A stretch of DNA of 37,149 nt from a virus, in the IMG/VR virus record IMGVR_UViG_3300025849_000093, positions 1 to 37,149 of that record; one strand, given 5' to 3'. The position numbers were made by a program, and so were the translations under genes. This document shows, piece after piece, positions 1-37,149 of the stretch. The notes under the pieces are model-generated. The model searched no databases and was not told the DNA's origin. It was given only the letters and a program-made list of their open reading frames with translations. The stretch's first letter is position 1. Each line of letters opens with the position of its first letter.

Positions 1-30
1 TCCTTAAGATAAGGTTAAGTAATTGTTAAT

Positions 31-61
31 AAAAAAAGGAGACCTTTCGATCCCCTTTTTT
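31..61 (-). terminator. Rho-independent terminator ending the operon
   Basis: Two 13-base arms (32-44 and 49-61) pair across a four-base loop. Read on the minus strand the arm is AAAAAAGGGGATC, the loop GAAA and the return arm GGTCTCCTTTTTT, with two G-U wobbles. The T-run continues past the hairpin. It lies about 40 bases downstream of the last gene (stop at 104), so it is well placed to end the long minus-strand transcript. Because the outer stem is A/T on both sides, it could also stop transcription coming from the left. Confidence 0.85.
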
Positions 62-103
62 GGTTACAGGAACTTTGGGTATGGTGCCCAGTTTTTTTGT
101 TCC

Positions 104-478
104 TTATGATACATTACTTTTAGAAGATCTTCTTCTACCCATGCCTACTTTCTTTTTGGCTGTAGTAACTTTATTTTTTTCTTCTGAGCTCATTTTACTC
201 CACGACTTTGGAGATGAACTGTTAACTGTTTTAGAAGGTCTACAAACTTTAGTAGACTTGTTTTCTTCAGAACCACATTCGTTTCCTTTTTCATCTTTCC
301 ACTCTTCTTTAAACCATCTTTTTAAATTAGCTCCAGCTTGAGTTTTTCTTATAGACAGTGGAGATTTTTTACAACTACCTTTACTACCAGGCTTGGTTCC
401 AGCTACTCTCTCGTACCCGCTCCAACAAGGTAATGGACTACTGCCTAATTTATTTTTTATGTCATCTACAATTCTCAT
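104..478 (-). CDS. Small modular Cys/Lys-rich protein, DUF5872-like
   Basis: A 124-residue basic protein built of short Cys-containing modules. Residues 18-36 hold CWSGYERV...GSKGSC. Residues 48-70 hold ANLKRWFKEEW...CGS. Residues 75-124 hold KVCRPSK, then a Lys/Arg-rich stretch ending RRRSSKSNVS. Similar modules occur in small proteins of phages and large eukaryotic viruses; I recall the family as DUF5872, but that name is from memory. No enzymatic motif is visible; the charge suggests nucleic-acid binding (inference). The start overlaps the previous gene's stop as ATGA, so the two are probably translationally coupled. It is a paralogue of the protein at 36562-36849, but with its two main modules in the opposite order. 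Confidence 0.75.
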   Translation of the reverse strand: MRIVDDIKNKLGSSPLPCWSGYERVAGTKPGSKGSCKKSPLSIRKTQAGANLKRWFKEEWKDEKGNECGSEENKSTKVCRPSKTVNSSSPKSWSKMSSEEKNKVTTAKKKVGMGRRRSSKSNVS

Positions 479-636
479 TTCTTACTGCCTTTCTTTTTTC
501 GGCATTTTGCTATCATACCACTAGCATAAGCAGATGGAAATACTTTGTGAGCTTTTTTAGCTTTATAATAACATGAGTCTTTTAAACCCATGGGGCTAGA
601 ATATTTATTTTTAACAATTTTACTTTCTCTTAACAT
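475..636 (-). CDS. Tiny basic protein with PSAYASG motif
   Basis: A 53-residue reading frame, too short for most gene callers, that fills the gap between the giant protein gene and the 104-478 gene. It starts MLRESKIVKN and carries DSCYYKAKKAHKVFPSAYAS followed by GMIAKCRKKKG. The Cys...PSAYA...Cys pattern is shared with the 46-residue protein at 36850-36990, so I treat it as a real paralogue. Its start lies two bases after the stop of the giant gene, and its TGA stop overlaps the next start (ATGA). Function unknown; I recall the PSAYA motif from other small phage proteins. Confidence 0.75.
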   Translation of the reverse strand: MLRESKIVKNKYSSPMGLKDSCYYKAKKAHKVFPSAYASGMIAKCRKKKGSKK

Positions 637-638
637 GC

Positions 639-3600
639 TTATCTTTTTAATTTACTTTTAAACTTTCTTTTCCCAACTTTTCTACTGCTAGAATTTCTAT
701 CTAGTTTAGGAGGTTGTTTATTAAATTTTTCTTCTGGACTTCCGTATATTTTTGGAGGACTTAGCTGCCACTTAGGCCAACCAGCTGCTAATGCAAACTT
801 CTGCCAAGTTTCAGTGTCTTCATCCATTATGCCTGACAAGTTGTCTAATTTAAGAAGTATTCTATCTAAAGGAACGTTTGTCGTAGCAGATACAACTTTT
901 GCACCAGCTAAATATGCCGGGTTATCTAAGCTAAAGCCTTTATCAAACATCTCTTGTCTTCTTTTTTTACTATCAAACTGCCAAGCAGCAGCTCTTAACC
1001 TAGATATTTTAGAACCTATAGGCGGTGAAAATTGAAGCAGTTTATATATAGAATCTACATAATCTGGTTTTGATCTTCCTGACCTATCGTATATGTCAGC
1101 TAAAAAGTTTTTTATTACAGAAACAGCAGCTCCACCTACACCTAATCCTCTGAGTAATGAATCAGCCATACCATTAGCAACACCTAATGCTCTTTTTGTT
1201 TTTTGCTTATCATCTTCTTCTTCATCTCCAAATCCTAATCCAAACACGGCCTGTTGCAGTGCGTTGAATATGATATTTTGAACAACACCGTAATATATTA
1301 TTTTACTAACATTAGTTTTAGTATCTCCTCTACCAGCTGTTAAGTCTTGAATAGCTCTTTTTTGTAGTCTAGCATATTGCATAGGTGTGTTAGCAAACAT
1401 TAATATTAACCTACCATAATCACTAGACTGTTGTTGAGATATTTTATCAGGCCTACTTGATTGCTGGTTCTCTTCAGTTATCTCCATAAACTCTTCCATA
1501 GCCTTAGCCTCAGCATCAGATTCAGACATGTTTTCATTTTTAATTAGATCGTTTATTCTATTTCGATAAAATGTAGCTCCACCTGTTGCTATAGCAAAAC
1601 TATCAGCGTACTGAGTAGGTGCATAACCTTTTGCTAGTATATAATTTAAAACTGCTTTAGCTTTATTCTTAGAAGTTTTAGCAGCATCCGCTATTTCAGA
1701 TTCTGTTATATTTATTCTAAGACCGTTACGTCTATCTTTTAAAAAGTCAGAATTCATAAGCTTCATAAAATCCTTCCAATACTGAGGTTGATTAGCAAAT
1801 GCAGCACCGGCCTTTACAGGATTATTAAACCCCCAGTTTAAAAAGTTTATACTAGATATTGTTTGTAGTATAGCAGATCTAGTATTAAAGAACATTATAG
1901 CAGCGTTAGATCCATTTATAAAGTTAAGTATTTTATTGCTTAATCTATTACCCTCCTGTAGTCTATTACTACCGCTTTTCATTCTGGCAAGTATATTTTC
2001 TATAGCCTCTCTATATCTAGCTCCATAAGCAGCTTCAAGCTTATTAAGGTTTTTTTCACTAAATATTGTATCTACGTTTTCTTGCCATTGTTGTAAATAC
2101 TCTGGTCTTTTAGTTTCTTTTAAACCTCTCATTAAATCAGTTGTTATACTTCCTGTCAACCAATCTTTTAATGGTGATGGATAAGGAGATTTATTTATTT
2201 GAAGTAATTTATCTGCAAAGGTTTTTAATGTAGGATTATTTTCTACAACACTTACTAGCTCTTTAGTATCAGATTTAGAAAGACCTGGTATTTCTAAACC
2301 TTGTTTATTCCATAAATAAACTCTCACAGCTTCTTCATTTGTAAAGCCATCTACTGATTCTTTTACTAAGTCTTTAGGAACATTAAGATCTTCTTTTAAC
2401 TTTTTGAAGTCTTGCATTAAGTTTACTCTAGCTTGTTGAAGATTTAATTGAGCTCTTGCAAATGGATCAAATAAATTTTCTTTAAACCAAGCTAATTGTT
2501 TATCTCCTCTTTCTCCTTTTGACAATAAAGGATATATTAAACCTACAAAATCTTCAGCAGAATAAGGTATAAAGAATTGAAATTTATTTCTTTTAGCTCC
2601 TCTAACTTGTGCCTTTGCTTTAGAATATTCTTTTAAAGATCCAATACCTGTTTTTTGTTCTATTATGTCATTAAAATCTAAGTCTAAATCTTTTGCTTGA
2701 CTAGCTTTTGCTTGTTGAACTTTAGATTTAACATCTACTACATTCAAAGCAGATGCTACGGCAGAGACATTTTGAATCGCATCATCTGCAAAATAAAAAT
2801 CATTATACCCATCAGCTGCTTTATCTATAATCCAATTGGCTTTAGCTTCTCCTGTAGAATTACCTAAACCTGTTATATTTTCTAATGGTATTTCTAAACC
2901 TTGAGACTTTAGAAATTCATAAATGGCAGGTGCTGCTTCTGGAGCTCTAGCTGTTAATACAAATAAATCTTCATTACCTCTAGAGTCTCTAATTTTTTTA
3001 GCTATTTTAAATAAAGGACCACGACTACCATCAGTTACATTATTAAAGTCAGAAAAGTCAAGTTCATATCCTTGGCTTTTTAAATCAAAACCTTCAGCAG
3101 CGAACTCTTCTGCATTTAACTCCCTTACCGTTCCGTCTGGTGAAGTAGCTATAACTATATTACTGCTAGTTGCTAGTGTATCATCAAAGTCAAAAACTCT
3201 AATTTTTTTAACAGGTGCATTAGGATCACGAGCTATCTTTAGAGCTTCGTCTATTTTAGCTGCTTTACTTAAAACATCTTCCATAGACATATTATCATCT
3301 ACATTTAAAACTCCTGAGCTTTTTAAGTTATCTATATCTATATCCTTAGCTTGGCTAGCTGACTTATCTAATACTTTTATTTTCTTATCAAGTATTTCTT
3401 GTTCAAATATTTTATTGTAAGCCTTTTCTCCATTTATAGAATATATATTATTACTTATTGAAGTTTGATCTTTTAAAAACTTAGTAATTCTTAATATTCC
3501 TTCTTGACTTGTTAGAGCTATTTTTGGACCACCTTCTATTCCTTTAGCATCTATAAGGTCCATAATATAGTTAGGCCCAAAGAACTGGGTATGACCAGAT

Positions 3601-6600
3601 AGAATTTTATCTAAGGAAGCATCTGTTAGATTACCTTTTAACATACCTTGAAATAGCTCTGTCATAGTTATAGAATTAGGAACTAAGTGTTCTCCTTTAG
3701 TTATTAAATCTACATAAGCAGAAGGTTTTGTACCGAACGCTGCTTGAACTTTAGCTTCTTCTAAAGTATATTTTTTCTTACCAGTTTTTTTATCAATAGC
3801 ATTTATATTTTGTTTTAATCTTATATCATATCTATCTTTAAACTCTGGAAACTCGTCTATGAATTCTTGAATAGAAGCATCTTGTTGTTCTGTGTCTAGC
3901 TTAAGAAAATTATCTTTACTAAGTCTTTTCTTTTTAAAGCTTTCTATGTCTTGATTACCGTCTATTAAATATAAATAATCAAAACCACTTAAAGCTCTTA
4001 AACCTTTAACAGCACTTGTTTGTAACTGAAAAAATTGAAATAATTGAAGTGGAGTTATTTGTTTTTCATTTTGGTAAGTATCCTGTATCTCCAACATCAA
4101 GTTCTTAAATAACTCTATATTAGCTACATTTGCATCTTTAATCTTTTGCTCAGAGTTTTGTAATAAAGAAAGCTTATTAGCTATATTACCACCACGTAAC
4201 AACGGCGTTAATATTTGTTTAACCTTAGTGAAGTCTTTGTTCATAGGTATAACATTGTTTGCTTTTACATTATTAGTTTTTTTGGTTTTAGCCGATTTAG
4301 CTATTAAAAAATCTTCATAATACTCACCTGGCTTTCCGTTTTCTTTTTGTTTAGCAGGATCTAATAGTCTATTGCTAAAACCTAAAAACTCTAAACTTGA
4401 ATTAAAAGCGTTTATTAAACCTGAATCTATTTTTTTAACAATTATTTGAGCAAAATTGTTCATGCTTTCTGCAGCTGGTTTATTTATAGTTCTTACGCCT
4501 TTGTTCTTGCTAGTGATTATATGATTTTTATTATTTACTTGTTTTAAAAGATTTTCATTTTCTTGTTCTAAAAACTTTTTATTTACTTTAACAAATTCAC
4601 CACCTTGCTCTAATGTAGGATCTTCTTCTAATAACATGTCTATAGCTTTGACAACGTTATCATCTAAACCTTCTATAGCTTGCTGAAACTCAGGTTTATA
4701 ATTGCCATCTTCATCTTTGTATCCAGTAGTGTAAGCTATGTCTAACAGGCTATAAGCGTTTGTCATAAACTCTGAAAGCATGTCTGGCTCCATGACTATA
4801 TCTTTAGCAAAACTATAACCTTCTCCTCTACCTAGCTCTCTAGCTATAAATGCTATCTCTGCTTCTACCTTATCTCTACCAAACTTTTCAGCTCTTTCAT
4901 CTTCCAGCGTTGTAGGTTCGTAACCTTCATCTCCTGGTTTTCTACCTAACTTATCTTCTACTTGAGTATCTAAAGCTTGTCTTAATGCATCTTCTGTAAA
5001 TTCAATAGCAGCTATTTTAGCTAAAGAGTTTCTTTTAGAGTCAGGCCTTTCTGTGTCTACAAAAAAGTCTGTTAAATCTTTAGGGGTTAGCCCAGGTATT
5101 AATTTTCTTTTAGGGTTTCCAGCATAAGGATCTTTAACTCTTGATCCTTCAGCTCTAGACTCTTCTGTTAATGTTCTAGCTTGTTTTCCAGTTTTAGGAT
5201 CTATAACAGGTTCTGTGAGTTTACCTAATCTTTTATTTAAAGTTGTTTGTTGAGCTTTATTTAAAATAGCTGTAGCGTAGGTTTCTATAAAGTTCCTGTA
5301 CTTATCACTAGTTGGGGTACCCATTAAGTTTTTAATATCAGTTTCTAAATCAGCAATACCTGCATTTCTAAGGGCTTTTAAAAACTTACCTGAACTTACA
5401 TCTCCTAATCTAGTTCCTAATGTTCTCTTGGTCTTCTCTATAACGTTGTTATAAAAATCTCCTCCTTCTTCTAAGCCTAAATCTCCTCCTAAATTTACAA
5501 AACTCTGTCTTAGCGATTGTTTTTCTTCTTTGCTAAAATCTTTTTTAGGTGCCTCTTCTTTAAACTCAGATTGCATTTGAAGTGTTTTGGCAGCAACTTC
5601 TGTGGCTCTGTATAAATCAAAATCTTTACTAGCTCCAATAAATTGTCCTAACGTAACTCTTTTTCTATAAGAAGCTGGCATGTCGTCAAAGTATTCATTT
5701 ACTAAACCTAAAACACCACCACCTTTTTTTCTAGTAGATCCCATACCTAAAACTATATCAGAAGCTAAATCTTCTACAGTCACTCCACCTTCTACACGTA
5801 CGCCATCTTCTTGATCAAAAGTCCCTGAAATTTTAGGATTTTCTCTTACTTCGGATTGACCTATTTTAAATCTACCACTTCTTATATAATTTAAAACGTC
5901 ATCATAGAACTTATAAGCTAAATCGCCTCTTGTTCTTGGTTGTGAAGTGTCTTGCTTGTCTATTATGTTTTGTATTTCTATATCTTTAGCTTCATTACGG
6001 TCTTTACTAGCAGCTTCTTTTGATACTACTCTTTCTTTATCAAACTCTAAACCAGCACGAGTCAAGTCGTCTGATATTTCTATACCTTCACTAGCAGCTG
6101 TTCTTTGAGCTCTAGTTAATCTACCTTTATTTATTGACTTATTATAGTCACCTATAAAGTTTAATACATCATTAGCGTTTTTAAATTCTATTTTACCACC
6201 ACCAAAGTCTTGAGATATTCTTCTAAAAGAATTTCTTAAACCATCACCTAAACCTTCTTCTTTAGCTATCAAACCTAGATCAACAAATTCACTAAATAAA
6301 GTAATCACTTCCTCAGCTTCTTTAGCTTCAGTTACTTCACTGTCTCTTTTGTATTTATCTAGCGTATTATTTAAACTTTTTATTAATTGGTTATCTTGTA
6401 AGGATGGGTTTTCACTTAATACTTTTAATCTATCTTTAATAACGTTAGCCATACCAAAAGCTTTTTCAGGGCTGTTTCTTAAAGTGTTTTTCAAAAGCTT
6501 ATGCAATATTTCATGAGCACCAGCAAAGTATCCAACACCATCAGATATTTTTTCTGTGTTAACTAAAGCCAGTTCTTTACCATCTACTTTAACCTCTACA

Positions 6601-9236
6601 GCTCTACTACCTTCTGCTAAGCTAGGATCATATCCATTTTCTTCTAAAAATGAACTCATCTCTTCTTGGTTTTCAAAAGTTTTAAACTCATCTATTACGT
6701 CGTCAGATAATTGATCAGCCACTTTACGGCTTTTGTTTATTATATCTTCTGCTTTTGCTATATTCCCTAGTCTAATATCTATTTCTTTTATTCTTTTTAA
6801 TTTGTTTTTAGCTAAAGTTTTATCCGGATAACTATCTAAATCTCTTTGTACTTTTCTTTTTTCAGTTAAAAGACCTAAAGCTTCTCCTCTTGCATTTTTA
6901 CTAAAATCCCCAGGTACACTTAAACCAGAGTTTCTTATAGAAGATATATCATCCATAACTTCATCAAACTCTTTTTGATTTATTATATTTCCATTAGCAT
7001 CAGAGTATTTTTGTCTTACTCCTTCTGCATATCTTTTAAAAAAAGCTTCCGTCCTTGCTAAATCACTTTTAGGATTAAACTCTTTAGCAAACTTCATGGC
7101 TGCTGTTCTTATTTCAGTTCTTGTTTGAGTAGCTATACCACTTGCTGACGGCAAGAAAGCTCCAATAGAAAATCCAGCAATAGCAGACTCAAAAGTTTCT
7201 TCTCCATCTAAATATTTAAAAGTATCTCCTTGCTTAATACCAGTATTTATTTGACTGGTAATAGCCTGACCTGTCTCAGTCATACTTTCTACAAAACCAT
7301 TTTCAGTACCTATAATAGCACCTTTTTTAATATTGTTTAAAACACCTTTAATCTCACCTCTAAACAGGGATTTAATACCTTGTAATGGGCTAACACCCAT
7401 AGTCTTGTATAAAGCTTTTATAGAAGCTCCTGTACCTAGTTTTTCTAATTGAGCCATAAAAGCAGCAGCAGCAAAATCTTGTGCAGCATCGTCAAAACCT
7501 CCATCTACTATAGCTTTGTCTATGTTCTCTTTTGTATCACCACCAGGGTACATGTCTGGATTATTATTTATTTCAGCCTTTATACCGTCCATATAATTCT
7601 CAGCATAAAACTGAGCTGTAACAACACCTTGTCCAGTTACATTGGCTAATATACCTAACAAAGGTACCCCAACCTCTGGAGCCACTGTTGATATAGCAGT
7701 GCCAATAGTTATAGCTCCCATAGTAGGCGCTGAGGATCCTAATCCTAACATTAAATCTCTAAAACTAACACCATCACTAAATTTAGCTTGCTCAGCTAAA
7801 GATCTGTATTCTTCAAACTCAGTTAGTTGTTTTATGTTTTCTTCTAAACTTTTGCTAGAAGTAGCTAAAGTTTGTTCTGCTTGTTTTCTTAGTTCTTTTA
7901 TAGTTCCTTCAAGCAATGGTCTATTATCGTTAGGTGTATTGGAATTATACTCACCAATTCTTAAAGATACACTATCTCCATCACCTTTACCTTCTTGCTG
8001 TAAAGCATTTAATTTTTCTAATACTTTTTTAGCATCTCCTTTTCTTTTACCATCTACTTGAGCTCCTATAGTATTCCAAGTATTATAACCCAAAGCTTCA
8101 GTAGATACAGTAGCTTGTTCTACACCTGCTATAATATCAGCTACAAAACTAGTTTCACCAAAATGAGGTAAATAATTATTAGCTAAATTTTGAAGTATAT
8201 CAGACTTAGCAAACACAGGATCTTTAGCTCTAGCAATTTCTCTATCTCTTTTTGAATTTAATCTACCAAACAATGTAGATAGCTTATTCATTTGATTGTT
8301 AACAACTGGATCAGAAGCCATAGATTCATCTAGCAAACCAGCATAATAAGTATTAACCTTATTCATAAGCAAGTCCATACCAGCTTGAGTAGTTGTATCG
8401 TAAATACCTTTATTTTTTAATTCTTCAGCATAAGCTTTAGCTTTAGGCATTAAGTTTTGTTGATAAAATTCTCTTCTTGATTTAACTAGAGGATCTTTAT
8501 TAATTGTCTCGCTAAATATTTTTTTATAACTATTATCAACGCCTTGCTCATACTCTTCACCTTCTAATTTAAAGTTATCATCTTTAATAGTTTTTTGAAT
8601 TAATGTAGATAAATCTTTATTATATAAATATTCATTGCTTTTGTCACCTATAGTTTGATCTTCAGACAACAAGTCTTGTCCTTCACCTTTTATTTCATTA
8701 GGTATTATAACATCTTGAACATCTGAAGAAACTCCAAACTCAGGTATAGGCAATTCATTTATAAGCTTTAATCTAGTATTAGGATCTACTTGATTGTCTT
8801 GAACAATTCTTTGAACCTCAGCATCATAATCTTCTATAGCTTGTTTGTAGCTTTTTAACTTTAACTCTTTATCTTGTTCTTCTTGCTCTGGTTCACTTAA
8901 GTTTTGGTCTGGTGCGTCTGGTAACTCAAATCCAGCAGTAGTTAAGTTTGCATCAATAACATTAGTAGCTTTAGTAGACTCACCTCCAAATGTAGGTATA
9001 CCTAAGTTACTTTTTCTTTGATCAAAAATAGGGTTAGTATAATCTTCTTCAACAACTATTTCTTCACCTTCAGGCACTAAAACAGGCCCTGACTGCTCAT
9101 ATTGAGATTTAGTTTGGCCTTCTATCTTTATACTATCTATATTAGCATTAAGAAATTCATCAAAAGTTATACCTCTCTTTTTAGCTTCAGCTTCAAGTTC
9201 TTCTTTAGTAAATTTTATTCCGTCTATTTCGTACAT
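639..9236 (-). CDS. Giant polyvalent internal virion (ejected) protein
   Basis: A 2865-residue protein, the last of three likely ejection proteins. The first ~200 residues are acidic. Hydrophobic Gly/Ala stretches lie near residues 495-545 and 680-702. HEILH at 908-912 with EEVITLFSE about 80 residues later resembles a zinc metallopeptidase site. DFDDT at 2016-2020, T2095 in VLTARAP and D2151-D2152 in FADDA match HAD phosphatase motifs I, II and IV. The C-terminal region (about 2430-2760) has amphipathic and hydrophobic helices, including RLILMFANTPMQYARLQKRA, a signature I recall from giant proteins of marine phages. It fits a 'polyvalent' protein packaged in the head and released into the cell. 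The stop of the preceding gene abuts this start directly (TAA then ATG). Both enzymatic assignments rest on motifs alone. Confidence 0.75.
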   Translation of the reverse strand: MYEIDGIKFTKEELEAEAKKRGITFDEFLNANIDSIKIEGQTKSQYEQSGPVLVPEGEEIVVEEDYTNPIFDQRKSNLGIPTFGGESTKATNVIDANLTTAGFELPDAPDQNLSEPEQEEQDKELKLKSYKQAIEDYDAEVQRIVQDNQVDPNTRLKLINELPIPEFGVSSDVQDVIIPNEIKGEGQDLLSEDQTIGDKSNEYLYNKDLSTLIQKTIKDDNFKLEGEEYEQGVDNSYKKIFSETINKDPLVKSRREFYQQNLMPKAKAYAEELKNKGIYDTTTQAGMDLLMNKVNTYYAGLLDESMASDPVVNNQMNKLSTLFGRLNSKRDREIARAKDPVFAKSDILQNLANNYLPHFGETSFVADIIAGVEQATVSTEALGYNTWNTIGAQVDGKRKGDAKKVLEKLNALQQEGKGDGDSVSLRIGEYNSNTPNDNRPLLEGTIKELRKQAEQTLATSSKSLEENIKQLTEFEEYRSLAEQAKFSDGVSFRDLMLGLGSSAPTMGAITIGTAISTVAPEVGVPLLGILANVTGQGVVTAQFYAENYMDGIKAEINNNPDMYPGGDTKENIDKAIVDGGFDDAAQDFAAAAFMAQLEKLGTGASIKALYKTMGVSPLQGIKSLFRGEIKGVLNNIKKGAIIGTENGFVESMTETGQAITSQINTGIKQGDTFKYLDGEETFESAIAGFSIGAFLPSASGIATQTRTEIRTAAMKFAKEFNPKSDLARTEAFFKRYAEGVRQKYSDANGNIINQKEFDEVMDDISSIRNSGLSVPGDFSKNARGEALGLLTEKRKVQRDLDSYPDKTLAKNKLKRIKEIDIRLGNIAKAEDIINKSRKVADQLSDDVIDEFKTFENQEEMSSFLEENGYDPSLAEGSRAVEVKVDGKELALVNTEKISDGVGYFAGAHEILHKLLKNTLRNSPEKAFGMANVIKDRLKVLSENPSLQDNQLIKSLNNTLDKYKRDSEVTEAKEAEEVITLFSEFVDLGLIAKEEGLGDGLRNSFRRISQDFGGGKIEFKNANDVLNFIGDYNKSINKGRLTRAQRTAASEGIEISDDLTRAGLEFDKERVVSKEAASKDRNEAKDIEIQNIIDKQDTSQPRTRGDLAYKFYDDVLNYIRSGRFKIGQSEVRENPKISGTFDQEDGVRVEGGVTVEDLASDIVLGMGSTRKKGGGVLGLVNEYFDDMPASYRKRVTLGQFIGASKDFDLYRATEVAAKTLQMQSEFKEEAPKKDFSKEEKQSLRQSFVNLGGDLGLEEGGDFYNNVIEKTKRTLGTRLGDVSSGKFLKALRNAGIADLETDIKNLMGTPTSDKYRNFIETYATAILNKAQQTTLNKRLGKLTEPVIDPKTGKQARTLTEESRAEGSRVKDPYAGNPKRKLIPGLTPKDLTDFFVDTERPDSKRNSLAKIAAIEFTEDALRQALDTQVEDKLGRKPGDEGYEPTTLEDERAEKFGRDKVEAEIAFIARELGRGEGYSFAKDIVMEPDMLSEFMTNAYSLLDIAYTTGYKDEDGNYKPEFQQAIEGLDDNVVKAIDMLLEEDPTLEQGGEFVKVNKKFLEQENENLLKQVNNKNHIITSKNKGVRTINKPAAESMNNFAQIIVKKIDSGLINAFNSSLEFLGFSNRLLDPAKQKENGKPGEYYEDFLIAKSAKTKKTNNVKANNVIPMNKDFTKVKQILTPLLRGGNIANKLSLLQNSEQKIKDANVANIELFKNLMLEIQDTYQNEKQITPLQLFQFFQLQTSAVKGLRALSGFDYLYLIDGNQDIESFKKKRLSKDNFLKLDTEQQDASIQEFIDEFPEFKDRYDIRLKQNINAIDKKTGKKKYTLEEAKVQAAFGTKPSAYVDLITKGEHLVPNSITMTELFQGMLKGNLTDASLDKILSGHTQFFGPNYIMDLIDAKGIEGGPKIALTSQEGILRITKFLKDQTSISNNIYSINGEKAYNKIFEQEILDKKIKVLDKSASQAKDIDIDNLKSSGVLNVDDNMSMEDVLSKAAKIDEALKIARDPNAPVKKIRVFDFDDTLATSSNIVIATSPDGTVRELNAEEFAAEGFDLKSQGYELDFSDFNNVTDGSRGPLFKIAKKIRDSRGNEDLFVLTARAPEAAPAIYEFLKSQGLEIPLENITGLGNSTGEAKANWIIDKAADGYNDFYFADDAIQNVSAVASALNVVDVKSKVQQAKASQAKDLDLDFNDIIEQKTGIGSLKEYSKAKAQVRGAKRNKFQFFIPYSAEDFVGLIYPLLSKGERGDKQLAWFKENLFDPFARAQLNLQQARVNLMQDFKKLKEDLNVPKDLVKESVDGFTNEEAVRVYLWNKQGLEIPGLSKSDTKELVSVVENNPTLKTFADKLLQINKSPYPSPLKDWLTGSITTDLMRGLKETKRPEYLQQWQENVDTIFSEKNLNKLEAAYGARYREAIENILARMKSGSNRLQEGNRLSNKILNFINGSNAAIMFFNTRSAILQTISSINFLNWGFNNPVKAGAAFANQPQYWKDFMKLMNSDFLKDRRNGLRINITESEIADAAKTSKNKAKAVLNYILAKGYAPTQYADSFAIATGGATFYRNRINDLIKNENMSESDAEAKAMEEFMEITEENQQSSRPDKISQQQSSDYGRLILMFANTPMQYARLQKRAIQDLTAGRGDTKTNVSKIIYYGVVQNIIFNALQQAVFGLGFGDEEEDDKQKTKRALGVANGMADSLLRGLGVGGAAVSVIKNFLADIYDRSGRSKPDYVDSIYKLLQFSPPIGSKISRLRAAAWQFDSKKRRQEMFDKGFSLDNPAYLAGAKVVSATTNVPLDRILLKLDNLSGIMDEDTETWQKFALAAGWPKWQLSPPKIYGSPEEKFNKQPPKLDRNSSSRKVGKRKFKSKLKR

Positions 9237-11102
9237 TTACTTCATATTAGATAATGTTTTAGCTTTTTGTTGACCTAACACTTCTTGATAAATCTCTTGT
9301 TCAATTTGAAGAAACTCTTGCTCTGCCATTGATTTTCTTAAATAATCTACAGGATTTTGAGCTATAGTATTGTCCATCTTATCTTTAGCGGCTGCTAATC
9401 TTTTATCAGCCTCAAATAGCATTTTATATTCATCAACTAATGGGTTTAATTCTTTAAACTCTTGATACTGTTTAGGTGTTTCAAAATTACCAATAGGAGT
9501 GCTAGCTTCTTTTTTAGTTGCTTGCATTTCTAACTTTCTAGCTTTAACCAAATCAGTATACTCTCTTCTTATTAATTCTTTAACCTTATTGTTATTCATG
9601 TTATCACCACCTATTTCACCTTGCAATAGTTGAGCTAGGTTTATTTGCTGTTCTATATCATCTTGTTTAAATCTAGCTATTTCTTTTTTAACTGATTTTT
9701 CTTCAACTATAGGTTGTCCAGCTTCATCTAATTTACCAGTGTCTTGTTTAATTGTATAGTCCTCACCTTGTAATATTATCTGTCCATCTTCTACTAAAAC
9801 ATCTTTAACAACTTGACCTTTTATAGTGTGGTTAACTAGCATGCTAGCATTTTCAATAGGATTTTCAAAGAATTTAATATTTCTACTCATTAAATCTCTA
9901 TAATAAGGATTTTCAGTTTCAGGATTTTTATCTTCAGAATTTAAAACTTCTTTTTTAACAAACTTAAGAGTGTTGTCATTAACAGCATTATCATTGTATA
10001 TCTTATTACCTAAGTATTGTTGCATCACTTGATTTTGCTGAGTATCTAGTTTAGTTCTATCTTCCTCACTCATGTCTTCAGCGTATTGATGCCATCCATC
10101 TTTAAACAACTCTGGATCTAAATTTAATCTTTCTGATATTGCTCCTATGCTATTATTATCGTCCCAAGTTCCATCTTCGTTTTTCTTGCCATCAGGTATT
10201 TCATCTTGCCAAACTCTAGCCATTAAATCATCATTACCTGTTAAAGTAGCTACAGCTGGGCTGTTTACTAAAGATTCTATAGCTTTAGGTCTATTATCTT
10301 TTGTTATAGTTCTATAAGTATATATTTTACCTTCTTCAAGGTTATTCATTGGCTCTCCAGTTATAGGGTTTGGATCACCTTTTACAATTTGTATAGGTTC
10401 AACAAAATCACTATTAATATCTTCAGGTTTCACAACTGCATTATATATTTCAGTTTCAGCTTCTGCTAAATTAGGCTTAGTTTGATACATGGGCGTACCT
10501 CCATTTGACTGAGCTAAAAGTTCACTGCCATTTATCATAGCTTGAGGTTCGCCATCTTCTTCAGGAGCATAGAAATATAATCCACCACCTCTTTCAACAA
10601 TACCTACATTACCACCTTTGCCTATTCTGTTTAAAATACTTTTATTTTCTATAGATCCAACTGAAGATACGCTTCCATTAGCAACATCTTCTCTAAACGT
10701 AGCGGAGTTTGTAGCTAAAACATTAACCATAGATTTAAACCTAGGAACTAATCCTTCTATTTGAGCAAGTGCTCTATTACCTTCTTGCCTAGAAAGAGTA
10801 CCATCACTCATAGCATTTTTAATTTGAAAATAATTATCTACCTTATCGTTCCAAAATCCTAATATATTTTCATCTAATATAGCACTACCAGTAGTACCCA
10901 TCTCGTTAAGAGAAGATCTTAAATTAAAATCTTTTTGATCATCTACTTGCTGTAGTTTTTCGGTATATTGCTTTTGCTTCATTATGCCGTTGCGCATATC
11001 TCCTACAGTTTTAGCTATAGAATTTATATTAGCAGCTGCAGACTGTGTGTAAGCATCAAATTCTTTATTTATTATCCTTTGAGGATTAGTAAAATTTCCC
11101 AT
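9237..11102 (-). CDS. Putative internal virion / ejection protein
   Basis: A 621-residue, acidic, largely helical protein rich in Gln, Asn and Glu. It starts MGNFTNPQRIINKEFDAYTQ and ends QQKAKTLSNMK. I see no signal peptide, clear membrane segment or catalytic motif. It lies between the 238-residue Ala/Gln-rich protein and the giant 2865-residue protein. In many podoviruses and crAss-like phages this position holds internal or cargo proteins ejected with the DNA. That role is inferred from position and composition only. Its stop abuts the giant gene's start, which suggests linked translation. A tail component is the main alternative. Confidence 0.6.
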   Translation of the reverse strand: MGNFTNPQRIINKEFDAYTQSAAANINSIAKTVGDMRNGIMKQKQYTEKLQQVDDQKDFNLRSSLNEMGTTGSAILDENILGFWNDKVDNYFQIKNAMSDGTLSRQEGNRALAQIEGLVPRFKSMVNVLATNSATFREDVANGSVSSVGSIENKSILNRIGKGGNVGIVERGGGLYFYAPEEDGEPQAMINGSELLAQSNGGTPMYQTKPNLAEAETEIYNAVVKPEDINSDFVEPIQIVKGDPNPITGEPMNNLEEGKIYTYRTITKDNRPKAIESLVNSPAVATLTGNDDLMARVWQDEIPDGKKNEDGTWDDNNSIGAISERLNLDPELFKDGWHQYAEDMSEEDRTKLDTQQNQVMQQYLGNKIYNDNAVNDNTLKFVKKEVLNSEDKNPETENPYYRDLMSRNIKFFENPIENASMLVNHTIKGQVVKDVLVEDGQIILQGEDYTIKQDTGKLDEAGQPIVEEKSVKKEIARFKQDDIEQQINLAQLLQGEIGGDNMNNNKVKELIRREYTDLVKARKLEMQATKKEASTPIGNFETPKQYQEFKELNPLVDEYKMLFEADKRLAAAKDKMDNTIAQNPVDYLRKSMAEQEFLQIEQEIYQEVLGQQKAKTLSNMK

Positions 11103-11120
11103 TATTATGTTTATTTAGTA

Positions 11121-11837
11121 TTACTTACGACCTTTTTTCCCTGGCGTACCTCCAGTACCAAAGCCTCCAGCTACCATACCTGCAGCGCCTACTATTGAAT
11201 TACCTATTCCAGCTATAGCAGCTGATCTTGCTGCTTTAGCATCTTGCTCGTTTTGAGCTGCATTGTCTAACAAACCAGCCGTTCTGTCCATCTTTTTTTC
11301 ATGGAAATTAATAGCATCTTGTTGTTCCATTATATCACCTTGGGCTTTCATTTCGTCTAGTCTTTGAGCGCCTTGAGCTATTTGAGTTTGTACAGAAGCT
11401 TCTCCTTCAGCAGCCATTGCTTTGTTTTGTACTTCTTGAGCGTTTATACTAGCTGCTATACCTCTTTTACTTTGCAAAGCTGCCTGAGCCAAAGCTGTAG
11501 CACCACCTGCTGCTTGACCAGTCTCCATCATTACATCTAAGCTATTAGCTAAAGCTTGATCAGCTTGCTCAGCTTGTATCTTAAAAGCTTCAGTAGCTAC
11601 TGTTAAATTTGCATAAGGATTGTTTAGATTTTCAAACTGATTAGTTAAGTTCTCGTAAGGATTGTTAAACTCAGGTCTTTCTTCTACTAGCGCATCTAAA
11701 GCTTGTTGCTGTGCGTTCTTTATAGATGCTTGATCTCGAGCTTCGTCTTTAGCTCTTTTAGCGCCAATAGCGTTAGTCGTTACCCCAGCCACCGCTGCTA
11801 CACCTGCCGCTATGGCTATTGTTGTTGCTACTCCCAT
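11121..11837 (-). CDS. Ala/Gln-rich internal virion protein with N-terminal membrane helix
   Basis: A 238-residue protein. Residues 2-24 form a hydrophobic segment (ATTIAIAAGVAAVAGVTT), and a second Gly/Ala-rich hydrophobic patch lies near 208-230 before a basic tail (GKKGRK). Between them is a long Ala/Gln/Glu helix with ENLTNQFENLNNPYANLTV, a repeat-like stretch near residues 62-80. This make-up resembles small ejection proteins that insert into the host envelope, and it is followed by two larger putative ejected proteins. The role is inferred; no enzymatic motif is present. Confidence 0.6.
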   Translation of the reverse strand: MGVATTIAIAAGVAAVAGVTTNAIGAKRAKDEARDQASIKNAQQQALDALVEERPEFNNPYENLTNQFENLNNPYANLTVATEAFKIQAEQADQALANSLDVMMETGQAAGGATALAQAALQSKRGIAASINAQEVQNKAMAAEGEASVQTQIAQGAQRLDEMKAQGDIMEQQDAINFHEKKMDRTAGLLDNAAQNEQDAKAARSAAIAGIGNSIVGAAGMVAGGFGTGGTPGKKGRK

Positions 11838-11841
11838 ATTA

Positions 11842-12243
11842 TTATTTTAAAACTTTAACTATTTCGTAAGATGGAGTATCATCTACACTCCAACCTAATT
11901 CTTTATGTTTATCTATTAATGCTTTTGTTCTGCCGATTGAAAATATATATTTATATCCCCAGTCTTTAATTATTTTTTCTATTTCGTTTATTAGACATGT
12001 TATAGCCACGCCTCTGTCATCTTCTTTGTATTCTGGATTAGATATTATCCATTCTAATAAAACTGCCTTAGAGTTAGTTATATAAACAAATCCAGCAACT
12101 ATCATAGTGCCATCTTTCTCTATAACAAAACCACCTGTACCATTGTCTGGTAAAAATTCTTTTTCAACTGGTGGCCATTTCCATGCCTTCCACCAAGATT
12201 CTAGAGTTTGATAATCAACCTCTGTTAATTTTCTTATATTCAT
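11842..12243 (-). CDS. GNAT-type N-acetyltransferase-like protein
   Basis: A 133-residue protein with the layout of a GNAT fold: N-terminal MNIRKLTEVDYQTLESWW, a central GGFVIEKDGTMIVAGFVYI strand pair, then KAVLLEWIISN, a helix EIEKIIKDWGYKYIFS, and ALIDKHKELGWSVDDTPSYE at the end. The usual acetyl-CoA loop (Q/RxxGxG/A) is poorly kept; DDRGVAITCLI sits at that place. GNAT proteins transfer acetyl groups from acetyl-CoA to amines or N-termini. Similar genes occur within tail modules of marine phages, but the target is unknown. It lies four bases from its downstream neighbour and seven from its upstream one. Confidence 0.6.
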   Translation of the reverse strand: MNIRKLTEVDYQTLESWWKAWKWPPVEKEFLPDNGTGGFVIEKDGTMIVAGFVYITNSKAVLLEWIISNPEYKEDDRGVAITCLINEIEKIIKDWGYKYIFSIGRTKALIDKHKELGWSVDDTPSYEIVKVLK

Positions 12244-12250
12244 ATTTAAT

Positions 12251-14173
12251 TTAATTTCTTGAAGATACGTTATACGTCATTCCAACTGAGTATAGTTCCT
12301 TCATACCACCTGGGCTTGTTGTACTGTCTGTTTTAAATGTAACATCTAAAAAATAACCTTTTAATCCACTTATTTGATCACCATAAATAATCTCACCTGG
12401 GGCTGCTGTAGAATTGTTTATTAAATTAGAAACATATCTATTTTCTTTTCTGCTAAAGCCAGCATATCTTATTGGAGCGTTCTGTGGATTAGCTGCGACA
12501 CCAACGTTCCCAAGAGAATCATAAGAACCTTCTACGTAACTTCTTACAAGCAAACCTTTATCATTAGTAAAATTCCATTCCCCACTCCATGCTCCGCCAG
12601 TAGATCTCACGGCATTAAGACCAGTTCTATCAGAAACAAAAACACTAGCTTCCCAACCACTATCACCTTCATAGTCAACAGCTAAAAAAGCTTTTTGTAA
12701 CGAAGGCTGAGCGTTAGCCACTATAGATACAGAAGCATCATTATCTGTCATATAAAACTGGCAATGAGGTACTGAAGTAGCGTAGTGGCCGTAAACACCT
12801 TTTGTAAGCTTTACACTATTTAAATCGTTCCAGTAGTCATTATTTAAAGTATAAAAAGTATTTCTTAAACTATTTATAATAACTGGTCTAAAACTATAAA
12901 AACTAGGCCAACCTCTAACTTGTTCATCATAACCTAGTGTTTGAAAAGAATTATCTGGTTTTGGTACAGTAGGAGTACTAGGTTGTGTATATGTTTTTGA
13001 ACTATTATTTTGTAAAGACAACACATATTGTTTGTTATAAGAATCCCAACCTCCATACGCTCTACTTCTGTTATTACTAACTAGTTTAATACTAGAAATT
13101 CCATCTGTCCCTGTGACACCCTTACCCATCTCTGCTTGAGTCATCATCCTGTCTGTTAACAAGAAATCATTAGTACCATTTTGTCTGTAGCCTAAGAAAT
13201 TAGCATTCATGTCAACATAAGTACCTACATTATTGTTATATTCAAAAAATACTCTACTCCCTAACATTCCAGCTTGAGCCGATGGTGAAATACCATTATT
13301 TGTAAAACCCGGACCACTTTGGTTAAAAGCAGGTTGCGACCAACTACTGGTTTTTAATATTATTTCAAATTCATTAGTGTAGTCATTATTTAATGTACTT
13401 AAGTTGTCTCTAAAATAATCTCTCATACCATATTCAGATATTTCAGTTACACCGTCTTGAGATAGTCTTAATACAGCATTTCTGTTTCTATCTACAAAAT
13501 ATTTTCTATACGCATATACAGCAAAACTTTCTGGGTTTTTACTAATACCATATTCACCTGCATAAGGTATTATTTCTCCTAAAACTTGATTAGTTGTAGT
13601 TATAGTTCTACTACCTTCAGCGGTATATATTGCGTCTTTGTCTATTAATGCATGACTACATTTATTCTCTTGAAGAACAACTAAATTGTTTTCTTCAGAG
13701 TATATTTTTTGAATAGATCCGTTTAAAGGATTTGCTGATCTTGTAATATTTGTACCTGTTGGAAACTCGTTAGTTCTATTTATACCTGTTCTAGAGTTGA
13801 ACACTCCTGAGTATATTATAGTATTAAATCTATGCTGTTGTAAAGGCTCTTCTTCGTCTAAATAAGCCTTAACACCTAAAGACATGTAGTTATTATTAAA
13901 ACCTCCTCTAATATACATTTCTTCACTATAAAAATTTTCATAAACTATAGATGCAATAGCATCACTATCATATGGAGATCCAGTGCCTTCAGTATTTGTA
14001 ACTGGAGGAGCTTGAACATTAGTTATAGGCCAAACGTTATTAGCAGCAGTACCTATACCACCAGGCACAGTTACACCATCCATAATTGCACTTTGTTGAG
14101 GCGCTAGTATTTTCTTATTCCAGATACAATTGTAATAGTCTACTTCTATAATTGGTAAATTAACTTGGCTCAT
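12251..14173 (-). CDS. Tail structural protein
   Basis: A 640-residue Asn/Thr/Tyr-rich, beta-rich protein. Residues around 115-280 contain RFNTIIYSGVFNSRTGINRT, LIDKDAIYTAEG, GEYGISKNPESFAVYAYRKY and RLSQDGVTEISEYGMRDYF. I recall this block from tail or neck-associated proteins of marine and crAss-like phages, where it resembles beta-propeller strands. The C-terminal half holds further short repeats (WDSYNKQYVLSLQNNS, GFSRKENRYVSNLIN) that again look like propeller blades. It follows the 1485-residue tail protein and precedes the GNAT gene, so it is probably a tail or tail-tip component. The start is directly downstream of an AT-rich element that is repeated at 20695. Confidence 0.6.
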   Translation of the reverse strand: MSQVNLPIIEVDYYNCIWNKKILAPQQSAIMDGVTVPGGIGTAANNVWPITNVQAPPVTNTEGTGSPYDSDAIASIVYENFYSEEMYIRGGFNNNYMSLGVKAYLDEEEPLQQHRFNTIIYSGVFNSRTGINRTNEFPTGTNITRSANPLNGSIQKIYSEENNLVVLQENKCSHALIDKDAIYTAEGSRTITTTNQVLGEIIPYAGEYGISKNPESFAVYAYRKYFVDRNRNAVLRLSQDGVTEISEYGMRDYFRDNLSTLNNDYTNEFEIILKTSSWSQPAFNQSGPGFTNNGISPSAQAGMLGSRVFFEYNNNVGTYVDMNANFLGYRQNGTNDFLLTDRMMTQAEMGKGVTGTDGISSIKLVSNNRSRAYGGWDSYNKQYVLSLQNNSSKTYTQPSTPTVPKPDNSFQTLGYDEQVRGWPSFYSFRPVIINSLRNTFYTLNNDYWNDLNSVKLTKGVYGHYATSVPHCQFYMTDNDASVSIVANAQPSLQKAFLAVDYEGDSGWEASVFVSDRTGLNAVRSTGGAWSGEWNFTNDKGLLVRSYVEGSYDSLGNVGVAANPQNAPIRYAGFSRKENRYVSNLINNSTAAPGEIIYGDQISGLKGYFLDVTFKTDSTTSPGGMKELYSVGMTYNVSSRN

Positions 14174-14175
14174 AT

Positions 14176-14192
14176 AATTATAATCACTTGTT
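14176..14192 (-). promoter_or_regulatory. Repeated 17-base intergenic element, copy 1
   Basis: The minus-strand sequence AACAAGTGATTATAATT occurs here between the 1485-residue and 640-residue tail genes, and again, identically, at 20695-20711. It contains TATAAT. It could be a promoter -10 region, a processing site or a translation leader; the sequence alone cannot decide. Confidence 0.35.
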
Positions 14193-14203
14193 TATATATG
14201 TTT

Positions 14204-17200
14204 TTATGTATATTGAATTTTAAAATTAGATATCAATGTTGTCAATCCTCTACCTAACTTGTCAGTAGCATTTATTTTACATTCTATAACTTGATTAGTT
14301 ATTAAAGATTTTCCAGTAAGACCAAGCATTACACTTCCTTGATCTAATCCTGCAGTTGACAAATACAAACCTAATCCAGTAACTTCATTTGCGTTTACAA
14401 AATTAGTTAAAGAACCGTACTTAACCAGCAAGTCGAAAGAAAGCTCTTCAGTATTAGATTCTTGAAAAACGTTTAAGATATTAGAACCGTTTGTAGCACT
14501 AGTAAGAGTAGTATCGTTTCCATTATTGTTAGCCCATTGAATAACACTACCACTTATATCTTTTGGTACTGGATTTATTCCACTTACATTACTTAAGTAA
14601 TATATAGTGGTAGAGTCAGTTATAGAATTTGTATTAACAACAGGTGCTATATTATTTATAAAGATAGTCAAAGGTAATGTATATGAAACAAAAACACCTG
14701 AAGTCCCACCAGTTGTAAATGTTGGGTTATCAAGCAGCGCTTTAACAGTCACATTAAAAGTTATAAAATTCAAAGCACTTATAGAGCTTGAGTATCCTGG
14801 GAAATTATCTGTTATTTTAACAACAAATCTATTGTTTGTGTCTGTTTCACTAAATTTTTCAAATACTAAACCGTTACCAGCTACAGGAGTTCCATTACCA
14901 TAAAAAGCATTAGATACTGTTATGTCTTTAAGATTTGCAACACCTAAAGTTTTGTAATATTCAAAAGTAACGCCATTTTGATCTACAAGTTCTAAAGTAG
15001 CTATCGTAGTATCTGATGTATAGTCTAAGCTTTCATTTATAGAAATTTGTCTTACTATATTTGTTGTATTGTATTCATAAAAATTAGTAGGTACATCTAA
15101 TGAGTCACCAACTAAAACATTTAAATCTGATATTAAACCCGCAGTACTAGTTTCATAATAAATTTCTATATCAGAAATAGTAGGTTTAGTTTCATACATT
15201 GCTGGTATAGATTCTTCTTCTGAAGTAGGTTTTGAAGTTTCTGAATCAGATCCTAAGTTAAGTGTATTTTCTATTACAGCGGCGTTAGGATTTGTACTTG
15301 CCTCATATAAACCGTTATAGCTAGAGTTTGAGAATAAGTTTTCAAAATTACCAACAGCTCTAACCTTTAGCATCTGTTTAAAAGGAAATGAAGGATTTGC
15401 ATGTTTATTGTTTGTGAAAAATGGAGAAGCTGATATATTTGTCCAAGTACTTGACCTAGCGTATCTAGGTATTAATTCAACATCACTAGTACTAAAATTC
15501 ACTTGAACAGGACTAGCTTCATTTAATGCAGCAGAAACTTTTTGAGCATTATCAGTAAGTAAAGTTGTACAATTAAGTATACCATCACTAGATGGCGTTG
15601 AACATGAAAAACCAACATCTGTTTCCGTAGCTACAGCCGGTGCTGTAAGTTCAAAAGTTGTGTAGTTTAATATGTTTTGAATATAATAAGTATTATTACC
15701 GGGTTTAGTAATAACTTTCATTCCTTCTATTAAAGGAAATGTTAAGTAATCAACACCTGTAACTGGTGTCATAGTTACTTGATTACTACCATTTGTGAAC
15801 GTTGCTCCACCTGTACCAGGGCTTGCAGGATCTTCTATAGTAAAAGGTTTTATAACAGGAAGACCATCTAATAAACTAGGTAAGTATACATTGTAATATT
15901 CTTGTTCTTGTTGTTTAACAACAACTTTGTAGCTGTACCAACCAGTTGGCCTACCTGTATTATAAAAAGTAATTTTCACACCGTTCTCTGGGTAATCGCT
16001 CGCTGGTAAGCTATCGCCATTATCTTTTTTAATAAAAATGAGATTACTACCAGTACTATTTAAAATATAAGTTGCAAATCCGGAATAATCTACACCATTA
16101 CTATTTGTCCATTCCATTAACATACCAGGCTGCACATTGTCTCTTTGCCCTCCGTCATCTATAGAAACATAATCAAATTGTGAACCTAAAGAATTTGTAA
16201 CTAAAAAGGGATTTTTAAATAATTTAGGATACCCAGAAATACCAGGTAGTTCATCAGGTATAGTAGATGTCATTAATAATTTCAAGCTGTCTCCCGGCCA
16301 GTTTATTATTCCAGATCTAACAACTTGACTACTAGCTATGCTAGCATTTGGAGTCAAAGGTTGAACTACAGAACCTAAATAACCGTGGTATAGTGTTGAG
16401 TTACCAAATGTAATTGGATTTTCAGCAAATGGCTGATTTTGTATAGCTGGATGTCCTCCAACTGTTATTTTTTCTTCTTCAACATTAGATAATATAACAT
16501 CAGACGATCTACCATACCTATCTTGAAAAACTAAACCAACTTGGTAATTTCTGTTTTGTTTTAAACTATGATTAGGATATGATGAAGTTGAATATCTATT
16601 TGGAAGACCTTCATAAGTATCTTGATTGCTAGCTAACGATGGAGTTTCTGCTGGCGTTAGTTTTCTACTTGCACCTACAAAATAACTTAAACTATCTGGA
16701 GCTGAGTGCCTATCAAAGAAATTAGCCATTAATATTCTATTTCCAGAAGTTGATAATGTTTTAGCCCTAACAGGTACATTATCAAAAACTCTTGTTAATT
16801 CTTTTGCTGGAATAGACTTTATTGGTTTTTTAGAGTTATAAACATATCTCAATAATTTAGTGCTATTATTAGAAACTGAACTATCTTCAACATTTATAGT
16901 CTCTACAACTCTAACACTAGCTTCCATAGATTCTTTGTATAAAACTTCTATCTCTTTTACTTTAAGCTTTTCTGAAATTTCATTAAAAGTAAACTCACAA
17001 GGTATATCTAAAAAAACTTGATTAACCTCATTTTCCATGAAATTAACTATAGTATTTTCTCCTGCTATTTGCTCTGCTGGTATAAAATTATTTAACAAAG
17101 ATCCTTTACTTCTTAGTCTACCTATTTTCTTTAAAAACTGTCCTTTTAGTTTTGGTATAAAAACTTCTTGAGTATAAGGTGAGATTAAGGAATATTCTCC

Positions 17201-18661
17201 ATCATCGTATCTAAATCTATATGCAAATCTAACAAATTTATCTTCTAAAAAAGCTTCATCACCAACAAAATTAGGATTATAATCTTTGTTAGGCCATCTC
17301 ACACTAAGTATATCACCAACCGACAAGGGTAATGTAGATGGATTTACTAATGTATACCCACCGTTAGACAACGAGCTTAATTCAGCTATTTCAATACTTT
17401 TTGCATCTGTGGTATTAGGATCACCATTTACATCAAATATTACGTAGTATTTTAAAGGATCTAACTTAGGATTTGTAACTCTAGCATAACCAGATTTATT
17501 CACTGAAAGATTTACATTCCAATTTTTTACTTCAAACGGAGTTATACTTTGACTATTTTTACTAAACGCCATACCATATTGATAAACTTGATTAATCCAA
17601 GTAGTGCCGTATCCAATGTTTGTACTGGTTATACTCTTAACAGTAAGTCTAGTTTGAGGTTCTCTATTAAAAGGAGAAGAAACGTCTTTAGAATTAGTAT
17701 CTAAGAAACAAACAAAAACATCAGAACTTCCTAATCCCCAAGCAGCTAGAGAAGTTGGAGTTTGGGCAGTAGATAAATCTCTATCTATGTAAACATACGT
17801 TACATCTGTATAGCTACCATAATCATCAGTACTATCAACAACTTGAGTCACTGTAAAATTCCAAGTCTTGTCTGTGCTAGCTCCCATAAAGCCTTTAACG
17901 CCTATATTGTTTTCTAACATAGCTATAGTAGCAGCGTTATTTTCTGATGGTATTACAATAAAATCATAATAAGCTAGATTGCCCCCAAACTGAGGTTGTG
18001 CAGTTGATTTTGTTATAAAACCTGCATTTTGAACTTTAAACACACCATTTAGTTGTATTGGCTTGAAAGGATAATATTTAGCTAAAGATATGTGATCTTC
18101 TGAGTTATAATAACCAATATTAGATTCTGCTGTATTAACATTTATCATTCTAGGTTGATTCCTATTATCAGTAAAATACATTAAATTTTCAATCATTACA
18201 ATATCTAAAACCGGAGAGTTAAAAGAAAAGTTTAAAAATCTTCCTTCTACTATATTAGTTGTTGTAAGCGATTTAGTGTCAAACAAAACAATAGAACATC
18301 TTGTACCAACTGGAGCAAAGTTAGAGACTTGATCATCAGAGTTGTCTTGATAATTAGTTAAGAATAAATAAGCTTTATTAGTTTCTTCATTAAAATAACC
18401 TCCAATTATTTGAGACACAAAACTCTTGTATGTAGTAGAGCTAAAACCTAAAGTAGTATCAAGATCAATATCAGGAATATTTAAGCTACTTAGTATTTCA
18501 TTACCTAATATATTTTCAAGTGCTCCAACGTCATCAGATTCAGATCTTGACACGGCAATATTTCTACCATCTCTATATTCATCTCTAGCCAATAACCTTG
18601 AGTCTAAGTCTTTATTCATTTTTGACTTAGTAAATGTGTGTTGAAATTTATTTTGTGCCAT
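14204..18661 (-). CDS. Large tail / stabilisation (muzzle-like) protein
   Basis: A 1485-residue structural protein. MYFTDNRNQPRMINV (about residues 161-175) resembles a propeller blade motif. FVRFAYRFRYDDGEYSLISP lies at about 476-494, RILMANFFDRHSAPDSLSYF at about 640-665 and NYQVGLVFQDRYGRSSDV at about 705-720. I recall this combination from the large 'stabilisation' or muzzle proteins of crAss-like phages; the assignment is from memory. The C-terminal third is rich in Thr/Asn and looks like beta-sandwich modules that may vary between relatives. It follows the neck proteins, which fits a short tail built around the portal. A tail-spike scaffold is the main alternative. Confidence 0.6.
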   Translation of the reverse strand: MAQNKFQHTFTKSKMNKDLDSRLLARDEYRDGRNIAVSRSESDDVGALENILGNEILSSLNIPDIDLDTTLGFSSTTYKSFVSQIIGGYFNEETNKAYLFLTNYQDNSDDQVSNFAPVGTRCSIVLFDTKSLTTTNIVEGRFLNFSFNSPVLDIVMIENLMYFTDNRNQPRMINVNTAESNIGYYNSEDHISLAKYYPFKPIQLNGVFKVQNAGFITKSTAQPQFGGNLAYYDFIVIPSENNAATIAMLENNIGVKGFMGASTDKTWNFTVTQVVDSTDDYGSYTDVTYVYIDRDLSTAQTPTSLAAWGLGSSDVFVCFLDTNSKDVSSPFNREPQTRLTVKSITSTNIGYGTTWINQVYQYGMAFSKNSQSITPFEVKNWNVNLSVNKSGYARVTNPKLDPLKYYVIFDVNGDPNTTDAKSIEIAELSSLSNGGYTLVNPSTLPLSVGDILSVRWPNKDYNPNFVGDEAFLEDKFVRFAYRFRYDDGEYSLISPYTQEVFIPKLKGQFLKKIGRLRSKGSLLNNFIPAEQIAGENTIVNFMENEVNQVFLDIPCEFTFNEISEKLKVKEIEVLYKESMEASVRVVETINVEDSSVSNNSTKLLRYVYNSKKPIKSIPAKELTRVFDNVPVRAKTLSTSGNRILMANFFDRHSAPDSLSYFVGASRKLTPAETPSLASNQDTYEGLPNRYSTSSYPNHSLKQNRNYQVGLVFQDRYGRSSDVILSNVEEEKITVGGHPAIQNQPFAENPITFGNSTLYHGYLGSVVQPLTPNASIASSQVVRSGIINWPGDSLKLLMTSTIPDELPGISGYPKLFKNPFLVTNSLGSQFDYVSIDDGGQRDNVQPGMLMEWTNSNGVDYSGFATYILNSTGSNLIFIKKDNGDSLPASDYPENGVKITFYNTGRPTGWYSYKVVVKQQEQEYYNVYLPSLLDGLPVIKPFTIEDPASPGTGGATFTNGSNQVTMTPVTGVDYLTFPLIEGMKVITKPGNNTYYIQNILNYTTFELTAPAVATETDVGFSCSTPSSDGILNCTTLLTDNAQKVSAALNEASPVQVNFSTSDVELIPRYARSSTWTNISASPFFTNNKHANPSFPFKQMLKVRAVGNFENLFSNSSYNGLYEASTNPNAAVIENTLNLGSDSETSKPTSEEESIPAMYETKPTISDIEIYYETSTAGLISDLNVLVGDSLDVPTNFYEYNTTNIVRQISINESLDYTSDTTIATLELVDQNGVTFEYYKTLGVANLKDITVSNAFYGNGTPVAGNGLVFEKFSETDTNNRFVVKITDNFPGYSSSISALNFITFNVTVKALLDNPTFTTGGTSGVFVSYTLPLTIFINNIAPVVNTNSITDSTTIYYLSNVSGINPVPKDISGSVIQWANNNGNDTTLTSATNGSNILNVFQESNTEELSFDLLVKYGSLTNFVNANEVTGLGLYLSTAGLDQGSVMLGLTGKSLITNQVIECKINATDKLGRGLTTLISNFKIQYT

Positions 18662-18664
18662 TAA

Positions 18665-19888
18665 TTAATGTTTAATCCATTTAGATTGACCTCTAAATAC
18701 TTGAACTATCTCATCTAATTTTAAGTTAGAAAGTCTTATTTTAGCATTTCTAGTTTTAGCATAGGAATCTCTTTTGTAAATTTGCTTTGACCCATTGTCT
18801 ATATCTCTTCTTCCTAATGTTACCCTATATAATATTTGAGCGTATATAGCTTCTTCTGCCATTTTAGGAACTATAGAGTTTAAGTCATAGGCAAGCCCAT
18901 CCGATATGTAACTTAGTTGAATTACTAAACCTACTAAATCGCTACTAAAGGTAAACATGCCAGTACGTTGATTTATATCAAACCACCCGTTTGATTGAGA
19001 CGTTTCAGGATTTAAACCATATCTCTGTCCATAAGCAGTTTTATACCACGCATAATCAAAAACCCCATTTCCGCTAACATTAGGATTAGATCCACTTATA
19101 TTAGAATCTGTAGCTCTATTCCATCTATCTTCTATTATAGATTGTGAAGCATCTAAATTATTATTAAAAGAACCTTGAAGCGGCACGCCTGTTTTACCAT
19201 CTTGAAGAGGTAAAGTGTAAGGACTACCACTAAGACCGCTGAGTGGATATATAGTTCTTAAAACTCCATTAAGATCTGCCCAAGCAACTCTAGTGTAGTT
19301 GACATAGTCTTTAGGTATAGGAACTGTTAAATTTGTTGGTATAGTTAATTCTTGAGATTTATAAGACTTTAATGTATCATAAGACATTTCTTGCATTGCT
19401 CTTCTAGCGTGGAATAAAACATCAGATCTCTTACATCTCATCATAATTTTATCTTCTCCAACATAAGACATTAAGAAATTATCTATAATTTGATTTAGCT
19501 TTAAGTAACTATAACTTCCGTAATTATCTCCTGTAGCTATTGTGGTTAATTGTAAAAAAACAAATTTACCTTGATCAACTCCATCTTTTACTTGTATAGT
19601 GTTGTTGGTTTTGTTTGTAACAATGTAGCTATCCTCTTGTAATTGGTTAGCTGTGCTAGGTATAGTAGTAGCAGAATCTAATATAAAAATATTAAAATTA
19701 CCAGTATCTCTAGCTGCAGGCGAGCTAAAATCACTGTAATTAGCTATAAGCACTGTATTTAAATCAGGAAAAGAAAAAACTGCTTGATTTCCAGCGTCAG
19801 TAGTGACTGCGGGACCTACCATATATTGCCCTGCATAGTATTGCGAATCATTTTCTGTTATAGGTATTGTAGCTGCTGTTTTAGTCAT
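18665..19888 (-). CDS. Neck / tail adaptor protein
   Basis: A 407-residue protein. The N-terminal half is beta-rich. A helical block follows: YVGEDKIMMRCKRSDVLFHA and RRAMQEMSYDTLKSYKSQE (about 140-180). The C-terminal region is AEEAIYAQILYRVTLGRRDI and LSNLKLDEIVQVFRGQSKWIKH. The terminal RGxSKWIKH motif is one I recall from neck or ring proteins of marine flavobacterial phages. It lies between another neck-type protein and the very large tail protein, only three bases from the latter. A role joining the portal to the tail is inferred from order and from resemblance to tubular or adaptor proteins. Confidence 0.6.
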   Translation of the reverse strand: MTKTAATIPITENDSQYYAGQYMVGPAVTTDAGNQAVFSFPDLNTVLIANYSDFSSPAARDTGNFNIFILDSATTIPSTANQLQEDSYIVTNKTNNTIQVKDGVDQGKFVFLQLTTIATGDNYGSYSYLKLNQIIDNFLMSYVGEDKIMMRCKRSDVLFHARRAMQEMSYDTLKSYKSQELTIPTNLTVPIPKDYVNYTRVAWADLNGVLRTIYPLSGLSGSPYTLPLQDGKTGVPLQGSFNNNLDASQSIIEDRWNRATDSNISGSNPNVSGNGVFDYAWYKTAYGQRYGLNPETSQSNGWFDINQRTGMFTFSSDLVGLVIQLSYISDGLAYDLNSIVPKMAEEAIYAQILYRVTLGRRDIDNGSKQIYKRDSYAKTRNAKIRLSNLKLDEIVQVFRGQSKWIKH

Positions 19889-19894
19889 AATCTA

Positions 19895-20650
19895 TTAACT
19901 TTGTTGTGATTGATCTATTTGTAAAGCCGCTCCAGCAGCCGCTTGTGTGATCTCTTGATCTCTTACGACTACACCGGCGTAAGCCAATATTTTTAATATT
20001 AATTCTGCTTGATCTATATCCGATATCTCAAAGTCTTTACTAACACCGTTAGCTATTGGATCAAATATGTATTGACCTACACTTCCAACTGTATAGTTCC
20101 AAACAGGATTTATAGGTTTTCTAACGTATTCTACTTGATAAACTTGAGCAGGGTTGCCTACTGTATCGACTGATGCCGCTGTTGCTATACCAGGTAATAT
20201 GTTTAATTTATTTCCTTCTAAATAACAGATAGGATAATCTGCTGAAGGCGCAGCTAAAGGCGATCGCCTAGCTGTTAAAAAGTCTTTACGACTTAGTTTT
20301 TCTACTTCTACTGGTAGATTAGATCCATTAACATACTCTAACATACCAAATCTATGTGTATCTGCTGGAATAGTTGTTTGGCCAAATATGCCATTAAGGG
20401 TTACTGAAACTACATCATTAGCTTCAAAAAAAGCAATTTTTTCTTCTAAAGTTTTAATTCTATCAACATATTCACTACTATTTTGAGGAACTCTTAATTG
20501 CTGCGTAAGACTTTCAAAGTAATTTTCAAATATTTCTAATTGAACTTGAGTTGCTATTTGATTAAACTCGTATGGAGTTAAATAACCTCTTTGCTCTTTG
20601 TTAAGAACACTTAATACTGTGGTGTATACTTCATTTACGCTTATTGCCAT
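19895..20650 (-). CDS. Head-tail connector (neck) protein
   Basis: About 251 residues if started at the internal ATG at 20650 (MAISVNEVYTTVLSVLNKEQ). The longer frame reaches 20692 but its first 14 codons run through a terminator-like hairpin (20668-20694), so the shorter start is much more likely. The N-terminal helix GYLTPYEFNQIATQVQLEIF resembles connector proteins of marine phages, and the middle is beta-rich (VEYVRKPINPVWNYTVG). The C-terminus is helical (QAELILKILAYAGVVV). It is separated by six bases from the next neck gene. Confidence 0.6.
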   Translation of the reverse strand: MAISVNEVYTTVLSVLNKEQRGYLTPYEFNQIATQVQLEIFENYFESLTQQLRVPQNSSEYVDRIKTLEEKIAFFEANDVVSVTLNGIFGQTTIPADTHRFGMLEYVNGSNLPVEVEKLSRKDFLTARRSPLAAPSADYPICYLEGNKLNILPGIATAASVDTVGNPAQVYQVEYVRKPINPVWNYTVGSVGQYIFDPIANGVSKDFEISDIDQAELILKILAYAGVVVRDQEITQAAAGAALQIDQSQQS

Positions 20651-20667
20651 TTTAAATATTTTAAAAT

Positions 20668-20694
20668 AAGTGGAGTCGTTAATAGACCCCACTT
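20668..20694 (-). terminator. Intergenic hairpin, terminator or attenuator
   Basis: On the minus strand AAGTGGGGTC and GACTCCACTT form a ten-base-pair stem with one G-U wobble around a seven-base loop, followed by TATTTTAAAA. It lies after the 266-residue gene (stop at 20710) and before the neck gene. The T-tract is imperfect, so partial read-through is likely. Confidence 0.6.
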
Positions 20695-20711
20695 AATTAT
20701 AATCACTTGTT
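20695..20711 (-). promoter_or_regulatory. Repeated 17-base intergenic element, copy 2
   Basis: Identical to the element at 14176-14192. Here it begins within the stop codon of the 266-residue gene and runs up to the base of the hairpin. It contains TATAAT on the minus strand, 45 bases before the chosen start of the neck gene. Confidence 0.35.
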
Positions 20712-21510
20712 ATTTGAACTTTTTCTCTATAGATCTATAAACTTCTAAACCTTCGTCTGTTTTAAACCAAGCAGCTAGTGCTGAATATGGATTTTCATCA
20801 AACGGAACGTTCATTAATTTACGACCATTACTAGCCCAAGTAAATGCTCTATTGTCTTGAGATAAAGCTATAATGTTCTCTTCAGTTGCTCTAATACCAA
20901 AATTCCTAAGTATAACATTGTCATCATTAGCTAATTCAATAAACATATTAGGGTTTCTTTTAGCGAATAACAATAAGTCTCTTCTTAGTTCTTTTGAAGA
21001 TAATTTATTAACATCTGATCCAACTTCTACTCTTATAATAGCTTCAGCTTGTTCTATATCCATATCATAAGCCATATTAAGAGCTACTATTTCTTCTTCT
21101 AAATCTTCAAACTCATGAACTGCCTGTACTACTGGATCAAACTGCCTGTAAATAAGGTTATTATGAGGATGCTTTTCTAAAAATTCTTGTAAACTTCTTT
21201 TTTCTTTAGGAACTCGTAAGTGTCCTGATTCAAAAACTACATGTTTTAAAGTAACTTCTCCTTTTTGTTCATCTACAAATATTTTTGATTGATTAGTAGC
21301 ATATCTCATTTCTCTTTCATAGCCAAGTTCTGGATCAAACCAAACTAAAGGATATCTTTTAGAGTGTCTACTAGGTAGAGTATATGTTAAAGGTGTTTTG
21401 TTACCTATAAGGTAATAATTTTTGTCTTTGTATTCCCAAGTGTCAACCGGGGGTTTTTTTACAGGCGCAGCCTTCTTGACTGAAACCTTTTTTGTTTTTG
21501 TTTCTTCCAT
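20710..21510 (-). CDS. Conserved phage protein of unknown function, head module
   Basis: A 266-residue protein with a basic N-terminus (KTKKVSVKKAAPVKKPP). A beta-rich part follows (YYLIGNKTPLTYTLPSRHSK, WFDPELGYEREMRYATNQSK, IFVDEQKGEVTLKHVVFESG). Next is LQEFLEKHPHNN, then a helical region rich in Asp/Glu (EFEDLEEEIVALNMAYDMDI), and FDENPYSALAAWF at the end. I recognise the pattern from marine phages between capsid and neck genes but know of no function. It is framed by hairpins on both sides, so its expression may be set apart from its neighbours. Its leader is a 17-base AT repeat identical to that of the scaffold gene. Confidence 0.6.
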   Translation of the reverse strand: MEETKTKKVSVKKAAPVKKPPVDTWEYKDKNYYLIGNKTPLTYTLPSRHSKRYPLVWFDPELGYEREMRYATNQSKIFVDEQKGEVTLKHVVFESGHLRVPKEKRSLQEFLEKHPHNNLIYRQFDPVVQAVHEFEDLEEEIVALNMAYDMDIEQAEAIIRVEVGSDVNKLSSKELRRDLLLFAKRNPNMFIELANDDNVILRNFGIRATEENIIALSQDNRAFTWASNGRKLMNVPFDENPYSALAAWFKTDEGLEVYRSIEKKFK

Positions 21511-21527
21511 AATATAATATAATATAA
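21511..21527 (-). promoter_or_regulatory. AT-repeat leader before ATG, copy 1
   Basis: Three TTATA-type units directly upstream of the 21510 start, giving a run that reads TTATATTATATTATATT before ATGG. The same bases precede the scaffold gene at 25253-25269. It probably provides an unstructured ribosome entry region in place of a Shine-Dalgarno sequence. Confidence 0.45.
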
Positions 21528-21530
21528 ATT

Positions 21531-21557
21531 TAAAAAAGACCCCGCCGAAGCGGGATC
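21531..21557 (-). terminator. Rho-independent terminator with UUCG loop
   Basis: On the minus strand GATCCCGC and GCGGGGTC form an eight-base-pair GC-rich stem (one wobble) around a TTCG loop closed by C-G, a very stable tetraloop, then TTTTTT. It lies just after the 212-residue gene (stop at 21565). Confidence 0.9.
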
Positions 21558-21564
21558 ATTATTT

Positions 21565-22203
21565 TTAATCAACGTAAGTAACGCTAAGTCCAGAGTTACC
21601 ACTGCCTTCGACAGCAGAGTTCCAAACTATAGCAGGTACTAGATGTCCTTGAGAGGACTTAACTAATGCACCATCAGCGTCATTAGCTAAATCACCTTGG
21701 TCAGAAATAGCTGATCCACCAGTAACTTTAATAGTGTATTTAGTAACAGAAGCATTAGCTACTGTACTAGTTCCAGTATTCCAGTTTCTTGTAATTAAAT
21801 CAACTTCATCATCGTCATTTGGCATTGCAAATAACACGCTTTCAACAGGTATTGTTTGATCACCAGTGTCTCCAACTAAATCACCGTCAACTATTGTATA
21901 GCTAGTTGTCGCTGTAGTTTTAGTTGCAGTTCCAGTTGTGATAGCTGGAATTGAAACAACATCTCCTATAGAGTAGCCATCACCAGCAACAGTTACTGTA
22001 ATAGTAGCAGTTGCTATAGTAGCATCACCACCTTTAGTAATAGTTGCTGATGCGCCTGATCCAGATCCTGACACAGTAGTCAAAACTTGAGCAGGTGATG
22101 CACCTGTTCCAGAAACTGTACCGCCTCCAGTCGCAGTTCCTACAGGAAGTGCGGCAACAGCTAATGGTTGGTCTTTGTCTATTGGTACTAATATATAACC
22201 CAT
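21565..22203 (-). CDS. Putative head decoration protein
   Basis: A 212-residue protein if started at MGYILVPIDKDQPLAV (22203), ten bases after the previous stop. The longer frame to 22230 overlaps the upstream gene and is less likely. It is rich in Gly, Thr, Ser and Ala, with beta-strand repeats such as GTATGGGTVSGTG, ATATITVTVAGDGYSIGDVV and SVTKYTIKVTGGS. GDGYSIGDVVSI-type loops recur in phage surface and decoration proteins. It sits two genes after the capsid gene and is followed by a strong terminator. The decoration role is inferred from position and composition. Confidence 0.5.
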   Translation of the reverse strand: MGYILVPIDKDQPLAVAALPVGTATGGGTVSGTGASPAQVLTTVSGSGSGASATITKGGDATIATATITVTVAGDGYSIGDVVSIPAITTGTATKTTATTSYTIVDGDLVGDTGDQTIPVESVLFAMPNDDDEVDLITRNWNTGTSTVANASVTKYTIKVTGGSAISDQGDLANDADGALVKSSQGHLVPAIVWNSAVEGSGNSGLSVTYVD

Positions 22204-22213
22204 AATAATTGTT

Positions 22214-22585
22214 TTATACTGCATCCCCAAGTATAGCTGAAAAAGGAGTGTCCTTTTCTAGTCTAAAATTTGCAGGTGTACTTGCACTAGGGATATCGTT
22301 AGTTAGTTTAAATATAGGACAACTACTAGGTTGTTGTTGAACTGTTTTGATAAGACTCATTAATCTAGCCGCGTCTGATACCAGAGCAGTTGATCCAACG
22401 TAATCTAGTAATACACTTAGTGATTTACCAGCGCCCATTGTGTCTTCATAATGTACTGTTAAATTTCCTGAGGCAGATGTAACAGCGTAAGCTCCGTCAA
22501 CATTCAACGATAAAGTTGTATGTTTATTGTCAGGGCTAACAGCTGTTGTAGTGCCATTATAAGGAAATTGAATTCTACTTGCCAT
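22214..22585 (-). CDS. Small head-associated protein
   Basis: A 123-residue beta-rich protein starting MASRIQFPYNGTTTAVSPDN. Mid-parts include TLSLNVDGAYAVTSASGNLT and KSLSVLLDYVGSTALVSD. I do not recognise the family. It is the first gene after the capsid gene and beyond a hairpin, which suggests a head decoration or completion role (inference). Confidence 0.5.
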   Translation of the reverse strand: MASRIQFPYNGTTTAVSPDNKHTTLSLNVDGAYAVTSASGNLTVHYEDTMGAGKSLSVLLDYVGSTALVSDAARLMSLIKTVQQQPSSCPIFKLTNDIPSASTPANFRLEKDTPFSAILGDAV

Positions 22586-22612
22586 AATTTTTATTATTTA
22601 AAGATTAATAAA

Positions 22613-22630
22613 GTGGGGATTTCTCCCCAC
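22613..22630 (-). terminator. Hairpin after the capsid gene
   Basis: A perfect seven-base-pair stem on the minus strand, GTGGGGA and TCCCCAC, with a GAAA loop, then TTTATTAATC. It starts 14 bases past the capsid stop and ends 27 bases before the next gene. The weak T-tract suggests a partial terminator or a 3' stabiliser. Confidence 0.65.
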
Positions 22631-22643
22631 ATTATATGTAAAT

Positions 22644-24125
22644 TTAAGCTCCTTTAAACAATACAAAATTGTTAGCAGCTTGAGTAACTAAACATCTTTC
22701 AGATAAGAAGTTAACTCTCATGATATCAAGATCAGTAGTAAAAGCACCACCAACTGAACCAGTAATCCAAGCTTTGAATCTTCGATCTTCAGTTTCAGAA
22801 GCTCTATATCTTACGTGTAAGAATGGACGTCTGATATTTGATCCTAACATTTGATCGTACACTGTAGATGTACCAGCTGGTATCATAACACCATCAATAG
22901 CGCTAGACATACCTCTAGTAGTAGCATCATTTAAGTATTTCCAATCAGTCTTGTAGAAGTCATAAGAACCTCTTCTAAAACCTGAAAATCCAAAGTTTAA
23001 TGCCATCTCAGCTTCGTTATCAAATAAACCATAAGATGCAGATTGAGTAGAAGCAAAACCACCATTTGTAGCAGCTAACATATCATCAAAATCAAGAGCC
23101 GTAGATCTTGATAAAAATAACATGTTTTCTTCAATAGCACCTTGCTTATCTAATTGCTGTAAGATCTCATCAAAATCACCTAAAGCACCTGAACCAGGAG
23201 CAGCAGCGCCAGCGAAACCAGAGTATACATTACCTCTTGATTCTAAAGCAGCGAATAAACCTTGAGTACCTTTAATTGCTTGATTTGAACCAGCAGTACC
23301 GTTAACTGTAGTAAAAGAGAAGTTTGCAGCGTTATCATTAAGCTCACCTTCAACCATAGCCATTTCCATATAATCTTCAAATCTTAATCTAGTTTCAGAC
23401 TCAGCTTTTAAATACCATAAGTATCCAGAAGTTCCGTCTTCAGTAGCGACTTCGATCCATCCAATTTGTGCAGTGTCAGAACCACTTAATTCATAATTAT
23501 CTTTAAGGATAATTGGAGAATTAGTAAAAGTAGTTACGTTTGGCTCAATAGCGCCAGACATTCCATCAACACCTTTTGGAAATTCAGAACCGTATACAAA
23601 TAAACTACAAGATCCACCTGTGATAGCACCTGCCAAAGCAGCTCCTTCGTAAGCGTGACACTCAATAGTATATCCATCAGTTCCTACGTCATTAATATCT
23701 TCAACTAATGCTTTAAGAGTAACTAAACCAGTAGCATTATCAGATATTAATATAGTATTACCGTTTCTGATACCAGAAGTAGCAGCAGCACCAGCTGGAG
23801 CAGTAATAGTAACCCTAAATAAAGGCCAAGCTTTACCACCTGCAGCAACAGCGCAGTTATCATATGCTACGTGTAATCTATTTTGTTCAGTCCAAATTAC
23901 TTGGTCTGATGTCATAGGCATTTCAGCGCCTACCATTCTTAAGAAACCAGACAAAGTCCTGTTTCCGTATCTTTCTACCTCTTGCTCATAAAGCTCTGGT
24001 AGATATTGTTGTGCCCACTGGCCACCTGCTACCGTGTTAAAGTCGATGTAATTGTCTTGGACAGTTACTTGACTAGGCATAGGATTAATACTAGCCGGGA
24101 AGGCTGAATTGTTTGTAAAACTCAT
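22644..24125 (-). CDS. Major capsid protein
   Basis: A 493-residue protein starting MSFTNNSAFPASINPMPSQV. Early blocks include QYLPELYEQEVERYGNRTLS and TSDQVIWTEQNRLHVAYD. Late blocks include RRPFLHVRYRASETEDRRFK and NFLSERCLVTQAANNFVLF. The length (about 490) and the position after the scaffold and portal fit the HK97-fold capsid proteins of crAss-like and marine flavobacterial phages; I identify it by position and overall pattern, not by a catalytic motif. It lacks a Shine-Dalgarno sequence and has an A-rich leader (AAAATAAAGAAAAAAACATA). A hairpin follows it, consistent with the high copy number expected of a capsid protein. Confidence 0.75.
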   Translation of the reverse strand: MSFTNNSAFPASINPMPSQVTVQDNYIDFNTVAGGQWAQQYLPELYEQEVERYGNRTLSGFLRMVGAEMPMTSDQVIWTEQNRLHVAYDNCAVAAGGKAWPLFRVTITAPAGAAATSGIRNGNTILISDNATGLVTLKALVEDINDVGTDGYTIECHAYEGAALAGAITGGSCSLFVYGSEFPKGVDGMSGAIEPNVTTFTNSPIILKDNYELSGSDTAQIGWIEVATEDGTSGYLWYLKAESETRLRFEDYMEMAMVEGELNDNAANFSFTTVNGTAGSNQAIKGTQGLFAALESRGNVYSGFAGAAAPGSGALGDFDEILQQLDKQGAIEENMLFLSRSTALDFDDMLAATNGGFASTQSASYGLFDNEAEMALNFGFSGFRRGSYDFYKTDWKYLNDATTRGMSSAIDGVMIPAGTSTVYDQMLGSNIRRPFLHVRYRASETEDRRFKAWITGSVGGAFTTDLDIMRVNFLSERCLVTQAANNFVLFKGA

Positions 24126-24139
24126 GTTTTATTTTTAAG

Positions 24140-25252
24140 TTATGTTTTTTTCTTTATTTTCAGTTTAGATGCGTCAACTCCAGTAACTGCTTTTACTTTC
24201 CAACCATTAGACAAGGACGAACCTTCACTAATTGGTCTTGGATCTGAATTAATGTTTTTAGATTTTGCCATAACATCTTTAATAGCATCGGCTTTACCTT
24301 GCTCATAAAAATGTTCCGCTAGTCTATCTGCATTTCTTGCAGCGTAAATAGCTTTATGATAACCGTCCATATCAGATATCTTTCCACTATCATCTGAATA
24401 TTTAGTGATAATTTTAGAAACGTCTGTTTGTGCGTTTATCATCTCTTGTGGGTTTGAAACAGAATATCTAAAAGCTTTATCTCCAATATTAAATTCAAAA
24501 CCTTTGAATTTCTCTTGAAAAAAGTCTTTAGTATTATTTACAAACTCACTTCTTGCTTCTGTTATTTGTTGTTGTTCTTCACTGTATCGTTGGAAAAAGT
24601 CCATAGCTTTCTTCTGCTCATTAGTAACAGATGGCCTCAACTTGATTTCATCATAGTATTTACCTTTCATTTGCTCCAAAAAGTTCTTGGCTTTCGCAAC
24701 TTCTTCTTTATACGCTAGCTTTTGCTTACGTACAAATCTTTCTTCGTCCGCTTCTTCATCATAAGTAAAATTATCTTCCATTAAAAAGTTAATCTCCTCA
24801 TCTTCTAAATGCGGTCTAGTTTTTTTATAATATTCTTTAACAAGTAATTTATCATCATACTTGCTATAATCTTTATTTAATGTAACATAGTCTTCTACAT
24901 TACCACCAGTATCTGTCATGAAATTAACTAACTTCTGAACGCTGTCAGGTAGTTGCCTTTTTTGACTAATAGGTTCTGGTTTTTTTTCTTCTTTAACTAT
25001 AGGTTTTTCTTGGATTACTGTAACCTCTTTGTCTTCTTTTTTATTTTCGACTTTTTCTTTAATAATCTCTTCAATTTTTTCTGTAGGTTCAACATTTACT
25101 TTTGTTGTAGTCTCTTTTTGAACAGTTTTTTCTTTAGGTTTTAAGTCTATAGTTGTTTTTGTTTTGTCTTCTTGGCTAGATAGTTTTTTTAGTCTACCCG
25201 GCTTCTTTTTTATTTTAAGAGACTCTTTGGTCTCTTTTTCTGCTTGTGCCAT
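24140..25252 (-). CDS. Putative scaffolding protein
   Basis: A 370-residue, highly charged protein between portal and capsid, the usual place of a scaffold. Residues 1-100 are Lys/Glu-rich low-complexity sequence (KEKTVQKETTTKVNVEPTEK). The middle holds long helices with coiled-coil character (EEADEERFVRKQKLAYKEEV, AKAKNFLEQMKGKYYDEI). The C-terminus is basic (KLKIKKKT) and could bind the capsid shell. No protease motif is visible. Composition and position support the scaffold call; sequence identity to a named scaffold was not tested. Its ATG follows the same AT-repeat leader as the gene starting at 21510. Confidence 0.6.
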   Translation of the reverse strand: MAQAEKETKESLKIKKKPGRLKKLSSQEDKTKTTIDLKPKEKTVQKETTTKVNVEPTEKIEEIIKEKVENKKEDKEVTVIQEKPIVKEEKKPEPISQKRQLPDSVQKLVNFMTDTGGNVEDYVTLNKDYSKYDDKLLVKEYYKKTRPHLEDEEINFLMEDNFTYDEEADEERFVRKQKLAYKEEVAKAKNFLEQMKGKYYDEIKLRPSVTNEQKKAMDFFQRYSEEQQQITEARSEFVNNTKDFFQEKFKGFEFNIGDKAFRYSVSNPQEMINAQTDVSKIITKYSDDSGKISDMDGYHKAIYAARNADRLAEHFYEQGKADAIKDVMAKSKNINSDPRPISEGSSLSNGWKVKAVTGVDASKLKIKKKT

Positions 25253-25269
25253 AATATAATATAATATAA
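25253..25269 (-). promoter_or_regulatory. AT-repeat leader before ATG, copy 2
   Basis: Identical to the leader at 21511-21527, directly upstream of the putative scaffold gene start. With the shared ATGG the identity covers 21 bases. Confidence 0.45.
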
Positions 25270-25273
25270 GTTA

Positions 25274-27481
25274 TTAAATGTTTAAACCTTGGTTATTGTC
25301 AAAGTCTATTGGTAATAAGTTGTTTTGCTTTTGATCAGCTATAGCGCTCTGCTGAGTGCCAACTATTCTGGTTCTTTTGTCTTTTCTATTTTCTATTTCC
25401 TTTTCTTTGTCAGTCTCTTTATTGACTTTCTGCTGGCCTAATTGCATATTGTAATTAAACTCTAGTTCCATGAGTTCTCTTTTAATTTGAGAATCCACTC
25501 TCATTCTTTCTATTTCAAAAGCAGATTTGCCTTTTTCAAATTTAAGTTTTGTATCTAAAGCGGCTTGTTGTTTTTGAACCTCTGCCATAGCTGATGCTTC
25601 AGACGCTTGGGCATTCGCTTGACCCTGTGCTTCTATATTAGCTAAATTAGCAGCTTGAGCAGCTTCAGCAGCTCTTTTACGTTTTAACTTAATCATTTGA
25701 TTAGCCAACTTTAAGTTATTAATTTGTCTAATATCTATAGCATCTTCTAAGTTTATACTCCCACTTTGTAAAGAAGCTTGTATATTAGCTTCTAATTGTT
25801 CTTTTTCTTGATCATCTGGAATTAGATCAAAATAAATTCCAAAGTCATATAAGTGTATTTGTCTTAAATCTTTTAATTGCCCTACGTTCCATGTTGATAT
25901 GCTATTTTTTAAAGCTTCTTCTGTTAATGCAAACTCAACGCTATCAGCTGTCCTTAATACAATATTTTCACATGTTTTAACGGTGAGGTATAAGTATGCG
26001 TTTAGTATGTGTTTTGTTGCGGTATTAGAATTTGCCGCTGCTAATTTTTGTAACCCAACTAATGAGTCAGAATTTGGTTGGCTACCATCTCTAGCTTCGT
26101 TGAGGCCTGTTACATCTCTAATCATTTGTAGATAGTACTGATAAGTTTGTATTAAAGAACTAACTTTATTACCACCATCACTCTTAACTAATTCTTGTAT
26201 AGGTACTTTAGCTATATTTTGTTCTCCATCAGTAGTTAAAGATCTACCTAATATACTACCAGTTTGGAAATACATATTTAACGCTTCTTTAGCATTATAG
26301 GTAGTTCCATTACCTAAATCAATTTCAGCTAAACCATCAACGTCTAAATAAACACCATCTGGTATAATTTTAGATATTATTTGTTGTATTTTTAAATGAG
26401 TTAATTGAATCATGTCAGCAAAACCCATCATACGACTAACTAAACTCTGAACTCTTCCTTGGTATATTTGAGGAGCGGCTAAAGTGTAATTCATGTTTAC
26501 TTTAACTAAGTTAGATTTAGGTCTTGTCATATTTTCAGCCATTTTCCACTCTAACATCATGTCATAACCAAGAACTTTAGCACCACTATATAAAACTTCT
26601 ATAGATCTACCAACTCTTTCAAAGTTATCATTTTCTTCTGGATTAAAAGTATCTGGCTTCTCTAATGATTTTTCTAGTCCTGTTGATGTTTTCTTTATTT
26701 TATAAACCTGCTCACTATATGTTTTGTATTCAAAATACATTATGTATATAGAATTACCATCTTTAGAACCGTTCCAGTTATATAAATAATTACTATTACC
26801 TTGGTATTGCTCTAGTCTTTCTAACTCATCAGGAGTTAAATTAGGAAATTGTTTTTTACAATCTGCTAAAGAAATAGGTTTAACTTCACCAACATACCAA
26901 AGATCTTCAAAATTAGGATCTTCACTATAAGAATGAACTAATCTAGTTGGATCAACGTACTCTACTTTAACTCCTTCAGCTCTATTCCAATTAGTCTTTA
27001 CTGCACTCATGCCTAACACTACTAAATCTTCTATTAATCTTTTTTTAATTAATTGATATCTATTAAACTCTAAAGTATTTGTTATAGCTTCTTCACAAGC
27101 TATTTCAGAAGCTTGCTTATAACTAAGCTGCATATGTAAGTCTAATTCGTCTTTATTTTCTGGTAATTCTTGAGGATCAGAGCTATTAAATAAGTTTAAG
27201 CCTAAGTCAGCTTGAAGTATATTTAAAAATTGCTTAGCTTGAACATCTCTTAATATATCTTCAGCATATTTAGATCTAACTCTTCTTGACTCAGGGTCTT
27301 GAGCATAAGCTTTTATATCGTAAAGCTTATCATCCATTCCATTAACAACTATGTCTACAAATTTAGGTATGATAGGTACTGGTTTCCAATCTAAGTTTAA
27401 GTAAGATAAATCTCCATTAATAGCTAGTTCATCTTTGTATTTTTGCACAGGCTGTTCTGCTCTAGCATATAACCTACGCAT
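25274..27481 (-). CDS. Portal protein (first intact ATG)
   Basis: A 735-residue protein immediately downstream of the large terminase gene. The N-terminal part contains EQPVQKYKDELAINGDLSYL and PIIPKFVDIVVNGMDDKL, with the core in the middle (for example NMTRPKSNLVKVNMNYTLAA). The C-terminus is a long Ala/Gln/Lys helix (AEAAQAANLANIEAQGQANA, FEIERMRVDSQIKRELMELE), as expected for a portal barrel and crown. It fits the portal of crAss-like and marine flavobacterial phages, which forms the DNA channel at one capsid vertex. The frame clearly extends upstream to codon 5 of a longer gene, where it meets an in-frame TAA (see 27482-27658), so the native N-terminus is probably longer than given here. 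Confidence 0.75.
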   Translation of the reverse strand: MRRLYARAEQPVQKYKDELAINGDLSYLNLDWKPVPIIPKFVDIVVNGMDDKLYDIKAYAQDPESRRVRSKYAEDILRDVQAKQFLNILQADLGLNLFNSSDPQELPENKDELDLHMQLSYKQASEIACEEAITNTLEFNRYQLIKKRLIEDLVVLGMSAVKTNWNRAEGVKVEYVDPTRLVHSYSEDPNFEDLWYVGEVKPISLADCKKQFPNLTPDELERLEQYQGNSNYLYNWNGSKDGNSIYIMYFEYKTYSEQVYKIKKTSTGLEKSLEKPDTFNPEENDNFERVGRSIEVLYSGAKVLGYDMMLEWKMAENMTRPKSNLVKVNMNYTLAAPQIYQGRVQSLVSRMMGFADMIQLTHLKIQQIISKIIPDGVYLDVDGLAEIDLGNGTTYNAKEALNMYFQTGSILGRSLTTDGEQNIAKVPIQELVKSDGGNKVSSLIQTYQYYLQMIRDVTGLNEARDGSQPNSDSLVGLQKLAAANSNTATKHILNAYLYLTVKTCENIVLRTADSVEFALTEEALKNSISTWNVGQLKDLRQIHLYDFGIYFDLIPDDQEKEQLEANIQASLQSGSINLEDAIDIRQINNLKLANQMIKLKRKRAAEAAQAANLANIEAQGQANAQASEASAMAEVQKQQAALDTKLKFEKGKSAFEIERMRVDSQIKRELMELEFNYNMQLGQQKVNKETDKEKEIENRKDKRTRIVGTQQSAIADQKQNNLLPIDFDNNQGLNI

Positions 27482-27658
27482 TCTAAAATTGTTAAAATTA
27501 GTATTAAATCTGTTTTCAACACCTGATCTTGTACCACTAAACCAATCACCTTCTATAGCTTGAGCAACCTGCCTGCCATATTCAACGCTTTGTTTTATCT
27601 CGTCAGATACTACCTGATCTGGAAAAGAACTATAAGTGTTGTAATCTTAACCTTTCAT
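27482..27658 (-). pseudogene. Portal N-terminal extension with in-frame stop
   Basis: The portal frame stays open upstream of 27481 for 55 codons, encoding DYNTYSSFPDQVVSDEIKQS, then VEYGRQVAQAIEGDWFSG and RFNTNFNNFRM. It reads like the true N-terminus of a portal. It begins with ATG AAA GGT TAA: an ATG at 27658 directly after the terminase stop (TAA ATG), then a TAA at 27647-27649 as codon 4. No ATG, GTG or TTG lies in frame between that TAA and 27481. A single-base error or a real nonsense change would explain this; read-through is less likely. Confidence 0.7.
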
Positions 27659-29884
27659 TTATTTTATTATTTGTGAAATAGATCCTTCGTTATTGTATCT
27701 ATGTATGCCTAATTGAATATCTTTTTTTTGCCTTATTGGTATAGGTCTATATTTGTTCTTATTACAAGCCATAATAGCTAGTCCAGAACTAATAGACGCA
27801 TCGTGCTTTGTTCTATTGTTTATATTAAAACCAGACCAATCATCTAAAGTTCTTTGAAAATACATATTACCTCTACCTGTTTCTATTTCGCCTACGTAGT
27901 TTTCTATATAATTCTCTATAGCAGCCGCGTGTGCTTGTTTAATATCTTCACTTGAATTAGGTATTCCACCTATTTCTTTTTCTGTTATTGATAATTTATT
28001 GTATAATTTATCAGGTCTGTTTATGCTAAAACCTCTATAACCTCTACGTTTTATATAATAAAGTAGTCTAGGCTTATTATTTTCAGCAAGTATTGGCATT
28101 CCATAAAAAACACAAGCCATTAAAACATCTTCAAAAAATATCTCAGCAGTGTCAGGTCTTGCTATATATTCTAAAAAAAATTGATTAGATGGAGCTTCTT
28201 CCATACTAAATTTTGTTAAACCATGCAATGCACCTTTAGACCCTTTGCCATCAACAGTACCTGAAATATCGTAACTATCACATCCAAAAGCACCTATATG
28301 CTCATTGCCTGGATATTTATAACCGTTTTTATTTATAAAACAATTCTGTAAATTTACAGGAGGAACCCACGATAATAAAAATCTACCTTTTTTATTTGGA
28401 TAAAATATAACTTTAGTATCTTTAATTCCATTTTCCCAAGAAAAATTACCTTGAACTAAACCTACACTTTGATTTATTTCTTCGTTGTAATCTATTTGCT
28501 GATATATTCTAGTTAAATTAAATAGACTATCTTTAGTTTCATCTCTAAATGCATGTTTTTCAGTTCTTGGAAACTGTCTGTAATATTCATTTAAAGCATC
28601 TTGATCATGTTTTAGTCCTTCAACCTCGTTGTCCCAGTGTTCAATAACTCCTGTTGTAATTGTTGAACCGTCAATACTTTTGACTGGATCTGATCCTGCA
28701 ACGAAGATAGGTGATCCGAAAGTATCCATGAATCCTTCGTAGTTCCATTCCATAGGTATGAACAAGCTATAGAGTCCAGAAGCTGTCTGTCCGTTTTTAT
28801 TTCTTTTTTCAACGTCTGAATTGTAGTATAACTTTTTAAAATTGTTTCCACCTTTATCTAATGCGTTTGAAGTTGAGCCCATCATACACTTACCTACGAT
28901 TCTTGATCCTAGCCTTAATGTTGTTTTTGTAACTCGCCAGTTGTTTAATATATTATCAGGTCTTTCCCATTTACCACTTTCATCGTGAGCTAATATTTTA
29001 AGTTTCTCACCATCATAAGAGTTATCACCAGTATTTTTCCAGTCAATAGTTGTATCAAGCCCGTCAAGTTCTATTAATTGCTCATTACTCTCAAGCTTTC
29101 TTCTAGTAAGTTTTGAAGCCGGAACCCTATACGCCAGTTCTGTCTTAGGACGATCCATACCGTCTTGGATCGGCTTGAAGAAAAACGGATAGTTAACGGA
29201 TATTGGTACGACTTTATCTGTAAACATTTTTTTAGCATCTGATCCAGATTTAGATAATATACCGAATCTGGCGTCACTTGATATTGTCGCTTGATTGACA
29301 AGCTCTGCCGATGACATAAATGAAAATCCAGACCTTCTGTTTTTAAGGTAGCACATCCCGTAACATCTGTTATCTGCCTTGCATGCTTCCCAAAATATAA
29401 AGAATAATCTATTTGCTTCTCTATAATCTGGTGCTCCAACGTCGATCTTTGACCATTGTAAGTACATGTAATGAGTACCAGTAATATAAGTAGGTAAACC
29501 TTTATTGTAAAACCAATAACCTTGTTCTCTTTTTGTAAATTCTTTATCAATATAATCATACCACTTTTCTTTAAACTCAGTGTCATGTTCTTCCCAATCA
29601 AACCTACTTTTAATTCTACTTAATTCTTTTGGATACTCTTGCTTTTCCCAGTATTGCTCCGCTTTTTCTTTACTTCGTTTAAACGGTTCATTTGTTGCTG
29701 GTAAAGCAATCCTGAGATTTTGTATTTCAATGATTTGTTCAATTTGTCCAGTTTTACTTATTACTATAAAATCATAATCAGAGTTATAACCATACTCCCA
29801 TTTTTTGAAACGATTTTGTTTCTTTAATATCTTAGGGTTAATTAAATCTTTAACCTCTTTCCAAAGAGTTTGCTCGTAAATCAT
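27659..29884 (-). CDS. terL: Terminase large subunit (TerL)
   Basis: A 741-residue DNA-packaging motor with an ATPase and a nuclease domain. KNRRSGFSF (181-189) takes the Walker A place but lacks the usual GK(S/T). ILAHDES (297-303) fits Walker B with the catalytic acid. The RNase H-like nuclease shows acidic residues at D536/D539 (GCDSYDI), E601 (LAENNK) and D695 (TKHDAS). The start overlaps the upstream stop as ATGA, and the stop abuts the portal ATG. The protein cuts the concatemer and pumps DNA into the head through the portal. Confidence is high from length, motif order and position. Confidence 0.85.
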   Translation of the reverse strand: MIYEQTLWKEVKDLINPKILKKQNRFKKWEYGYNSDYDFIVISKTGQIEQIIEIQNLRIALPATNEPFKRSKEKAEQYWEKQEYPKELSRIKSRFDWEEHDTEFKEKWYDYIDKEFTKREQGYWFYNKGLPTYITGTHYMYLQWSKIDVGAPDYREANRLFFIFWEACKADNRCYGMCYLKNRRSGFSFMSSAELVNQATISSDARFGILSKSGSDAKKMFTDKVVPISVNYPFFFKPIQDGMDRPKTELAYRVPASKLTRRKLESNEQLIELDGLDTTIDWKNTGDNSYDGEKLKILAHDESGKWERPDNILNNWRVTKTTLRLGSRIVGKCMMGSTSNALDKGGNNFKKLYYNSDVEKRNKNGQTASGLYSLFIPMEWNYEGFMDTFGSPIFVAGSDPVKSIDGSTITTGVIEHWDNEVEGLKHDQDALNEYYRQFPRTEKHAFRDETKDSLFNLTRIYQQIDYNEEINQSVGLVQGNFSWENGIKDTKVIFYPNKKGRFLLSWVPPVNLQNCFINKNGYKYPGNEHIGAFGCDSYDISGTVDGKGSKGALHGLTKFSMEEAPSNQFFLEYIARPDTAEIFFEDVLMACVFYGMPILAENNKPRLLYYIKRRGYRGFSINRPDKLYNKLSITEKEIGGIPNSSEDIKQAHAAAIENYIENYVGEIETGRGNMYFQRTLDDWSGFNINNRTKHDASISSGLAIMACNKNKYRPIPIRQKKDIQLGIHRYNNEGSISQIIK

Positions 29885-30156
29885 TTACTTCTTCCTTCTG
29901 CAAAACCTTTAAAAGTTTTTTGCTCTTTAACTTCTTTAGGTTTTTCATTTAAAATATCTTCTTCTATCTGTATACGAGTTAATATTTCAAAAGCATCAAA
30001 TATTGCTAATTTTTTTGTTGCAGCAGCATTTTTTAATCTATCAGCGCTTACATCATCGTCTGAGTCTACAATCTTTTCTTTTGCTACTTTAATTAATTCT
30101 TCAACTGCTTTTTGCCCAGCTTGGATTATTTTCTTTTTCGTTTCCTTTATATTCAT
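29881..30156 (-). CDS. Putative terminase small subunit
   Basis: A 91-residue, mostly helical, charged protein. KKKIIQAGQKAVEELIKVAK is followed by DDVSADRLKNAAATKKLAIF and DAFEILTRIQIEEDILNE, a pattern I recall from genes just upstream of TerL in marine phages. The position supports a DNA-recognition role in packaging. It overlaps TerL by four bases (ATGA) and, at its 5' end, overlaps the upstream gene by 56 bases; no internal ATG would remove that overlap. A small packaging accessory protein is the alternative. Confidence 0.55.
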   Translation of the reverse strand: MNIKETKKKIIQAGQKAVEELIKVAKEKIVDSDDDVSADRLKNAAATKKLAIFDAFEILTRIQIEEDILNEKPKEVKEQKTFKGFAEGRSK

Positions 30157-30694
30157 GGGTTAAAGCTATATCATTTGATTTCATACAATAGAGTCGTTCA
30201 CCATTTATAATAAACTCAAATTCAGAGTTTGGGGTAAACGTAATAAGTGTTCCAGGAGTAATTCCTAGCGCTTCTAGGGTCTTATTAGTATATTTTACTA
30301 TACCAACATTAGGTTGTTCTTTTCTGTTCTCTAGAAAATGGTTATTTAAAATTGGTTTTATAAAGCAATAATTTAAGTGTGGCTTTAAATTATACATATA
30401 AATCTGTTCAGGAGAACAAAAGCACATATTATCTTTGAAGTAAGTAGAACTATTACGTTCTCTTCCTTTTTGATCATACCACCTTCTAAAAACATTATGA
30501 TGTATATAAACTTCATCACCAACTTTTATTTCTGTAGTATAAGCAGCTGGAGTCGAAACTACAACTGCTTTTTTACTTACAAAAATATGGTTTTCTATAT
30601 TAGAGTTAATAATTAATTCTTTGTCATTAACTTTTTTAGTATTGTTATACCTATCTTCAAAAGGTTTAACAATAAAACTATATAGACTTTTCAT
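30101..30694 (-). CDS. GroES-like (Cpn10-type) protein, putative
   Basis: A 197-residue protein whose parts recall co-chaperonin folds. VVVSTPAAYTTEIKVGDEVY plus IHHNVFRRWYD lies at about 45-75. Near the C-terminus are GIVKYTNKTLEALGITPGTL and FEFIINGERLYCMKSNDIAL. The 'GD.V..H' and 'NGE.LY.....I' elements match the two halves of Cpn10, with an insert between them. A chaperone role in folding capsid proteins is inferred. It precedes the packaging genes, overlaps the small terminase start by 56 bases, and its start abuts the upstream stop. The fold assignment rests on motif memory. Confidence 0.45.
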   Translation of the reverse strand: MKSLYSFIVKPFEDRYNNTKKVNDKELIINSNIENHIFVSKKAVVVSTPAAYTTEIKVGDEVYIHHNVFRRWYDQKGRERNSSTYFKDNMCFCSPEQIYMYNLKPHLNYCFIKPILNNHFLENRKEQPNVGIVKYTNKTLEALGITPGTLITFTPNSEFEFIINGERLYCMKSNDIALTHEYKGNEKENNPSWAKSS

Positions 30695-30922
30695 TTAATA
30701 TTTCAAGTCGTACTCTAAAGAAACTGCCATATTATGATTAAATTTTTTCCAAGGAAGCACTTCATTGTTTTTAGTTATAAAAACATTATAAGACTGATCT
30801 TCTTCTATAAAAATTATATCATTAATTACATGACCACCATAAACTTCTTGACCAACAGAATAATGCATAGCTTCATTCTTATAGTCAGCGCCTATACTAA
30901 TCTTTCTTATTATCTTCGACAT
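30695..30922 (-). CDS. Small conserved phage protein, unknown function
   Basis: A 75-residue protein, MSKIIRKISIGADYKNEAMH then YSVGQEVYGGHVINDIIFIE and VLPWKKFNHNMAVSLEYDLK. I recall the ISIGADYK...AMHYSVGQ...V.LEYD pattern from small genes near terminase in marine phages, without a known function. It looks like a compact beta fold. It overlaps the upstream coiled-coil gene by 26 bases and abuts the GroES-like gene. Confidence 0.6.
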   Translation of the reverse strand: MSKIIRKISIGADYKNEAMHYSVGQEVYGGHVINDIIFIEEDQSYNVFITKNNEVLPWKKFNHNMAVSLEYDLKY

Positions 30923-31148
30923 CTTCTTTTTCTATTTCAGTGTAAGTACCGTCATCAAGACTAATATTTACTTGACCATACTCCGCCTCAAGAACTTCTT
31001 TATATTCTTCAATATCTTTATTGAGACTCCCTATCTCATGTAATAATCCGTGCTTTTGAGTTTCTAAAACACCTATGTTGTTTATTAACTCACTTAAGTT
31101 CTTTTGTTGCTCTTGAATTAACTTTAATTCTTCTTCTTTAATTTTCAT
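30897..31148 (-). CDS. Small coiled-coil protein
   Basis: An 83-residue protein. Residues 5-60 form a heptad-rich helix (EELKLIQEQQKNLSELINNI, GVLETQKHGLLHEIGSLNKD). A short strand segment follows, GQVNISLDDGTYTEI, then an acidic tail. I recall this layout from small phage genes close to terminase; the role is unknown. A homodimeric coiled coil that assists assembly is plausible. The leader is AT-rich with no Shine-Dalgarno sequence. Confidence 0.6.
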   Translation of the reverse strand: MKIKEEELKLIQEQQKNLSELINNIGVLETQKHGLLHEIGSLNKDIEEYKEVLEAEYGQVNISLDDGTYTEIEKEDVEDNKKD

Positions 31149-31212
31149 TTGATTTGATTTAATTGTTTATTTATCTGTTACTTATATATTTACTTGTATA
31201 AGTAATTTTTTA

Positions 31213-31461
31213 CTATACAGGACCTGGCTCTGACCAAGCTGCAGTTGCCATTAAAGCTAAGCACTCATCTTGATTCATTACATCGCCAACGATAGGTAAA
31301 CTACCATCTGTAACAAAACTAGGAGTTACTCTGTAACTTAACAACCCTTGAGTATTTGCTAAATTTCTTCTCATTGACTGAGCACTTTGCTGATCCACTT
31401 GAGAAAACAAAACTAAGTTTGTATCACTTAATTCGATGACTATATAACTTTTATTATTCAT
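31213..31461 (-). CDS. Small hypothetical protein
   Basis: An 82-residue protein starting MNNKSYIVIELSDTNLVLFS, then QVDQQSAQSMRRNLANTQGL and a C-terminal DECLALMATAAWSEPGPV. No known domain is visible. It follows the triple-LamG gene, and its AT-rich leader (TTAAAATATTAAAATAAAAA) supports translation in the local style. It may be a tail-fibre accessory protein, but nothing in the sequence shows this. It ends with TAG. Confidence 0.55.
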   Translation of the reverse strand: MNNKSYIVIELSDTNLVLFSQVDQQSAQSMRRNLANTQGLLSYRVTPSFVTDGSLPIVGDVMNQDECLALMATAAWSEPGPV

Positions 31462-31480
31462 TTTTTTTTATTTTAATATT

Positions 31481-33631
31481 TTAACTTGGTACATCTGTTG
31501 TTCTATCTAATACATCCATATTTTCACTAATTCCATTTGCTGTAGAGTAAGGAGCATCTCCAACAATTTCAATAGATGAAGTTCCTAAACCATTTCCAGA
31601 ATATCCAACACCATTTGTAATGGCATCATTTGTCATATTACCAGCACTTACACCATCATTATTTCCAATCTCATCTAAACAATCCCAATTAATATTAAAA
31701 GAACTATTAGAACCTAGCTGCCACCAATTTACTGGAGCAGTTCCTGAGAAAGTGTTTAAGTTAGATGGAACACCTTGATTATAAACTTCTGTTATTTCAG
31801 TTGAAGTTAAGTTAGTATTCCAAATAGCAGCGTTTGACATTTCGCCATCAAAAAAACCAGTACTATCACCTCTTGCTCCTATTTGTAAATTGTTAGAGGC
31901 ATTGTATTGAGAGCTAGTAGAAGTTGGTGTTGTGTCTACTGATTGACCATCAAGATAAATTTCTAAAGAAGTTGATGGAGTAAAAACACCAACAAGGTGA
32001 TGCCAGTTAGTATCTGGAGTGTGTGAGTAACTTGCAGATACAACAGAACTTGCGGTTGGTGCTATAAAAAAATAAATAACTCCTGTGTTGGTCATACCAA
32101 GACAAAAACCTCTACTACCATTATTACCTAATTTTCCAACACCCCCAGCAGAATTGCTTCCTCCTTGTCCTTTAAACCAATAACTAACAGTCATAGCTCC
32201 AGTAATTTGTAAACTACTATCATTACCACAATTAATTACATCGTTAGTTCCATCAAAACTTAATGCGTACGGACTATAACCAGATGTGTGCTGTAAGTTG
32301 CTTTGAACTAAGTTAGCTGAAGTCATTCCTGAACTTGTTCCGTCGTTGCTACCAGCAGAATCTTTTATTGTCCAGTTAGTACCATCAAAAGTGTCTTGTG
32401 CGTTTAGCTTATACCAAGCTGTGGGAGCAGCTCCAGAAAAAGTATTTAAATTAAGTGGAGAACCTTGATTATAAACTTCTGTAACTTCTGTAGAAGATAA
32501 AGTTGTTCCACTCCAAATAGCTACATTAGACATATCTCCATCTAAATCAAAACTACCACTTGGTCTTGCTCCAATATCTCCAATTGATACTCCTGTTACG
32601 TCAGCTTGTGAGCCAAAAGTGTATTGCGTTCCGTTAATATAAAGCAAAGGTGTTGTACCATCTCCAGTAATAATAAAATTATACCAAACATTAGATTCTA
32701 TTGCTCGATTAGTGACTATATTTATGTGTCCAGCAGCAGTGCCTTGAAGGTAAACTCTAAAATTACCAGAACTATTCTCAAGTAAAGGATAAAACTTATT
32801 GTTGCTATTAGACAATAGAATTGCAAATTGACCAGTTGGCACAACTCTTAATTTAAACCAAAAAGAAACAGTTTTGTTGTCTGGTAATAAAATTTCACTA
32901 TCAAGGTTAAATACCTGTCCAGTTCCATCAAAATTAAATACATAATCTTGTAAACTATTATTTGGAACTAAATAAGATTGAACTGGTGGGTCAGGTTCTG
33001 TTGTATTATTTGAAGCTGTTTGGTCGCCTAATTGATAGTAAGATACTGGCTTAGGTGATAACGACATTGGATTTGTAACAGCTGTTCCACCACCATAAAG
33101 AGTAGCTACAGAGTTTGTTCCTGTTGCTGGTAATGCATAATCAAAAAAACAAGTTTGGTCAAGTTTTCCACTCCAAGACGAAACGCCACCAGCTCTACTA
33201 GATAAGAATATATCAGAAGTATTATTAGTGTAAACTGGCGTTTGAGTAAATGCATTTGTAACTGTTAAAACTCCATTTTGATAACCTTTATATTCTGTTG
33301 ATGTAACTACATAACAAATATGCTGCCAACTATTTAACACAACTGAAATTCTATTAGTGTTTTTAGATTTACTGCCAAAATATGTGTAAAGTGTTAAGTC
33401 GGTAAATGAATAAATTTCAAAATTGTTAAGGGTTTTAGATATTATGTGTTTAGTTTGATTGATTGAAGTGTTATACCAAAACGAAATAGTAAATCCTTCG
33501 TTTGTGCCTTCAAAAGCGTTTCCTAAATTAACATTTGACACGTTATCAAACTCCATAGAATAGTTAGAAACTAAACTTTGATTTTTATTGTTTGGTATTC
33601 TCCAAGCGTCATTAAAATATTCTGTTGCCAT
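31481..33631 (-). CDS. Triple LamG-domain receptor-binding or fibre protein
   Basis: A 716-residue protein with three concanavalin-like (LamG) domains at about residues 20-200, 235-400 and 455-625. Each shows hallmarks such as SMEFDNVSNVNLGNAFEGTN, TISFWYNTS or SYWFKGQGG. Domains two and three end with a shared block, MSN(A/V)AIW...STE(I/V)TEVYNQG, then NLNTFSG.AP..W. The N-terminus is EYFNDAWRIPNNKNQ and the C-terminus MDVLDRTTDVPS. LamG folds bind glycans, so a role in host attachment is likely. It lies beside another LamG protein. The repeats suggest growth by duplication. Confidence 0.7.
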   Translation of the reverse strand: MATEYFNDAWRIPNNKNQSLVSNYSMEFDNVSNVNLGNAFEGTNEGFTISFWYNTSINQTKHIISKTLNNFEIYSFTDLTLYTYFGSKSKNTNRISVVLNSWQHICYVVTSTEYKGYQNGVLTVTNAFTQTPVYTNNTSDIFLSSRAGGVSSWSGKLDQTCFFDYALPATGTNSVATLYGGGTAVTNPMSLSPKPVSYYQLGDQTASNNTTEPDPPVQSYLVPNNSLQDYVFNFDGTGQVFNLDSEILLPDNKTVSFWFKLRVVPTGQFAILLSNSNNKFYPLLENSSGNFRVYLQGTAAGHINIVTNRAIESNVWYNFIITGDGTTPLLYINGTQYTFGSQADVTGVSIGDIGARPSGSFDLDGDMSNVAIWSGTTLSSTEVTEVYNQGSPLNLNTFSGAAPTAWYKLNAQDTFDGTNWTIKDSAGSNDGTSSGMTSANLVQSNLQHTSGYSPYALSFDGTNDVINCGNDSSLQITGAMTVSYWFKGQGGSNSAGGVGKLGNNGSRGFCLGMTNTGVIYFFIAPTASSVVSASYSHTPDTNWHHLVGVFTPSTSLEIYLDGQSVDTTPTSTSSQYNASNNLQIGARGDSTGFFDGEMSNAAIWNTNLTSTEITEVYNQGVPSNLNTFSGTAPVNWWQLGSNSSFNINWDCLDEIGNNDGVSAGNMTNDAITNGVGYSGNGLGTSSIEIVGDAPYSTANGISENMDVLDRTTDVPS

Positions 33632-33634
33632 AGT

Positions 33635-34348
33635 TTACATTCTATACCACGCAATAGGTGGTGTTGTTAATTGACTTAAATCTGCTGTTTTGTTTACTCC
33701 ACCTACTACTGCTGTTGCATTGTAAATGCTTAATATTTCTGCATCTGTTAAAGCTGTGTTAAATATTGCTGCTTCGTCTATTTTGCCATTAAGGTAAGTT
33801 GCTGAGTTAGTTGTTGCATTTCCTAAAAAGTTTGCATTTGGACTATCTGAAAATGCTCCAGTAGTAGTTAAATCAACTGAAGAACCATCAATAAAAATTT
33901 TATAACTTGATGTATTAGTTCTGTCAACACCATCAAAAGTTACACAAACGTGTTTCCAAGTCCCAATAAAATCACCACCTATATTGCCTACTGTTTTAGC
34001 TCTCATAAATCCTGAAACACTACCAATGTTAACACCTTGATAAGGGCTTGTTTGACTTAAAAATATTATGAAACCTTTGCTCTGGTCTGTTTTTATTCTA
34101 CAAATACCTGGAAATGCTGGTGAATAACTATTAAGATTTACCCAAGCAGAAAATGAAAAACTACCAGTTGAATCAAATAAAACATCTGTGCCTAAATCTA
34201 TATATTCATCAGTTCCATCAAACTGCATAGAATTAAGGTTATCTATTTGAGCTAAGGCAGGTGCTCCGCCGCCGCCTCCACCTCCAGGTCTTGATACCCC
34301 AGGTAAATTAGATAAATTGGGGATTGGCATCCCCATTCCCATTTTCAT
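33635..34348 (-). CDS. LamG-domain protein with Gly-rich hinge
   Basis: A 237-residue protein. Residues 1-30 contain MKMGMGMPIPNLSNLPGV and then a Gly-rich run (PGGGGGGGAP). A LamG domain follows at about 38-205, with MQFDGTDEYIDLGTDVLFD, FSFSAWVNLNS, WKHVCVTFDGVDRT and GKIDEAAIFNTALTDAEILS. The end is PPIAWYRM. It precedes the triple-LamG gene by three bases and probably belongs to the same appendage. The Gly hinge could tether the lectin-like domain to the virion. The target glycan cannot be read from the sequence. Confidence 0.7.
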   Translation of the reverse strand: MKMGMGMPIPNLSNLPGVSRPGGGGGGGAPALAQIDNLNSMQFDGTDEYIDLGTDVLFDSTGSFSFSAWVNLNSYSPAFPGICRIKTDQSKGFIIFLSQTSPYQGVNIGSVSGFMRAKTVGNIGGDFIGTWKHVCVTFDGVDRTNTSSYKIFIDGSSVDLTTTGAFSDSPNANFLGNATTNSATYLNGKIDEAAIFNTALTDAEILSIYNATAVVGGVNKTADLSQLTTPPIAWYRM

Positions 34349-34351
34349 ATT

Positions 34352-34753
34352 TTAAAATAAAGCTATTATTCTTTTCTCTACTTCAGCACTAGTGTAATCT
34401 GTACCATCTGCTTTTGTTACTTTAAAAACTTTAGTAACTAGAACAGGTAAAAAAGAACCTGCTGTAACACCATAAAAAGTTATTGACTTTGCAAGAGATG
34501 TATCATTTGGTTGACTTTCCATAACTACTGTTATATTACAAGCTACACCTACATATAGGCAAGCTCCTCTACTTAAAACACTAACCGTGTCCCCAGCTGA
34601 AGCAGTACCTGTTATTACCACTTGTTGACCACTAGGTGCTTCACCAACTATGTTTTCTCCCAGTATAGGTGTTGCTGAGTGAGCAAAAACTCTAGGTTGA
34701 GCCGCTTCATTTCCAGCTAGACCATCTATATCTATATTAGTTATATTTGCCAT
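34352..34753 (-). CDS. Small beta-rich virion protein, putative
   Basis: A 133-residue protein with Val/Thr/Ala-rich strands: EAPSGQQVVITGTASAGDTV, SVLSRGACLYVGVACNITVV, SFLPVLVTKVFKVTKADG. It ends EKRIIALF. I do not recognise a family; the pattern resembles small head or fibre-base proteins of marine phages. It lies upstream of the LamG genes and downstream of the holin, so a virion surface or tail-associated role is plausible. The leader before ATG is nearly pure A/T. Confidence 0.5.
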   Translation of the reverse strand: MANITNIDIDGLAGNEAAQPRVFAHSATPILGENIVGEAPSGQQVVITGTASAGDTVSVLSRGACLYVGVACNITVVMESQPNDTSLAKSITFYGVTAGSFLPVLVTKVFKVTKADGTDYTSAEVEKRIIALF

Positions 34754-34758
34754 TTTTT

Positions 34759-35208
34759 TTATTTATTTATTTTTGTAATTTTTTCAGCACCACGACTTCC
34801 GAAGTATGCTACATAAACTGTTATTAATAGTGTTTTTAAAAGCTCTACCCAAGCAGTATCTATATCAAAAGACATTTTATGGAATGAATCTAATATCATT
34901 AATGTTGTTGAAGCTAAAGTTAAGTATATGAGAGTAAGCGGACGAGTGTTTTTAGAAAGCCAAGAATCGCTTTTCATATCGCTAGACCAACGTTTAGAAA
35001 CGTTTTCCATTTCTATAAGATCTTGTTCTATTAACTTCATCGCAGTTTCTTTATCAACAGCCTTAATCTTATTATCACTTGATATAAGGTTTTTTACTAC
35101 ACCAAGCGTTCCTTGATCAGGTAATACGTCACCTAGAGCTGCTAAAACCTTAGGAGCTTTTGATTTTAAAAAAGCCCCTATTTTAGTTTCATTAAATTTT
35201 TTAGCCAT
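34759..35208 (-). CDS. Holin, 3TM-type
   Basis: A 149-residue membrane protein. RWSSDMKSDSWLSKNTRP (residues 73-90) matches the conserved 'R..aD..S..WLs...RP' region of the phage holin family known as Holin_3TM. Hydrophobic segments follow at about 90-107 (LTLIYLTLASTTLMILD) and 120-137 (VELLKTLLITVYVAYF). The N-terminal part is helical and charged. Holins open the inner membrane at the end of infection. Its start overlaps the stop of the KSP-rich protein gene. I see no endolysin in the window. Confidence 0.75.
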   Translation of the reverse strand: MAKKFNETKIGAFLKSKAPKVLAALGDVLPDQGTLGVVKNLISSDNKIKAVDKETAMKLIEQDLIEMENVSKRWSSDMKSDSWLSKNTRPLTLIYLTLASTTLMILDSFHKMSFDIDTAWVELLKTLLITVYVAYFGSRGAEKITKINK

Positions 35209-35579
35209 TATCTGCTATTTCTACCAGCAATTCTACTAACAACATGCATATGCTTCTTTTTAGCTATGTCTTCTTTGTGTATCTCTTTTTTAGCATCGTA
35301 AATTAATTCTCTTTCGTGCATCATATCTTTATCGTAGCTATTCATCTTAGATGGAGATTTATACATCATATAAGGAGATTTTTTCATTGTAGCCATTGAC
35401 TGATCTTTCATTAATTGCTTTCCTGCAGCACTTGGATTTTTAGCAGTATAACTTCCGCCGTCTTGATTTGTTTTCATTTTCGTTGCAGGTGATTTTAATA
35501 TTTTTTCTTTTAATTCCTTTGGTAAGTTTTTTTGTTTACCTACTAAAGGTTTTTTTGCTGGTGATTTTTTGTAAGGCAT
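35208..35579 (-). CDS. KSP-rich basic protein
   Basis: A 123-residue, strongly basic protein with KSP motifs at residues 5-7, 29-31, 67-69 and 74-76, plus Met-rich segments (MKKSPYMMYKSPSKMNSYDK). S/T-P-K/R-type motifs recall the minor-groove contacts of linker histones, so DNA binding or condensation is possible; this is inference. The C-terminus is His/Lys-rich (KKKHMHVVSRIAGRNSR). It is coupled to the holin by a one-base overlap. Similar KSP-containing small proteins occur in flavobacterial phages, with unknown function. Confidence 0.6.
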   Translation of the reverse strand: MPYKKSPAKKPLVGKQKNLPKELKEKILKSPATKMKTNQDGGSYTAKNPSAAGKQLMKDQSMATMKKSPYMMYKSPSKMNSYDKDMMHERELIYDAKKEIHKEDIAKKKHMHVVSRIAGRNSR

Positions 35580-35589
35580 AATATTTGTT

Positions 35590-35952
35590 TTATTTTTTTT
35601 CTTTTTTATAGGCTTCCTGTTCCCAAGGGAAATTTTTACTTCCTTCTTTGATCCATTTACCTTTATATTTAATCTTATTGTTTTTTCTTAGATATTTAAT
35701 ACCGTCCCAAGTGACGCTATTGTCAGTGTAATCTAAACCTTTTCTACCATTTGACTTATCGAAGTCTTTAAACTGCTTGACATGAACTTCTTCATGGCTA
35801 ATTACTTCTTCTACTTGTTTAGGGTCTTTTATTTTATTGTTAATAACAATAGTTCCATTATTATTGGCTCTACCTAAAACACCGTCTTCTTCGTCAATAT
35901 GATAAACAGGAGTTATATTAGTTTCGTAAGGTGCTTTTATTTTAAAACCCAT
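35590..35952 (-). CDS. Small HExxH protein, putative metallopeptidase
   Basis: A 120-residue protein with HEEVH at residues 53-57 (EEVISHEEVHVKQFKDFD), a typical zincin metal site. A possible third ligand is E111 or E113 in PWEQEAYKK. Before the site is VLGRANNNGTIVINNKIKD, and after it LDYTDNSVTWDGIKYLRKN. Proteins of this size with the HExxH and WExEAY pair occur in other phages; a peptidase role is inferred from the motif alone. It sits two genes upstream of the holin, which leaves a lysis or virion-processing role open. It overlaps the upstream stop by one base (TAATG). Confidence 0.55.
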   Translation of the reverse strand: MGFKIKAPYETNITPVYHIDEEDGVLGRANNNGTIVINNKIKDPKQVEEVISHEEVHVKQFKDFDKSNGRKGLDYTDNSVTWDGIKYLRKNNKIKYKGKWIKEGSKNFPWEQEAYKKEKK

Positions 35953-36143
35953 TACTTTCTTTTACAACCAAAATTATTAGCATAATTAGCCATCTTAACT
36001 ACAGCTGGCTTATATTTCTTAGTATTCTTCATCACTTTACTAGCTGCAGAACAAGTAGACTTACCTGGCATATTTTTCTCTACCCAAGCAGTGAATTTAC
36101 CTTCGTTCTTTTCTTTTATTTCTGGAAATTCTTTTTTAGCCAT
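35952..36143 (-). CDS. Small Cys-containing protein (KNMPGKSTCSAASKV type)
   Basis: A 63-residue basic protein. KFTAWVEKNMPGKSTCSAAS is followed by KVMKNTKKYKPAVVKMANYA and NNFGCKRK. Two Cys residues frame the conserved part. I recall the same small family from marine phages, with no known role. It is joined to the next gene by TAATG, as elsewhere in this cassette. A small nucleic-acid-binding protein is possible but unproven. Confidence 0.65.
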   Translation of the reverse strand: MAKKEFPEIKEKNEGKFTAWVEKNMPGKSTCSAASKVMKNTKKYKPAVVKMANYANNFGCKRK

Positions 36144-36144
36144 T

Positions 36145-36291
36145 TTATTTGTTTTTATATGGAAAGTAATCGTTTAATATATTTTGTCTGTTTTTGCAGC
36201 CACATCCACCAGGAATCATGTCCGCCATTTTTTTAATACCTGTAGCTGTAGTAAATCTAGCTATCGTATCTCCTAATCCTTTATCTTTCAT
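36145..36291 (-). CDS. Small CGCxxRQ protein, start moved downstream
   Basis: A 48-residue protein if started at MKDKGLGDTIARFTTATGIK (36291). An in-frame ATG at 36354 would add 21 residues but overlap the upstream gene by 53 bases, so I prefer 36291, ten bases after that gene's stop. The motif GGCGCKNRQNILNDYFPYK near the end (CGC..RQ..LN..FPY) recurs in small phage proteins of unknown function. The paired Cys residues suggest metal binding, which is not tested. Confidence 0.65.
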   Translation of the reverse strand: MKDKGLGDTIARFTTATGIKKMADMIPGGCGCKNRQNILNDYFPYKNK

Positions 36292-36301
36292 AATACTTAA
36301 T

Positions 36302-36562
36302 TTAAAATCTTGAACAACACCATCTTTTTCTAGCAGCTCTACCTCTTTCACCATCCCAGCTTTTTGATCTACTACAAAATGCTTTTTGTCTTTTATAGGC
36401 TTTTGTACCTACTTTTACATCACATTTAGTTACAGCTGTTTTAAGTTTACTACCAGGATTAGCTTTTCTATAAGCTTTAACACCTTTAGATGTCATACCA
36501 GCACCTTCATCTGTACTTCTGAAATTACGACCTTTTCCTTTTGTAGTTTTTCTTATAGCCAT
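36302..36562 (-). CDS. Small basic protein, DUF6321-like
   Basis: An 86-residue protein with GAGMTSKGVKAYRKANPGSK (20-39), TAVT, then KRQKAFCSRSKSWDG (57-71) and a basic end, RAARKRWCCSRF. The GxG(M/L)...G...Y...PGS.L...T...R...FC.R series matches small proteins of phages and large algal viruses that I recall as DUF6321; the name is from memory. It is strongly basic and may bind nucleic acid. It is coupled to its upstream neighbour by a one-base overlap. The last five residues after KRWC look unusual for the family. Confidence 0.6.
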   Translation of the reverse strand: MAIRKTTKGKGRNFRSTDEGAGMTSKGVKAYRKANPGSKLKTAVTKCDVKVGTKAYKRQKAFCSRSKSWDGERGRAARKRWCCSRF

Positions 36563-36849
36563 TACTTTTTCTTTTTTGGTGACTCACCACATTTTAAACT
36601 AGGATTAGCCACTTGTCTCCAGTCTTGCTTAACCCAAGTTTTTAAACTACCACCACTACTAGTTCCAGTAACATTACTTTTACTAGATCTTTTGTATTTA
36701 CCAGCAGCACCAGCTTTTCTTTTAGCACTTATAACAGCTGCTCTTTCAGATTTACTCATGCTTTTTATCTTAGCATAAGGTAAGCAAACTTTTTTAGTAC
36801 CTCCGCCTTTGGCTTTTGTTTTTCTAACTTTTGTAAATGGTGATTTCAT
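36562..36849 (-). CDS. Small Cys/Lys-rich protein, DUF5872-like, module order swapped
   Basis: A 95-residue basic protein. KKVCLPYAKIKSMSKSERAA (19-38) leads into RKAGAAGKYKRSSKSNVTG (44-62). Then comes GSLKTWVKQDWRQVANPSLK with CGE (67-89). The first module pairs with KVCRPSK...RRRSSKSNVS of the left-end paralogue, the second with ANLKRWFKEEW...CGS, but the order is reversed. Function unknown; probably not enzymatic. It follows the PSAYA-type gene immediately (stop ends one base before this start), the same pair order as at 104-636. Confidence 0.75.
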   Translation of the reverse strand: MKSPFTKVRKTKAKGGGTKKVCLPYAKIKSMSKSERAAVISAKRKAGAAGKYKRSSKSNVTGTSSGGSLKTWVKQDWRQVANPSLKCGESPKKKK

Positions 36850-36990
36850 TTAACACTTACCTTTACCTTGTTGTTTAGAAGCCCACATATTAGCATAGGC
36901 TGATGGGTATACATCAAACTTTTTCTTAGCTGCAGCCTTGCAAGATGCTGATAGTTTTCTTAATGCTGGTGATAAATCTTTATTTTTCAT
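36850..36990 (-). CDS. Tiny PSAYA-motif protein
   Basis: A 46-residue frame below usual size limits: MKNKDLSPALRKLSASCKAA, then AKKKFDVYPSAYANMWASKQ and QGKGKC. The C....K.F.VYPSAYAN.WA.K pattern is shared with the 53-residue protein at 475-636, which supports it as a gene. Its start overlaps the stop of the 43-residue gene upstream (TAATG), and its own stop lies directly before the next start. Role unknown. Confidence 0.75.
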   Translation of the reverse strand: MKNKDLSPALRKLSASCKAAAKKKFDVYPSAYANMWASKQQGKGKC

Positions 36991-37121
36991 TATTTTTTAC
37001 AGTCTTTAGATTTTTTGTGATCATAACCTTTTTTCTTTAAAGAAAGATGTTTTTTCATAGTTTTAGCCATTACTTCTTTACAATCTTTATACATCATGTG
37101 AGGTTTATATTCTTTTTCCAT
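36990..37121 (-). CDS. Tiny Lys/His/Cys-rich protein
   Basis: A 43-residue frame, MEKEYKPHMMYKDCKEVMAK then TMKKHLSLKKKGYDHKKSKD and CKK. Two Cys and several His residues could bind metal (inference). It shares the TAATG coupling style of its neighbours, which is the main reason to accept it. No family recognised. Confidence 0.6.
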   Translation of the reverse strand: MEKEYKPHMMYKDCKEVMAKTMKKHLSLKKKGYDHKKSKDCKK

Positions 37122-37149
37122 TATCTACGTTTTTTTGATTTTATTGCTA
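37121..37149 (-). CDS. 3' end of another small gene (partial)
   Basis: The last codons in one frame read AIKSKKRR and end in TAA overlapping the next ATG (TAATG), as elsewhere in this cassette. The basic tail and the coupling suggest a further small gene running off the window. Only eight residues are visible. Confidence 0.4.

Follow-up and report, generated by a model that had tools for sequence, protein, structure and literature searches.

A DUF5872-related gene pair at both ends of a podovirus contig: two module orders, constant pairing and a change of lineage within terL

Why should a single phage contig carry two versions of the same small gene pair, one at each end of its structural genes, and what could the encoded proteins be doing there? 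The DNA analyzed, here called the window, is the whole IMG/VR record IMGVR_UViG_3300025849_000093 (37,149 bases, without end repeats), whose terminase, portal and capsid genes have their kin among podoviruses of Flavobacteriia; the portal shares 48% identity with MW202828 and 41% with the “elemo” phages of Flavobacterium, which are about 60 kb long. Our reading, to which we give a probability of roughly 0.6, is that the pair represents a split DUF5872 unit, held together by a cysteine bridge and contributing virion modules, and that it is doubled here through the joining of two phage lineages within terL.

The two pairs and their modules

An initial annotation had placed, at either end of the window and in the same order and orientation, a tiny PSAYA-motif gene and after it a gene for a Cys/Lys-rich, DUF5872-like protein. 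All four reading frames are open at those positions, each PSAYA gene precedes a larger gene for a basic protein on its own strand, and about 36 kb of structural genes does separate the left pair from the right. The features are as follows.

104..478, minus strand: left F-B-C gene, in DUF5872 order, 124 aa, four Cys; closes the late block
113..253, minus strand: module C of the left gene, TKVCRPS...RRRSSKSN (profiles, shuffles, profile-profile comparison)
272..334, minus strand: module B of the left gene, GANLKRWFKEEWKDEKGNECG (profiles, shuffles, profile-profile comparison)
362..430, minus strand: module F of the left gene, PCWSGYERVAGTKPGSKGSCKKS
475..636, minus strand: gene for module A of the left pair (PSAYA protein of 53 aa with two Cys)
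28800..29100, no strand: mosaic breakpoint within terL (27659-29884), with a BC-lineage phage to the left and a CB-lineage phage to the right
36302..36562, minus strand: gene for module E, an 86-aa DUF6321 protein; third gene of the right cassette (Pfam match)
36562..36849, minus strand: gene for the permuted C-B protein of the right pair, 95 aa with two Cys
36586..36654, minus strand: module B of the right gene, GGSLKTWVKQDWRQVANPSLKCG, C-terminal here (profiles, shuffles, profile-profile comparison)
36673..36795, minus strand: module C of the right gene, KKVCLP...RSSKSN, N-terminal here (profiles, shuffles, profile-profile comparison)
36850..36990, minus strand: gene for module A of the right pair (PSAYA protein of 46 aa with two Cys; phrog_27331)

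The left A and F-B-C genes overlap by 4 nt, while the right A and C-B genes abut directly. A search for a terminator 3' of the left pair gave no support on the coding strand. On either side of the right cassette lies one more tiny protein (35952-36143 and 36990-37121), each very basic and containing two cysteines exactly. Beside the cassette there is also a 120-aa protein (35590-35952) with an HEEVH motif (HExxH, zincin-like); its peptidase matches are weak only, and 64 of the fetched loci encode a relative. Elsewhere in the window, a 96-nt direct repeat (31715-31810 and 32405-32500, 77% identity) lies within a 716-aa ORF (31481-33631).

All four cassette proteins are short and Lys-rich, and their likeness could in principle be one of mere composition. 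The left and right PSAYA proteins reach a Smith-Waterman score of 66, against 26.7 ± 5.3 in shuffles; the corresponding values are 47 against 19.4 ± 4.2 for module B and 67 against 28.1 ± 5.2 for module C, and none of 5000 shuffles reached the real score in any of the three cases. The similarity thus passed the comparison with shuffled Lys-rich sequences that the initial annotation had proposed. Profile-profile comparison gave E = 5e-10 for B with B and E = 3e-6 for C with C, with the B-C cross-comparisons at background; its permuted-column controls gave 0/60, and modules A, B, C and F had zero hits among 12,240 shuffled ORFs. On the strength of the shuffle and permuted-column controls, we reject the explanation by composition, which has a negligible probability.

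When the larger proteins are aligned by BLASTP, their matching segments come in swapped order, and judged by sequence the left F-B-C and right C-B proteins are circular permutations of one another. The claim that the same two kinds of protein stand at both ends therefore needs to be divided: the modules are homologous, but the larger proteins are permuted and not collinear. Starting from the right copy, module profiles retrieved the left family almost completely (B 161/161, C 159/160, with 229 A proteins shared). In the loci that had been fetched by then, the ORFs showed the order BC in 159 cases, CB in 66 and CBE in 15. A tree of modules B and C, with 169 distinct sequences, put the 55 CB and the 114 BC forms apart without any misplacement; such a clean split is consistent with a single permutation. 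A further module of the left protein, F (CWxGYxRVxGTxxGxxGSC), is N-terminal there, and in relatives it is found in the arrangements FCB, CBFE, FCBE and FA. The comparison provides a natural instance of circular permutation in a protein of fewer than 100 residues.

Pairing, fusion and the Pfam families

That the two proteins work as a pair, as had been suggested, is strongly supported. A module A gene lies upstream of the BC or CB gene, on the same strand, in 223 of 223 testable loci (78/78, 67/67 and 78/78), where many loci had been fetched through a match to one half and the test was the presence of the other half. Where BC or CB had served to fetch the loci, module A was found at no other position. 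The cleaner sample is a separate genome-contig scan made with BC alone, in which A is upstream in 14 of 15 loci and the fifteenth (L394) has A, B and C fused. Pairing of the A and BC/CB genes is obligatory. In that fifteenth locus a single ORF (3809-4195) joins A-like, B and C segments without the usual cysteines, with its A segment called by eye.

The pairing, whose co-conservation was another check proposed earlier, is also supported by Pfam, since DUF5872 (PF19197) turns out to be both halves in one chain. Taken singly, an A protein scores 43.9 bits over its columns 1-45 and a BC protein 53.3 bits over columns 55-112, against a cut-off of 27.5; the pair of phage CRP-7, when joined into one chain, matches columns 10-92. 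In the window, the left F-B-C gene matches DUF5872 with 46.6 bits (E = 6e-12; curated cut-off 27.5), whereas the right C-B gene has no Pfam hit and stays below the DUF5872 cut-off, its homology resting on modules B and C. Of the statement that both larger proteins are DUF5872-like, the left half holds in Pfam's own terms and the right half does not. Nor is the A-B-C order found in a single chain in the window: the left cassette keeps the order in two genes, and the right cassette has two genes and the order C-B. The third gene of the right cassette (36302-36562) encodes a protein that matches DUF6321 (PF19846) with 35.1 bits, above its cut-off of 28.5. To interpret, the A gene and the B+C gene are probably the split halves of a single functional unit, that of the DUF5872 family, and DUF6321 (module E) would normally accompany it.

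Two lineages joined within terL

The initial annotation took the doubling as an old duplication or a repeated acquisition and not as an assembly duplicate. As stated, this is not supported, since the contig switches from one phage lineage to another within terL. To the left of terL the window is nearest to BC phages (MCP 93% and portal 86% to record G010), and to the right it is nearest to a CB phage, G043, mostly at 82–100%, except for the variable genes at about 31.2–34.8 kb. Around terL, the nucleotide identity with G043 is 64–84% at first and climbs to mostly 88–99% at about 28.8–29.1 kb, in a segment that is rich in 40-mers common to both lineages. In this mosaic window, the breakpoint at which two phage lineages are joined falls inside terL, whose reading frame stays open throughout the switch.

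Duplication within one phage lineage, followed by divergence and permutation, would account for two homologous pairs that keep their order and orientation. It is rejected because the tree and the per-gene comparison put the copies in different lineages, each nearest to a different set of phages; the copies are neither mutual nearest kin nor found together in sister genomes, the change of lineage falls between them, and we consider this origin very improbable. Relatives have one copy apiece. The B+C gene is single in each of 83 related records except one of 129.5 kb, and module A is single in 44 of 46 records, the exceptions being the window and the 129.5-kb record, which has two terminases. 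There are two recurrent slots in relatives, one after the gp2865 gene (the left position) and one upstream of gp120, gp149 and terL (the right position), and either BC or CB may occupy either of them. The 129.5-kb record (G013, IMGVR_UViG_3300047157_000162, 129,537 bases) has A, BC, E and terL twice, one terL being in two pieces, with the doubled genes about 62–64 kb apart; it is probably two joined phage genomes.

The join itself could have arisen in a natural recombinant, in which an A+BC phage swapped everything upstream of mid-terL with an A+CB+E phage and so has both forms. Phage genomes are mosaic, homologous exchange also favors conserved stretches such as terL, and the terL frame is unbroken; on the other hand, 20 of about 50 related loci (L303-L381) end within terL at window positions 28.5–29.3 kb, as expected for an assembly fork, and both forms or the same join are seen in no other record. 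The latter count is 0/56, the window's portal type being absent from all 56 loci that have a right-lineage gene and a portal, although records very close to the window may be missing from the collection searches, which weakens it. Since contig ends cluster in terL and no relative has the same join, we regard a chimeric contig as the probable explanation of the doubling, and a natural recombinant as rather unlikely. Both forms would then stand in one record through the joining of two lineages in terL, not through duplication. The denial of an assembly duplicate is thus correct in that neither copy is a recent duplicate of the other, and misleading in that their doubling is probably due to a chimera, or else to a recombinant.

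A circular genome, which was expected to bring the copies close together, would not do so if the lengths of the longer related records are a guide: at about 60–68 kb, they would still leave some 25–30 kb between the copies. What this part of the analysis adds is that terL is a fork point at which marine phage contigs break and may be misjoined, and genes that appear doubled in contigs of this kind call for checks at the level of reads.

Cysteines, charge and comparison with known systems

The cysteines of modules B and C are retained together: in the distinct BC and CB sequences both are kept in 164 and both are absent in 4, and one of them alone occurs just in a truncated ORF. They are 9–13 residues apart in BC and 63–66 in CB, near both ends of the permuted unit. 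As they lie beside the cut point of the backbone in the permuted form, we infer that the pair bridges B and C, and such a bridge (disulfide or metal) would hold the two modules together in either encoded order. Its need is not universal, since four sequences have lost both cysteines and L394 has none. A metal site common to A and BC was also considered and is less likely: of the four BC proteins that lack both cysteines, three were checked and their A partners keep both, although in L394 all are lost.

The four window proteins have a net charge of about +14 to +26 per 100 residues, unlike most of the structural proteins, which are acidic. A separate feature of composition is the tripeptide SP plus a hydrophobic residue, found 5.6 times per 1000 aa in module-bearing ORFs of all loci, 1.2 times in other ORFs and 1.3 times in shuffles; in the window, it is enriched at 104-636 and 36562-36990. 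According to the proposed model, A and B+C are late, very basic mini-proteins, with two cysteines in A and one each in B and C, that would be built into or onto the virion, probably at the head, where their positive charge would let them contact packaged DNA. It is the charge that suggests this DNA association, and high charge by itself is no proof of contact. As a best guess at function, they would be late, basic, cysteine-paired virion modules that may touch DNA.

The gene context fits a late role. In cultured phages the pair is near the terL, portal, scaffold and capsid genes: P-SCSP2 has its A, BC and E genes between the scaffold and capsid genes, and CRP-7 has its A+B pair just upstream of terL. 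Small basic proteins encoded near terminase, scaffold and portal genes could equally be late factors that act in the cell, in packaging, capsid assembly or on host nucleic acid, and are not parts of the virion. We hold this to be a possible but less favored explanation, because the same modules are present in S-SCSM1 gp029 and S-B68 GC0119, annotated as “virion protein” and “structural protein”, respectively. The virion status of gp029 is that given by the annotation of its record; for S-SCSM1 as a whole, mass spectrometry of virions is reported to have identified 45 proteins (PMC9602691). By analogy with this cyanophage protein, the earlier idea that the pair is packaged gains indirect support, and a virion role appears likely for the DUF5872/DUF6321 unit. 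PDB and NCBIfam sequence searches gave nothing useful, and no solved structure was found; PADLOC, with a library that does not include counter-defence, gave no match to a known anti-phage defence component.

Two anonymous families, DUF5872 and DUF6321, therefore become parts of one conserved late-gene unit in many marine phages. Against the Pfam model of DUF5872, in which columns 1-45 are module A and 55-112 are B + C, the left pair of the window matches both halves but has them as two genes, and the right copy, with B and C swapped, is unmatched. The DUF6321 protein is a separate gene of the right cassette, whereas fusion to CB is frequent in relatives; no usable literature on DUF6321, PF19846 or Syn9 gp114 was found. 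Four PHROG families (phrog_27331, phrog_727, phrog_3477 and phrog_38880) match significantly across the PSAYA core, all with function unassigned, and none describes the pair or the permutation. DUF5872 is also annotated in the giant virus CpV-BQ1 (PMC12085832). To hypothesize, and only tentatively, A, B, C, E and F may be about five short basic modules with conserved cysteines that build a virion component of phages of marine bacteria and of giant algal viruses; their encoding would range from three separate mini-genes to one large protein, and permutation would be tolerated by way of the cysteine bridge. Among the closest known counterparts of the window cassettes are large proteins of cyanomyoviruses, which have a BC-like segment (E = 1.5e-9 against BC) and module A in one chain, module E in three of the four examined, and F-like segments noted by eye and unscored. 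Unlike the window, a podovirus in which the modules are separate mini-genes, these T4-like phages carry them in one large polypeptide.
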